Positions 1 to 64,000 of a stretch of 64,000 bases of DNA are shown here, piece by piece (positions within the stretch are counted from its first letter, which is position 1; each line of letters begins with the position of its first letter). The stretch lies in the NCBI GenBank assembly GCA_964036195.1, contig OZ038456.1, positions 27,071,792 to 27,135,791 on the forward strand, read 5' to 3'. The position numbers and the translations under genes are program-made. This DNA comes from Sphaerolaimus hirsutus (Eukaryota > Nematoda > Chromadorea > Monhysterida > Sphaerolaimidae). The notes under the pieces are model-generated. The model was given only the letters and a program-made list of their open reading frames with translations. It searched no databases and had not been told where the DNA came from.

Positions 1-3000
1 ATGTATACTTTTGAGTAAAGGTAAATATGTTTTAACAATTATGGAAATAGGTACATTAGTATATAGTAGTATATAGTAATATAAATCAATAAAACAATTG
101 AGTACCCTATATCCTTGAATAAGTCCCCCTTGAATAACTCCCCCTCGAATAACTCCCCCTTGTTAGCCGAGTGAGGAAAAAATAACTCCCCCCTTGAATA
201 CCCCCCTCATAATAGTGTGAAATATGACTTACATATTGATAACGTTTTGTGCATGTACTCCATCAGAAACATGACTTATTTCATATAAATATTCATGACT
301 ACTGATTTTTTTTCTTTATGTAGTATAAATTAACTGTGTGTATACATTTACTTCATCATCAGTTCTACTGAAAATTCTGAGGAAAAAATAAGTCCTCCTC
401 TTGAATAATTCCCCCATCAAAAAATTCTGATGAAAAAATAACTCCTCTCGGGACTTATTCAAGGATATACAGTAACTCCAAATTTCAATAAAATAAAACA
501 TTTAGACAAGTTTAACATGTTTGATGTATTTTTTTAATGTTAAATGTGTTTAATGCATGTGTTTCATGTATCATTATATGCAGTAGCAGTAAAATGCAAT
601 TGAACACTATTTGCACTATGTAGGTGTTGATGGTCTAATTCTGCTATGATTTCTTCTATACTAATGCTCACATTGTTCTTAACCAACATGCAAACTTTCA
701 ATGAAATCAGATAAGTATTCAGTGATTTATTAGCGAATTAAATCATCAGCCTGATTTGCTGCAGCCTGTATGTGAACATGGACATGCACAGCAAAAACAG
801 TGCTGGTGATCTGCCGTGATCTGCGGTGAAGTGTCTTCACACAGACCCTTGCAGGCACTTCAACGCACTTCACGAGTTTCTAATTTTTTATTTTTGTAAA
901 CAATTTACTGCAAATCCTCGAATAAGACCCCCCCTCGAATAACTCCCCCCATGGATAAGTCCCCCCTGCTGGCGGGGTGAGGAAAAAATAACTCCCCCCT
1001 TGAATAACTCCCCCCTCTCAGAAACTCCTCCCTATGATGAAAAGGATACAATGCAAAACTATAAAAGAATAGTAGCCTATGACAGCGACAGCAGATACAT
1101 AATGCGTATGCAGTGTATACACATTGTTATGTTGTTATTGGACGGTGAGATACCTTAATTAAACGAGTTTACAAACTGCATCCATACAATGAATTAAGTC
1201 CAAGTTTCCTTAGGAAATAAAAACTCCCCCCCTCGAATAACTCCCCCCTTGAATAACTCCCCCCTCCAAAACGTCTGATGAAAAAAGAACTCCCCTGGGG
1301 TTTTATTCGAGGATTTAGGGTAGTAAACAAATTCGTGAAGTGTCGGTGAAGTGCATTCCATCGGTGATGAGGCGTGATCAGGCTCTGAAGTGTATTCACA
1401 AGGGGCACTTCAGACCACTTCAGTGCACTTCACGAGCACATTATTTGCTGTGATGGACCTACATGTGCCGCTTGTCCGGTTGTGGTGAAGAAGGCCATCG
1501 CTGTCACTGCAAGCAGCATGATGTGTGCTTTGTGCATGTTTGTCATGGTGTTTTTTGTGCTCTCGGACTGGGATGATGTGTTGACTTGCCTGTTGACACA
1601 GACTGACTGCTTATTTGCAATTCTTGCCTTCATTTTATACTGTGCCAAGCGCCCGGCCTGGACCACGTTTAACGATGGCAAAACCGCTGTAAAAAAGTGT
1701 TTCCATTTTTACCAGTGTTTTTTTACAAATTTTTTTGGAGTTTTTGCGTGTTTTCTACAAAGTTAAAAAGTTTTGTTTTAAAATGTTTTTTACGAACTGC
1801 ATTTTCGAGTTTTGTGTTGTTTTTTTTTCCTAAAGAACTAGTTTTTAAAAGATTTTCAGTTTTCATTTTTTTTTACAAATAATTTGTGAATTTCTGCATG
1901 AACGCACGTGCACCGATTTTTCATGAACCATGCAATGTGACATTTTTTTCTAAATGCTCGTAGAAGGACAGGATAGCATTATAATTAGTGATTAATGCCA
2001 AAAACATTTATTTTACATCAGCTTATAGCGTATACCGGCTTTTATGACCGTCATTTTGGGAAAACTATTTTCTAAAATAAATCGAAATTTAAGAAAAAAA
2101 TTTTTTTAAACATTTAACAATTTTAGCACTTTTTCGAGAGGTTTTGCCATCGTCAGATTGGATTTAATGACTGGTTTCGGATCGTTTTAAAATCTGAAAG
2201 TAAATCCTGCGGGGCAACAAAAATTCCAGGATTAACGGTGTCTAAAAATAGTTTTTGCATTTACCCGATTCACATCATTGATAAATGTTGAAAGGACTTT
2301 GCGCGGATTGCGCCAGTTTGAATTCAATGTTCCCAGCTTTTTGAAACCAGGAATTATTTTCGTCCGCGCTTAAAATCAAACCAAAAACGAAATAGGTACC
2401 TAGCTGCTTCGAATAGCATGTCACGGCGTCGTTGAAAAAGTTTGTTCAAAGATATTGCATTGTGCTAACACACACTAGTTTTCCGCGTGACGCTTGTGAA
2501 AACTCAAATGGCGACGTGTTGCCATTCAGTTTTCCCATCTTGCATGAAGTAAAATTTAGAGGTGGAAAAAGGTGTGTGTTGGTTTTGCCAAGTCACAATT
2601 TTTCCCAACATGAATGCAATAGTGGAAAACTGAATGGAAAATGTTGCCATGTGGTATGGCGACACTTCTTGAATGTTGCCATACCACATGGCAACATGTC
2701 GCCATTGTCGCCATTGTGCCTACACACTAGTTTTCACCGTGACTTCGTGGGAAAACTAAAAAATTTTTAAATGTAAATTAATGAACATGGTTGAATGATT
2801 GATTTAAATTAAAATTTGAATTCAAATTAATGAAAGTTAAAATTTGAAAATTTGAAAACTTAAACACCATTAGCATACAATAAGAGTAGGCTGGATGTCG
2901 CCAGGTCGCCATTTCAGTTTTCACATCAGTCACAGTGAAAACTAGTGTGTGTAGGGCCATTGTCACCATGGACAACTATAATTCAATTTTCGACATGTGA

Positions 3001-5099
3001 ATGCAATAAGTGAAAACTGAAAAACTTTGCTGTGTAAGCAACTCTGTTGAACTAGCAATTAACCACAGCCATTTTTGACCTGCAGACAGAGGAGGAGGAG
3101 GAGGAGGAGGGCAATGTGAACAAATGTGATGTTCTATCTAGTGATGGAATGGTGCCATGGCGCTGGCGCCTTTTGAGGGCGCCAAAAGGTGCCACACCAT
3201 GGCGCCATTGGAGCTTGGCGCCCTTTTTCTGTGGCGCCGTTGGCGCCTGGCGCCCACTTTCTGAAAGGCGCCATGGCGCCCTTGGTGCATGGCGCCTTGC
3301 TTTAAAAGGGTGCCAAAATGGCACCAGCAGGATTTCAAGGATTTCAATTTCACTGTTAACTATGAATTTCCTGAAAATCTCTGATGAAATAATAACCCCC
3401 CCCCCCCTTGAATAAGCCCCCCCCTCAAAATACCCCCCTCAAATTTTCCACTCTGAAAAAATAAACCCCCTGGGGGTATTTGGAGGAAATATGGTATGTG
3501 AATAATGCCTTAGTAAATGGAATCATGCATTAGGATCAGAATTTTGAAAAATGTAATAGGAACACAAACATTACAAACAAAGCATGATTATTGTATTTTG
3601 ACCATATTTCTTGAGATTTTCATAGCTGTAATTTATTGCACAAATTTCAAACAAGTGAATGAGATTGAATAAGTGACTTTATTGGAAATGTGCAAGTGTG
3701 TATGAAACTATATCGATGTTGAAACAAGATAGGAACTAGTTACTCACTTATTGCACAACATTTAACTACTTAACTAAGTACTTCACAAATGACTTGCTAA
3801 ACCAATTTCCAAATGAATCAAACAAAGTCAAATAAAATGACTTCAAAAGTAAACACTGCTATTCTTTTTCACCAGTAATTACAAATAACACTGTTTGCAC
3901 TGTTTAAAAAAATGCATGTTGAGTTTTCACAATGTGCCAGCATGTTGACAATATTCCTTGGCTCAATAGCAGTTTTTGCAATGCATGATACAGTTTTCCA
4001 CTTTGTATGTCATTATGGGAACAGTATGCATACACCTTGTGAAAACTGGCGACACATGGCAACATGTGGCGACAGGTGGCTACAAGAAATGTTGCCACAC
4101 ATGTCGGCAGTTGTCACAATATGCAAGCCACTGTGGAAAACTGTCGCCATGGCAACAAAAATGGTGTCAAAATGTCGCCATTTCTGTCACCGTATCAGTG
4201 AGTTTTCACACGTGTGGCCACTTTGAAAAAGTATCTTCAAATGAGACATGAATGGACCAGAGATGTGAAATTTGGAATGAAAGAGAGAGAAAAAAACTGT
4301 ATGTGGCTGTAAATTTACAAGTATTACAAACTAACCAATGTTTTTATAAAAATTATTATGTTGTTGATAGTCAAAAATTATTTTAAAAAGAACAAAAGTA
4401 ACTGGAAGCAGAAAAATGTACATATTTATATACAGTTTCACATAGTGTATCACATGCAACATAAATAATGTTCCGGAAATCAATTTTTTTATGGTGCAAA
4501 ACTCATTAAACTTTCACCATTTTTTTCCAGTTTTCTCAAATGGGTGTCACAAAGGGATCATCATAAAAAAATTGCAAATGGCGGCCTTTTGCATCTGTTG
4601 CCTGCACAATGGGAAAACTAAATTGAGTTTTCCCACAAAAGTCACGCGGTAAACTAGTGTGTGTAGGGCCAATTCCTCCCCTTGAACTATTCCCCCCTCG
4701 AATAGTTCCCATCTCCAAAATTTCTGACGAAATAACAATTTCCCAGGAGGATTATTCGAGCTAATACGGTATTTATTTAACTCCATTTGAACTGAGAATA
4801 AAATCAAATAAATATGGTAATGACGTAGCACTTTTCAACAGCTGTGGTGAGTGAAAGGAAAACGAACATAGTTTTTTTCAGTTTGGTTGATAAAAATCGG
4901 TAGCGCTGCCGATCTGCGGCTGAGATAAACAGAAACAACGAAAAAAATTCCACTGGTCCCGAAGAAACCCTTTCTGTGGGTTCCCACAACTAGTGATTTA
5001 TTTGCACCATGGTGCTGGCGCCATTTGAGTGCTCCAAAGGACCGCGCCATGGTGTGGTGCATGGCGGTGGCGGGTCACTAACACAGCAAAAAATGGGGG

Positions 5100-5450
5100 T
5101 TTGATGCGTCGTGAAGCGTCTTGAAGTGTCTTCACGGCAACACTTCCCGACGCTTCACGAAGCTGGTGGGCGCTTCCCGGCGCTTCACGAAGTTGAATGT
5201 GATGACACTTCACATCACACACGTGCGTCAACGATGCTGCACAATGTTTGTGAAGTGTCTTCTCTGCGTCAGAATTCGGGAAGCGCTCTTCACGAAATTT
5301 TGGCCACCGTGAAGCTAGGTGAAGTGTGTGGAAGACACTTCACCAAAAATATCGTGAAGCGTGTTGAAGCGTGTGGAAGTGTCTTCACAGAGGCCGCTTC
5401 ACGCGCATCCAGCACGCTTCCCGACGCATCACACGGCCATTTTTTGCTGT
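5100..5450. repeat. GAAGTGTCTTCAC repeat block
   Basis: Interspersed GAAGCGT, GAAGTGTCTTCAC and CTTCACGAAG motifs in both orientations, a foldback-like cluster; shorter relatives at 815-880 and 1335-1435. Confidence 0.65.
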
Positions 5451-7667
5451 GTAACGAATGGCAAAACGACTGGAAAACGTGTTCAAAATTTTCGTGTATT
5501 TTCAAAAATGATTTCAATTTTTTTGCCATCACGTAAACCATCACGCAACTTCTAAAGTTCTGTTTAATTTTACTGGTATTTAAGTAGGTAAATGTTTATG
5601 CGATTTATTTCATTTTCATTGTTTTATCACTCTGCTGTGACATTCCATGGTACCTATTTATGACATTTATGTCTTTGGACATAAACATTACATATTTACA
5701 ATGTACAATCATTTATGCATTCGCTTCGCGTGCCCACTTTGTTTACTCAGTGGTTCAGAAAATTGGTCTGAATTGAACGCTGTCGCCATTGAGGGACAAA
5801 AGTACACAAACAAAATTGCATACTATGGCAGTTTTTGTGGCACAAGTGAAATGCGCGTGAGTAAACATTGTAATGAGTAAACAAATTAGTTTACTCAATC
5901 CACACAGAAAATAAAGAATTTACGCCTTCTACAGGGGTTTACTCATTCCACATTGAATTGCAGCTTGTAATGAACCGAAATCTCGAAAACTCATAAATCA
6001 GCTATGAACAGAGTTTTCTAGAATGAATTATTCTTATGCTCTGTAGTTGACTGAATCGACAATTTTCATTTAGTTGACGGAAAATAACTCTACTTAATTC
6101 AAATGTATTGAACCCTGATTTATGAGTTCTCGAAATTTCAGTTGGAAAATAGTGTTCAGTCCAGTGCAAAATGTTCAGTCCAATCAGTAAAAACAAAAAT
6201 GTGGTCCAGCCATTATTCAATCCACAGATTTAGTGAACATAAATACCTAGATAGATAAACCCCTTTCGCTTTTGCTTTGCCAACTTTCCATTCCGTACTA
6301 TGCATAGTAAAAATTGAATATTTCTCACGCGGCGCGTGTGAATTCCGAATGTGCTGTTCTCATGGAAACGTGACGTGGGTTTTGCTACACTTGAAATGTG
6401 TACTTGGACCGTTCCAAAAGTATCAGGACAGGCGAAACTTTTTATTGTGTCTTACATGCAAATTGTGCTTTACGAAGTGCATGTTTCCATGCATTTTGTT
6501 CCATTCTCAGCGGAGGAATAGAGAATTGTGGAATAAAGTAGAGATATTTTATATTGGATACTTTATCAAGTTAAAAGGCAGTGATAAAATACAAATTTAC
6601 AATCACTTTTTAAGGTGATACTTCAGTATAGATGATTCCAATCCAAATTACTTTTGACCAAACTAAAAACAATTTAAACTAAAACCAAAACCTACTGATA
6701 AAAGGAAATATAAAAAGTACAACATAACATACCTATATTTTTATGCTGAAAAGTGTGATTCTATGTGCTCATTGGTACATTTTGTATTGTTTAACTTGCA
6801 TGCAAATGTTTGAACTCACTGAACTTAGAACAAAAGCCAGTCACTTGACTTGACATTTATTAGTGCCCACTTGACAAAGTGAAAAAATCCCACCAGATTA
6901 AAGTTCAAAAGTTTCATCCAACTGTCACAACTAAAGAAATTAACTGTGTACTCATTTAATGAACAACACACGCAGAGAGTACAAACATATTGGAGAAATT
7001 CTGTTAGAATCGCCACTGTAAACATCTTGTTGGAACACGCGGGCCAGTGTATCGATTTTGCCTGTTCTCCCACTGTTTCTCAGGTCACACAATAATATCC
7101 TACCTAAATCCAATTCAATTTCATATCTCAAAATATGGTTCGGTCGAAAATTTGCACAATTTTCGCGCGCATTGTGCTCGATTTCACTGCATTTTTGGCG
7201 CAATTTTAATTCTATTTAACTAGCGAAATATGCCGAATTTCGCGAATCCAAGTTTTTTCTGTTGCGTCGGGGAAAAAACTGGTAAATTGTTGATGGTTTG
7301 AGGAGAAGCATGAAAAGAAAGCTGAGAATTAATGAGGCTAATCACTTCTCCAGATTTGGCTGGCTCAGTGAAAAGTTGGTCGTTTTTATTTTTGACCGTT
7401 CAGTTTGTCTCGGCTGCACTATTTCTTCTGACTGCACATTTTGCATTGAAATTTACCATTTAAAGGCTTAATCAATAACAGATAACTGAGGCGGGTTGTG
7501 GAGCTTTGATCAGTTAACATTTAACCCAGTCAATGGTAAACAATATGAAAATACATTTATAGTTATTGTTTACTACAACGCTTATTATTTGTGTGTGATT
7601 CATTTATTTCCATGAATTTGGGTAGGTAAAATATGCATCTTTTTTCTGAAGCTGAACTTAGTGCAGG

Positions 7668-8076
7668 TACCGTAAATACTCGAATAAGTCCCCCCTCGAA
7701 TAACCCCCCTCGAATAGCTCCCCCCCTCGAATACCCCCCATGTGAACAGATTGTGGCAAAAAATAACACACCCCCCTCGATTAACTCCACCCTACTCTAT
7801 GGGTGTGAAAGTTGTATATGTATAAAAGTGCTGTAAATATGTATGTATACAAAAAAGTATATATTATTTTGCAAATGATGTTTACTAGCATTGATTTCAT
7901 TGTATTAGAAACAGATTTTACATGCATGAAGTTACCCCATTTCTACAGTAAATATATTGATCATGCATTTTACTTCATATTCTGACGGAAAAAAGTCCTC
8001 CCCTCGGAAAAGTCCCCCCGCAAATATTCTGTCGAAAAAATAACTCACCCGGGGACTTATTCGAGGATATACGGTA
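7668..8076. mobile_element. C/G-rich MITE, divergent copy upstream of disp exon 1
   Basis: TACCGTAAATACTCGAATAA at left, TTATTCGAGGATATACGGTA at right. Confidence 0.75.
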
Positions 8077-8134
8077 TATCACTCTGGAAAAAACACCACA
8101 TTCATTTCGCAAATTAAAAAAACCTCCCCCTCAG

Positions 8135-8261
8135 ATACGCAATAATCATCCGAGAATGGCCGGGGGTCGTTCTGGCGGTGATATTCGCGGTGGCCACGAG
8201 TTTGTGCAGTCTGGCCGCGCTGCACTTTTCCAAGCACCCCCCGGACTGGGACCCGAAAACT
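8135..8261 (+). CDS. disp: disp exon 1 of visible set (TM1)
   Basis: Acceptor CCTCAG at 8129-8134; begins with the third base of a split codon. Encodes YAIIIREWPGVVLAV then a hydrophobic TM1 and HPPDWDPKT, matching the start of Dispatched. Donor GTGCGT after 8261, phase 0. The MITE 7668-8076 ends about 60 bp upstream. Confidence 0.85.
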
Positions 8262-11200
8262 GTGCGTGCTTCACATTTGGGCCACTCAAATGTTGTCAAT
8301 GTTGTGAAAGTCATGTAAAAGAACTAAAAAGAATTTTACATTTTGCGGGGTATTTTACATTTTACATTTACCGTGGCTTTTTTATGTCTTAACTTAAGCG
8401 GGAATTAGAGCTCAGCGTCGATTCGACGTGAAATGACGACGTGAAATGACGTCGTGAAATTAATTACACGAGTGTGGATCATGCTACGGGTCTACAATTT
8501 TCTAAGGATAATATATGAATCAATACCTTAATCGTGTCCAATACTGAGTGTTATCAGCCACAACCAGAGCGAATTGAAAAATTCAATTTTTATCATTCCA
8601 CGTCATCATTTTACGTCAGAGAACAACTTTACATTTCACGTCAGACTATTGCAAGCAGCAGTCTGACGTGAAATGTCAAGTTGTTCCCTGACACTGTGAC
8701 GTGAAATGATGATGACGTGAAATGATAAAAATTGAATTTTTCAATTCGCTCTGGTTGTGGCTGATAACACTCAGTATTGGACACGATTAAGGTATTGATT
8801 CATATATTATCCTTAGAAAATTGTAGACCCGTAGCATGATCCACACTCGTGTAATTAATTTCACGACATCATTTCACGTCGTCATTTCACGTCGAATCGA
8901 CGCTGAGCTCTAATTCCCGCTTTACGGAATCGGCACTTGTCAAGCATAGTGATGTAAAAAGCGCCACGACTTTGGCGCTCAGCGCCAAAAGCGCCATGGC
9001 GCTTTTCCGACTCCTAGCGCCAAGCGCCAATAGCGCCAGAGCTAAATGGCGCCAATCGCCAAAAGCGCCATTGCGCTCCTTGCTTTGGCGCTAGCGCCAG
9101 GTGCTAGCGCCATGGTGCTTTTACACCACTAGTCCCGCAACATGTAAGTGTTCCCGAAATGAAGAAAATTTCATCAGGCATTTTACATGACATTTGATAA
9201 ATCTGCGTAACATTCTACATTTACATGACACTTTACAGGGCGGGACTGCCCCCTTGCATTGACAGTTCAATTGGATTTACGTTTTTTTATAAAAAATCAC
9301 TTCTCGCAGGGCTTCGAAGCCAGAGGCACCGCTTTATCAGAACGGCGCATGGCATATCACTTAATCAGAAACCTGCCATTTCACTTGAAAAAGTCCAAAC
9401 TTGATGACAATAAGTCTAGCAATGAGCAACTACGTGATGAAGGTGTCTACGAATACACGAGACGGTACCCTAGGGATGCTGATAAGGCGCAGGGGGCTGT
9501 ACAGGGCGCCAGCGATGGCAAAAACCAAGGAACAGATATTCAGGTGCGAGTGTAAAGGCTAAATTGTTCGGGAAAGTGTTTGAATCAGAAAGTGCGGGAA
9601 AAAGGAAAACTTTCAAAAACGAAAAAACAACAACAATTTTTTAGGCTTCCAATCTTCAGTAACCCTGTGGTGCCACTCCTGGACCCTGTAAAATGTAAAA
9701 TTTTCGTTGCCTGTATTTAATTTGCCATTTTGCAGGGCAATTTACTTGACATTTTCCAGGGCATTTTTCAGGCTCGCCGGAATTCGCAGTTTTTGCGCGA
9801 CACAAGTTTGTCGCGCAGGTAGTGATGGAATGGCGCCACAGTGCTGGCACCATTTGAGGTTATGGCAAAACTTTTGTTGCGCAAAAAATGGCACAACACC
9901 CTGGCGCCCTAAAATGGCGCCAGCGCCACGGCACCATTCCATCACTACCTGCGCGACAAAATTGTGTCGCGCACAATTGTGTTGTGCGTTGGAACTTATT
10001 CCGACCCCATTTTACATGACAATTCTACAGGAATCGAGGTGGACCACAATCCCCACCCCTCACTCACCCATTGGTCCATTCCCCCCTATGCAACCGCAGG
10101 GGGCGGAGTCAGCACCGGGGGCGGGCGCGGACGAGTGGGCCAAGCAGTTGGCGCAGATCTACCTGTCCTCCCCTTGCATACAGCTTCAGCACAACCAAAC
10201 CGTGCAGGCCAAAGCTGGTAGGTTGTGGTGGTTTGTGGTGGTTTGTGGTGGTTTGTGGTGGTTTGTGGTGGTTTGTGGTGGTTTGTGGTGGTTTGTGATG
10301 GTTTGTGGTGGTTTGTGGTGGTTCGGGTACTGGGGGTAGTAAGGTAGCCTGTACAGTGTAAAGTAAAGTGTCAAATGTCATGTGAATGTCATGTCATGCA
10401 AATTTGTAAAATTAGTACAGCCGTAATAATGTTATGTCATGTAAATTTGATATCCTTTAATTTGATACAAGATATGCTTTATTTACAATTTACCATGTCA
10501 TTTTTGCTCAATTTGCACACAAATTATTTATCATATGCCTACAGGGGAACGATTTGGGGAACATTTCCCCCACTCGTCTAACAGGGGCAGTTTTTGAAGA
10601 GGGGAGATTGTTCAAGGCGAGAGAATTATCCAAGGGGCGGAATTATTCGATTGATACCGTTAATACGTGATACGGTTAATATCGAAACATAGGATCCTTT
10701 TTAAACTGTATATCCTAATGTAGCAATATCATTGTTCCACTCTCAGTGACGTACCTGGTAAAAGTGGTGCACAGGGCGGAGTCGGTGGAGACGCTGTTCT
10801 CGCTGGAGGCCATGCTCGAGTTGTGCCATCTGGCAGATGATATCGATTACAGGTCGGTTTTCTAGTTGCACCACCCACTCTGGAATGAAATAAAAATTTT
10901 CTAGAAAAACGCAGAGAAAATATACATCAGTATAAATGAGATATTTTTATATACCTATTTTTTTTCTTAAAAAACATAATTAAATAACTCCAAAAACATG
11001 GTCAAAATATAAAGAAATATAAGATTTTTTTATTTTCTTTTATTTTTCAAAATATAAATCTCCCAGGGTTTTAGGAACGCTATAGTTAAGGGAGCTATAG
11101 AAAATATACATAAGCCCCTTTTAGAATGACTAGAGTCCAGCAGTTGGGGCGCTCGTGTTCTATACAAAATCGGGTTCGATTCCCCCCTGTAACAGTGCAA

Positions 11201-14200
11201 TTTTTGCACTCTTTCTCTATCTATTTATACCCAACACCCCATTCCAGCGCGTGGACCTCCCTAATCGCCTACACCAGTGGCTTCTCCCTGCCGTCGCACC
11301 TGTCCTGCGTGGCCCAGTCCCCCCAACTACCCGCGTACAACTGCTCTTTCCTGACCCGGCAGCATGTAGACGAGTTGAGGGAGGTTGTCACCACTTGTGC
11401 AGGGTATAGGGATCACATGTTGAGGTGCTATATGGCTATGGAGGGGGGAGGGTTGGAAAAGTGTCTTGGCACACTGCCAGTGGGTTGGGTTGGGTTGGCA
11501 CAGTTTTGAAAAGTTCTTATATTGTGCAACTGTTTTCGATTTTGTATCTAAAGAAGCCTAAAAATGTTTATCGTAAATTTTTTCGAATTTCGAAAATGTC
11601 GCATATTTTGGAGAGAAAAAAACGACTATTTATAAGCATTATCCACACAACTTCGCAGAAGCCGTGCAACCAACGCCTAGTAGCCGACATGTTTTGGTAC
11701 TTCCTCCCCAACGACATATTTGGCCCAGTGCCAAACAAAACTTCGTCGCTGCGACTGCACAGCGGCCCGCTGCACGTGGTGACCTTCCTGCCGCCGTTCA
11801 CCTTGGCCGCGTACAAACGACGCGTCAAGAAGCCGCCCCACTTGGACGCGTACATGCAGCTGCGACGGCATGTTGCCAACTACTCGGCGGGCATGCGCCA
11901 CTGGCGGCTGGTCGGCATGCACACCGGCACCAAGCTGAATGAGTTTGATTTGCAGCTGGCAAGCGACGTGCCACTGGGTGGGTCAGGTCCACAGATAATC
12001 ATTCACGCCCATAGGCGGCGCAAGCACCCAATTTGTGCTTGTGACATTCACAATCACATTGGCCAAAATTTGACCTTGTGCACTTTTTACTAGGTAAACA
12101 TAGGTATTTCTGCTTGTGACACCGAAGATTGCGCTTGTGACATTCACAAGCGCACAAGCACTTACGCCGCCTATGTTCACGCCTATTTCAATTAGAATCA
12201 CGATTTAATTATGTCTCCCCTATTTTTTTTCACAGTGAAGTCGCCACACCTACATACACATAAATTTTACTCAAGGTTTGTAAAATGTCATGCAAAATGT
12301 CAAACTTTCTTATTTTTCAGTGACTAATCATTTGACAATTTTCAAGACATATTACATGAACTTTGGCACTACGCGTGACATTCTTAATGGCATTTTACAG
12401 GGTCTTTGAGTCGAGTGCCGCTTTGCATGTGCCACTCACTCAAAAGCGCCCCACCACAGGCGTGCTCTCGTGCGGGGTAGTCCTACTGCTCGTCCTTCTC
12501 TACACGGGCAGCCCCAGCTACACGCTGGCCATGGCGCTGGGGCTGGGCTACTCGATCGGGCTGGCCTACGTGCTGTACACGTGGGTGTTCGGCATCGAGC
12601 TGTTCGGCTTCATGAACCTGCTCGTGTTCGTGCTGCTCATCGGCATCGGCGCCGATGATGCCTTCGTGCTGCAGCACTTGGTGCATGCGGCCAGGGTCAA
12701 GGCTAGGCAGGTGGTGTGGGGGAGGCTACTAGTTGCTAGCTTCATAGAAAGGGTTGTCGGTTGGGGTTGATGGAAATGTCATGTAAAGTGCAAAATTTCA
12801 TGTAAAAAGTAAAATTCCATGTCGAATGCCAGTAATATCTTTCACTTTCTTTCTGGGCATTGAACACTTTTAATGACTTTTTACAGACCGTGTTTTTATA
12901 AAAGAAGGTGCCCTTCTATATATTCGTCAATTTCTTACCCGCCCTTCTGTTGGAGGCTCATACCCCGTTTTTGTGGGCCAAAAAGTCCAAAATAGTGTAA
13001 CTTCTATTGTAAACCTTCTATTATAAGAAATACGGTATCCCCTTACCACACATGCAAATTGTCAAGTCACTGGTGTATTCCAAACAGTTAGCCCCCCTGA
13101 CAGAGCGGCGCTCCCCCGGGCACGCTGCAGTTGCTCTACGAGAGGGCGCTGTCGCACGCGGCCCTGTCCATGCTGGTCACCAGCGCCACCACCAGCGCCG
13201 CCTTCTTCGCCAACGCCATCAGCAATGTGGTGTGCATCAGGTTGGGGGCGGAGTTTACAGTGGGTTTACAGTGTGACTACTCCGTGTGCGGTGCAGATTT
13301 GTGTGAAAATTTTGGAAGTGTTCCAACCAGAACAAGTTTACAGCCGAAATTTCCAAGACTGAATAATCTGTGTTGACTGTTGAACACATTTAAGTTTATT
13401 GGAATGAGTGATTGTTGATTTGCGCGAAAATTAGTTACCCCCATTCCGAAAAATCTCCTCATTACGGTAAACTCTATACATTCGAAGCTGATACCGTTAA
13501 GGTTATCGAAGTTTCGGCTGCAAACTAGTTGTGTTGGGCCATCCCAAAAAAAGAAGAAAAATTCAGAAAAAAACAACATTCAAAATGTTTAAAACGCCTT
13601 TGTCCAGATGCACAACGTTCAAAATCGCAGTTACAATTGGCACACTGCCAACGCGATGTTATCGGCGCACAGTGAAACAAATATGTCAACCCAAAACCCA
13701 AACACACTCAGGTGCTTCGGGGTGTTCGCCGGGTGCGCGGTGCTGGCCAACTACCTGTTCGCGGTGACTTGGCTGCCTGCCAGCCTGGCCCTGTCGCACA
13801 AGTGCCTGGGGCCCCTGGCTGACAAACTGCTCAGAGTGGAGCTCATTGCCAACTGCACCAGGGTTAGACACATTGGGACAAGTGCTCTGTGCATGTCGCA
13901 TTTATATTGTCAATTGTGCCCACATTATGCTACGCTTACAGCTCGACGTAAAATTCCAGCGTAAAATTCCATCGCAAAATTGATTACATCACAGTGGATG
14001 ATGATACAGGTCTGCAATTTTTCATGGAGGATATGTCTATCAATACCTTCATTGTGACGGGTCACCTTCCACGATCACTTCTATTTGATTGTAAAAATTC
14101 AAAAAATTCTATTTTACGTTACGCCAGCTGAAGAAAAATCAATCGATAATCAGCTACGCCAGGTGATTGCTTGCAATGACATAGCGTAGACTTGATTTTT

Positions 14201-17200
14201 CTTCAGCTGGCGTAAAATTACAACGTAAAATAGAAATTTTTGAATTTTCACAATCAAATAGAAGTGACCGTGGACGATGACCCTTCGTCACAATGATATT
14301 GATAAACATATTGTCCATGACAAAATTGCAGAACTGTATCATCATACACTTTCATGTAATCAATTTTGCGATGGAATTTTACGCTGGAATTTTACGTTCT
14401 AGCTGTAATCGCACCATAACAACCATCGTTTACAACCGAAATTCGTGAACTGATTTATCTGTATTGAATGCATTTGAGTTACCGTATTACCTCGAAATAC
14501 CCCCAGGGGGTTTATTATTTCGCCAGCAAAATTTGAGGGGAGATAATTCGAGGGGGGGGGGGTTATTCGAGGGGGGTATATTATTTCGCCAGAAATTTTC
14601 GGAAATTCCCCATACGCAGACGTAGAAAAATCGAACAATCACATAGATTTATATGTGTTGAAAGGCATATATTACTGTATATACACAAAAACCCTTCCAT
14701 AACGTCACTTAATCATCAATGTTAACGTGTGTTCTGCATAGTACAGATCACAAACTGCGGTATTTGTCATGTACGTTCACGTTACACTCAATTGTAGGGG
14801 GGGTATTTCAAGGGGGGTTTATTATTTCCTCAGCCGAAATTTAGGGGGGTATTTCGAGGGGGGGGGGTTAATTCAAGGGGGGGGGATAATTCGAGGTAAT
14901 ACGGTAACTTGAATTATAAATCCCTGTGAACTGTAGTTGACGGAGATCTTATTCCGGTAAACCTGAATGCGTTCAAAGCTGATTTATAAGGCTTCAAGAT
15001 TTCGCTTCTAAACGTTTAGAAACTACTCAAGGGGGGGGGGGGGGCTAATCAAGCAATTATTGTAGCTGTAGGCGGCGAATGACCCATATTACTCGCCCAG
15101 GCGCTGCAGCTAGCACAGCAAACGTTGGAGCAGCGGGTGCAGCGGCTCCTGTCCTCGCTGATCTACCGGCTGCGCTGGCTGTGGCTGGTGCTGGGCACGG
15201 GCAGCATCGTGGCCGCCGCCCTGCTCGTGTTCTGGAAGCCCGGCTTCGCCCTGCCCCAGCGCAACCCCCTCCAGGTGTTCAGGGATAACCACTTGTATGA
15301 GTGGTTTGATAATAATGTGAGTGGGGTGGATGGATTTATGTAACTGATTGTTTGGGTTACATAACATTTCCCCCCATGGACATCTTCCCCCCTGGGGTGA
15401 AATAGTCCTCGGGGACTATTTCCCCCGGCAGGGTGAAATAGCCCACCGATAACGAGAACTATATCCCCCAATGTAAAATATATAATGTATAATATATATA
15501 ATACCTGTAATCTCATTGTTTTACCCTGAAATAGAAAGCTCGAACGTAGCTTAGTTGTGAAGTGTAAAGTAAAGTGTAAAATGTCATGTAAGATGTCATA
15601 CGAATTTATCACATGTCATGAAAAGGTAAAAAGGTTCAGTAATAAAATATTTTTTTTGACATTTTACTTTGCACTTTACAGGGTGCGGGACTGCACCCAG
15701 GGCACCGCGGACTTGTACCATTTGTGCCCTCTCAGGTAGAACAACTATTCCCCTACGCGTCAGCGCATACGGGCACCCCCCAATGGCTCAAAGTAGTCGT
15801 CGGCTTCAAGCCGCAAACAGGCGCCAGCTTCCTGAACATGTCAGACCTGGGCCAGCTACAACCAGACACTCAATTCTCGCTTGACAGCTCGGAGAGCATG
15901 GCTGAGCTGCACAGGCTGCGCAGCTTGTTCAAAGAGTCCAGTTTGGTCAGTGATGAGCACAGACAGAGCAATATTGCACCGTGGATTGACAGGTTTCATA
16001 GGTGGTCCACGTCGAAGAGGTGTTTTTCTGTGAGTTTTGGCTACCACTTTGGTTTGTGTTGTGTCATTTTTATAATTATTAGATAGGATCGGCTGCCGCT
16101 ATATTAAGCCGGAATTACAGCTCAGCGGCGTTTGTAGTGAAATGATGACGTTGTAAAATTGATTACATCAAAATAGACAAAGGTACAGCATTGAAATTTC
16201 AGAATTAGATAGTTCTAGTAATTGTGTGTAATGTCCCAAATTTTTTTTATCAAATAATCATTATTTAAGTAGTTATTAATTTAACGTCAAAATTTTTTGG
16301 TGACATAAAATGTTTGACATGAAATGTTGACGTAGAATGTGTAAATTTTGACGTAAAATTAATAACTTATGTAATAATAATTATTTTCGTAATTTTTTTT
16401 AGGACATTACACACAATTACTAGAACTATCAAATTCTGAAATTTCAACGCTGTACCTATGTCCAGTTTGATGTAATCAATTTTACAACGTCATCATTTCA
16501 CTACAAACGCCGCTGAGCTGTAATTGCGGCTTTATGCCAGCCAAAAACTCCATCCGATTAGATTTTCGGGTACCCTACCCACGGCGCCACTCACACACGA
16601 AAAATGTCAACTGCCATGCACAATTTAAAATAGGTACCCAGTAAATGTTTTTTTTCTACCGTATTACCTCCAATTATCCCCCCTCGAATTAACCCCCCTC
16701 GAAATCGGCTGGGGAAATAAAAAACCCCCTCGAAATACCCCCCCCCTTCGGAATGATGTACGTCATGTACGTAATAAATACGTCATGTATGCAATGTACA
16801 AGATGTATGTTACTGCTAATTTGCATTGCAGCTACACATGACTAGTTTGTGTAGCTACCGTATTTCCTCAAAATACCCCCCTCAAAATGGGCACTATGAA
16901 TTTGTGGTCCGGGAAATGCATAACAGACGTTCAAAACACTTACTGTGTTACGTTAGAACATCGTTTTTACCATCTACATCCTTATATAAGGCAGTCAAAA
17001 CTTATAAATGGTGGTTATTGTTGCATTTTTCACGTTTTTCTCTCAAAATTTTCACTCTGAAAAAATAAACCCCCGGGGGTAATTCGAGGAAATACGATAC
17101 GGTATCTACTTTTTATGTCCAAATATACCCTGTTTGGACACATTTATTACCTGTTTTCGGTACGCAAATGCTTACTTTTTACAACGATCCTTACGAAAAT

Positions 17201-20200
17201 GTCTGACGAAACAATAAAAAAACCCTCGAATAACCCCCCTCGAATTAACCCCCCTCAAATTTTGCTGGCGAAATAATAAACCCCCATGGGGGTATTTCGA
17301 GGTAATACGGTATTTTAACTTGACACTTTACATGATACTTTTGATTTGAGAATTTTACACCTCACATGTCAACTCTAACCAAGGGAGATGTTGACACCGT
17401 CAACTCAAAATTCAACAAATTCAACACTAATCAGTTGACGCCGCGTCAACTAGTTCACGTATTCACCCAAACCACACACACTCCACAGGCAAAGTGGCAG
17501 TGCTGCAACATGTCCGACCCGTTCTACAAGGACGCCGACCTGCCCACGTGCATTGTAAACGCGGCTAGACAGTTCGGGCGAACGCGAAAAATTGTAGATT
17601 ATCCAGTGTTTTTGCACCAGCCCGGCGCGGACACGCCCAAATTGCAGGTAGTCAATTTTTTGCCTGCAAATTATGTTGTTGTTTTGGACTTTTTTGACTG
17701 AAAATACCATTATTTGATAATAAAAAAACTTTGCCAAATTCAAAGATTGTTAAAACCATGTGAAAATAATGCGATGAGAAAATATAGAACACATCACAGG
17801 GTTTTATCAGACGAGGTATGGTATCTTGATTGCGCTGATATTCACACGGAATATGGTATTTGGCGTGGTCTTGTATATTGCTGGGTGAATTACCGTATAA
17901 CCTCGAATTATCCCCCCCCCCCCTTGAATTAACCCCCCCCCCCCCTCGAAATACCCCCCCTAAATTTCGGCTGAGGAAATAATACCCCCCCCCTCGAAAT
18001 ACCCCCCCTAAAATTGAGTGTAAAGAGAACGTACATGACAAATACCGCAGTTTGTGATCTGTAAAGTCAGAACACACGTTAAGACTGATGATTGAGTGAC
18101 GTTAGGGAAGGGTTTATGTGTATATACAGTTATTAATGCCTAAAAACACATATACGTCTATGTAAACGCTTGATTTTTCTACGTCTGAGTATGCGGAATT
18201 TCTGCAAATTTCTGGCGAAATAATATACCCCCCCCCCCTCGAATAAACCCCCCCTCGAATTAACCCCGCCTCAAATTTTGCTGGCGAAATAATAAACCCC
18301 CTGGGGGTATTTCGAGGTAATGCGGTAGTTGATTTCGCTCTGTCGATATACACACTTCTAGAAAGTTGTTTTTTGCAGGGCTACGTGATTGAATTCGAAA
18401 GCAGTCACAATTACTCGGCCATCTACAAGCACATGGATGCGCTTTTCACTGAATCTCAGGAAGTCGTGCACAAAATAATGTCAACTTCACATCTGCCAAT
18501 GTTCAGGTCAGTTCACCAGAGTGATTTTTTAAATTTTTATATACTCGGCTGACAGCACACCTAGTGTGAAAACCTACCATAATTTTATGAATAAAACGTC
18601 GTGGTAAATTTCGTAATTAATTATTCCATATAACGTAAAAGCGAAATTTTATGATGAGAGAACTGCATAATTTTTGGTTCAGCATTCAGATGGGTTATGG
18701 TAGCTTTTCATACAAAGTGTGATGTCCGCCGAGTATACTCGAACTTTATATTTCCACCATTGTTAGGAGTCTTGGAACCGTTCTTAGGTGATTTTTGTTA
18801 CAGAGCCAACAAAGGTCATGGATGATTAAAAGACAGATTCATAAATGTTTTAAACCGGATGATTTCTCGTTTCATTTGAAAATTCTGATAAAAAATATCC
18901 CCCCCCATGGAATAAGTCCTCTCCTCAAAACTTTCGGACGAAATGGTAGCTCCTCCAGGAAGTTATTCGAGGATATACGGTAGATGGATGAATGAATAAA
19001 TGCGCATAGAGAAAAAAGCTATGGAAACCTCAAAAGAAAGGCATGAAAAAGGTTGCCTAAAGAAATAGAAAGGTGTTCTTCTATTAGAAGAAATATGGTA
19101 ATCAATTGCACTCCAAGCGGGCGAAAAGTTATACCGTATTTCATCGAAAATCCCTTCCCTGGGGCTTTATAATTTCGCCACAAAAACCTGCGGGGGTTCA
19201 ATCCGAGGGGTGGTGGTGGGGGGGGGTTCTCAGTACCCCCACTGTCCACGCAACCCCACTGCCCCACGCGCGCAGGGCTGCGTGGGTGACGTCGGGCAAC
19301 GAGTACCTGAGCCGGTGGTACGACCTGCTGTCCGAGGTGCTGCAGGGCACGCCCCCCGCCATCGGCCTGTCCCTCGGCGCCGCCCTGCTCCTCGTCGTGC
19401 TCACCAGCAGGACTGTGCTGCTGGGTTGGTGGGCTGCCCTGAGAAATACGGAAACAGTTTGAAAATATTTTTAAAAAATTTGAATTTTGTTTGGAATTTC
19501 CACGTTTTATTCCTCCATCGGAAAACCCCTATTTAAATTTGTTTTACAAAACAAGTTCATACCCCCCAAAAAATTACTTTCGAAATTTTCAAGATGTAGT
19601 TGGGTTAAAATGCAAAAAAAACACGAAATTTTCATATGTACTAATCGTTGTGAAAATGTGAAAAAGTGGCAGCGGCAAGATGCTGGAAGCCCAAAAACGT
19701 TACACGCTAAAAATGGCTCAGAAAATATAAATAGAACCTAAAGGGAGAAAATTCGAAGACTATGCCAAAAAATTCAAAAGTATTTTCGGAAAAAAATTCA
19801 GATTCTGTAAAGAACAGCGCAGCGGAGCATCGCGGCTGCACACAAACATCACCGTCACAGTCCCCCCCCCCCCGGCAGCGGTGCTCTCGGTGCTGTCGAT
19901 CACGGGGGCGATCTGCGGCACGCTGGCCGCGCTGGTGCTGCTGCAGTGGCGCATCCACCTGGTCGAGTCCACCATCATCATCCTCACGGTCGGCCTCAGC
20001 TTCGACTACACCCTGCACTACGCCGTCGCATTCAAACTCGCCGCTGAGGGCAGCCGGGGTGCCGCGCCGCCCCATGTTACTGCCGTGCTGTTGGAGGTTG
20101 GTGGATTTGTTGTACTGGGGGGGGGGGGTTGGAGCTCTTTGCCAGTTACAAGGGGTAAGAAGTCACAAGAAACTGATATAATATTTAGTCTTGTGTTAAG

Positions 20201-21506
20201 TCACGTGACAATTAAATATTTTCATTCATAAATATACTTGTGACTTAAATGCTAACCACCTGCCATTTTCGACCCTTGATCAGTCCACCATGTATTGGCA
20301 TCTTTTCTCAATTTTTCATCTGATATCTTGACAGGGGTGTGACTCCAGGTAAAATACAGCTAGTCACGCTGAAAAGGCAGTGTCGTCAGAGCAAAATAGC
20401 AAATTTCTTGTGAATGCAGAGGCTCACACACAGCACTACCCCCCCCCCCCCTTAGTGCGTGAGCCAAATCGGGGGGCCGGTGACCTTCTCTGCGCTGACC
20501 ACGGGGGCGGCGGGGGCGGCGCTGCTGCCGGCCACCACGCTCGCCTTCCACCAGATCGGCACGTTCATGCTGCTCAGCACCGTGCTCAGCTACCTGTACG
20601 CCACCCTGTACTTCCTGTCGCTCGCTGCCCTGTGCCACAAGTGGATGGTCAGTGCTCAGGGTGATTCCCAGACCCCGTGAAATGTCTAATGTCATGCGGT
20701 GTCAGGTCAAGTAAAATGTCGTGCAAAAGTAATTCTACACCTTACAAAGCATTTTAAATACTTTTGATATTTTGCATTACATTTGACATTTTACAAGGTC
20801 TGGCATTGGCACAAGGGCCAGTTCCGCACCCTGTGAAATATCATGTGAAACGTCATATAAATTTGCCTAATGCCATGTAAAATGACAAATGCCTGATAAC
20901 TTTTTAAATTTGACCTTGTAATTTGGGGTTTTATGATATTTTAGAATTGTGGAGCATTTTACAGGACATTCGACAGATTAGTGACAGTTTACTTCTAAGC
21001 GAGGACCCCCCCCCCACTAAGGCCCCACACACGCTAGTTGACATCGACACCAAATGTCAACTGGTTCCGTTCCCAATTCAAGGCTTGCGTTTGAACATCA
21101 TTTGTCAGCTCGTCAGCACTCCTTGAATCGGGATCGGCACCAGTTGACATTTGGTGTCGATGTCAACTAGCGTGTGTGGGCCCTATTAATGCTAACTCTA
21201 AAATCCCCTGTAACGGCGAGTCTATATGCACTAGGAGTTTACGTGCCCAAAATCAGGTGTCCACAGGAGCTAGCCAAGTATCTCAGTAGCACAACTCGTG
21301 CAAAGTCACCGACGACCACAAGCCCGCAGACTTGCCGTGCGTGCGACAACCCGTCAGCTGGCAACGTGCCCAAGGCGAAGGGCATCAGCCTGACGGTGGA
21401 CAAGCGGTCGGTGAGCGGCGCCAAGCACAGGCAGGGCAGGGCCGCGCACTACGAGCTGAGCGGCGTGAACCAGTGCACACAGTCCAATGCGAATGTGCCC
21501 TGCTGA
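8135..21506 (+). CDS. disp: Dispatched-like Hedgehog-release transporter (5'-incomplete)
   Basis: Seventeen exons (8135-8261, 9310-9543, 10100-10217, 10747-10852, 11248-11479, 11659-11977, 12460-12710, 13104-13240, 13712-13862, 15101-15316, 15736-16029, 17489-17647, 18379-18506, 19276-19424, 19879-20096, 20456-20647, 21267-21506) join in one open frame of about 1089 residues ending in TGA. Dispatched proteins are 12-TM RND/patched-superfamily proteins with a sterol-sensing domain that release lipid-modified Hedgehog at the plasma membrane. Seen: a first TM helix followed by the GFEARGTA signature, a Cys-rich first extracellular loop, the TM4 motif LLIGIGADDAFVL, TM5-6 CFGVFAGCAVLANY, a second large loop, and TM10 TVGLSFDYTLHY. 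The paired acidic TM4/TM10 residues that Dispatched needs for proton- or sodium-driven transport are kept. The cytosolic tail is short, nearer insect than vertebrate length. Exon 1 begins mid-codon after an acceptor, so the amino-terminal cytosolic exon(s) lie upstream. Patched, NPC1 and DISP3 fit less well. Confidence 0.93.
8396..8922. mobile_element. Foldback MITE, AGCTCAGCG family (copy 1)
   Basis: About 527-bp near-perfect palindrome with ends AAGCGGGAATTAGAGCTCAG and its complement; internal GACGTGAAATGACG repeats. Confidence 0.85.
8945..9132. repeat. GGCGCC palindromic repeat
   Basis: TAGTGATGTAAAAAGCGCC ... GGTGCTTTTACACCACTA; the body alternates AGCGCC/TGGCGC. Similar short blocks at 3141-3330, 9820-9957 and 22958-23033. 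Confidence 0.75.
9310..9543 (+). CDS. disp: disp exon 2 (GFEARGTA motif)
   Basis: Acceptor TTCTCGCAG, phase 0 at both ends, 78 codons. Starts GFEARGTALSERRMAY, the near-invariant Dispatched segment after TM1, followed by a charged stretch of the first extracellular loop. Donor CAG|GTGCGA. Confidence 0.9.
9660..10048. mobile_element. CTGTAAA-family element with nested GGCGCC palindrome, disp intron 2
   Basis: Left end GGTGCCACTCCTGGACCCTG at about 9669, right end TTCTACAGG...GGACCAC near 10048, approximately inverted. A palindromic GGCGCC element (about 9820-9957, ends TAGTGATGGAATGG) is inserted inside. Confidence 0.6.
10100..10217 (+). CDS. disp: disp exon 3 (loop 1)
   Basis: Encodes GAESAPGAGADEWAKQ through QNQTV-like loop residues to AKA plus a split codon. 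Two in-frame acceptors fit, 10031 and 10100. I prefer 10100 because the sequence before it (to about 10048) resembles the terminus of a CTGTAAA-family element. The donor GTAGGT runs straight into a 10-bp minisatellite. Confidence 0.7.
10221..10325 (+). repeat. 10-bp minisatellite (GTGGTTTGTG)
   Basis: About ten tandem copies of TGGTGGTTTG with one variant (GTGATG), beginning four bases after the disp exon 3 donor. Confidence 0.93.
10747..10852 (+). CDS. disp: disp exon 4 (loop 1)
   Basis: Acceptor CTCTCAG, entered in phase 1 and left in phase 2. Encodes VTYLVKVVHRAESVETLF and EAMLELC, matching the Dispatched loop segment that has ...ETLWNL...SMC in vertebrates. Donor AG|GTCGGT. Confidence 0.88.
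11121..11217 (+). mobile_element. tRNA-derived SINE (copy 1), disp intron 4
   Basis: A-box-like GAGTCCAGCAGTTGGGGCGC at 11133 and B box GGTTCGATTCC at 11173-11183, followed by GTGCAATTTTTGCACTCTTT. No tRNA cloverleaf beyond the T arm, so a SINE rather than a tRNA gene. Confidence 0.7.
11248..11479 (+). CDS. disp: disp exon 5 (Cys-rich loop 1)
   Basis: Acceptor CCCATTCCAG; 77 codons after one split base. Contains the pattern of paired cysteines (CVAQ..., YNCSF, TTCAGY, RCYM, KCLGTLP) seen in the Dispatched first loop. The 3' boundary is the best phase-0 donor (GTGGGT) but alternatives 50-75 bp upstream exist. A tRNA-derived SINE ends about 30 bp before the acceptor. Confidence 0.8.
11659..11977 (+). 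CDS. disp: disp exon 6 (loop 1 to TM2)
   Basis: Acceptor TTCGCAG. Starts KPCNQRLVADMFWYFLPND, matching the conserved KC...YHYLVDKDF region, and ends FDLQLASDVPL just before TM2. Donor GG|GTGGGT, phase 1. Confidence 0.88.
12279..12440. mobile_element. CTGTAAA-family element, disp intron 6
   Basis: Opposed TGTAAAATGTCATG and GGCATTTTACAGGG motifs; the right end stops about 20-50 bp before the exon 7 acceptor and provides a decoy AG. Confidence 0.55.
12460..12710 (+). CDS. disp: disp exon 7 (TM2-TM4, SSD core)
   Basis: Encodes GVLSCGVVLLLVLLYTGS onward, three hydrophobic helices and LLIGIGADDAFVL, the RND GxGxD-type motif of TM4 with its acidic residues intact. With acceptor CACCACAG at 12459 the alignment to Dispatched is gap-free; an earlier AG at 12400 would add 20 unmatched residues. 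Donor CAG|GTGGTG, phase 0. Confidence 0.92.
13104..13240 (+). CDS. disp: disp exon 8 (TM4-TM5)
   Basis: Starts SGAPPGTLQLLYERALSHAA and continues ALSMLVTSATTSAAFFANAI, the strongly conserved Dispatched/Patched segment. Acceptor CTGACAG; donor CAG|GTTGGG in phase 2. Confidence 0.93.
13712..13862 (+). CDS. disp: disp exon 9 (TM5-TM6)
   Basis: Encodes RCFGVFAGCAVLANYLFAV TWLPASLAL then a cytosolic stretch. It completes the split Arg codon of exon 8. Acceptor CACTCAG, donor AGG|GTTAGA, phase 0. Confidence 0.93.
13936..14408. mobile_element. Foldback MITE, AGCTCAGCG family (copy 2)
   Basis: Inverted ends TTACAGCTCGACGTAAAATT / AATTTTACGTTCTAGCTGTAA with repeated GCGTAAAATTCCA. Related to 8396-8922 and 16106-16532 by terminus and GTAAAAT motifs. 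Confidence 0.75.
14481..14905. mobile_element. C/G-rich MITE ending TACCGTAT
   Basis: TACCGTATTACCTCGAAATA at one end and its complement at the other, with inner TTATTTCGCCAG and G-runs. This family has roughly twenty copies in the window. Confidence 0.82.
15101..15316 (+). CDS. disp: disp exon 10 (TM7, start of second loop)
   Basis: 72 codons: ALQLAQQTLEQRVQRL, a TM7 helix (WLWLVLGTGSIVAAALLVF), then LQVFRDNHLYEWFDNN, equivalent to the vertebrate FQVFRSSHPFERYD. Donor AAT|GTGAGT. Confidence 0.92.
15556..15705. mobile_element. CTGTAAA-family element, disp intron 10
   Basis: Inverted TGTAAAGTGTAAAATGTC and GACATTTTA...TTTACAGGG, right end GTGCGGGACTGCAC followed by CCAGG. The right terminus and pentamer match the MRPL39 introners; the left terminus is not recognisable. 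Confidence 0.6.
15736..16029 (+). CDS. disp: disp exon 11 (second loop)
   Basis: 98 codons including VVVGFKPQTGASFLNMSDLG and LDSSESMAELHRLRSL, aligned with the Dispatched VIWGV...TLDSSFNIASP region. Acceptor CTCTCAG, donor TCT|GTGAGT, phase 0. Confidence 0.9.
16106..16532. mobile_element. Foldback MITE, AGCTCAGCG family (copy 3)
   Basis: Ends AAGCCGGAATTACAGCTCAG and CTGAGCTGTAATTGCGGCTT; arms about 200 bp. Confidence 0.82.
16662..17105. mobile_element. C/G-rich MITE with nested partial copy
   Basis: Starts TACCGTATTACCTCCAATTA; a second start TACCGTATTTCCTCAAAATA occurs at about 16857; ends AATTCGAGGAAATACG. Confidence 0.7.
17489..17647 (+). CDS. disp: disp exon 12 (second loop)
   Basis: 53 codons starting AKWQCCNMSDPFYKDADL, matching the conserved CC..W.FPY segment, and ending GADTPKLQ. 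Acceptor CTCCACAG, donor CAG|GTAGTC. Confidence 0.88.
17890..18327. mobile_element. C/G-rich MITE, disp intron 12
   Basis: TACCGTATAACCTCGAATTA to GGTATTTCGAGGTAATGCGG. Nearly the reverse complement of 14481-14905 internally (shared GTACATGACAAATACCGCAG). Confidence 0.8.
18379..18506 (+). CDS. disp: disp exon 13 (second loop)
   Basis: Encodes GYVIEFESSHNYSAIYKHMD and a helical stretch to HLPMF, equivalent to VVLEFQSTYLFTLAYEKM in vertebrates. Donor CAG|GTCAGT, phase 2. Confidence 0.88.
18536..18738. mobile_element. Foldback MITE with ATACTCGGC ends
   Basis: ATACTCGGCTGACAGCAC and ATGTCCGCCGAGTATACTCG are inverted; arms include CCTACCATAATTTTATGA. Related copies at 52173-52373 and about 49262-49502. 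Confidence 0.75.
19276..19424 (+). CDS. disp: disp exon 14 (TM8)
   Basis: Encodes RAAWVTSGNEYLSRWYDLL then TM8 IGLSLGAALLLVVLTSRTVL. Matches WFVSNLEFYDLQDSL plus the following helix. Donor CTGG|GTTGGT in phase 1 joins seamlessly to exon 15. Confidence 0.9.
19879..20096 (+). CDS. disp: disp exon 15 (TM9-TM10)
   Basis: Encodes AVLSVLSITGAICGTLAALV and VESTIIILTVGLSFDYTLHY. The Asp in GLSFDYTLHY is the second intramembrane acidic site of the RND core. Acceptor follows a C-run; donor GAG|GTTGGT. Confidence 0.92.
20456..20647 (+). CDS. disp: disp exon 16 (TM11-TM12)
   Basis: 64 codons: CVSQIGGPVTFSALTTGAAG, LLPATTLAFHQIGTFMLLST, and a last helix ending LCHKWM. Matches the vertebrate SRVGSAMAMAALTT...LGTFMML region. 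Acceptor CCCCCTTAG, donor ATG|GTCAGT. Confidence 0.92.
20665..20935. mobile_element. Two adjacent CTGTAAA-family elements, disp intron 16
   Basis: ATTCCCAGACCCCGTGAAAT at about 20665 opposes TTTTACAAGGTCTGG at about 20800; a second left end CAGTTCCGCACCCTG starts at 20820. Confidence 0.55.
21021..21183. mobile_element. GGCCCACACACGCTAG MITE (copy 1)
   Basis: GGCCCCACACACGCTAGTTG and its complement at the ends; contains opposed ACCAAATGTCAACTGGTTCC motifs. Compact, about 160 bp. Confidence 0.85.
21267..21506 (+). CDS. disp: disp exon 17 (C-terminal tail and stop)
   Basis: 79 codons plus TGA. A polar tail (ELAKYLSSTTRAKSPTTTSP, then a C..C pair, ending SNANVPC). It is short and unconserved, as usual for Dispatched tails. 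The acceptor is the in-frame CCACAG; using the upstream AG at 21254 would put a stop in frame. Confidence 0.75.
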   Translation, partial: ELAKYLSSTTRAKSPTTTSPQTCRACDNPSAGNVPKAKGISLTVDKRSVSGAKHRQGRAAHYELSGVNQCTQSNANVPC

Positions 21507-22531
21507 CCCACGTGTGTACTTGGACTGAACCAGAGAACTTCTCTAGCGGAATAGCACAGCCACTCATTCCAAGTTCCTCACAAAGAAAGACTATGTTATG
21601 TTTGTATTTATCCGGGAAGTGCCAATTTTGTGGGGGTTAAGTCCGTTTTGATACTTATGTATTGGATTACAGGAGCGGGCAGAGACTTTCGCTTAGACCA
21701 ATATTTGTGCACTGCCAGTGCCCAGATTCAATTAGAACGTAAAGCGTCGGAATCGCGAATAAGCGCATGGAATTCTGCACGGATGCACGCAATTTCATGG
21801 ACTCGCTCGAGTGCCGGGCGCCTTACGTTCAAATTGAATTTGGGTCCTGGCGTCGTCACGAGGGTTCGCACGATATCATATTTCTCAAAATAACATATGG
21901 GTCTGTGTCGAAATAACAAACCAACTCATGATGGGCGCAGTCCGTCGAGCTTTATAGTGATTTCTACCCATCTGAAAAAATAATTAACTTAACTGTAACG
22001 AATGCCCTAGACTCCTTATTCAGTGATTCGATACCGTACTACCGTGCATGTGTAAATGTATCGTCCGGACAGTCTCAGTTATCTGTTTATCTGTTTTTAA
22101 TCGCCGCGTACTAGTCGGTTTATTGTACACAATCAATCACTCCACACAATTTTGATTCGCGGAAATGAAGTGCCATGAGACAATAATGTGTCCAAATTCC
22201 CCGTACACACCAGCTGACAAGGACCCCAAATGTCAACTGGTTCCCATCCCAATTCGAAGCTTGCTCACGAGCCGACGAACGACGTTCAATTGCAAAAGTG
22301 TTGAATCATGTTGCGAATAAAGCTGTGATGTTGAAAAAATATTGCGGTATGTGCAATGTACACACAACGCCGATATTAAATAAATGTGTATACAATAACA
22401 CTAGACGTGCGCAAACTTTGAATTGGGATGGGCACCAGCAGATATTTGGTGTCGTTGTCAACATGTATGTGCAGGGCCAAAAACGTCAAAATAACGGGGC
22501 GGCAGATTCGGCGAGGCGACACAGTATGACG
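21507..22531. other. Convergent spacer disp / CLASRP
   Basis: About 1 kb containing both 3' ends. A MITE of the GGCCCACACACGCTAG family, degenerate, spans about 22202-22478. AATAAA occurs on plus at about 22315 and on minus at 22124-22119, possible but unproven poly(A) signals. No coding region seen. Confidence 0.5.
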
Positions 22532-22634
22532 TCACAGCGGCGGACTGTCTTTGTGCTGCGCGGGCGGCGAGTTGTCGCCACTGCGCTTGTCTTTGCGGCG
22601 GGCTGGCGCCGCGGCTGGAGACGTGTCGCGTTCT
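22532..22634 (-). CDS. CLASRP: CLASRP exon 14 (stop)
   Basis: After the split Arg it encodes ERDTSPAAAPARRKDKRSGD and ends HKDSPPL then TGA at 22534-22532. Acceptor GGCTCACAG. A basic Ser/Pro tail, as in the family. Confidence 0.8.
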
Positions 22635-25600
22635 CTGTGAGCCATAACACGGTTCGAAAAACATGCGTGGACGTGGGGGTTCTAATCTATAGACATCACA
22701 ATTCCCATAAAAAAGCTACAAATGGGTGTATAAATGCAGGTTGCGTTTCCTCGAAATACCCCCAGGGGGTTATTAGTTCGCCAGAAAATTTTAGGCTCAA
22801 AATTTGCTGATTATAGCACAATTTCAAACTGAGTCCACAAAGGAATCCAAGTGGGGATGGTCCGGCCGTCCAAGCAGTCCACAAAAATCCTGTATACGTC
22901 CCTGAGCCCCCCCCCCCCTTTACAATGGCGTCAGAGTCTGGAATAGATCCAGGGCGTAGTGATGTAAAAAGCGCCAGACTTTTGGCGCCAAGCGCCAAAA
23001 GCGCCATGGCGATTTACATCACTATCCAGGGGTCTCCAATGGGGGTTGCGGGTTACACCCATAGAAGCAAGTTGGGGGGTGGCATTTTATGGGGGGTGCC
23101 AGTCCCGAAAACCGCACCTGGCCCTCCTCTGCCTGTCCAACTGCCTGAGCTCGTCGTCCCTCTGCCTGCGCTCCTTCATGACCTCCTCGTACTTGAGCAG
23201 CTGCGTGTCCCGCTCCTTGGCCAGCGTCCGTTTGAACGCGCGCGCCGTTTTCAGACGCATCTTCTCGCGCAGTTTGGCCGCCCCCACGCTGGGTTCCGAT
23301 GGCGTCGTTGTTGTCGTCGTTGTGGATGGGGGTTGGGGAGCGTCTCGCTGCCGCGCCACCGTCTGGCCGCACTGCTTCACTCTGCGAGTGGATAGGATGC
23401 ACGTGCCGCAGGGACACTTGACATAGGTTTGGATAAAAAGCGTTGTTAAAAATTTCCAAGACTGGATAATCTGTGTTGACTGTTGAACACATTTGAGTTT
23501 TTTTTTTAGCAAAATTTTTCAAACTGTCGACAAAATCGTCTTCTGGAAGTGGCAATTATGGCACATTTTGGTCCGGCCCGGAAAGGCCCCCCCCCTGGCT
23601 TCGTCCTTGCCCTAGACCAAATTGTTTATAAAGACCTTCCCGGTCATGTAAGCCACCCATTTTTTTTTTTCTCCTCGGAAGCTATATCTCTGGCTATGGT
23701 GGGGTTATAGAGCTGAAACTTTGTGAATATATACTTGTAACATCCCTCTACTCTGCATCAATATAACGTGCAACACTTTACGCCTCAATAAAATCTCCAC
23801 CTACGGCACTTCCATAAAATCACATTTGGATACACAGAATCTTCCCAGCAAAAAAACGGCAACAAATTGCACAAAGCAAACGTGAGGTTAAACTTTGCGG
23901 CCCTGACCCTTCTCCGTCTGTTCTCCACCTGGCGCTGCTCCAACTGGTCATCGCTGAGACTGGAGCGCTCGCTGAGCAGGGACACGTGGCTGGCCGGGGG
24001 GGACTCGGCGCCGCCCGCGCGCCCGCTGGACAAGGGCAGCCAATGGCCGATGCTCCCGCTGGGCAAGTGGGCGGGGCTTGCCGCTGGCGAGCTGTCTGCG
24101 TGTTGTCTTCTGCTTGTTGGATTGTGGACACATTGATCAGCATCTTGTAAAATGTAAAGTGCCCCATGATGAATGAAACAATCACCACTATGAAACAATC
24201 ACCCCCCGGGGGTATTTCGAGGAAATACGGTAGATGAAATTTGACAAGATTTTATCCGACACATCACATTTGATGTGACGTGTTTCATTTTACAGGATTG
24301 GCCTCGCAGGGAATGTAAAAATTACAGCTGCCAGGCTGCAAGTGTGTGGAAAATCACTATGGTACTTTTAAGGCGTGTACTTGATCAACTCTTTAGAACA
24401 GTATTTTTTGAAGAGAGGAACAAATGATGTTTGTAAAAATTTTTTTGGAGGTAGTCATAACAGTGCAGCGGAAGAAAACGAGCTCCACCCACCGCGAATG
24501 ATGCTGGGCGGTGACGCGGAGCTGCTGGAGCGGCGTCTCCTCTCCCTGGCTGATCCGCGCTTCGGAGATCTGCACCCAAGCGAATAGCCAAAAATAAATT
24601 TGATTTTTTTAAAATAAAAGTTTGATTTAAAAAAAAAAGTTTGATTTTACCTTAAAACAAAAAGAATACATTTAATATGATATTTTTTATTTTTGAACTA
24701 TCTCGTATACTCCGGTTACTTTACACCCTGCACACGTGGTTCTCGCTGGAAGTGTGCCAACGATGGTTAACGCGTGTGAGTTTCATAAAAAGATGACAAA
24801 ATTGATTGTTGTTATAATGTTATTAATAAACATATTCACATCGATGAATTTTTTTCATCTTTTTACGGAAATCGCATGACTTAACAATCATTGGCACGCT
24901 TCCAACACGAGACATAAATCAGTGCGACGGCAGGGTATCATGTACGCCGAGTATATCTATATGACACAAAAGCTGTCCACCAACGTGGAGCGTCTGTGTC
25001 TGCCGGCGCGTCTCCGATCTCGTCTCCGACCGGGCGAGCGACTCCTGGATCTGGACCTAGATCTGGACGGTGTTCTTCTGCTGCCGCGGCGGCGGCTGCC
25101 GCGCGAACGGCTGCGCCCGCTGGCCGACCGAGAACGGCCTGCGCAAGAGTGAGCTTGAGCCTAAGCCAGGGTGCAACCCTGACCCAGTAAAATGTCAAAT
25201 GTCACGGTCAAAGTGTCAGAAATCATTTTACATGACTTTTGACACTTTGCCCTGACACTTGACATTTTATAGGGCATTGTACATGACTCTTGACACTTTG
25301 CGTGACATAAATATGACATTTTACAGAGTCTGGGACTGCCCACAGCACATGATGGCAGGCGAATTGGGGAGAATTTTCATATTTGAGATTTTTTTGGATG
25401 ATTCGAGAAAAAACTTTTACAATAAGAAAAACAGTTTCTAGTTTTCCAGCGTAAAGCAACCCACAAAAATTCAACAATAATAAACTAAAATATTCGAAAT
25501 GTGAAAATTATTTTCTGAAAGTTGGAACATTCGCCGGCCTCCGAGTTTACAGCCAACCTTTCCTGAACTGATAAATCCATTTTGAACCCATTTGAGTTTA

Positions 25601-28600
25601 CGGGGATAGTACGGCTATCGAAAACCATTTTTCTGGCTATCGAAAACTCAAATGAGTCCAATGCAGATTCATCAATTTCCGAAATTTTGGCCGTGAACTA
25701 GCGTGTGTCTAAATTCACTACCCTTGCACACAAACACATGGATGACTTACTGCGGGAGTTTTGGCGACGGGGCGACGGCTGGATGGCCGACTTGCCCGCC
25801 GGACTGCTGGAGCCCTTGCGGCGGCGCAGAGCTCTGCACGCAGACACACGACCATTGAACAGTGCACAACGGAACACTTGACATTTGACAAAACTGTCAA
25901 AGTTGATCATTTGACAGGGCGGATGACTGGCCCTGGTGCAGCTCGCGGACCGTGTAAAATGCCATGTAAAATGTAAAATATGATGCAAATTGTCAAGTCA
26001 TGTAAAATGCCGTGGAATATGGCAAATGTCTTGCAAAGTGTCAAAAGTCATGTAAAATGCCTTGAAAAATTACATATATGATGCAACGTGTCAAATAATG
26101 TAAACTGTAAACAAATTTAGCTGGCCGATTTGGGGGGGGGCAGCCCCCCCCCCTAGGAGACCCCTGCCCGGCCCCCACACGCCTGCCCCCGTACCCCCCC
26201 CCCCCCCCCCCGAACCCACAGCATTCTCCTGTACTGCTGCGGGGGGAGGGCGGGTCCCTGCGGGGGGTGCCCAGCCCCGCCCCCCTCCTCGTCGTCGTCT
26301 GCCTCGGGCTGCTCGTCGGCGCCGAAGCTGCTGATGTATTGGATGGCGCCCTCGTTGGCTCCGCCTCTGCTGGCCGAGTCTGCGGGAGGGAAGGCGGGGA
26401 AGTAGAATTGCGCTATGAGATGTAGATTGTAGAGTGGTGGATAAGTGCTGTGTGATGTGTGATGTGATAAGTGGCGTCACAATTTCCAAGTGGTACTTAA
26501 ATTTGTAAAGGAACATTATTGTAAGGTAGTAAACTAATTTCACATTTTTAAGTCTATCTACAACTTGCAATATCTCTTGTCACTTATCCATTTGCGGAAT
26601 TGACACAGAAATATTTGTAGCTAATTTAAAGGAGTGCAAATTTTTTCGGAACCATAAATGCATATACGTAACTATGTATATAGCCAAAAATAGCTATTTT
26701 GAAGGTGAAAATTGGGCAAAATGAGCAAAAATAGTCGATTTTGGGTTTAAATTGGGGAAAAATCGCTCAAAATTTGCTCAACATAGATGGACATCCGAGC
26801 GATTTCGGGGATAGATAACCAAAAAATTTGCATCGAGATTGATAGATAGCTGGCCGATAGGGGGGGGGGGGTAGCCCCCGTGGACACCCCTGCACTTGGG
26901 TCAAATCAGTAACACGACCAACCATCGGAATCACTGGCGCTGCGACGGCTGGGCAGCCTGGCGCTGGGGCCAGACCCGAACTGGGGCTTGTCCTTGTTGA
27001 GGAAGCTGAGCAGGGTGGTGCTGGCGCCCGCCGGGTCGGCCACGTTCTTCGAGCCCATCAGAAGCACCTTGGACTCCTTGAGCAGCGCTCGTTCCCGCTT
27101 CGCTGCTGGACCCTATGAGGGGACATGTGAAATGTGTTAATGTGAGCCGTCCAATTCTAAAAGTCGACATCTCCAAAAAAATGCGATTTTGAGTGATTCG
27201 CATTTTAATTTTAATTTCAAATTCATGGCCTGTGTCCAATGTCATGCCTACCATTAAGTTCCAAATGTTGACAACAAACTTTTAGCCCCTGCTCTCAACG
27301 TATATATGAAAAATGGGGTGTCCATAAAATTGGGTCAAGCCTGTAAACCCATCCCGCATGTAAACCAATTATAGACACATTTTACCCTCAGGGGTAAGAA
27401 AAGGGGCGGGTAACCCCACCCCAAACCGCCCAGCTACCTATCTATAACTGGGCAACTTTTCCCAGAATACCCCACACCCGCGAATTACCTAGCTATCTAG
27501 CTATCTGCACCGCTTTTGAGCAATATTACCCTAATTTTCACCCAACATCGCTAATTTTCGTACTTCTTTTAGATTTTCACCTTCAAAATCAAAGTCATGT
27601 GTTTTATTGCCTATTTTCAGCATGCCGGGTGTAATTAAACGTGTTATGGGTCAACATGCGGGATGGGTTTACCTTCATGCGGAATAGTGGAGTGCCCATA
27701 AAACCCCATTTGGACAGTGCATAAATGTTTGGTGGAATGGACTTGTCGACGTTTTGCCCAAATTTCTTTGCACTTTTCTTCAAAAATGTCAAGTTCGAAA
27801 CTATCATATAGGAGCATGTGAGGTCAAAGTTTTTTATGGAAAATAATGAAAAATGTGCAGGAGCAGCCTACGGGTAGCCAAAGTAGCCCAGATGAAGTTT
27901 CCGGGCCTAACTAAAAATTGTCATATATCGAAGAGCCAAACGGACCACGAGAAGGGCCCTGGCCTCCTCGATGCACTTGAGCTCCTTCATCTTGTCCTGG
28001 TCCTCGCGGTCCTGCCACAGCAAGTTGATGAACTGGCCCGAGGGGATGTCGTAGTCGAGCGCGAGCCGGTTCAGCTGCCAGCTCTGCTCCGACGACAGCT
28101 GCCGCGCGTTCAGCGGCATGTCTGAGGGTGGCAATCATCGTGCAATGCGTCGCAACAAATGAACGATGAACCAGGGGTCTCCACGATTTTGGCCCTCGCG
28201 GGGGCCGTATACATAGCAAATCGCTCCTCCGGAGGGATAGATTAAAAATTAGATGAAAATTGTTCTGGGGGGGGGCTGGGGGGGACTTGGGGGGAGGGCT
28301 CGCGGAGGCAAAATGTATAGGCTTTTTCAATGCATAGAAGGTAGAAACGGGAAAAAAACCCACGCTAAAAACAGGTTAAGAGTAGCTAAAATAGGCCAAA
28401 ATAGGCCTCCTGGATAGATGGCTGGGGGATTTGGAGGCGGACAGCCCGCCCTAGGAGACCCCTGGAATGAACACTGTGTTTATTCATACACTTACTGCCA
28501 TTTTACCCCAATAACTGAATCAGCGAGTGATAAAATGTACAACTGAAGGTAGGGTTCAAACGATATGACTTTTCGATATCGATATTCGATATTCGATATT

Positions 28601-31600
28601 TTTTCAAAATTTTCGATATCGATATTCGATATTTTTTTCTGAAACTCGATATTCGATATCGATACGATATGGAACCTCGATATCGATATTCGATATTGAA
28701 AAATGGTCGATATTCGATATTTCGATATTCGATATTGCGATATGCTTTTGGTATAGCAAGGCATATTTCAAGTGGCATATTGTATTTTCATGTGGTTGCA
28801 CACATGTTTAATCATGTCTTTCCTGAAATTTGAATGGTACAAGTGATTTTAACAAGCTTTACATCACTCAATGGTAGAAAATAGAAGAAAAACATGATGA
28901 ATCAAAGTGTATCAGACAAATAACCATTGGTAGATATTACAGTTCATCCTAACCTAATTGCTTAAGGGCATGTTGCAAAAAAAAGTATATCAGCGTTTTC
29001 TGGCTTCAAATTTAGCACTCCAAAAAAAATGACATTATAAATACTGTACTTTTACTCATCAAATACAATACTATAAGCACATCAGATCAACCATAAACAT
29101 CTCAAAATGAAAATGAAAATTACATTTGGGGACATAATACAGGTTCGATATATCGAAAAAATGGTCGATATTCGATATCGATATTCGATATTTTTTCAAA
29201 ATTCTCGATATCGATATTCGATATTCGATATTTTTTCAAAATTCTCGATATCGATATTCGATATTCGATATTTTTTCAAAATTTTCGATATCGATATTCG
29301 ATATTCGATATTAAAAAATGGTCGATATCCGATATTCGATATTCGATACGATATATCGTTTGAACCCTAACTGAAGGACATGACACTGCACTCGCACACT
29401 TATTTATGTCTCACGTTGAAAACATGCCAATAATAATTTAAGCATGCGATTTTTGTGAAAAAGATGAAAAATTCATTGTGGTGAAAAAGGATGGTCGAAG
29501 TGTTTTGCGGCGGTTGAAAAAAAGCAAGAGCCGAAAATATTTTTCTCATGCCTGTTGTGTATACGTTGACGCAAAATGTAGCGTTGCGCATTTCTGGCGT
29601 GGCGTGCCCTCTAACAAACTATTGCATGGTGAACAATAGCCAAGCAATAAGTAAGATGAGACTCTTGCCCAACCCCAAGTGTCATCGACGATCTCCTCAT
29701 CACTCTCCTTGTCCTCCTCGTGGCCCTGCTCCTTGCCGCCGGCCGCCTGCGCGTCCCCCTGCTGCAGCTGCGCGGCGTCGTCCAGCTCGGAGCCGGCCTG
29801 GTCGTAGTTGAAGCCGATCGCCGTCTTGGTCGACGCCGACTGTCTGCAAGGGAAGGAGGCAGTGACAAGAGTCGATTAGCCATCGGCCCACCACACGCTA
29901 GTTGACATCGACACCAAATGTCAACTGGTTCCGTTGCGTTTGAACGTCGTTCGTCGTCTCGCCTGCAAGCTCTGAATCGGGATCGGCACCAGTTGACATT
30001 TGGTGTCGATATCAACTAGCGTGTGTGGGCCCTATATGAGATCTGAAATAATACGATTCCCGAATCAAAAGCGCCGTGATAAACAATACCGGCGTTGAAC
30101 TAAGCAATATATTTATATTTAATTTGAGATTCAAATTCTAATTCAGATGAACGTCAATAAATCCCAATTCAAAGTTTGAGTTTGAACGACGATCATCGGC
30201 TCGTCAGCAAGCTTTGAATCGGGATCGGCACCAGTTGACATTTGGTGCCAATGTCAACTAGCGTGTGTGGGCCCATTTTGGGTCAAAATATGGATGGGGG
30301 AAAAGTCGCCCGCATGGATGGCAACATTTTGCTAAATTTGCTTACGCGCTGTTGAACTAGCAGAAAAATATGCATTTTGCTAAATTTGCAATTACGGTGT
30401 TGAAATAGCAGAAAAATATGCATTTTGTGCATCTGTAACACGTTGCTGAGGTAAATAATAAATGCTGCTCATAAACTTGTCTGTGTCAAGGTGCGGGGCT
30501 GGCACCAGTTGGCAGGGTGCCAGAAACATTTCAAAAGTAAACATGAAGACACTAACTTTTTCTTGTCCGCCTCTGCTTTGATATGGGCGCGCGACGGCTT
30601 TGTTTTTGGATTGTAAGCCTTGCCCAAGTTTTCCTCATAGTATATCTGCTTCAGGAACCGCTCTTCGGGCACTACAAAACAGGGGATAGAATGTATTTAA
30701 TGGGTATTTTATCCAAGTAAGATTGATCGGATGTAAATAGTTACTAGGGTTGGGGAAAAACAATTTTCTTCAAACGAATTGATTTTTAAAAGTCAAGCAC
30801 CATTCCCATAAATAACTGTAACATTGTGTTCAACTAAAAAGTTCGTTGGCCAGAATATTTATTGGATTCAATAGGGTTACGTTGAATAGGAATATGAACC
30901 AGACTAGGATTTCCGATCTCCTTTTTTAATCGTAATTTTCAAATCGAACGCTTTCCTCAGCTTTCGTGAAATGAAAAAGTGTCACTAAACAAACAGCTCG
31001 ACACAACAAATTTCACTCAAATAAATCACGACAAAATTAATCAATTACTCGAATGAGTGCATAAAACAAACGGGTGCATTTAACGGTCATAGTTCAGAGA
31101 CACGGTGGTCAAGTCACGTACTCAAAGTAACGCACTTTTCATAAACTCGTTAGCGACGAGCACCCTGTACCTTTCATAGCACAGCATGGCTTCCAGTTTG
31201 TCCCGGGCGTCGGGCGGCATGTCGCCGTCGCCGCCGCCAGCCGCCCCCGCGCTCGACGACCGGCTCGGCACGCTGTCCAGATGCGCGCGCGCGTCGAAAC
31301 TGACGCATGTGCAGAAAGAGTGCAAAATTTGCAATGTTTCAGGTGGGAATTGAACCCGCGCCTCTCGTAAAGAACACCAGTGCCCTAGCTGCTGGACCAC
31401 AGTGGCGGCTGGACTATTAACTGTACACAGGGTGGCGGGATCTACCATTTATCAATTTCATGTGTCAATTTCACATTTTTGGTTTTTAGCAAAGTTTTTA
31501 CTGAATTGTGAAAAATTTACTGTACAGTAACAGCGACAGAAAATATAATATTTACCGTACCCTTGACAGCACAACCGATGATTCAACGTACCGGCGAGTT

Positions 31601-33118
31601 TACCGTACCGCAAAATCAAAGATTTACCGTGCCGTGACGTTTGCCACCAAACAAAGCGCGTATGGCTGCTCCGGCAGTTTCTGGCCGGAAAAAAAGGGGA
31701 ACACCGGTAAACGCTACGGTAAACCTTAAAAATTATCCGCATCGCACAAATACTTAACCTCTACACTCAAACAAGCACCGTCAAAGCACACAACAAACCA
31801 CCGACCGATCGATGAGCACCTTGTCGGGTCCCCAGGGCCTGAGCGCGTGCCTGTGCGCCTGCTTGGCCAGCTGCGCGTCCGCGTGCACCCGGTAGCTGCG
31901 GCCGTGCAGCTGCAGGTGCTCCGCCGGGTCCGCCCGCTGTGGGGGTTGGGGGTGATACCGCATTTCTTCTAGTAGAAGAGCAGTCTCCAATAGAAGGGCA
32001 GTCTCCAATAGAAGGGCAGTCTCCAATAGAAGGGCAGTCTCCAATAGAAGGGCAGTCTCCAATAGAAGGTACACCTTTTAGACTAAATTTGGGCCACGAA
32101 ATAAATGAAAGGGCGGTCTCCAATGTTATGTGTATTAGTACACATATTTATTTCTGGGGTGACTTGGATTAGTGGTAGTCTAATTGATTAGTAAAAGCCA
32201 AGTAATCATGGCCCACAATTTATATATTTCAGCTTTTATTGTGACAATCAATTAGGGCATAGTAATCGAGCAGTACACAATACTGTTGGCTCAAGAAAAC
32301 CTGCCAAACATTTCCACTAAAATCACAACTGAAGAAACCTAAGAAAACGGGGCAGACACAGAAAATAGCTATGAATCAGCCCTATTCAAATTAGGTAGAA
32401 TCTACATAAAGAAAATGCTATTGCAAGAATGCAAGCCATCTACATAAACACATTTTGGCGCCAAATAGAAAAATACGAATTTACCTACATGGCTGGAAAA
32501 TGCCCTAGGCATAGCTGGGGAATTAGTCGAATGTATTGCACATACAACACCAACAGAAGGGCGTCTCCAATAGAAGGGCGGGTAATAAAGTTCACGAAAA
32601 AAAATAGAAGGGCGCCCTTCTATTAGAAGAAAAACGGTAGATGTTGCGGTGGCATTGGCAAAGTGCCAGGTTGTTAGGTGATTCAAAGGTAAGTTTGAAA
32701 TGACAAGTACTTTCAGCATCAAATTTATCTGGCATTTTATTTGTTTCTTGTCACTTGTCCAAGTGAAGTGAACTTTTTGAAGTGACTTCAAAGAGGGTAA
32801 AAGAATGCCCCCCTCTCAGCAAGGGCACTCCAGAGTTGTTCAAAAAACTCAATTTTTCAATGTGTAAGGAAAATACTTTTTTACTCAACCCAGAATACCG
32901 AAAATGTAAAATACATTTTTATCCGTGCTCAAGAGTGCAGTTTTCCAGGAAAATGCAAAATCAAAAAAGCACTTTTCGAGTAAATGTAAACAACACTTTA
33001 AAAACAGCGTTGCACCGACCACGGCCTGGTACTTCTGGGAGCGCTTGAGTGCGCGCTTCTGTCGCTCGTTGATCACCGCGTAGACGGCCTTCTCGTTGCG
33101 GCGCGCGTCGTGCCACAT
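22532..33118 (-). CDS. CLASRP: CLASRP / SWAP2-type splicing regulator (complete)
   Basis: Fourteen minus-strand exons (33118-33020, 31936-31806, 31299-31136, 30671-30557, 29843-29674, 28121-27946, 27112-26923, 26379-26220, 25833-25751, 25138-24985, 24569-24493, 24095-23908, 23347-23118, 22634-22532) join in one frame of 679 codons plus stop, close to the vertebrate length of about 670. CLASRP (SFRS16) binds CLK4 and modulates alternative splicing in nuclear speckles. Seen: start MWHDARRNEKAVYAVINERQ, the SWAP amino-terminal domain (DPAEHLQLHGRSYRVHAD; FDARAHLDSVP; CYERYRVLV; LKQIYYEENLG; KTAIGFNYDQ), an acidic patch at 210-226, the LSSEQSWQLNRLALDYDI block, GAIQYISSFGADEQ, an Arg/Ser domain at about 430-506, and a charged coiled coil at about 590-645. 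SFSWAP was considered but lacks this start and has SURP modules. Confidence 0.93.
23118..23347 (-). CDS. CLASRP: CLASRP exon 13 (C-terminal coiled coil)
   Basis: A Thr/Pro stretch then AAKLREKMRLKTARAFKRTL, AKERDTQLLKYEEVMKERR and RDDELRQLDRQRRA, matching KLRMQKALNRQFKADKKAAQ...EREDELR. A long charged helix. Donor AG|GTGCGG. Confidence 0.88.
23908..24095 (-). CDS. CLASRP: CLASRP exon 12
   Basis: Encodes DSSPAASPAHLPSGSIGHWL, a Ser/Ala-rich segment, and LSDDQLEQRQVENRRRR. Low conservation expected here. The end is set at the phase-0 donor AGG|GTCAGG; a slightly longer end is possible. Confidence 0.75.
24493..24569 (-). CDS. CLASRP: CLASRP exon 11 (RS domain)
   Basis: In phase it reads SPKRGSARERRRRSSSSASP and PSIIR, continuing the RS domain; the other two frames give no RS character. 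Acceptor GGGTGCAG, donor G|GTGGGT. Confidence 0.78.
24712..24960. mobile_element. MITE with TATACTCCGG/CGAGTATA ends (copy 1)
   Basis: Shares TTACTTTACACC, CGTGGTTC, TTAACGCGTG and GTACGCCGAGTATA with 36537-36775, in reverse orientation; arms are inverted around ATTTTTTTCATC. Confidence 0.75.
24985..25138 (-). CDS. CLASRP: CLASRP exon 10 (RS domain)
   Basis: Encodes a dense Arg/Ser tract: SRSRSASGRSRSRGSRRRG, then [15 protein letters not shown] and a basic end. This is the RS domain expected of CLASRP. Acceptor TTGCGCAG, donor AC|GTTGGT. Confidence 0.88.
25160..25345. mobile_element. CTGTAAA-family element, CLASRP intron 9
   Basis: GACCCAGTAAAATGTCAAAT near 25180 and ACATTTTACAGAGTCTGGGA near 25330 are inverted; many internal GACATTT repeats. 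Terminus GTCTGGGACTGCCC. Confidence 0.6.
25751..25833 (-). CDS. CLASRP: CLASRP exon 9
   Basis: In the phase set by its neighbours this reads ALRRRKGSSSPAGKSAIQPS then PRRQNSR, a basic Ser-rich segment. Acceptor GCGTGCAG, donor CGCA|GTAAGT, phase 1. Confidence 0.75.
26220..26379 (-). CDS. CLASRP: CLASRP exon 8
   Basis: Encodes DSASRGGANEGAIQYISSFG, equivalent to EKITFITSFGGSDEE, followed by an acidic and a Pro/Gln-rich stretch. Donor CT|GTGGGT in phase 2 is the one that keeps exon 9 in the RS frame. Confidence 0.85.
26923..27112 (-). CDS. CLASRP: CLASRP exon 7
   Basis: Encodes GPAAKRERALLKESKVLLMG, aligned with SGRRSRRQRREFREK, then a less conserved Ser/Gly-rich part ending RRSASDSD. Acceptor CTCATAG, donor G|GTTGGT, phase 1. 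Confidence 0.83.
27946..28121 (-). CDS. CLASRP: CLASRP exon 6
   Basis: Encodes MPLNARQLSSEQSWQLNRLA, DYDIPSGQFINLLWQDRED and the charged KMKELKCIEEARALLV. Matches DVDELNQEQVADLNKQATTY and what follows. Donor GTG|GTCCGT chosen because it keeps a gap-free match to EEEKAMYSG. Confidence 0.9.
28170..28465. repeat. CAGGGGTCTCC ... GGAGACCCCTG element
   Basis: Inverted ends CAGGGGTCTCC and GGAGACCCCTGG around GATAGATAGC-type and G-run sequence; relatives at 44640-45140, 38810-39290 and 26830-26895. Confidence 0.72.
28550..29369. mobile_element. hAT-like MITE with GATATC arms (copy 1)
   Basis: Ends TAGGGTTCAAACGATAT and ATATCGTTTGAACCCTA, flanked by identical 8-bp duplications ACTGAAGG. Arms are runs of GATATC/GATATTC; a unique core of about 400 bp (from GCTTTTGGTATAGCAAGGCA) is shared with copies at 46929 and 54520. 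No transposase ORF. Confidence 0.88.
29674..29843 (-). CDS. CLASRP: CLASRP exon 5 (acidic)
   Basis: Encodes QSASTKTAIGFNYDQAGSEL then a Gln-rich and Glu/Asp-rich stretch ending DDTW. Corresponds to KKASIGYTYED plus the acidic linker. Donor GG|GTTGGG, phase 1. Confidence 0.88.
29885..30032. mobile_element. GGCCCACACACGCTAG MITE (copy 2)
   Basis: Same ends and internal GAATCGGGATCGGCACCAGT; about 148 bp, CLASRP intron 4. A truncated relative ends at 30275. Confidence 0.85.
30557..30671 (-). CDS. CLASRP: CLASRP exon 4
   Basis: Encodes PEERFLKQIYYEENLGKAYN and a Lys-rich end (KAEADKK), equivalent to EEQCLYQIYIDELYGG. Acceptor TTTTGTAG, donor AA|GTTAGT, phase 2. Confidence 0.9.
31136..31299 (-). 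CDS. CLASRP: CLASRP exon 3 (SWAP domain)
   Basis: Encodes FDARAHLDSVP, a Ser/Gly-rich insert, then CYERYRVLVANEF. A minus-strand tRNA-derived SINE (31306-31411) lies immediately upstream of its acceptor GCGTCAG. Confidence 0.92.
31306..31411 (-). mobile_element. tRNA-derived SINE (copy 2), CLASRP intron 2
   Basis: On the minus strand: GTGGTCCAGCAGCTAGGGCA, B box GGTTCAATTCC (31356-31346) and the same tail TTGCAAATTTTGCACTCTTT. Related to 11121-11217. Confidence 0.72.
31806..31936 (-). CDS. CLASRP: CLASRP exon 2 (SWAP domain)
   Basis: Encodes RADPAEHLQLHGRSYRVHAD and LRPWGPDKVLID plus a split Arg, equivalent to KKDPAQFLQVHGR...MPWQGD...MIDR. Acceptor CCCCCACAG, donor CG|GTCGGT. Confidence 0.93.
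31975..32066. repeat. 18-bp minisatellite, CLASRP intron 1
   Basis: Five tandem units of GGCAGTCTCCAATAGAAG. The unit is related to GGGCGNCTCCAATAGAAG at 32120 and 32550-32580, part of a wider CCCTTCTATTAGAAG repeat (also 12895-13037). Confidence 0.9.
33020..33118 (-). CDS. CLASRP: CLASRP exon 1 (start codon)
   Basis: ATG at 33118-33116, followed by WHDARRNEKAV, the family's invariant start (MWHEAR in vertebrates). 33 codons. Donor GTG|GTCGGT gives a gap-free join; two other GT sites within 8 bp are out of phase. Confidence 0.9.
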
Positions 33119-33822
33119 GGCGCCCCTGCGCACACCTGCACGACTGCACGACGCACACATGCACACGGGAGGCAAGGGGGTCGGCGACCCGCTGGACATG
33201 CAGCCGGGGGGGGGGCACTGTCGGGCAAAGGGCACCCCAGTTCACTGCACAATCAGACTCACGCTGTACGATGGGTGCTAACGCTATTTTGATGAATGCA
33301 ATCACCAGATTGATGCCTACCATGCGTGTACACCTAAGTGCAAAATGTCAAAATGTCTAGTAATAGTTGATTTTTTCACTGTGAATTTGATATTCATTGA
33401 TAAGTTTTTACATAGCTTTTTAGAGGGGGGTTGCATGACATTTTACATTGCATTATTCACACCGTAGCCGCCCGACAGCGCGCAAAAGTATACGATGATC
33501 AATTATTTCATTACCAATGTAATTCATTGAGCAAACATTGGTTCCATACAATCTCGTACATTTGCACATGCACAACTTAACATATGAAAACATATGCACG
33601 ATGTGAAGCTATCAGTGAATTTCCTTTTGAACATAAAAAAATTGATAAACCATCTCTATTAAGAAACAAATTAGGTATAAATATATCAACCCACATTTTC
33701 AACATTAAAAAAGTAATTTTTCAGTTCACGATGCTTCTGCGCTGCTAGTTGTGCATGTGCAAAAATACAATATCGACCAGACATTCATTCATCAGACAAC
33801 GACACTGCAATCAATTCACACA
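33119..33822 (-). other. Spacer between MRPL39 stop and CLASRP start
   Basis: 704 bp holding the MRPL39 3' UTR and the CLASRP promoter/5' UTR. A C/A-rich stretch lies next to the CLASRP start and a partial CTGTAAA element near 33335-33460. No clear polyadenylation signal recognised. Confidence 0.5.
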
Positions 33823-33885
33823 TCACCCAGCGGCCTCAAGTGTCTCCTCACTACTACCGCAGTCCCGCTGCGCACCCAGTTTGGC
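33823..33885 (-). CDS. MRPL39: MRPL39 exon 11 (stop)
   Basis: 20 codons AKLGAQRDCGSSEETLEAAG then TGA. Tail not conserved. Acceptor CCCCCAG is the right end of the introner-like intron 33886-34245. Confidence 0.8.
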   Translation of the reverse strand, partial: AKLGAQRDCGSSEETLEAAG

Positions 33886-36800
33886 CTGGGGGCACTCCCA
33901 GACCCTGTAAAAGACCCTGTAAAGTGTCAAATACCCTGTAAAATGTCATGTGTCATGTAAAAGACCCTGTAAAGTGTCAAATACCCTGAAAATGCCATGT
34001 AAAAGACCCTGTTTAGTGTCATGTGTATCCAAATATCATTTTATCGTATCCAAATCTATGTTTCTGTATTCAAATCTTACTTTTTGACAAAACATTAGGA
34101 TACAAAAACATGAGATTTGGATACGATAGAAAATATCTGGATACACATGACGCTTTACAGGGTCTTTTACATGACACATGACACACGACATTTTACAGGG
34201 TCTTTGACACTTTACAGGGTCTTTTACAGGATCTGGGAGTGACACCTGGTGCGCGAGGAGTCTGAAGAGCGAGTTGTCAACGCGCTGGCCGAGCGGCAGC
34301 GCCACGCCCGACGCCCGGTACAACGACCTGTCGCCGCTCTGGTCGACTTGTTGCAGCTGTAACAGGTGGAAATGTAAACATACCGTATTACCTCGAAATA
34401 CCCCCAGGGGGTTTATTATTTCGCCAGCAAAATTTGAGGGGGGGGATAATTCGAGGGGGGGTTTATTCGAGGGGGGGTCTATTATTTCGCCAGAAATTTT
34501 CGGAAATTCCCCATACGCAGACGTAGAAAAATCGAACAGGCATATATTACTGTATATACACAAAAACCCTGCCCTAACGTCACTTAATCATCAGTTTTAA
34601 CGTGTGTTCTGCATAGTACAGATCACAAACTGCGGTATTTGTCATGTACGTTCACGTTACACTCAATTTTAGGGGGGGGGGGGGTTATTATTTCCTCAGC
34701 CGAAATTTAGGGGGGGTATTTCGAGGGGGGGGGGGTTAATTCAAGGGGGGGATAATTCGAGGTAATACGGTACTTTATTACAGAGGATTTACGCCATATT
34801 TACAGAGTACTACACAGGGTCAAAAACTTTCATTTCAATGTTTTATTCGTGTTTCCTTTTTTAAAAATACAAGGTCAAAAATATGTGAGTAGCGATAGCA
34901 AAACCTCTAGAAAAATGTGCTGACAGTGATTTTCAAGTGCATTTTCTTTAATAGCTTGTCCAATGTTCTACTATTGTATCGCTTGATTTGCGTTTTACAC
35001 GCATGTGTTTTACATTTTACATGGATTTTTAACTAAAAGTAACGAAATATTCTTTTTCTAACGCTGTGATAAAAATCCAAAAGGTTTAAAAAACGTTCTC
35101 GAAATTCCCTTTGCCGTCATTACACACCGCCATGTAAAACGAACATGTGCGACAGCAAAACGCTGCATGTGGTCAGTGCCGGCGACCAGGGGCACTTGCG
35201 GTTCATCAGCCAAGTCCACGTGACTGCCCAGCCTGTACACGAGCACCCTGCTGCCCTGGGGCAGTCCCGCACACTGTAACATGTCCTGTAAAGTGTAAAA
35301 TGCCATGCAAAATTGTCAAATTTTGTCAAATGACATGGAAAGTGTCCTATTTTTATTTATGTGGTTACTGGACATTTCACATTTCACAATGTATTTCACA
35401 TGTCTTGAGACACCTTGCATGACATTTTCCATCTTACAGGGCACTTTCTAGGGTGCGGGACTGTCACCTGGCTGGCCTGCATGGCCACGTCGGGCAGGCG
35501 GGCCAGTCTGTGGGGGCTGTGCTCGAACAACTGCTCCGCAGCGGACAGATCCACGTAGAGCGGCTCGATGGCGTAGTTGCGCTGGCGCAAGCGACGCACG
35601 CACGCCGTGTTTAGAGCGAGCATTTCTGCCTGGGGAGGGGGTACTTTCGATTTGTGATTATGATTGTGAATGGTGATTTTGGCGGTTGAATTTTTTTGTT
35701 TTAGACAGAAATGCAAATATTGAGATAATGGAAGTATTTGGCAAATTCAAATTATTTTTCGTATTGGAGAACACATCCAAACATGGAAACAATACAGTGA
35801 GTATTCTAGCACATTGGCGCACATCACACTGCAAAGTGTAACGATTGGGTCCGATCGGATCGGACGTTTTAATTTCCGCCCGGGCAGAATTATAAAGTCA
35901 GTTCGGACGATTTTATTTACGACACATCTAAAAAACCAAATTTACTAAGTTACAAATCTAAATTTACTGAAATTTGGGTCGGTTCGGACGATTTTTAAAT
36001 CCACCCATCTTTTTAATTCCGCCTTTGAATTCCACCCATGTAAAAATCGTCCGAACTTCCCGTTACACTTTGCAGTGTGCGGTGCGCCATTAGGCTTGTC
36101 AACTTTGGTTGGCGCAAGCCTTTCTGACGCCTTCAAAAACAAACTATTCAAAGACAGAAATATCGAACAATCATAATGCGAAAAGCCGGGTTCTCAAAAG
36201 GTTCTTAAGACTGCATGTCGCAACAAATAAGCACAGCCAAAGAAGTCTGTCTAAAATGTACTAAACCCACCGTACTAGGCTTCCACCCATCCAAATTTTC
36301 GGCCCAAAATTCGCATTCGAAACGTCCGTCGCTGGCTGCGGTGCGAATCGCCAACACAGGCACAAATAAAACGTATTTAATTATATTTACGTACAACGTG
36401 CAAACGTACGTTGCGTGTAGGAGTGTCTGTGCACGGTGACGTTGTGACTTCTGTGCAGGCAAGTCTCCATCAGATGGCCCAGAGCGAAACTGCACCCGTG
36501 CCAGAATGACTGCAAACAGGGAATTAAAGCGTTTATACTCGGCGTACATGATACTCTGCCCACGCACTGATTTATGTCTCGTGTTGGAAGCGTGCCAATG
36601 ATTATTAAATCATGCGATTTCCGTAAAAAGATGAAATAATTCATCGATGTGAATATGAATAACATTATAACAACAATCAATTTTGTCATCTTTTAATGAA
36701 ACTCGCATGCGTTAACAATCGTTGGCACACATCCAGCGGGAACCACGCGTGCAAGGTGTAAAGTAACCGGAGTATTCAGAGTGGTTATTTCCGCAAGTGG

Positions 36801-39800
36801 ACAAGTGTAAGCGAGTTGTCCTAGGTGACATGTAAACTTATGAATGACAAGTATTTCCAGGAACAACTTTGCTTGTCATCTGCTGTCACTTGTTTTACTA
36901 CTAGTAGTGATATAGGCGGCGCTGAGCCGGTGTGCAAGTAAAACCGGTGCCCAAGTACGGCCGGTGCCCAAGTATAATTTCCGGTGCCCAAGTACGCCCG
37001 GTGCCCAAGTCAAGTGTCCGTACTTGGGCACCGGGAGGATGTTTACTTGGGCACCGGGCAAGTGCAAGCGCCCTGCCCGGTGCACAAGTATGGGAGCGAT
37101 AGGGGGGCGATAGCGTATGGGAGCGGTGCAGATCACATACCCGCCCAGCATTGCTCTTCTCATACAACATACCCCAAAACATGCAGATGTCGAAAGTCAA
37201 AGTGTCAAAAGTCATAAGAAATGCACTGCAAAACGGCAATTCAGTTGCCATTTTGCATGGCATTTTCCATTACTTTTGACACTTTTCATGACATTTGACA
37301 TTTTACAGGATTTACGACTGGCACCAGGGGTTATTTCAAGGAAATTCAACTTCAATTAAAATTCGCAGTCCCTGTAAAAAGCCCTGTAAAATGTCAAATG
37401 TCATGAAAAGTGTCAAAAGTCATGAGAAATGCCCTGCAAGACGGCAATTCAGTTGCCATTTTGCATAGCATTTTCCATGACTATTGACACTTTTCATGAC
37501 ATTTCATGAAACTTCCAATTCCCCAGAAAACAGAAAATTCCCCAATTCCAATTCAAGTAAACCTGGCCCGCCCCGGCACGATGCAACCGTGTCCAAGTAA
37601 TGCACAAGTGTTGCCAAAGTAAACAGCCGCCCGGTGCACAAGTAAAGTGCACAAGTACGGGCACTTTACTTGGGCACCGGGCGTACTTGGGCACCGGTCT
37701 TTATACTTGGGCACCGGTTTTACTTGGGCACCGACCCACGCCCATATAGGCACTCTAGTCTGTACTTACCCATTTCTATTTTTATGGATCTTTTTCAGAT
37801 AATGATGCAGTTAGCGGGTTGACTCGAAAATTCGTCACATTGATATTATTCTTATCTATTGTTGACGAGCAGTCTATCGATTACCCGAAATAAACATTCA
37901 ATTCAATTCAAACTGTTCTTGTCATACATTAAACAAATGTGCCCGTGGCATCAGTTATGTAAGTGGACAAGTGGCAATAGAAATGACAAGTAAATAGCAA
38001 ATGGTTAAAGTCATACAGAAAATTGTATCTGAATCAAAAACAAGCAAACTTCAGAATTGCCACTCAAATATAAGCTCCCCCCGTAGGGTGGCAGAATTTA
38101 CCGTACCGTACCGTACCGCATTTTTGGAAAATTTACCGTACAGTACTGTACCGTTTACCGCACTTTTAGAAATATACCGTACCGTACCGCGTACCGCATT
38201 TTTAAAAATTTACCGTACCGTACGGTTTACCGCAAGACCGTACCGTCTGCCACCGTACCCCCCCCGCACCGTTCTATGAACTTACGAGGTTGACAGCTTG
38301 GGCGAACTTTGCATTGCGCTCGTCGTGTCTGAGCAGCCTCAGCCTGGACGCCCCCTGCAGCGGCATGTGCATCGACATCGGGCTGTCTGAGCGGTTGTAG
38401 CCTTTGCAAGAGGCATAGAACTGTGGCAGTAAGGATGGCACTCATTTTTAAACAGTTTTTATTTTATTTCAAAAATTTTTCTTATCAGTGCCAAATTTGA
38501 GTTTTTTCAGAACCCAAATGCTTTTGTGGCATTTCTGTGCCAGAGTTTCCATCTGCGCACAAATTTTGCATTAAAAAGTGTATAAAAACGGGTAAAACTG
38601 CAGTGGTGTTCTTGACCCATCCTTACTCACCGGTGTGCATGTCCCAGGCAAGAGGAGAGAACCGTACTGCCGCGCCGCCAACATCTGAAAGTGGCATATT
38701 TGAAATATGCAACTTCTTACCGGCAAACTGTAGTGTATGATATGTTCGCATGAAATTGTCAGAAGCACTTTTCATTTTGCATAAATATACAGAACATTTT
38801 AATCAGGGGTCTCGAATGGGGGGGGGTTACCCCCCCCCCAAACCGCCCAGCTATCTATCTAACCCGGAGGCCGCTCAGCTATCTATCTATCCCGGAGGCA
38901 AAATTTTGGGCTACTACCCCCTAAACCCCAAATCGCACAGCTATCTACCTATCTGGAGCGATTTTTCAGAAACTATACCCCAATTTTCACTCAAAATCCC
39001 TATTTTTCATACCTATATATAGATTTTCACCACCAAAATCATTAGTTCATGCGTCTAACTGCCTATTTTCAGCTATTTTAAGTACTATATGCACTTGTAT
39101 ACCCATTTTGAGCTATTTTACACCTACTTTTAGCGATTTCTCTCCCTTTTCTTCCTTCTATGCCCCGAAAAAGCCTATATATTGAACCACCACAACCCCC
39201 ACCAGAAAATTTTTCAGCTATCTATCCCTCCGGAGGAGCGATTTGCTATCTATCCAACCACTCGGAGGGTCAAAATTCAAGATACCCCTGATTTTTATAC
39301 AGGGTGCGGTATGTTACAGGGTGTCCAGGGCACTCACGCAGGGCGCAGTGGTGCGGCGTGGACACGCGTCTGTTCATGGCGAGCGAGTGCGGCAAGTCCG
39401 CCCCCGTGCGGTTGTCCACCACTCGCACCTGCGACACTATTCGAGTACAGTCATGCAAGCAAGTGACAAGTACACGTTTACTGATAGCATACCGTATTTC
39501 CTCGAAAACCCCCCGGGGTGATTGTTTCAGAGTGAGAATTTTGAGATGGGGGGGTTAAACGAGGGAGGGGGTATTTTGAGGGGCGGCTTATTATTATCGC
39601 CAGACATTTTTTGAAGTCCCAGTACTAAAATGTTGTTTGTAACGTACACTGGCGTCGAAAATGCAACAAAAAGCACCATGTATAAGAGTATAAATATAGA
39701 CTTATATAAGTATGTAGATGGTGTAAAACAGGTTCTCACGTAACACAGTGATTGTTTTTAACGTCTGTTCTGCATCGTCCGGATCACAAACAGTAGCTTT

Positions 39801-42800
39801 TGTTATGTACGTTCTGTTTACAGTAAATTTTGGGGGGTATTTCGAGGGGGCTAATAAATTCATAGTGTCCATTTTGAGGGGGGGTATTTCGAGGGGGGTA
39901 TATCGAGGAAATACGGTATGTGTATGTGTGTTAGACACACAAATTAAATGAATCTTTGTGTAAGTGTAAAAATAAAAATGCGTTTTGAAATGAGGTGAAG
40001 ATTTTATTCATAAATTCAAACATAATTATAAATAGCTTTTTTTATATTCCTTTGGGAAATGAATCAATCCCCCTCTCTGATAAATCCTAAATTTGCTATA
40101 TAACCACAAACACCCTTCTCCCCCAACGCAATTGTATGCCAATACATTACAGCGGGGCAATAGCACAGATACACATAGGGTTGGAAAAAAACGTTGTTTT
40201 TTAATCGATGTTTTTTTTATAAAAAAAAACGTTTTTTTAAAAGCTCCCAGATATGACCTAGTGTTAACATATATAGGTATATCAGACAGTGGCAATACTC
40301 TGTGATGTGAAATATGACCATATAATGGCTGTGGAGCCATGGGATAGCATTATAAGTGGTGATTTGTGTCAAAAATATCCATTTTTTGTTGACATGTTTG
40401 TATATCGCCTTATAGTTGAATCTTCGGTGACTTCAGGTCAAGTTTGGAATGGAATACTGATCAAACAAGGTTATAAAAGGAGGTTGTTACTTTGGGAGTG
40501 ATGTTACACACTGTGGAGGTACATGGAAGCACATTACCTCAATATTATATAAACTGGTGGAAAATATAAATGAGAAAATCACTTAATCGTATTTTACAAA
40601 TCCCACGTGCAAGCTGTTAGGCTTTCATCTTGTGTGAGGGTGCCCCCAAGTATTTACTATATATACCCTAGGGGGCACCTCCCTCAGGCCACCTATGGTG
40701 CAGGAAAAAAAAATTCACATTTTTTTCTGGAAAATATAAATGAGAATTCCATACAAATTTTTGTTCCCACTGAAATTAAAATTTTCAATAATTTTTTTTC
40801 TGGACATTTGAGACCAAAAAGTTTTTTTAACATTGGTAGATTCAAAGTATGTACAACTTTTTTACCCCCTCAGAGTCCCCAGAACCCCCACACAATGATG
40901 GCGTTGTTGATCAAACTAAAACTTTTTTTGTTGAGAAAAACATAGGTTTTAGAAAGTGGACAATCCACTATCCCAAGCTATTCATGGTATGCATGGGGGC
41001 CAGAATTGGCTTGTTCAGTGTCAGGGGCAACATATGGCTGCTCCTGGGCCCCGTTTTTGCACTCAAATATTTTTTATAGCAAATGATAAAAATGGCCGTG
41101 TAAAGAGGGCACTTGCGTGACAGCGTGTCCGACGCCTGCAATGTCACAGCACAAATCACAAAATAATTGTGCCCATTCAATGTGGGCACTAATTATCTGT
41201 AAAAAATCTATTGGGGCCAATGGGCAATGTGCTATGTATCTAGTTTTAATGGGCCAGACAAAAAACTATGTCATGTCCAGAAAGTTGAAAATCATGGTTT
41301 TACAATTACAATCACAATTTGGATTAGGACAAAGTTCAAAATAGTTGTTGAGATGGCTTCATAGCACATGTCTGCATATTGGGGCCATTTTTAATTGGGG
41401 GTAGTGGAATGTGGGTCAAAATATACCCACAAATGACCAGCGGGTCAAAATATGGCTTTTGGCAAGCCACAAGGAATTTTTATTTTTTGAAAAAGCACCA
41501 ACACAAGTGTAATCATCCCTTGTGTTGTCAGCACACCAAAAAATTGCTGCTCACTTTACCACAGCTATATTTTGTTTGGTTTTTTTGAAAATTATCATTT
41601 ATATTTTCTGGGAAAAAATTGGCAAAAAAACTTCATCAATCTGTAGCAGAAGAACAGGGGGGTGCCATGGGGTGCCATATGGCATATATGTAGACAAATT
41701 TTGTGGGCACCCCCAGAAAAAATGGCAGCCATATTGGGCTGCACGTTTCCCTGTGAGGTTGTTGTGAAAAACGAGGTACCTGGTTTCTCATTTATATGTG
41801 CCACCAGTTTACTACAGCAACATATGACGGCTTATTAACCCATGCTAGCACATAGAAATGGATGCTTTGATACTAAAAATGCCACAAAACCAATGAAAAC
41901 TACCACCAATGTCAATTTGTGTGTGAAATTGCGCGCTTGCGCGAAAAAATATTGCAAAATACCTAGTGCTTAGTAATAAAATTTTTGGCTGATGTTTAAA
42001 AAAAAACAAAAACATTTTGGACGTCATGTTAAAAAAAAACGTTTAGAAAAAACATCGGCCAACCCTAGATACACACACAAATACATGACCCACCTCAATC
42101 TTGGTGAGGTGTTCTGCAGCGGCGGCGGCACGTTGGTCTAGCTGGCGCTGGAAACATTGCCACCGGTGCGCCGCCGCCCCGCCCCTAGGTGCACTTCGAT
42201 GCCCAGTGCCTGTGAGTGACTGGAAGTGTGTGCCTACTGGACGTGTGCCAAATTGTCGATTGCACTTTTGAGTTTGAAACTATTGATAACTTGAATTGAT
42301 GATTTAACAAGTGGATAAGTGATAAGGAGTGGTAATAAACTGACGAGACTGATTTTTGATAAACTGATTTTCGAGTCACTTGAATTACCTCGTCACGTGA
42401 TATAATTTATCGGCATTCTTTTTACGACTTTTTTGATAAAGTGCCAAAAATTCGATTCAAATACTCATTAGTAATTTTGATTCAGATGGTTTGTACCTCG
42501 CATACACATACTTTACATACAAGTTTGTGATATTTTCACAATATTTTAAGCTCTGCTTAGGCTTAGGTCTGACCGTTTTGGTGACACGCTCATTCTCTGG
42601 AAGAAGGTACGAGTGCCACTTGGACCTAAGCCAATAAGTAAACGAACACTGACAAATTGTTTGCCCCTTGTCACTTTCGCAGGTGGCAATTCGCACCAGT
42701 TTCCCGCTTCCCCAGCACTAATTCAATCTGCAATCTAATTAATTCCGTCCCCCGAACTCACGCAGCCTTGGCACCACGCTGGTAGCCAGCCGCACCGGAC

Positions 42801-42813
42801 GCACCACCCGCAT
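33823..42813 (-). CDS. MRPL39: Mitochondrial ribosomal protein L39 (mL39)
   Basis: Minus-strand exons 42813-42762, about 42154-42095, 39428-39338, 38684-38631, 38386-38286, 36509-36410, 36335-36271, 35629-35468, 35255-35145, 34356-34246 and 33885-33823. From the third exon on, 285 residues join without a phase break; with the amino end the total is near 330, as in vertebrates (338). MRPL39 is a threonyl-tRNA-synthetase-like protein of the large mitoribosomal subunit without catalytic function. Seen: a basic Val/Arg-rich start (MRVVRPVRLATSVVPRL) suitable as a mitochondrial presequence, a TGS-like domain (KIE-VRVVDNRTG, NRRVSTPHHCAL), LAWDMHT, FWHGCSFALGHLMET, FECEFWAENLDGWKPS, YAIEPLYVDLSAAEQLFEHS and VALPLGQRVDNSLFRLL. 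Two introns are introner-like elements. The exon 1-2 junction does not close in phase, so a small exon may be missing. Confidence 0.93.
33886..34245 (-). mobile_element. Introner-like element forming a whole MRPL39 intron
   Basis: A 360-bp intron that is entirely a foldback element of the CTGTAAA family. Its arms CACTCCCAGAYCCTGTAAAA are inverted at the two ends, extending through repeated ACCCTGTAAA motifs to an AT-rich centre. CCAGG flanks both sides: the left copy supplies CCAG|G of the donor, the element the next T, and the right copy the acceptor CCAG. Splicing leaves exactly one CCAGG. Confidence 0.85.
34246..34356 (-). CDS. MRPL39: MRPL39 exon 10
   Basis: 37 codons: LQQVDQSGDRSLYRASGVAL, PLGQRVDNSLFRLLAHQ, matching [20 protein letters not shown]. 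Ends CCAG|GTGTCA at the second introner-like intron. Confidence 0.92.
34381..34771. mobile_element. C/G-rich MITE, MRPL39 intron 9
   Basis: TACCGTATTACCTCGAAATA to TAATTCGAGGTAATACGGTA, starting only 25 bp from the exon 10 acceptor. Confidence 0.82.
35145..35255 (-). CDS. MRPL39: MRPL39 exon 9
   Basis: 37 codons: GSRVLVYRLGSHVDLADEPQ, VPLVAGTDHMQRFAVAH, matching [20 protein letters not shown]. Acceptor GCCCCAG at the end of the introner-like intron; donor CAT|GTTCGT chosen by phase and alignment. Confidence 0.88.
35256..35467 (-). mobile_element. Second introner-like element forming an MRPL39 intron
   Basis: 212-bp intron with inverted ends TGACAGTCCCGCAC and GTGCGGGACTGCC, internal CTGTAAA/TTTACAG inverted motifs, and CCAGG on both flanks. 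Same architecture and same duplicated pentamer as 33886-34245, but a diverged terminus (CAGTCCCGCAC versus CACTCCCAGA), so a different subfamily. Confidence 0.83.
35468..35629 (-). CDS. MRPL39: MRPL39 exon 8
   Basis: 54 codons: AEMLALNTACVRRLRQRNYA, IEPLYVDLSAAEQLFEHSPH, ending DVAMQASQ. Matches [20 protein letters not shown]. Ends CCAG|GTGACA at an introner-like intron. Confidence 0.93.
36271..36335 (-). CDS. MRPL39: MRPL39 exon 7
   Basis: Short exon reading PSDGRFECEFWAENLDGWKP plus ST, matching [21 protein letters not shown]. Acceptor CACCGCAG, donor ACG|GTGGGT. Phases fit both neighbours. Confidence 0.9.
36410..36509 (-). CDS. MRPL39: MRPL39 exon 6
   Basis: Encodes SFWHGCSFALGHLMETCLHR then HNVTVHRHSYTQ, matching KAYWRSCAMMMGCVIERAF. 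Acceptor TTTGCAG, donor C|GTACGT. Confidence 0.93.
36537..36775. mobile_element. MITE with TATACTCGG ends (copy 2)
   Basis: TATACTCGGCGTACATGATA to AAAGTAACCGGAGTATTC, palindromic arms. Sits about 28 bp upstream of MRPL39 exon 6 in transcription direction. Confidence 0.75.
36912..37145. repeat. GGTGCCCAAGTA repeat block, MRPL39 intron 5
   Basis: Inverted arrays of CGGTGCCCAAGTACG; a sister block lies at 37557-37745. Ends GCCCATATAGG-like on one side. Confidence 0.75.
37190..37530. mobile_element. CTGTAAA-family elements, MRPL39 intron 5
   Basis: Two overlapping copies with repeated AAGTGTCAAAAGTCATNAGA and TTGACACTTTTCATGACA. The first ends TTTTACAGGATTTACGACTG followed by GCACCAGGG. Confidence 0.5.
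38094..38257. mobile_element. MITE with TACCG arms (copy 1)
   Basis: Starts TAGGGTGGCAGAATTTACCG and ends TCTGCCACCGTA; the body is TTTACCGTACCG repeats. Duplication is obscured by a C-run. Confidence 0.7.
38286..38386 (-). CDS. MRPL39: MRPL39 exon 5
   Basis: Encodes DSPMSMHMPLQGASRLRLLR and HDERNAKFAQAVNL, aligned with the CEIKFLTFKD...EVNK block. Acceptor CCGCTCAG, donor CTC|GTAAGT. Confidence 0.88.
38631..38684 (-). CDS. MRPL39: MRPL39 exon 4
   Basis: In phase it reads HVGGAAVRFSPLAWDMHT, matching ...ALVDGQPWDMYKPL. Acceptor ACTTTCAG, donor CG|GTGAGT. The frame from the first in-exon ATG is a shadow. Confidence 0.88.
39338..39428 (-). CDS. MRPL39: MRPL39 exon 3 (TGS-like)
   Basis: Encodes VRVVDNRTGADLPHSLAMNR and RVSTPHHCAL, aligned with [27 protein letters not shown]. 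Acceptor GTGTCGCAG, donor C|GTGAGT. Confidence 0.93.
39490..39918. mobile_element. C/G-rich MITE, MRPL39 intron 2
   Basis: TACCGTATTTCCTCGAAAAC to GTATATCGAGGAAATACGGT. Confidence 0.8.
40176..42068. mobile_element. hAT-like element with AAAAACG arms (copy 1, 1.9 kb)
   Basis: Ends TAGGGTTGGAAAAAAACG and CATCGGCCAACCCTA, identical 8-bp duplication GATACACA. Core shared in part with 45545-46187 in reverse orientation. The longest copy, but I see no transposase-like ORF. Confidence 0.86.
42095..42154 (-). CDS. MRPL39: MRPL39 exon 2 (5' edge uncertain)
   Basis: Encodes about RQLDQRAAAAAEHLTKIE, the family's ...EKIE segment, and joins exon 3 in phase 0 (donor GAG|GTGGGT). Acceptor could be TTTCCAG (42155) or CACCTAG further up; neither matches the phase of exon 1. 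Confidence 0.65.
   Translation of the reverse strand, partial: FPAPARPTCRRRCRTPHQD
42762..42813 (-). CDS. MRPL39: MRPL39 exon 1 (presequence)
   Basis: ATG at 42813-42811, then RVVRPVRLATSVVPRL, basic and without acidic residues, then a strong GTGAGT donor in phase 1. Start chosen by position and composition only. Confidence 0.7.
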
Positions 42814-43410
42814 AGTGGGAAAAAAAAAGTTTCAAAATAAATTGGACCAGCTATTTTCTTTTTTGGAAAATTTTTCAACATTCGTACCAGAGTGGTGGGA
42901 AATGTCTGCGCAAGGTGAAACGGGAAATTCGCCTTTCATGGTGAAAATGCATTCTTGGCAGAAAAAAAAGTTTCATCCATCAAAAGAAAACGTAATCGAA
43001 TAATTTTGATCCCGCCAGTCTCAAATGATATCGAAATAACGAGTTCCATCATTAGCTGACGTCATCAACGGATCATCTTCCTTGCGGGTGACGGACATTA
43101 TGTGAAGTTGGCATTATTCCAAAGCAAGTTTTAGATACACACACGTTTTTACACCGACGTTGACGATGGCGAACCGGCGCGGCATGCTAGTGTGTCGGCC
43201 GCCATCAGCGACCATTTCGGTCGCTTAGTCGCATTCTGCAGACATTATCGGCGACGCACACCGAAATTAATGGCAATATACAAATAGCTACATCCAAAAA
43301 CATTTGGCCAGCTGCCAACTTAACATAAGGACCTTCCCCGCAATAATCCACCAAAAAAGAAAAAAGCGCCGCTCAGGCTTCATGCTCCAACCGGCGGCGG
43401 TCTCTCAACC
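42814..43410. promoter_or_regulatory. Divergent spacer, MRPL39/MAP4K bidirectional promoter
   Basis: 597 bp separate the two divergent start codons. It is largely free of the MITEs that fill the introns, contains a CRE palindrome at 43057-43064 and a GCCGCCATC box near 43199. No TATA box stands out. Promoter role is inferred from position. Confidence 0.6.
43057..43064. promoter_or_regulatory. CRE palindrome TGACGTCA
   Basis: A perfect 8-bp CREB/ATF consensus in the shared promoter. By chance one is expected per about 65 kb, so the location is suggestive only. Confidence 0.45.
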
Positions 43411-43577
43411 ATGGACCTCCCTGCGGCTACTTCTGCCGCCGTGGCGGCGGCGGCGCGGCGGCAGCAGCAGCAATGGCAGTCGCTGCAGCAGCGCGGCAAC
43501 CCCGCAGACGACTGGGAACTGGTGCAGCGCGTCGGCAGCGGCACTTTCGGCGAGGTGTACAAGGCCAAGCATATCAG
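43411..43577 (+). CDS. MAP4K3/5: MAP4K exon 1 (start, glycine loop)
   Basis: ATG at 43411 in the strong context ACCATGG. Ala/Gln-rich leader, then [20 protein letters not shown] and YKAKHI. Donor CAG|GTGGGT, phase 2. Confidence 0.93.
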
Positions 43578-46500
43578 GTGGGTTGGCACTGTGCCAGTTT
43601 GTTTGGTGATTTGTTGTTGTTTTTTCGGAAGGGGTTAGTGTGTAAATGCGCTGTTTGTGTGTGTCTTTGGTGGGGAAATGGAGGCGCCCATTTGATTTGA
43701 TGTTGAAACAATTCGATTTCACCTGCGCTTTTCGCAGTTTGTGGAAGTTCACAGTTCTTTTACAGAAATTTTCTTCACACTTTTGTGATGTTTAATGTGT
43801 GATGAAAACATGGGCCACTCCCAGACACTGTAAAACACCCTGTATAATGTAAAACGGTACATAAAGTGTCAAATGTCATGCAAAATAGTTATTTTACTTG
43901 CATTTGACTTTCGAAGTCCGAGTCGAGTAAACTTAGTTTTTATATACAGGGGTGGGCATCTTCAGTTACCGCTGGGAAAATGCGATAGATTGAGCTACGG
44001 TTGAGCTATCAGAATGAAATTTTAACACAATGGAGTAGACTCCATAGGACACCTATTCTGAAGTTTGCAACCCAAACGGCCACATTTTGGGTGAGTTGTG
44101 GAACACACGGTTTTTAGTGTAATTTTGTGACTTGGCGTCACCCATAGGATAAATCGAGGGTGGCATTTGAGGGGGGGGGCATCGGTCGTTGGTGTCGTCC
44201 CATTCTGTCGTACATCGGCCGATTTTGATGCCCTTTGAGTATGTTGTGGTCGCGCCTACTACCAAATTCTTTTTTTACTCGAATAGTCCCCCAGTCCCGA
44301 GATAAGGGGGGTGAAGTCACAAAATTACACTAAAAACTGTGGCCGTTTGGGTTGCAAACTTCAGCATAGGTGTCCTATGGAGTCTACTCTATTGTGTTAA
44401 AATTTCATTGTGATAGCTCAACTGTAGCTCAAGCTATCGCGTTTTTCCAGCGGTAACTGAAGATGCCCACCCCTGTATATTAGACCGAAGTAAATTTGTC
44501 ATTTTACATGTCTTTTGACACATTGCATGACATTTATGTACAGAGAATTTACAAGCAGTGGCACTTATCAGTTTTCACTTCAGACTTCCCACCTACCAGT
44601 CTGTCAACATCAAAATCGTCCACAACTTTTACCCGCAACAGGGGTCTCCAGGATTTTGGCCCTCGCGGGGGCTGGATAGATAGCAAATCGCTCCTCCGGA
44701 GGGATAGATAGCTGGAAAATTTTTCTGGGGGGGGCTGGCGGGGGCACAATATATAGGCTTTTTCAAGGTTAAGAAGGCATAAAGGGGAAAAAATCGCTAA
44801 TAATCAGTTAAAAGTAGCCAAAAGTAGGTATAAAATGGCTAAAAATAGGTATATAACCATGTATATAGCCGGAAAGCAAGATTTTGAAGGTGAAAAACTA
44901 TAAAATGGTGCGAACATTAGTGATTTTGAGCGAAAATTGGGGCAAAATTTCTCAAAAACCACTCCAGATAGATAGATAGATATGGGAGCGATTTGGGGGG
45001 GGGTCTTTTGGGGTAGTAGCCAAAAAATTTTGCCTCGGGATAGATAGATAGCTGAGCGGCCTCCGGGATAGATAGATAGCTGGCCGATTTGGGGGGGGGC
45101 AGCCCCCCCCCAGCCCCCCCCCCCCCCTAGGAGACCCCTGACCCGCAATATTTTCCCTGCATTTCACATTTCCAAATTGATACATTTATCACATCTCTCA
45201 GAACTGGCGAGTTGTCTGCCATCAAGGAAGTCAAGCTCGGCCACGGAGACGACTTCTCCATAATCCAGCAGGAGATTCTCATGCTGGCAGAATGCTCACA
45301 TCCGAATATAATTGCTTACCACGGCAGCTACTATAGGTGCGTGAATATAGGACCATGGTTGTAAATAGTGATCCATTGATGCATGTTGAATTTACACGTC
45401 GTGAAGTAGTTAAAACTGATCGTCGAAAAACTGATAAAATCAGCTTTGGGTGTATTTTAGTTCCCGGAATAAGATGTCCAAAAACCACCGATAAACCCCA
45501 CTAGCCTAGGGATAGAAAAAAGCGCTTTTTTTAACGTTCCCGCTTAGGGTTGGCCGATGTTTTTTTTTAAACGTTTTTTTTAATAAAAAAAAACGTTTTT
45601 TTTTTTTAAAAAACATGACGTCCGAAATGTTTTTTTTTTAAAAACATCGGCCGAAATTTTTTGTACTAAGCACTAGGTGTTTTGCAAAATTTTTGCGCGC
45701 AAGCGCGCAATTTCACACACAAATTGACATTGGTGGTTGTTTTCATTGGTTTTGTTGCATTTTTAGTATCAAAACATCCATTTCTATGTGCTACCATGGG
45801 TGAATAAGCCGACATATGTTGCTGTAATATATAATATTGAGGTAATGTGCTTCCATGTACCTCCACAGCGTGTAACTTCACTCCCAAAGTAACAACCTCC
45901 TTTTATAACCTTGTTTGATCACCATTCCGTGCCAAACTTTACCTGAAGTCACGAACATTCGACTATAAGGCAATATACAAACGATATGTCGACGAAAAAT
46001 GGATATTTTTGACACAAATCACCACTTATAATGCTATCCCATGGCTCCACAGCCATTATATGGTCATATTTAACATCACAGAGTATTGCCAGTGTCTGAT
46101 ATACCTATATATGTTGACACTAGGTCATATCTGGGAGCTTTTAAAAAAAAACATCGAGTTAAAAAAAACGTTTTTTTTCCAACCCTATTCCCGCTTTTTT
46201 TTAAAAAAACGCGCTTTTTTCGCTTTTTTCAAAAAATGTCAAGACGGTACCTAAAAAGTTCCCAAATAGGGTTCTGAGTCAATATATACAGGTATATCAG
46301 ACAAGTGGTAGTACTTGTGATGATATATAGCCATAGAATGGCTGTGTAATCATGAGATAGCATTATAAGTCCTAATTTCTGCCACAAAAATCCAATTTTA
46401 TGTTGACTCGTTATGTATATCGCTGTTTGTGAATGTTTCATGACTTCTAGTGAAGTTAGGCATGGAATAGTGCTTAAATAACGTTGTAAGAGAAGGTTAA

Positions 46501-49500
46501 TGCATGACAGTGATGTTACACTCTGTAGAAGTATGTGGGCGCACATTGGTCGGATACTATATACTAGACTGACATATCACAACTTATTATTACATGATAC
46601 CATGGAGGAATAGAAGCAATGGCACTAAAATGCCACAAAACCAACGAAAACAACCACCAATGGCAATTTGCATGTGAAATTGCGCGCTCGCGCGCGGAAA
46701 AATTACGAAATACCTAGTGCACAAGTACAAATTTTTTTGCCAGCGCTTTTTTAAAAAAAAGCGCTGGGACCCTTGCGCTTTTTAAAAAAAAGCGCTTGAA
46801 AAAAAGCGCTGGCCATCCCTACACTAGTCAGTGCATTTTTGTGCCGATTTCCTTTCATTTTTATACGTTTTCACCAATTTCAAAAGAATTTGTGACTACA
46901 TACTAGTTGACTGCTGCTGAACTGTCTGTAGGGTTCAAACGATATCACTTTTCGATATCGATATTCGATATTCGATATTTTTTCAAAATTTTCGATATCG
47001 ATATTCGATATTCGATATTTTTTCAAAATTTTCGATATCGATATTCGATACGATATGGACCCTCGATATCGATATTCGATATTCGATACTAAAAAATGGT
47101 CGATATTCGATATCGATATTTCGATATTTTCGATATTCGATATTTAGCTTTTGGTATAGCAAGGCATATGTCAAGCAGCATATTGTATTTTCATATGGTT
47201 GCAAACATGGTTGATTATCTCTTTACTGAAAAGTACAATTGATTTTAACAAGGTTTACAATGGTCAGAATGAGAAAATCGAAGAAAAAACATGACAAATC
47301 AAATTGTATCAGACAAACAAAAATTGGTAGATATTACAATTCATACTTAAAGTCGGCAGACGTATCATCCTACAAAATCGGAGAGTTAGAATTCGCTCGT
47401 GAATAGAGCGAACAACGAAACTTGTGTCCCACGCGGACGCTAGAAATTGAAAAAGAAAATCATATTAAAAGAAAAATGGACGTTTCGCGTGTCCGTGTGT
47501 GCCACCCACGCCCTAGTTATCTACATTGCTCGTTGAAAGCGAAAGAATTTGACCGTTCAAACTACCGTTTTACCGTTCAAACTACCGGTTTTGTTTTTAG
47601 TTTAGTTTTTCATTTGTTGGCTCTGTTCCAACAGAAGAGAACTTGGCAGCCAGCCAAAATTTCAAAATCCGCTATAAATATGAATAAAATAGGCTCACAC
47701 TAGCTATAGGACCACGTATATAAACAAAAATTCCGATTATGAAGGTGGAAATTGGCAAAGCGAAGCAAATTTTAACAATTTTTAGCCAACTTTGAGTTTT
47801 CACTCTCATTTGTATAATACGCAACTGGAAACTGGGATAAGGGCCAAGGTTTCATACGTGACCCGATCCATTCCAATCGTTAAAATATTGCGTCACAATT
47901 CCTAATGCCGTCATGCACTCTCCACTGGAGAGATTGACGCAAATGTTTGTAGGGCGATACGTCTGCCGACTTTATAACCCAATTGATTAAGGGCATGTTG
48001 CAAAAAAGCAGCATATCAGCATTTTCTGGCTTCAAATTTGAGGTAGGTAGTTCAGTAGGTATGTGGCCAAGCCAAATACAAGAAATGTGGAGTAAGCACT
48101 CCAACAAAGATGACATTAAATACTTTACTTTTACTCATCAACTTAGATACTATAAGCAAATTAAATTAATCACAAATATCTCAAAACAAAAATAATAACT
48201 TAATTAAGGACATTATACAGGTTCGATATATCGAAAATATGGTCGATATTCGATATCGATATTCGATATTTTTTCAAAATTTTCGATATCGATATTCGAT
48301 ATTCGATATTTTTTCAAAATTTTCGATATCGATATTCGATATTAAAAAATGGTCGATATCCGATATTCGATATTCGATACGATATATCGTTTGAACCCTA
48401 ACTGTCTGTCGACTGAAAAAATCTTTATTAAGCGCATTTTTCATTCGCGGAAATGTAAAATCTAGTGTGTGCGAAACGTGCGCATGAACTCTACGTGTTA
48501 TTTAAACGAATATCTTTCAGTTGACCTATTCGACAGCTTCCGGTTGTCAACTTGTAATTTTTCAACTAGCTGACAAAAAATGATTTTTTACAAACTACAC
48601 CACATTGAACAGAAGTTTTCGCAACGCAGACGCGACCGTCTGTGGATCGTGATGGAGTACTGCGGCGGCGGCTCCCTGCAGGACATCTACACAAGTCAGT
48701 TCACACTAGGGTTCAAACGATATGACTTTTTGATATCGATATTCGATATTTTTTCAAAATTTATGATATCGATATTCGATATTTTTTCAAAATTTTCGAT
48801 ATCGATATTCGATATTTTTTCAAAATTATCGATATTCGATATTTTTTCAAAATTTTCGATATCGATATTCGATATTTTTTCAAAATTTTCGATATCGATA
48901 TTCGATATTCAATATTAAAAAATGGTCGATATCCGATATTCGATACGATATATCGTTTAAACCCTAGTTCACACTGAAAAGTCACCCCTGTAGCTGTGGT
49001 TCTGTGGCGCCAGTGCCATTCTAGGCGCCATTCCATGGCGCTGTTGGCGCTGGCGCCAAATGTATTTGGATGTGTGACGAATTGCTATTCAGCGCGAAGT
49101 TACACCCCCCGATGTATTCAGTTGACTTTTATCAGGCCACTTCAACGGCCATTTTCGTTATATCGGGAAAAAAATTGTGTGCCGCTCTGAAAAGTCATTT
49201 CTGTCGAATAGGAGACTCATAGGAATGTTCTTTCGTTTACAGCGCGCAGCAAATATTTTCTGATACAACTAGTTCTGTAGCCAGAAAAAAAACTATGTAT
49301 AGTGCAGCGACATTACACCTTACAATGAAATCTACCATATCCCATCTGAATAAACAAACATACATAAAAAATTTCATCATATTTATCAAAGCAATAAAAG
49401 CAAAACATTTGATAAATATGATGAATTTTTTTTATGTTTGTTCTTTTATTCAGGTGGGATATGGTAGATTTCATTGTAAGGTGTAATGTCTCTGGAGTAT

Positions 49501-52500
49501 ATAATGAGCAGATTGCATTTCAACTGTCCTACTGAAAAGTAGCGCTACAGCTTTTTTATTTACACATCCCTAGACATGTGCTTTGTTTGTGCCTGGCACT
49601 AAGCTGTCCCATCATTCAGTGTGGCATTTTATGTGGCAACAAAAATAATTTGTAATGAAAGCGCTGTGCAAATAAACAAACATCATTAGCTGTTTCACTT
49701 TTGCTGCACCTTGGGGCAATTGCTTATTTAAACACTGAATTGGTTTGGAATTGGTTTAAACTTTTACGCAAGTTGAGGCAATTTTCCATCGACTGGGTGA
49801 AAAAAATTGATAAAATTTTGTAAAATTGACAAAAAAGTAAATGATAAGGAACCATAATTTTATAAACAAAAAACAATGAGCTGAAGTTTGTCGGAGAGGA
49901 AACCTCTAAAAATTTTTTTTCGGCTTATGCGGTAAAGGCACAACTCCTTTATTTGGAAAAATGATTTTTTTTTAAATCAAAATCAACGACAACTTAAACC
50001 CCTCTTAACAGCCACATTAACAAACAATAATCAACATATCGCAGTCTCAGTAGGGGTGGCAAGCGATTTTTTTAAGCGATTTTTTTTAATTCCGTTTTTT
50101 TTATATAAAAATCGCAACCCCTGTACCGATTTTTTTTAAATCGCTGGCAAAAAGTTTAGTACTTAAGCACTAGGTAAAATGCAAAAATTTTGCGCGCAAG
50201 TAGGGTTCAAACGGGAAAACGGTTTTTTAAAAAATCGGGGTCGTTAAAAAAATCGATTTTTTTCCAACCCTAATTCTCAGTGAGCGGCGTGCCCCTGGAA
50301 GAACTGCAGATTGGCTACGTGTGCAGGGAGACTCTGCACGGACTGGCCTACCTGCACTCGCTGGGCAAGATCCACAGGGACGTCAAGGGCGCCAACATAC
50401 TGCTCACTACCAACGGAGATGTCAAGTTGGGTTGGTGTCTACTTGTCTATTGGGTTGGGGTTAGGGGTGGGCAAGGACGTAGCCAGGAGGGGGGGGCGGG
50501 GGGGGGGCGGCCGCCCCCCCTTCCCGGGTGAGACATGACGAATGTCGGGAAACGTCTTCTGGTGCAACGATTTTGAGGCCATTTTTTAAAAATTTTGTGC
50601 GCAAGCGCGTGTTTTTGCATCACACAGCAGGAATTTTCACTTTACAAGTCGAAACGGCCTCAAGCTAGCTGAAAATGCACTCAAATGTTCATTTTCGCTG
50701 TATATGTATGTGAAATACATACCTAAACAGCGGTATATGGCACCAATGCCAACGCCAGTGGCGCCATGGCGTGGCGCCTACGAATTGCGCCATTCCCCCA
50801 CTACAGGGGCCAAATTTTAGGGGGGGGGGGGCGCCGCCCCCCCCGTTCGCCGGGCTCCGTATACAATCCGCCCCCCCCCGCTCAAAAATCCTGGCTACGT
50901 CCCTGCCGGTGGGATACAATTGTTAACGCATTGTTGTATGCGGAAATGGAAGATTTGCATTAAAATACCACAAAACTAATGAAAAACGATACTAATGTGT
51001 AATTTGCACGTGGAATTTCGCGCTTGTGTGCAAACAAATTGCGGAATACCTAGTGAATAAGTGCCAAAAAATTAAAAAACAGTTTCCATGATTTTTTTCC
51101 GAAGGATTTCCGTCTGGACGTCCATAATTTGGACGTGTTTTTATATTGGGCCCACACACACTGGATTTCAATAGAATCCGTGTCAACTAAATGTCAACTG
51201 AATTTAAGTGATCTGTGATTTCAACTTATCTATCTGATAGAGCATAGTTAATTTTACATCATGACACTTCATTTTCATTGTTCCGGTTAAGTGTGATGCT
51301 TTTTACAAACTTCCTGTTTTATTCAATTGACACTGAGTTGACGCGAATTTGCGATGTCAACTAGTGTGCGTGGGCCCATTAACGTCTCACCGCGCAGCCG
51401 ATTTCGGCGTTGCTGCACGGATCTCGGCCACAATCGCAAAGAGGAAATCTTTCATTGGCACTCCCTACTGGTTTGTGCTTTCATTTTTGCTCGTTTTTTA
51501 GACTGGCGTTATTACCGGAGTGACAAGAGACTTTGACTTTACTGCAGTAAATTTCTCACATTTACTTTCCCTGCCACTTTTTTGTGTCCTGTCCACTTGC
51601 GAAACTGACCCAGGTGGTAGTTTCACACCCTGTACAGTCAAGGGTCAAATGTGATAGAAACTTGTCAAACATCATACTAAATGTGAGAAGTTCAGTAACA
51701 AAATCTTTATCATTTAATTGGCATTTTCCATGGAATTTGTCACTTTACAGGGTGTTGGACTGCACTTTCATCACAAACTGGACTGCCGCTGTTAAAACCA
51801 CATTGCTCATTCTGTTCAGAAAATGCTGGCACACCACGTTTTGTAGATTTCGAAATCTGTATCACTTGCTTCAGCATTATGCCTTACTTCATGGGACGAT
51901 TTCAACTTTTCACCCTGAAACTCCACTACCCCCCCCCCCCAGGATGGCCCCGGAAGTGGCGGCAGTGGAACGCAAGGGGGGCTACAACGAGCTGTGCGAC
52001 GTGTGGGCGGTGGGCATCACCGCCGTGGAGTTGGCAGAGCGCCAGCCGCCCCACTTCGACCTGCACCCCATGAGGCTGCTCGCCGCCATGGCCAAGAGCA
52101 GTTACAAGAGCCCGTCGTTGACTGAGAGGAATAGATGGTGAGTCACCCTGCAGTTTGTCCATTGCACACTTTATGTGTATACTCGGCGGACATCATACTT
52201 AGTATGGAACTTACCATAACCCATCTGAATAATGAACCAAAAATTGTACAGGTTTTTTCATCGTAATATCTAGTTTTTACTATGGAACATTTTATTACGA
52301 AACTTATCAAAGGATTTTATTCATTAAATTATGGTAGGATTCTGCACATACTTTGCGGTTCGCCGAGTATACTTGAGTCTACCGTAGACCATTCGAATAG
52401 TGGACAAAAAACTTTTTACTCGCAACGCATTCCTTTCACGGTGGGTCGATTGAGTACGGGAATTTTCACGTTTTTTTCACACCTCCTACTTTTTTTCGTG

Positions 52501-55500
52501 CTGTTAGTATTTAACGCGGCAGTTTAATCTTCAGGTTGGTTCTGGTTTTCATCATAGCACTCCATACAGAGAAATGCAATATCACAGCGCACTCCCAGAT
52601 AGGGTTCAAACGGGATTGACTTTTCGGGATCGGGATCGGGATTCACTTTTTGAGATTTCGGGATCGGGATCGGGATTGGGGTTTTGGGATCGGGATCGGG
52701 ATTGGTTTTTTGAGATTTCGGGATCGGGATTGGCCGGGATTGGGGTCACGGGATCGGGATTGGGATTGGCATTTTTCCGGGATCGGGATTGGGTTCTAGG
52801 GATAGAGATTTTGGCCATTTTTCTGGCATTCACAGTTGTTCATAAAGGTCTCAAAACACTGTTGGATGCCAGAAAAGTGGCATAAAATTGACACTGGGGG
52901 GTTTGCATCCACTTTTTTCATGCAAAAACGTCATTATTTAACTTTTTATAATTTCCACTAATTTTTCCGGGATCGGGATCCCGGACTTGGGAGTTTCTCG
53001 GGATCGGGATCGGGATTTGAAAATTTTCGGGATCGGGATTGGTATTTTTGGATTTCGGGATCGGGATTGGGGTTTCGGGATCGGGATCGGGACTGGTAAA
53101 TCCCGGAATTTCACGGGATCCGGGATCGGGATCCCGTTTGAACCCTACTGCCAGATGGTAGGGTTCAAACGGGATTGACTTCTCGGGATCGGAATTAGGG
53201 TTCAAACGGGATTGACTTTTCGGGATCGGGATCGGGATTGGTTTTTTGAGATTTCGGGATCGGGATCGGGATTGGCCGGGATTGGGGTCACGGGATCGGG
53301 ATCGGGATTTGCATTTTTTCGGGATCGGGATTGGGGGTCTTGGGATAGAGATTTTAGCCAAGGTTTTAGCATCCACAGTTGTTCATAAAGGTCTAAAAAC
53401 ACTGTTCGATGGGGTTTGCGTTCACATTTTTGCATGCAAAAACGTCGTTTTTTCACTTTTGATAATTTCCACTAATTTTTCCGGGATCGGGATCCCAGAA
53501 TTTTGAGTTTGGCCCCACACACGCTAGTTGACATTGAAACCAAATGTCAACTGGTTCCGTTCCCAATTCGAAGGTTGCATTTGAACGGCGTTCATCAACC
53601 TCATCAAGCTTTGAATCGGGATCGGCACCAGTTGACATTTGGTGTCGATGTCAACTAGCGTGTGTGGGCCCTTTCTCGGGATCGGGATTGGGATTTGAAA
53701 AGTTTCGGGATCGGGACTAGGGTGTCAAATTTCCGTTTTGCGTTTTCCGTTTCCGTTTTCCGCAGGCGAATTTTTTCCGTTTTCCGGCCGCTGAGATTTT
53801 TTTTCCGTTTTCCGTTCCGTTTTCCGGCCACCTTTTTTTCCGTTTCCGTTTTTCCGGCTCATTTTCTGTTTTCCGGTGAAATTTTCAGTTTTTCAGCCTT
53901 TTTTCCGTTTTCCGGCTCAATTTCCAGTTTTTCCGCTTTTTTTTCCGTTTTCCGCCTCAATTTCATGCTTTCCGCCTTATTTTACCCTTTTCTGGCTCAA
54001 CTTTCTGTTTTCTGTTGCAGCCAAACTGGTAAACAGTCATGTAGATTGTCAATTATGAAAAACAAATTCTGTTTCCAGCAAAATTTCAGCGAATTTTATC
54101 GTTTTTTAGGCAAAATTTCACCAAATTTTTCCATTTCCATGCAAATTCCATTTTTCCGTTTCCGTTTTTCCGGCCGCTTTTTCCGTTTTCAGGCCACTGA
54201 AAATTTTTTTCCGTTTCCGTTTCCGTTTTCCGCCAAGTGCAAATTTTTTTCCGTTTTCCGTTCCGTTTTCCGGCCGCTGAAATTTTTTTCCGTTTCCGTT
54301 TCCGTTTTCCATAAAAAATTTTTTTTGACACCCTAATCGGGACTGCTAAATCCCGGAATTTCACGGGATCCGGGATCGGGATCGGGATCCCGTTTGAACC
54401 CTAATCGGAATTGCCTTTCTGAGATTTCGGGATCGGGATTAGGGTTAAGGGATCGGGATGAGGGTCACGGGATCGGGATTAGGGTTAAGGGATCGGGATG
54501 AGGGTCACGGGATCGGGATTAGGGTTCGGACGATATGACTTTTCGATTTCGATATTCTTTTCTGAAACTCTATTTTCGATATCGATACGATATGGAACCT
54601 CGATATCGATATTCGATATAAAAAATGGTCGATATTCGATATTTCCGATATTGATATTGCAATTTGCTTTTGGTATAGCAAGACAAATTACAAGAGGCAT
54701 ATTGTATTTTCGTGTGGTTGCACACATGGTTGATCAAAAAAAACATCGGTCAACCCTAGGTACAAGTGATTTTAAAAAGGTTTACATCAGTAAAAAGTAG
54801 AAGATGGAAGAATAACATGATGAATCAAAAAGTATCAGGCAAACAACAAATGGTAGATATTACAGTTCATCCTTCATAACCAAAATGCTTGATGCATGTT
54901 ACAAAAAAACTAGCATATCAGCATTTTCAGGCTTCAGATTTAGCACTCCAACAAAACTGACATTATAATTATTGTACTTTTACTCATCAAATAAAACACT
55001 ATAAGTAAATCAGATTAATCAGAAATATCTAAAAATGAAAATAATAACTTTAATAAGGGACACAATACAGGTTCGTTATATCGAAAAAAATGGTCGATAT
55101 TCGATTTTTTTTCAAGATTTTCGATATCGAAATTCGATATTTTTTCAAAAATCTTCGATATCGATATTAAAAAATGGTCGATATCCGATATTCGATACGA
55201 TATATCGTTTGAACCCTAATCGGGATTGGCTTTATAAGATATCGGGATCGGGATTGGTGTTTCGGGATCGGGACTGCAAAATCCCGAAATTTATCGGGAT
55301 TCGGGATTGGAATCCCGTTTGAACCCTACCACATGGTATTTTTTCACTAATTCCACACCCAGACACAACATAATGGCGCAGGTCGCCCAGCTTCCACGAG
55401 TTTGTCAAGCGCTGCCTCACCAAGTCCGTCAGGAAACGACCCACTTGCGACCAGCTGCTACAGGTTCGACCCTCGAGGGGCGGGGAAAACGTTGTCTTGC

Positions 55501-58500
55501 AATAAATTGATACGGTATTTTCTCGACATAACTCCAGGGGTTTATTTTTTCAGAGTGGAAATTTTGAGGGGGTATTTCGGGGGGGGGGGGGGGGTGTGGT
55601 GTTTATAATTTCATCAGAAATTTTCGTGGAATTCATAGTAAGGAACACGCTTTTACATACCTAAAACCGGTAATAAACGTACCTCAATATTATAACTTGG
55701 GACATACAACGTACATTGCTATACAAACTAGTGTATATGTGTAGCTGCGATTAGGGTTCAAACGGGATTGACTTTTCGGGATCTGGATCGGGATCGGGAT
55801 TCACTTTTTGAGATTTCGGGATCGGGATTGGGGTTTCGGGATCGGGATCGGGATTGTTTTTTTGAGATTTCGGGATCGGGATCGGGATTGGCCGGGATTG
55901 GGGTCACGGGATCGGGATCGGGATTGGGATTGGCATTTTTCCGGGATCGGGATTGGTTTCTAGGGATAGAGATTTTGGCCATTTTTCTGGCATTCACGGT
56001 TGTTCATAAAGGTCTCAAAACACTGTTGGATGCCAGACAAGTGGCATAAAATAGACACTGGGAGTTTGCATCCACTTTTTTGCATGCAAAAACGTCATTA
56101 TTATACTTTTTATTATTTCCACTAATTTTTCCGGGATCGGGATCCCGGACTTGGGGGTTTCTCGGGATCGGGATTTGAAAATTTTCGGGATCGGGATCGG
56201 GATTGGTATTTTTGGATTTCGGGATCGGGATTGGGGTTTCGGGATCGGGATCGGGACTGGTAAATCCCGGAATTTCACGGGATCCGGGATCGGGATCCCG
56301 TTTGAACCCTAGCTGCGATACAAACTTAGCAGCAAAAAATACATAATGTACATCATTCCAGACGGGGGGTATTTCGAGAGGGGTATTTTTTCCCCAGCTC
56401 GAAAACACCTGGTGGTATTTCGAGGGGGTGAATTAAATCAAGGGGGGGGGTAATTCAAGGAAATACGGTAATTTGAACGAAATTAAAAAAGATTTACACC
56501 CTGAAGAAATTTTTCCCATAGTTTAAAGCCATTGCGTTCTATCACAATCCTATCTTTTTGCTACATTTTGAAACAGCATGTTTGATGTTTATCAGACAAA
56601 GTGCATCTTTGCTGTATCATCTTGCCACCATCTTACAAATGCACAAAATGTTCATTTTCGAAATTTGACACACAAAATCTTGCTGATAAAAATAATCAAC
56701 ATGTTACCTTAATCTACCGTATTACCTCGAAATACCCCCCTCTGGAAATAACCCCTGTCTCGAAATTCCCCCCTCAAAATGGACACTATGAATCTATTAG
56801 CCCCCCTCGAAATACCCCCCCTAAAAAAAAATTTGACTGTAAACATAACGTACATGACAAAAGCTACAGTTTGTGATCCGAACGATGCAGAACAGACGTT
56901 AAAAACAATGACCGTGTTACGTTAGAACCTTTTTACACCATCTACATACTTAAGTCTATAGACTCTTAGGTGCTTTTTGTTGCATTTTTCGACGTCAGCA
57001 TACGTTACAAACAACATTTTAGTACTGGGAGTTCAAAAACTTTTTGGTGAAATAATAAGCCCCCCTCGCTGACGCCAACGCCAATGGCGCCTACTAATGG
57101 CGCCAGCGCCATGGCGCCATTTCGCCACTATGTAGCTAAAATTTTAGGGGGGGGCTGAGCCCCCCCCCTCGCCGGCCTCCGTAAACAAGCAGCCCCCCCC
57201 GCTCAAAAATCCTGGATACGTCCCTGCCCCCCCCCAACAAAATTCTCACTCTGATACAATCACCCCCGGGGAGTATTTCGAGGAAATACGGTAAGTCTAT
57301 TTAAGCAAAAATTATACAATCTCACAAGCCGACCCCCAAACCTCTTGCCACCGCAGACATGCGCGTTCGTGCAGCAGCCGTCCTTGTCGTCGCGTCTGGG
57401 CAGGGACCTGCTCGACCGCGTGAACAACCCCCAGCGGCACTTGCCCCCGCGAGACGGCCCCCCGCCCGGCGAGGAGACGGCCCCCTCCGTGAGTTATTGC
57501 ATTACACGTGCGTGTTTACGGCCTTTACGTACACGCCCACTGATGATATTGGCTGTTGATTGAATTTTTATTTGATTGGTGTGTTCGTTGAAATTTGTGT
57601 GATGTGTAATTATGTTAATTCATTCAAATGCATTTTTAAACCTATATTCAAGTTATTGAATGATTGAAAGGTAATTTGAACACACTTTCAAGTATTACAG
57701 TTGACGCCGCTTCAACTAGCATGTGTAGGGTTTTTAAACCACGTTGAACAGCAGTTGATTGCTTTGGCACCCTGCCAAATGTGTCTTATGTATGCCCGCA
57801 GGCCAGTCAACAGCGTGACGCGCCGCAGCGCATTCCTTCCAGGCAGCCTGCAGACTTCCACCTAACCAGTAACTTTTTTTTTTATATTTTTTTTGTCACG
57901 TTCATTCGTGTGCAATCGAAGTTGTGACCCAGGCGAGCAGCTGTCGCGTATCATACGTCCGATTTCTGTGGCCAACGTGGAGGGATTGAGTCCTTGGCGC
58001 CGCGCCAACAATCAACAGAACAACTCACAGTTAGTTGGTATTTCGAATTTGGTTGCGAGTGCCATGTTTGTGAAGAATTTAGTTTTCCCGACACTTTCTT
58101 CCACGTGCCGGTTTCCATTCCATTTTAGAATGCCACACACTGGTTGTAGTTGGCACGTTGCCAACGTGAACTGTACGCACACAGCACCTCAATATGGCAC
58201 CATCAACGCCACCATGATGCTCTATGGGCGTCATAAAACTTTTTTATGAATGAAACTGCCTGAAGTGTGCGTGCGGGGGCGTGTCAATTTTATTCCCAAC
58301 CCCCCGATGTTTACATCGCAGCGACGACCACCTGGGGCAGGGGGGCGAGCGCAGCTACAGCTCACAGAGAACGCTGCCCAAGGACCAGACCCCGCCCGAT
58401 TTGGTTCGTGCCGCTGAACTTTTTGGCATACACACACTAATGTCACATTTGCGCGAACTCGGGTTAAACTTGCATCAATGGATGCGGTTTAAGGCTTTTT

Positions 58501-61500
58501 AAAATAGTTTTTTGCTCTCAAAATTTGTTGTGTTAGAATTTGATGAAACTTTGGGTTTTTACGTAGTTCCATTTTCAAATACTATTTACTGCATACAGTC
58601 ATCCCCGGGTTATCGGGTAGGGTGAAATTTTTGAAATCTTACCCGATAATGCGGGGAACCCGATAACCGGGGGGTGTAATATAGAAGCGCCATGGTGCTG
58701 GCGCATCATTTGCATCAGATTTGATACAATTTTTCCCACCCAAATTATAGTGGAATGTTTATTAACTGCGCCATCTTGTAATTTACTGTGCGCAATGTGT
58801 ATTTCATCGGGTTTATGAAGTTTTTTTGGGAATTGTTGTAAAAAAGGGTTTATTTAATGCTTTAGTACCCTATAACTGAAGCCGTTTTGTATATGAAAAT
58901 GCAGAATATTTTCATTAATCCAACCCGATAACCGGGAATGCGGGGAAACCTACAACCCGGGGAATTTTCTGCACACATGTCCCCGTTTTTCACTATTCCA
59001 CCCATTTATCCGGGGAACCCGTTAACCCGGGGACGACTGTACATAGTTGCAAGTGCACCTTTCCGCTTCCCGATACTTAATTTTTGTGTAGAGAAGATCG
59101 AAGTTTGGTGCAAAAAATTGAAAAAACGCCAAGAATCGGTACTGAAAAATCAGATCGGATTCTTTTTTTCTTTCGAATGGGGGGGGTTGTATACAGTGCC
59201 CGACAAACGGGAGTAGGATGGCGCCCCCCCTAAAGTTCCTGTATAAAAAAAATAATAAGGAAATGAAGTAACGGAGCTGGCGCCACTTGTTGGTGTTGCG
59301 CTGTGGTTGGATTGGTGTTGATGTCAACGTCTACGATATCAATTTATGGTACTGGGCACCACTTTTAGTACATTGTAGTAGGGTTCAAACGGGATTGACT
59401 TTTCGGGATCGGGATCGGGATTCACTTTTTGAGATTTCGGGATCGGGATCGGGATTGGGGTTTCGGGATCGGGATCGGGATTGGTTTTTTGAGATTTCGG
59501 GATCGGGATCGGGATTGGCCGGGATTGGGGTCACGGGATCGGGATCGGGATTGGGATAGGCATTTTTCCGGGATCGGGATTGGGTTCTAGGGATAGAGAT
59601 TTTGGCCATTTTTCTGGCCTTCACAGTTGTTCATAAAGGTCTCAAAACACTGTTGGATGCCAGAAAAGTGCATAAAATTGACGCTGGGGGTTTGCATCCA
59701 CTTTTTTGCATGCAAAAACCTCATTATTTCACTTTTTATAATTTCCACTAATTTTTCCGGGATCGGGATCCCGGACTTGGGGGTTTCTCGGGATCGGGAT
59801 CGGGATTTGAAAATTTTCGGGATCGGGATCGGGATTGGTCTTTTTGAGATTTCGGGATCGGGATCGGGATCGGGATTGGGATTGGGGTTTCGGGATCGGG
59901 ATCGGGACTGGTAAATCCCGGAATTTCACGGGATCCGGGATCGGGATCGGGATCCCGTTTGAACCCTACATTGTAGTGGTGTTTATACTTGTAAAACATG
60001 AAAATGAACAAGATTTATTGTGGGTTTTGGTGAAGTGCACGCTTGCTGGCAAAAATTTTGCCAGCTGCCTAAAAATATTGCTTTGCAAAAGTGAGATCTC
60101 TGGGCATGTTTTATATTCGGCTCAGGAAAGCCCCCCCCCCCCCGCCCCCCGGGTACGTCCTCGAAAACCATCCACGAAACCATTTACCCCCACCCCCCCC
60201 CCCCCCCGCAGCTGTGCGGCCTCTCCCTGGCGGACCCCCCGGGCGCGCTGCAGTCGGACGACGACGACACGCAGCCGGGCGGCAACGAGCAGTCGGGCTC
60301 GGGCGACGCCGCTGCGCACACACTGGGCAGGGAGGGCAATGGGGGCAGGGATGACACGCTTACTAGGTGAATGGGGGGTGCTAGCAAGTGGGATTTGTGA
60401 GGTGTCTTTGTGGGGGGGTGTATTGATGGTCAATATTGTGGAGGGTTCATAGATATTAGGTGGGCTTGGGGGGGGGGGTCTCGATGGTTTTCGATGGTTT
60501 AGTCGATGTTTTCGCCTCATCATGATAGATGGATAAACAGCTGGGTCCGGTGTGAGATGTAGCCGTAGCATTTTGGGGGTTAAACCCCGCTGCTTGTGTA
60601 CCCCTGGTGCCAGTGCTAGACCCTGTATAATTCAAATGTCAAGTGTCAAAAGCATGTAAAATGGCATGAAGAATGTCAAACGTCTAGTAAAATTGACAGG
60701 TATTTTACAGGGCATTTCGCAGGTATTTTTACACTTTGCATGGCATTTTTACAGGGCCTGGGAGTGTTTTCTGATGGGTTTGTTCAAGGTATAGTGGCCA
60801 AACATTCTTCTTTGACACGAGAATTGGGGACTCCGCTAACAGGTTCGCCTGTGATTCAAAATTAGGCGGATACTTTTTCGGGCTGCCCTGTTGTTGATTG
60901 GCAGCCGTGATGATAAGCGGGAAAATGTTAATTTCCGCTGCATTGAATCAGCGTGCTGTTTAATGCTCTATCACGATCGTATAAATTCAGCGCTAAAGTC
61001 ATACATTTTCTGTGATCTGACGCACCCGCTCTCCATGTCTTAGCGCAGTTGATTCATACGACGTGATTTACTGGAAAACTGAATTTTCGTTCAATGCGTG
61101 TCTTTGTCGCTTGGTTCCTGTGACACTTTTGACTCTTGTTTTTGGTGTCAAATCACAATTTCTTGCCGCCAATTCTATTTTGGCGCCAGCGCAATTTTTT
61201 GGTTTTAAATTGATTAAATGCTTCCAGATTCAAATGGGTGAAGAAGTGTTTTTATTTATCATCTCAATTTTTTACACAAGCACTTTTCTAACCGTTGTTC
61301 CTTGGCAACCCTATCAAATTCCAGATTGTTTGCTAATAGTGAATCACTGCGCTTTCTTGAATTTCTCGTCCGCGTGTGCAGTCGGACAGTGTTGTAAAAA
61401 TACTGTATTAGCTTATGTACTAAACACCTTCCCGATCAAGTCCGGCCCCCCATTTTTTATTTTACTTCTGACGTCCTATCTCCAGTTCTAGGACGTGCCA

Positions 61501-64000
61501 GAAGCTGAAACTTGGGGTAGATATTGGCGCAACCCACCTCTACTTCGCATGAATTGGAGGGGTTGCTGCGACCCCCTACAGGGTGGGTCACCCGAAGTGC
61601 AAAAAATTTAGTGGCTTTTCAGTGTCCCACACAGGTCCGGCCCCCACTGATTTCTTGCACTGCGGGTGCCGTACCTCCAGCTGTGGGATGGATATAAATC
61701 TAAAATTTTGGGGATGTGTCGCCAACACCCCTCCCCTACTTTACACTGGCCAGGTGGTTTTTAGCAACTCACCACAGTGTGGGGTGCAGCATTCAAAATT
61801 TATCAAAACATTACTGTCCCACACAGGTCCAGCACCCAATTGAATTTTAAAAAATAAGCACTTTTGTGTTGTTTCAACACTAAAGTGATTGATAATGTCA
61901 AATAATATTAAATATCATATCCCACCAAAAACCGCTCACCACATGAACCCATCCCTCCAGTGGCTGACGAAAAATCACTTTTTACAACTTTCTTATTAGA
62001 CACTTGAACTGCTGGTTTACAATAATTTTTAGGGGAGAGTTCAAGGTTTCAAGTTGTGTAAAAAACCTTACCTCCAAAATGCCTTCATAAGAAAATTTGT
62101 TTGGGGTGAATTTTGAATTGAAAAAATGACATCATTGTAGGAACAAAAGTAAATAAGTAAAATTTACCCCGAGCAAATTTTCTTATGAAGGCTTTTTGGA
62201 GCTAAGGTTTTTTTACACAACTTAAAACCCTTAACCCTCCTCTATAAAATATTGTAAACCAACAGTTCAAGTGTCTTATAAAAAGTTGTAAAAAGTGATT
62301 TTTTGTCAGCCACTTTAGGGGATTGGTTCATGTCGTGGTCAGTTTTCGGTGGGATAAGATATTTATTTAGGATATTTAATGCTTATTTGACATTATCAAT
62401 CACTTTAGTGTTAAAACAAAACAAAAGTGTTTATTTTTTTAAATTCGATTGGCTGCTGGACCTGTGTGAGACAGTAATGTTTTGATAAATTTTGAATGCT
62501 GCACCCCACACTGTGGTTAGTTGCCAAAAAACGCCTGGCCAGTGTATAGTAGCGGATGGGTGTTGGCGACACATCCCAAAAATTGTAGATTTTTACCTTT
62601 CCCACAGCTGGAGGTACGGCACCCGCAGTGCAATAAATCAGTGGGGGCCGGACCTGTGTGGGACACTAAACAGCCACGAAATTTTTTGCACTTAGGGTGA
62701 CCCCTCCAATTCATGCGAAGTAGAGGGGGGTTGCGCCAATATCTACCCCAAGTTTCAGCTTCGGGCGCGTCCTAGAACTGGAGATAGGACATCAGAAGTA
62801 AAATAAAAAATGGGGGGCCGGACTTGATCGGGAAGGTGTTTATGTCCGTGTGGCTTTGTAACGGTATTCAAAACTATATTAGTGAAATCGTGCACCCTAG
62901 AAAAATTCACCCTATGACCTACTTTTCATTATTTGGAGCGTGTTATATTTATTTTTTCACTTGTGTCTCATACATTGAATGCAATGTCGTTTTGACGCAC
63001 AGGTTCTACACTGCAGACCGGGAGCAAATGTCGTCTCCAGAGGGCCAGCCCTTCGAAGGTGTGTTCTCTGTTTTTGACAAAACATTTCCTCGCAGTTATT
63101 TCACGCTATCCAAATTCATAGAATGCCTGTTCAATGAGGGCCCACACACTAGTTGACATCGCAAATTCGCGTCAACTCAGTGTCAATTGAATAAAACAAG
63201 AAGTTTGTAAAAAGCATCACACTTAACAGGAACAATGAAAATGAAGTGTCATGATGTAAAATTAACTATGCTCTATCAGACAGATAAGTTGAAATCACAG
63301 TATCACTTAAATTCAGTTGACACGAATTCAGTTGACATCCAGTGTGCGGGGGCCCAATGTCACGGTCATCTATGGACTTGCGCTAGCAAACTAGTTGACT
63401 GGATGTCAAATCGTTTCCAAGTTATTCCACATTTTAGTTGACAGGTCACTGAAGCGTGTTCAAATTCATCAGGAAAAAAGAAGAATTTCGGCACGTAGAA
63501 CACAATTCTGCCATCCGTCAATTATAATGCGAATGGACGTCGAAACCAGTTGACACCGAGTCAACTGATTCGCGCGGCGCCAATCCTCACATCCCACCCA
63601 TTCACTAGGGTGGAAGACGGTACGGCCTTGCGGTAAACCGTACGATAAATTTCCCATTGTGCGGTAAACGTTACGGTACTGTAAATCATCAAGTTTGCGG
63701 TAAACAGTACGGTATGGTAAATCCAAAAAGTGCGGCACGCGGTACGGTACGGTAAATTTTCAAAAGTGCGGTAAAGGGTACGGTAAATTTTCCAAAAAAA
63801 AGCGCTACGTACGGTAAATTCCGCCACTCTACCATCCACCCCCCCCCCCAGCCACCCCCGACGGGTCGTCGGACAGCGAGAGCTACGTGCCGCCGGTGGC
63901 GCCCGGCCGCGCGTCCAAGCTCACCGCCAGGCAGCACGTGCAGCCGCAGCACGGCGACGCCGACAGGGTCACGTTCGGACTGCCGCCCACGCCCAAGGTG
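43411..64000 (+). CDS. MAP4K3/5: GCK-family MAP4K (MAP4K3/5 type), 3' truncated by window
   Basis: Fourteen exons (43411-43577, 45202-45336, 48630-48694, 50281-50430, 51398-51470, 51943-52137, 55382-55463, 57357-57488, 57802-57868, 57933-58029, 58322-58403, 60212-60366, 63003-63058, 63852-64000) join in one frame of 535 codons. Germinal-centre kinases of this type phosphorylate MAP3Ks, LATS or TOR-pathway targets in the cytosol. Seen: Ala/Gln-rich start, glycine loop VGSGTFGEV (41-49), Lys64 in [11 protein letters not shown] with catalytic Asp156, DFG Asp174, activation segment [11 protein letters not shown] and MAPE (198-201), FDLHPMR, then LLDRVNNPQ, which in the family directly follows the kinase domain. 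An acidic/Pro linker leads to FGLPPTPKV, the motif that precedes the citron-homology (CNH) domain, so that domain must lie beyond 64000. MAP4K3 and MAP4K5 (fly happyhour) cannot be separated here; MAP4K4/TNIK and MST are excluded by the linker. Confidence 0.94.
43812..44545. mobile_element. CTGTAAA-family element split by a nested foldback, MAP4K intron 1
   Basis: Left end GCCACTCCCAGACACTGTAA at about 43812; right end TTTTACATG...ACATTTATGTACAG near 44540. A perfect-looking foldback with ends CAGGGGTGGGCATCTTCAGT spans 43948-44480 in its middle. Confidence 0.6.
44640..45140. repeat. CAGGGGTCTCC element, MAP4K intron 1
   Basis: ACAGGGGTCTCCAGGATTTT to CTAGGAGACCCCTGAC; contains GATAGATAGATAGCTG and long G/C runs. 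It shares GGATTTTGGCCCTCGCGGGG with 28180. Confidence 0.75.
45202..45336 (+). CDS. MAP4K3/5: MAP4K exon 2
   Basis: [20 protein letters not shown] with the ATP-anchoring Lys64, then [20 protein letters not shown]. Acceptor TCTCTCAG, donor AG|GTGCGT. Confidence 0.95.
45507..46821. mobile_element. hAT-like element with AGCGCTTTT arms, interrupted
   Basis: Ends TAGGGATAGAAAAAAGCGC and AGCGCTGGCCATCCCTA, flanks CACTAGCC/CACTAGTC. Interrupted by the AAAAACG element 45545-46187. Confidence 0.82.
45545..46187. mobile_element. hAT-like element with AAAAACG arms (copy 2, nested)
   Basis: Ends TAGGGTTGGCCGATG and TTTTCCAACCCTA with perfect 8-bp duplication TTCCCGCT, proving insertion into the outer element. 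Confidence 0.88.
46929..48400. mobile_element. hAT-like MITE with GATATC arms (copy 2)
   Basis: 1472 bp, 8-bp duplication ACTGTCTG on both sides, same termini and core start as copy 1 but with extra internal sequence (about 47340-47970) absent from the other copies, probably a further insertion. Confidence 0.87.
48630..48694 (+). CDS. MAP4K3/5: MAP4K exon 3
   Basis: [20 protein letters not shown], the kinase hinge. Acceptor GCAACGCAG, donor A|GTCAGT. A GATATC-arm hAT-like element begins 13 bp into the following intron. Confidence 0.95.
48707..48966. mobile_element. hAT-like MITE with GATATC arms (short copy, beside MAP4K exon 3)
   Basis: 260 bp, almost only GATATC repeats; 8-bp duplication GTTCACAC on both sides. 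Inserted just after the exon 3 donor. Confidence 0.88.
49262..49502. mobile_element. Foldback MITE, MAP4K intron 3
   Basis: Arms GCGACATTACACCTTACAAT and ATTGTAAGGTGTAATGTCTC are exact inverted repeats flanking ATTTTTTTTATGTTTG. Confidence 0.75.
50051..50272. mobile_element. hAT-like element abutting MAP4K exon 4 acceptor
   Basis: Ends TAGGGGTGGCAAGCGATT and TTTTTCCAACCCTA; flanks AGTCTCAG and ATTCTCAG (7/8). The right flank is the functional 3' splice site. It contains a degenerate internal TAGGGTTCAAACGGG start at about 50202. Confidence 0.78.
50281..50430 (+). CDS. MAP4K3/5: MAP4K exon 4 (HRD loop)
   Basis: [40 protein letters not shown], then TTNGDVKL. Acceptor ATTCTCAG is the right target-site duplication of an inserted element. 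Donor G|GTTGGT, phase 1. Confidence 0.95.
51149..51376. mobile_element. GGCCCACACACGCTAG-type MITE next to MAP4K exon 5
   Basis: Ends GGGCCCACACACACTGGATT and CAACTAGTGTGCGTGGGCCC; a divergent subfamily also present at 63138-63355. Ends about 20 bp before the exon 5 acceptor. Confidence 0.75.
51398..51470 (+). CDS. MAP4K3/5: MAP4K exon 5 (DFG and activation loop)
   Basis: Completes Ala173, then [20 protein letters not shown] and TPY. 73 bp, acceptor CACCGCGCAG, donor TG|GTTTGT splitting the Trp codon. No long ORF marks this exon; it was found by searching for DFG. Confidence 0.93.
51610..51765. mobile_element. CTGTAAA-family element, MAP4K intron 5
   Basis: CCCAGG then TGGTAGTTTCACACCCTGTA at the left, CACTTTACAGGGTGTTGGAC at the right. 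The left CCAGG is kept; the right copy is not evident. Confidence 0.55.
51943..52137 (+). CDS. MAP4K3/5: MAP4K exon 6 (APE, helix F-G)
   Basis: [57 protein letters not shown]. Acceptor after a C-run, donor TG|GTGAGT. Confidence 0.96.
52173..52373. mobile_element. Foldback MITE with ATACTCGGC ends, MAP4K intron 6
   Basis: GTATACTCGGCGGACATCAT to GGTTCGCCGAGTATAC; inner ACTTACCATAACCCATCTGA matches 18660-18720 and 49320. Confidence 0.72.
52600..53147. mobile_element. hAT-like MITE with GGGATC arms (copy 1)
   Basis: Ends TAGGGTTCAAACGGGAT / ATCCCGTTTGAACCCTA, arms of GGGATCGGGATT; core TTCATAAAGGTCTCAAAACA. Flanking 8-mers CTCCCAGA and CTGCCAGA differ at one base. Confidence 0.86.
53511..53670. 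mobile_element. GGCCCACACACGCTAG MITE (copy 3, nested)
   Basis: Inserted in a GGGATC element. Comparison with intact GGGATC copies (TTGGGGGTTTCTCGGG) shows that TTT is repeated on both sides, suggesting a 3-bp duplication. Confidence 0.83.
53718..54335. mobile_element. hAT-like MITE with TTTTCCG arms
   Basis: Ends TAGGGTGTCAAATTTCCG and ...TTTGACACCCTA, identical 8-bp duplication ATCGGGAC. The arm motif CCGTTTTCCG reads in the same orientation throughout most of its length, so it is less palindromic than its relatives. Confidence 0.85.
54520..55218. mobile_element. hAT-like MITE with GATATC arms (copy 4, nested)
   Basis: 8-bp duplication ATCGGGAT taken from the host element's own repeat; core matches copies 1 and 2. 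Confidence 0.86.
55382..55463 (+). CDS. MAP4K3/5: MAP4K exon 7 (end of kinase domain)
   Basis: [28 protein letters not shown], matching [20 protein letters not shown]. Acceptor ATGGCGCAG, donor CAG|GTTCGA. Confidence 0.94.
55752..56311. mobile_element. hAT-like MITE with GGGATC arms (copy 3)
   Basis: Identical 8-bp duplications GCTGCGAT; about 560 bp and closely similar to 52600-53147. Confidence 0.88.
56717..57293. mobile_element. C/G-rich MITE with inserted GGCGCC palindrome, MAP4K intron 7
   Basis: TACCGTATTACCTCGAAATA to GTATTTCGAGGAAATACGGT; a GGCGCC-rich segment and a C/G-rich AGCCCCCCCC block (57070-57230) interrupt it. Confidence 0.72.
57357..57488 (+). CDS. MAP4K3/5: MAP4K exon 8
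   Basis: [20 protein letters not shown] and [14 protein letters not shown], equivalent to HPFV...LAIELLDKVNNP. Phase 0 at both ends, donor TCC|GTGAGT. Confidence 0.92.
57802..57868 (+). CDS. MAP4K3/5: MAP4K exon 9
   Basis: [20 protein letters not shown] plus LT, aligned with the VPHRIHSTSR linker. Acceptor TGCCCGCAG, donor A|GTAACT. Placement rests on phase and the RIPSR motif. Confidence 0.72.
57933..58029 (+). CDS. MAP4K3/5: MAP4K exon 10
   Basis: [31 protein letters not shown]. Linker without strong conservation. Acceptor GTGACCCAG; donor CA|GTTAGT is the phase that joins exon 11. Confidence 0.65.
58322..58403 (+). CDS. MAP4K3/5: MAP4K exon 11
   Basis: [27 protein letters not shown], a polar linker. 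Acceptor CATCGCAG, donor TTG|GTTCGT, phase 0. Confidence 0.72.
58596..59039. mobile_element. Tigger/pogo-like MITE
   Basis: Ends CAGTCATCCCCGGGTTATCG and ACCCGGGGACGACTG with TA duplications (58594-58595, 59040-59041). The terminus resembles Tc1/mariner-pogo (Tigger) CAGT..TCCCC..TTATC ends. Confidence 0.8.
59379..59968. mobile_element. hAT-like MITE with GGGATC arms (copy 4)
   Basis: Identical 8-bp duplications CATTGTAG; the longest GGGATCGGGATC runs of the family. Confidence 0.88.
60212..60366 (+). CDS. MAP4K3/5: MAP4K exon 12 (acidic linker)
   Basis: [24 protein letters not shown] then a Gly-rich stretch ending DDTLT. Acceptor follows a long C-run; donor AG|GTGAAT. Confidence 0.8.
60604..60770. 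mobile_element. CTGTAAA-family element, MAP4K intron 12
   Basis: CCTGG then TGCCAGTGCTAGACCCTG on the left, TTTTACAGGGCCTGGGAGTG on the right. The left flank fits a CCWGG target. Confidence 0.58.
61421..62842. mobile_element. 1.4-kb foldback element, MAP4K intron 12
   Basis: Two arms of about 650-700 bp, inverted, starting TAAACACCTTCCCGATCAAG and ending with its reverse complement, centre near 62140. Arms have diverged by scattered substitutions and small indels. Confidence 0.85.
63003..63058 (+). CDS. MAP4K3/5: MAP4K exon 13
   Basis: 56-bp exon: [18 protein letters not shown]. Acceptor GACGCACAG completes Arg467, donor G|GTGTGT. Confidence 0.75.
63138..63355. mobile_element. GGCCCACACACGCTAG-type MITE, MAP4K intron 13
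   Basis: GGGCCCACACACTAGTTGAC to AGTGTGCGGGGGCCC; reverse-complement-related to 51149-51376 internally (shared AAGTGTCATGATGTAAAATT). Confidence 0.75.
63606..63831. mobile_element. MITE with TACCG arms (copy 2)
   Basis: Starts TAGGGTGGAAGACGG and ends CCGCCACTCTA; flanks CCATTCAC/CCATCCAC. The body is GGTAAACGGTACGG-like, the reverse strand of copy 1. Lies 20 bp before MAP4K exon 14. Confidence 0.78.
63852..64000 (+). CDS. MAP4K3/5: MAP4K exon 14 (pre-CNH linker, cut by window)
   Basis: [20 protein letters not shown], a basic/Gln part, then FGLPPTPKV. In MAP4K3/5 this is followed by HMGACF and the CNH domain. Either the exon or a donor continues at 64000. Confidence 0.9.

What the first reader, a model, noticed from the sequence alone, without database searches (positions are those of the whole stretch)
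33886..35467. Two introns of MRPL39 are complete transposable elements: candidate introners with a CCAGG target
Seen: introns 35256-35467 and 33886-34245 start and stop with inverted repeats (TGACAGTCCCGCAC / GTGCGGGACTGCC; TGTCACTCCCAGA / TCTGGGAGTGCCC). Each is bounded by CCAGG. The donor is CCAG|G from the left copy plus T from the element; the acceptor is CCAG of the right copy. Removing the intron leaves exactly one CCAGG and an intact MRPL39 frame. Known: introners in several lineages arise when a DNA transposon and its target duplication together supply splice sites. Inference: this CTGTAAA family made these introns. I cannot name its superfamily; a 5-bp duplication limits the choice.
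Basis: partly seen in the sequence, partly recalled or inferred. Interest (0 to 1): 0.92.

Follow-up and report, generated by a model that had tools for sequence, protein, structure and literature searches.

The report
Jumping DNA that becomes introns
Two introns of an animal gene are short mobile DNA elements whose ends, together with three duplicated bases, appear to supply the splice signals, and the same kind of element sits as an apparent intron in other genes of this genome, some of them with an unusual TG instead of AG at the intron end.

Summary
MRPL39 introns 35256-35467 and 33886-34245 (minus strand) are inverted-repeat elements too short to encode a transposase; removing them leaves an intact frame. 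Two corrections: the duplicated target is 3 bp (CWG, inside a CCWGG preference), and the element can be placed. CWG duplication, GGG-type inverted repeats and an animal host match the NuwaI group of PIF/Harbinger-like (PHIS) transposons. The element's GTG end gives the GT donor; the second CWG copy gives the acceptor. The genome holds about 1,900-2,400 exact copies of each end pattern tested. In 12 loci a known domain or homologue runs across the junction once the element is removed, always with the same element orientation to the gene. Unexpected: a CTG target should give a TG acceptor, and 6 of the 12 are such GT...TG insertions (one with a sub-threshold domain match), including CNOT9 and arginyl-tRNA synthetase, for which no second copy was found. 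In predicted folds the upstream AGs lie inside a strong hairpin and the splice sites outside it. In human, TG is reported never to be the sole 3' splice site. No RNA data were available: splicing is inferred. New variant of a known kind.

The parts
35256..35467 (-). MRPL39 intron A (212 nt): element 35259-35467 plus the acceptor-side CAG copy 35256-35258
   Evidence: Sequence and splice join; hairpin; second gene copy shares it
35468..35470 (-). donor-side copy of the 3-bp target CAG (CTG on the + strand) of intron A
33886..34245 (-). MRPL39 intron B (360 nt): element 33889-34245 plus the acceptor-side CAG copy 33886-33888
   Evidence: relatives in the genome
34246..34248 (-). donor-side copy of the 3-bp target CAG of intron B
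35471..35629 (-). MRPL39 exon upstream of intron A (its last 3 bases are the donor-side CAG 35468-35470)
   Evidence: start of the exon set by eye
35145..35255 (-). MRPL39 exon between intron A and the conventional intron
   Evidence: 3' end set by eye
34357..35144 (-). conventional GT...AG intron of MRPL39 (ends TTACAG), for comparison
   Evidence: Boundaries read by eye
34249..34356 (-). MRPL39 exon between the conventional intron and intron B
33823..33885 (-). last coding exon of MRPL39 with stop codon

Best explanation
A nonautonomous PHIS/PIF-Harbinger (NuwaI-like) element inserts at CCWGG and duplicates CWG. One element end reads GTG and, next to the duplicated CWG, makes a CWG|GT donor. 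The other end reads ...GGGASTGCCCC and is followed by the second CWG copy, which becomes the acceptor. A CAG target gives a GT-AG intron, as in both MRPL39 introns. A CTG target gives a GT-TG intron, which this animal's spliceosome appears to accept. The near-palindromic RNA is predicted to fold so that upstream AGs are buried in the stem and only the first 2-4 and last 5-7 nt stay unpaired; this may direct exon joining to the AG or TG at the hairpin base. Shown: anatomy, copy number, target duplication, intact proteins across junctions, one orientation in all homology-supported cases. Predicted: the hairpin. Inferred: splicing itself, use of TG, the role of the hairpin, mobilisation by a NuwaI-type transposase.
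For: Exact fit of element ends to splice sites and frame; copy numbers with controls; CWG duplication; NuwaI features in PMC4482050 and the CCWGG target of Harbinger3_DR. Pfam domains across the junction in 11 of 29 sense-joined loci, 10 above cut-off, plus MRPL39 intron A: all 12 have the GTG end first; 0 of 22 antisense loci. CNOT9 107/107 residues ungapped and no second copy found; ArgRS 92 residues ungapped and no second copy found. Hairpins. Retention gives an in-frame stop in 5 of 6 GT...TG genes and a frameshift in CNOT9.
Against: No RNA evidence. L115/L116, a duplicated gene, may carry the element antisense near an exon end. L064 has a GC donor and no clear acceptor. Frames were partly picked by hand, and 5 of 6 GT...TG cases come from samples chosen for CTG ends. 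Some in-frame GT-AG alternatives exist for 3 of 6 GT...TG genes. No transposase with matching ends was found. Genome-wide, CAG exceeds CTG on the donor side (2426:1861) but not on the acceptor side (2000:2094), which I do not explain.
Confidence: 0.8

Rival explanations
1. Only CAG-target copies are introns. CTG-target copies in exons are unspliced and mark broken, polymorphic or pseudogene alleles.
For: TG is reported never to be the sole 3' splice site in human (PMC2374985, passages). CTG/CAG pairs such as L127 and L140 could be copies rescued by a T to A change.
Against: CNOT9 and ArgRS have no other copy matched in this genome and keep conserved coding sequence on both sides; 5 of 20 intact CTG/CTG elements read interrupt recognisable domains, all in one orientation.
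Confidence: 0.17
2. The elements are removed from RNA by a route guided by the hairpin, not by the spliceosome (like SOS splicing or the nonconventional introns of euglenids).
For: Strong end-to-end hairpins; SOS splicing exists in animals (PMC13247085, passages).
Against: All 12 supported cases have one orientation and a GT donor; a repeat-guided route should not care (that expectation is recalled, not tested).
Confidence: 0.12
3. In CTG cases splicing uses other GT-AG sites nearby and the protein changes slightly.
For: A TTTACAG lies 19 nt before the end in 11 of 12 introns folded; in-frame GT-AG pairs within 60 bases exist for L152, L149 and L136.
Against: None exists within 60 bases for L005, L147 and L155; the alternatives add or delete residues at positions that are continuous with the homologues.
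Confidence: 0.1
4. MRPL39 had ordinary old introns here, into which the elements later inserted.
For: Both introns are shared with a second MRPL39 copy 52 kb away and so predate that duplication.
Against: Element ends coincide with the splice sites at both ends of both introns, with the target copies spanning the junction.
Confidence: 0.04

Closest known systems
Introners (PMC9860276; abstract, outline and passages seen)
   Same: Repeated DNA elements with TIRs and target duplications that make introns; some carry the 5' splice site and borrow the 3' site from the target
   Different: Here the transposon group can be proposed (NuwaI-like), and the target base appears to decide between an AG and a TG acceptor
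NuwaI group of PHIS (PIF/Harbinger-like) transposons (PMC4482050; abstract, passages and section 7 seen) and Harbinger3_DR (PMC3016246; passages)
   Same: CWG duplication, TIR beginning GGG, animal host; CCWGG target
   Different: Short copies without transposase; one end reads GTG; no autonomous partner found; acts as an intron
TG acceptors in human (PMC2374985; passages) and TG/CG acceptors in 34 Micromonas introns (PMC3879977; passages)
   Same: TG at the 3' end of a GT intron
   Different: In human only as an alternative near an AG; in Micromonas not described as made by the element's target
Non-canonical introns of Fritillaria (PMC13326754; passages) and hairpin introners of Amoebophrya (PMC7789003; passages)
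   Same: Non-AG ends; in Amoebophrya inverted repeats forming hairpins, in Fritillaria altered U2AF
   Different: Here the donor stays GT and the acceptor is AG or TG, set by the transposon target

Membership tests
Introner | Repeated element whose ends coincide with intron ends at several loci | tested here: met
   MRPL39 A and B and 11 loci with a domain across the junction
Introner | Spliced from RNA | not testable with these tools
   No RNA data; inferred from intact proteins
Introner | Recent gain: relatives lack the intron | not testable with these tools
   No related genomes held for G000
PHIS / NuwaI transposon | 3-bp CWG target duplication | tested here: met
   CWG in 14 of 24 elements on both sides, CAT in 1
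PHIS / NuwaI transposon | TIR 12-61 bp, usually starting GGG | tested here: met
   One end GGGGCASTCCC; the other reads GTGNCASTCCC, so the GGG start holds for one end only
PHIS / NuwaI transposon | DDE transposase and Myb/SANT protein in the autonomous partner | tested here: inconclusive
   163 matches to PF13359 listed as a lower bound; the one copy read in full seems to have other ends
SOS splicing substrate | Orientation-independent removal directed by inverted repeats (recalled expectation) | tested here: inconclusive
   Hairpin predicted, but 12 of 12 supported cases have one orientation; removal itself not observable

The most novel reading that the evidence does not exclude
An animal in which a Harbinger-type introner has made hundreds of introns whose only 3' splice site is TG. 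The W of the transposon's CCWGG target decides whether a new intron is GT-AG or GT-TG, and the spliceosome has become tolerant of TG, helped by a hairpin that hides competing AGs. Very roughly, 21 intact CTG/CTG elements in 12.7 Mb of one chromosome scale to about 575 genome-wide, and 5 of 20 read interrupted a recognisable domain.
Probability: 0.57. Interest if true: 0.9.

Novelty: new variant of a known kind. Interest (0 to 1): 0.82.

Why it matters
It ties an identifiable transposon group and its exact target sequence to the making of splice sites, so that where new introns arise becomes predictable. It also offers a natural experiment on 3' splice-site choice: the same element, in the same orientation, ends in AG or TG by chance of target. 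If TG use is confirmed, conserved genes such as CNOT9 and ArgRS of this animal depend on an acceptor that is reported never to be used alone in human.

Tried and rejected
A 5-bp duplication was rejected. The abundant PF13359 family as the mobilising partner is not supported by the one copy read. A codon-usage classifier for exon orientation was set aside: at least two training loci (L003, L061) were trained in a wrong frame, and L143, L146 and L141 scored higher antisense than sense; it is not used for any count. L097 (nuclear receptor) was dropped as exonic because its domain does not span the junction. L006 matched Bestrophin-like below cut-off and not across the junction. L064 and L115/L116 are unexplained. 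Sense loci without any domain hit (18 of 29) are not counted, although several read like coding sequence. U2AF1: loci on C14 and C16 and a contig copy match; whether the second is a divergent U2AF1 or another CCCH factor was not resolved. The species was not determined; an animal is inferred from gene content. Literature searches listed no paper that I recognised as describing a Harbinger introner or an introner with TG acceptor; only openly licensed papers are searched and most were seen as listings only.

Full report
What is there. On the minus strand the window carries the 3' part of MRPL39; the joined exons match mL39 chains of the PDB, best E = 0.0001. Intron A (35256-35467, 212 nt) and intron B (33886-34245, 360 nt) start GTG and end CAG, have stops in the frame entered from the upstream exon, and leave an open frame when removed. 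Their ends are inverted repeats: GTGACAGTCCC.../...GGGACTGCCC and GTGTCACTCCC.../...GGGAGTGCCC. A third intron of the gene, about 34357-35144, is an ordinary GT...AG intron ending TTACAG (read by eye).

The element. Relatives found by DNA search share one plan: CWG | GGGGCASTCCC ... GGGASTGGCAC | CWG, read from either strand. In 15 of 24 distinct elements the 3 bases outside both ends are identical (CWG in 14, CAT in 1). A 5-bp CCWGG duplication would demand C and G just outside; 21 of 34 sides have them. CCWGG is therefore a target preference, not the duplication. The two ends usually differ: one reads GGGG, the other GTGN; a few copies (L060, L070, L124) read GTG-like or GCG at both ends.

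Family. The NuwaI group of the PHIS (PIF/Harbinger-like) superfamily is defined by CWG duplications, with TIRs of 12-61 bp usually beginning GGG, and was found only in animals (PMC4482050, section 7). Harbinger3_DR targets AAACACCWGGTCTTT (PMC3016246, passages). The present element meets the duplication feature and, at one end, the GGG start. A transposase with matching ends was not found: PF13359 matches are plentiful (163, a lower bound), but the one copy read seems by eye to have different ends. I call the element NuwaI-like.

Numbers. Exact end patterns in the 348-Mb genome, reversed-pattern control in brackets: CCAGGTGNCASTCCC 2426 (4), CCTGGTGNCASTCCC 1861 (0), GGGASTGCCCCCAGG 2000 (2), GGGASTGCCCCCTGG 2094 (0). 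On C1 up to 12.7 Mb, 35 of 190 listed donor ends pair with a listed acceptor end 90-500 bases on: 21 CTG/CTG, 10 CAG/CAG, 3 CTG/CAG, 1 CAG/CTG. The donor side has more CAG than CTG, the acceptor side does not; I have no explanation.

Elements inside coding exons. Sense-joined translations of 29 loci were scanned against Pfam. In 11 a domain crosses the junction, 10 above the curated cut-off. GT...AG: L003 Exo_endo_phos2, L059 RTC_insert, L061 TSP_1, L101 DDE_Tnp_IS1595, L127 7tm_2. GT...TG: L005 SpoU_methylase, L136 Sugar_tr, L147 C2H2 zinc finger, L149 tRNA-synt_1d, L152 Rcd1 and, below cut-off, L155 7tm_1. With MRPL39 intron A that makes 12, and in all 12 the GTG end comes first in the gene's sense. 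Antisense translations of 22 loci gave no domain across the junction. The loci came from DNA search (not conditioned on target letter or orientation), from evenly picked pattern hits (20 of the 100 listed, the window's own copy replaced by its neighbour; 20 of the 100 listed) and from 15 paired CTG/CTG elements. Five of the six GT...TG cases come from CTG-selected samples, so the AG:TG ratio here is not a genome frequency. Frames and loci were partly chosen by hand.

GT...TG introns. When the target is CTG, the only register of a precise removal that begins with GT is GT...TG. CNOT9: the peptide joined at the element ends aligns 107 of 107 residues without a gap to PDB CNOT9, and the genome search found only the two halves on either side of the element. 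Arginyl-tRNA synthetase: 92 residues ungapped, again only the two flanking halves. A TARBP1 homologue and a sugar transporter are also continuous, as is an adhesion GPCR for a CTG/CAG case. The TARBP1 homologue has two copies; both carry the 5' part of the same element after the same exon, and in one a further 1.6-1.8 kb separates the exons, its acceptor not read. Of 20 intact CTG/CTG elements read in full on C1 (L125, L126, L130, L131, L136, L141-L155), 5 interrupt a recognisable domain, one of them sub-threshold. Retention would bring an in-frame stop in 5 of the 6 GT...TG genes and a frameshift in CNOT9. In-frame GT-AG alternatives within 60 bases exist for L152, L149 and L136, but they add or delete residues; none exists for L005, L147 and L155.

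Possible mechanism. The 12 introns folded all form an end-to-end hairpin (MFE -80 to -147 kcal/mol); MRPL39 intron A folds better than shuffles with z = -7.0. In the 12, the first 2-4 and last 5-7 nt stay unpaired. An AG sits 19 nt before the end in 11 of 12, within the stem. I propose that the GT is read as usual, that buried AGs are skipped or serve only early recognition, and that exons join at the exposed CCCCCAG or CCCCCTG. In human, TG acceptors are reported only as alternatives in tandem with an AG, within 28 nt, and never alone (PMC2374985, passages). The buried AG lies within that distance, so it may help define the intron while TG is used for exon joining. This is inference.

Why not SOS splicing or DNA excision. 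Removal guided by inverted repeats alone should not depend on orientation (recalled expectation). The 12-of-12 orientation and the GT at the donor argue for the spliceosome. SOS splicing is known to me from recall and from passages in PMC13247085. One possible counter-case, L115/L116, gave no Pfam hit.

Comparison. Introners with TIRs and TSDs are known, including ones that carry the 5' site and borrow the 3' site (PMC9860276, passages). Non-AG acceptors are known in Fritillaria with duplicated U2AF (PMC13326754, passages), among Amoebophrya introns, part of which are hairpin introners (PMC7789003, passages), and in 34 Micromonas introns with TG or CG (PMC3879977, passages). In some searches I did not find described a Harbinger-type introner whose target base decides between AG and TG.

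Limits.

Noticed in passing
L002 (G000:C9:27053071-27056276): A second MRPL39 copy about 52 kb from the window's gene carries both introns at the same sites (intron A 80%, intron B 96% identical).
   Followed up: partly
L106 (C3:5555350-5555960): Proline-rich coding repeats in which the element recurs after each repeat unit (two complete copies and the end of a third), so introns and exons seem to have been copied together.
   Followed up: partly
L104 and L111: Two similar copies of what reads by eye as a Harbinger-type transposase gene hold the element within the coding sequence.
   Followed up: no
L029-L058: A young, very uniform PF13359 transposase family with well over 100 matches, each with a roughly 190-nt interruption of the domain; the one copy read seems to have other ends.
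   Followed up: partly
window 34380-34770: The conventional MRPL39 intron holds another repeat with TACCTCGAAATACCCCC-like ends and G/C runs, seen by eye also near other loci.
   Followed up: no
G000:C14:3032343-3038016, C720:101293-108657, C16:15183255-15191469: Two chromosomal U2AF1-like loci plus a contig copy; a divergent second U2AF1 would bear on TG acceptance.
   Followed up: no
window 37327, 25345 and 15700 (minus strand): Further ends of the same element type, apparently decayed or truncated.
   Followed up: partly
L115 and L116: A duplicated gene may carry the element antisense near an exon end, with CAG/CTG flanks: the one candidate against the orientation rule; its hand-translated peptide had no Pfam hit.
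   Followed up: partly
L064 (C6:24219600-24220900): A phosphatase-like exon interrupted by a copy with a GC donor and no CWG on the acceptor side.
   Followed up: no
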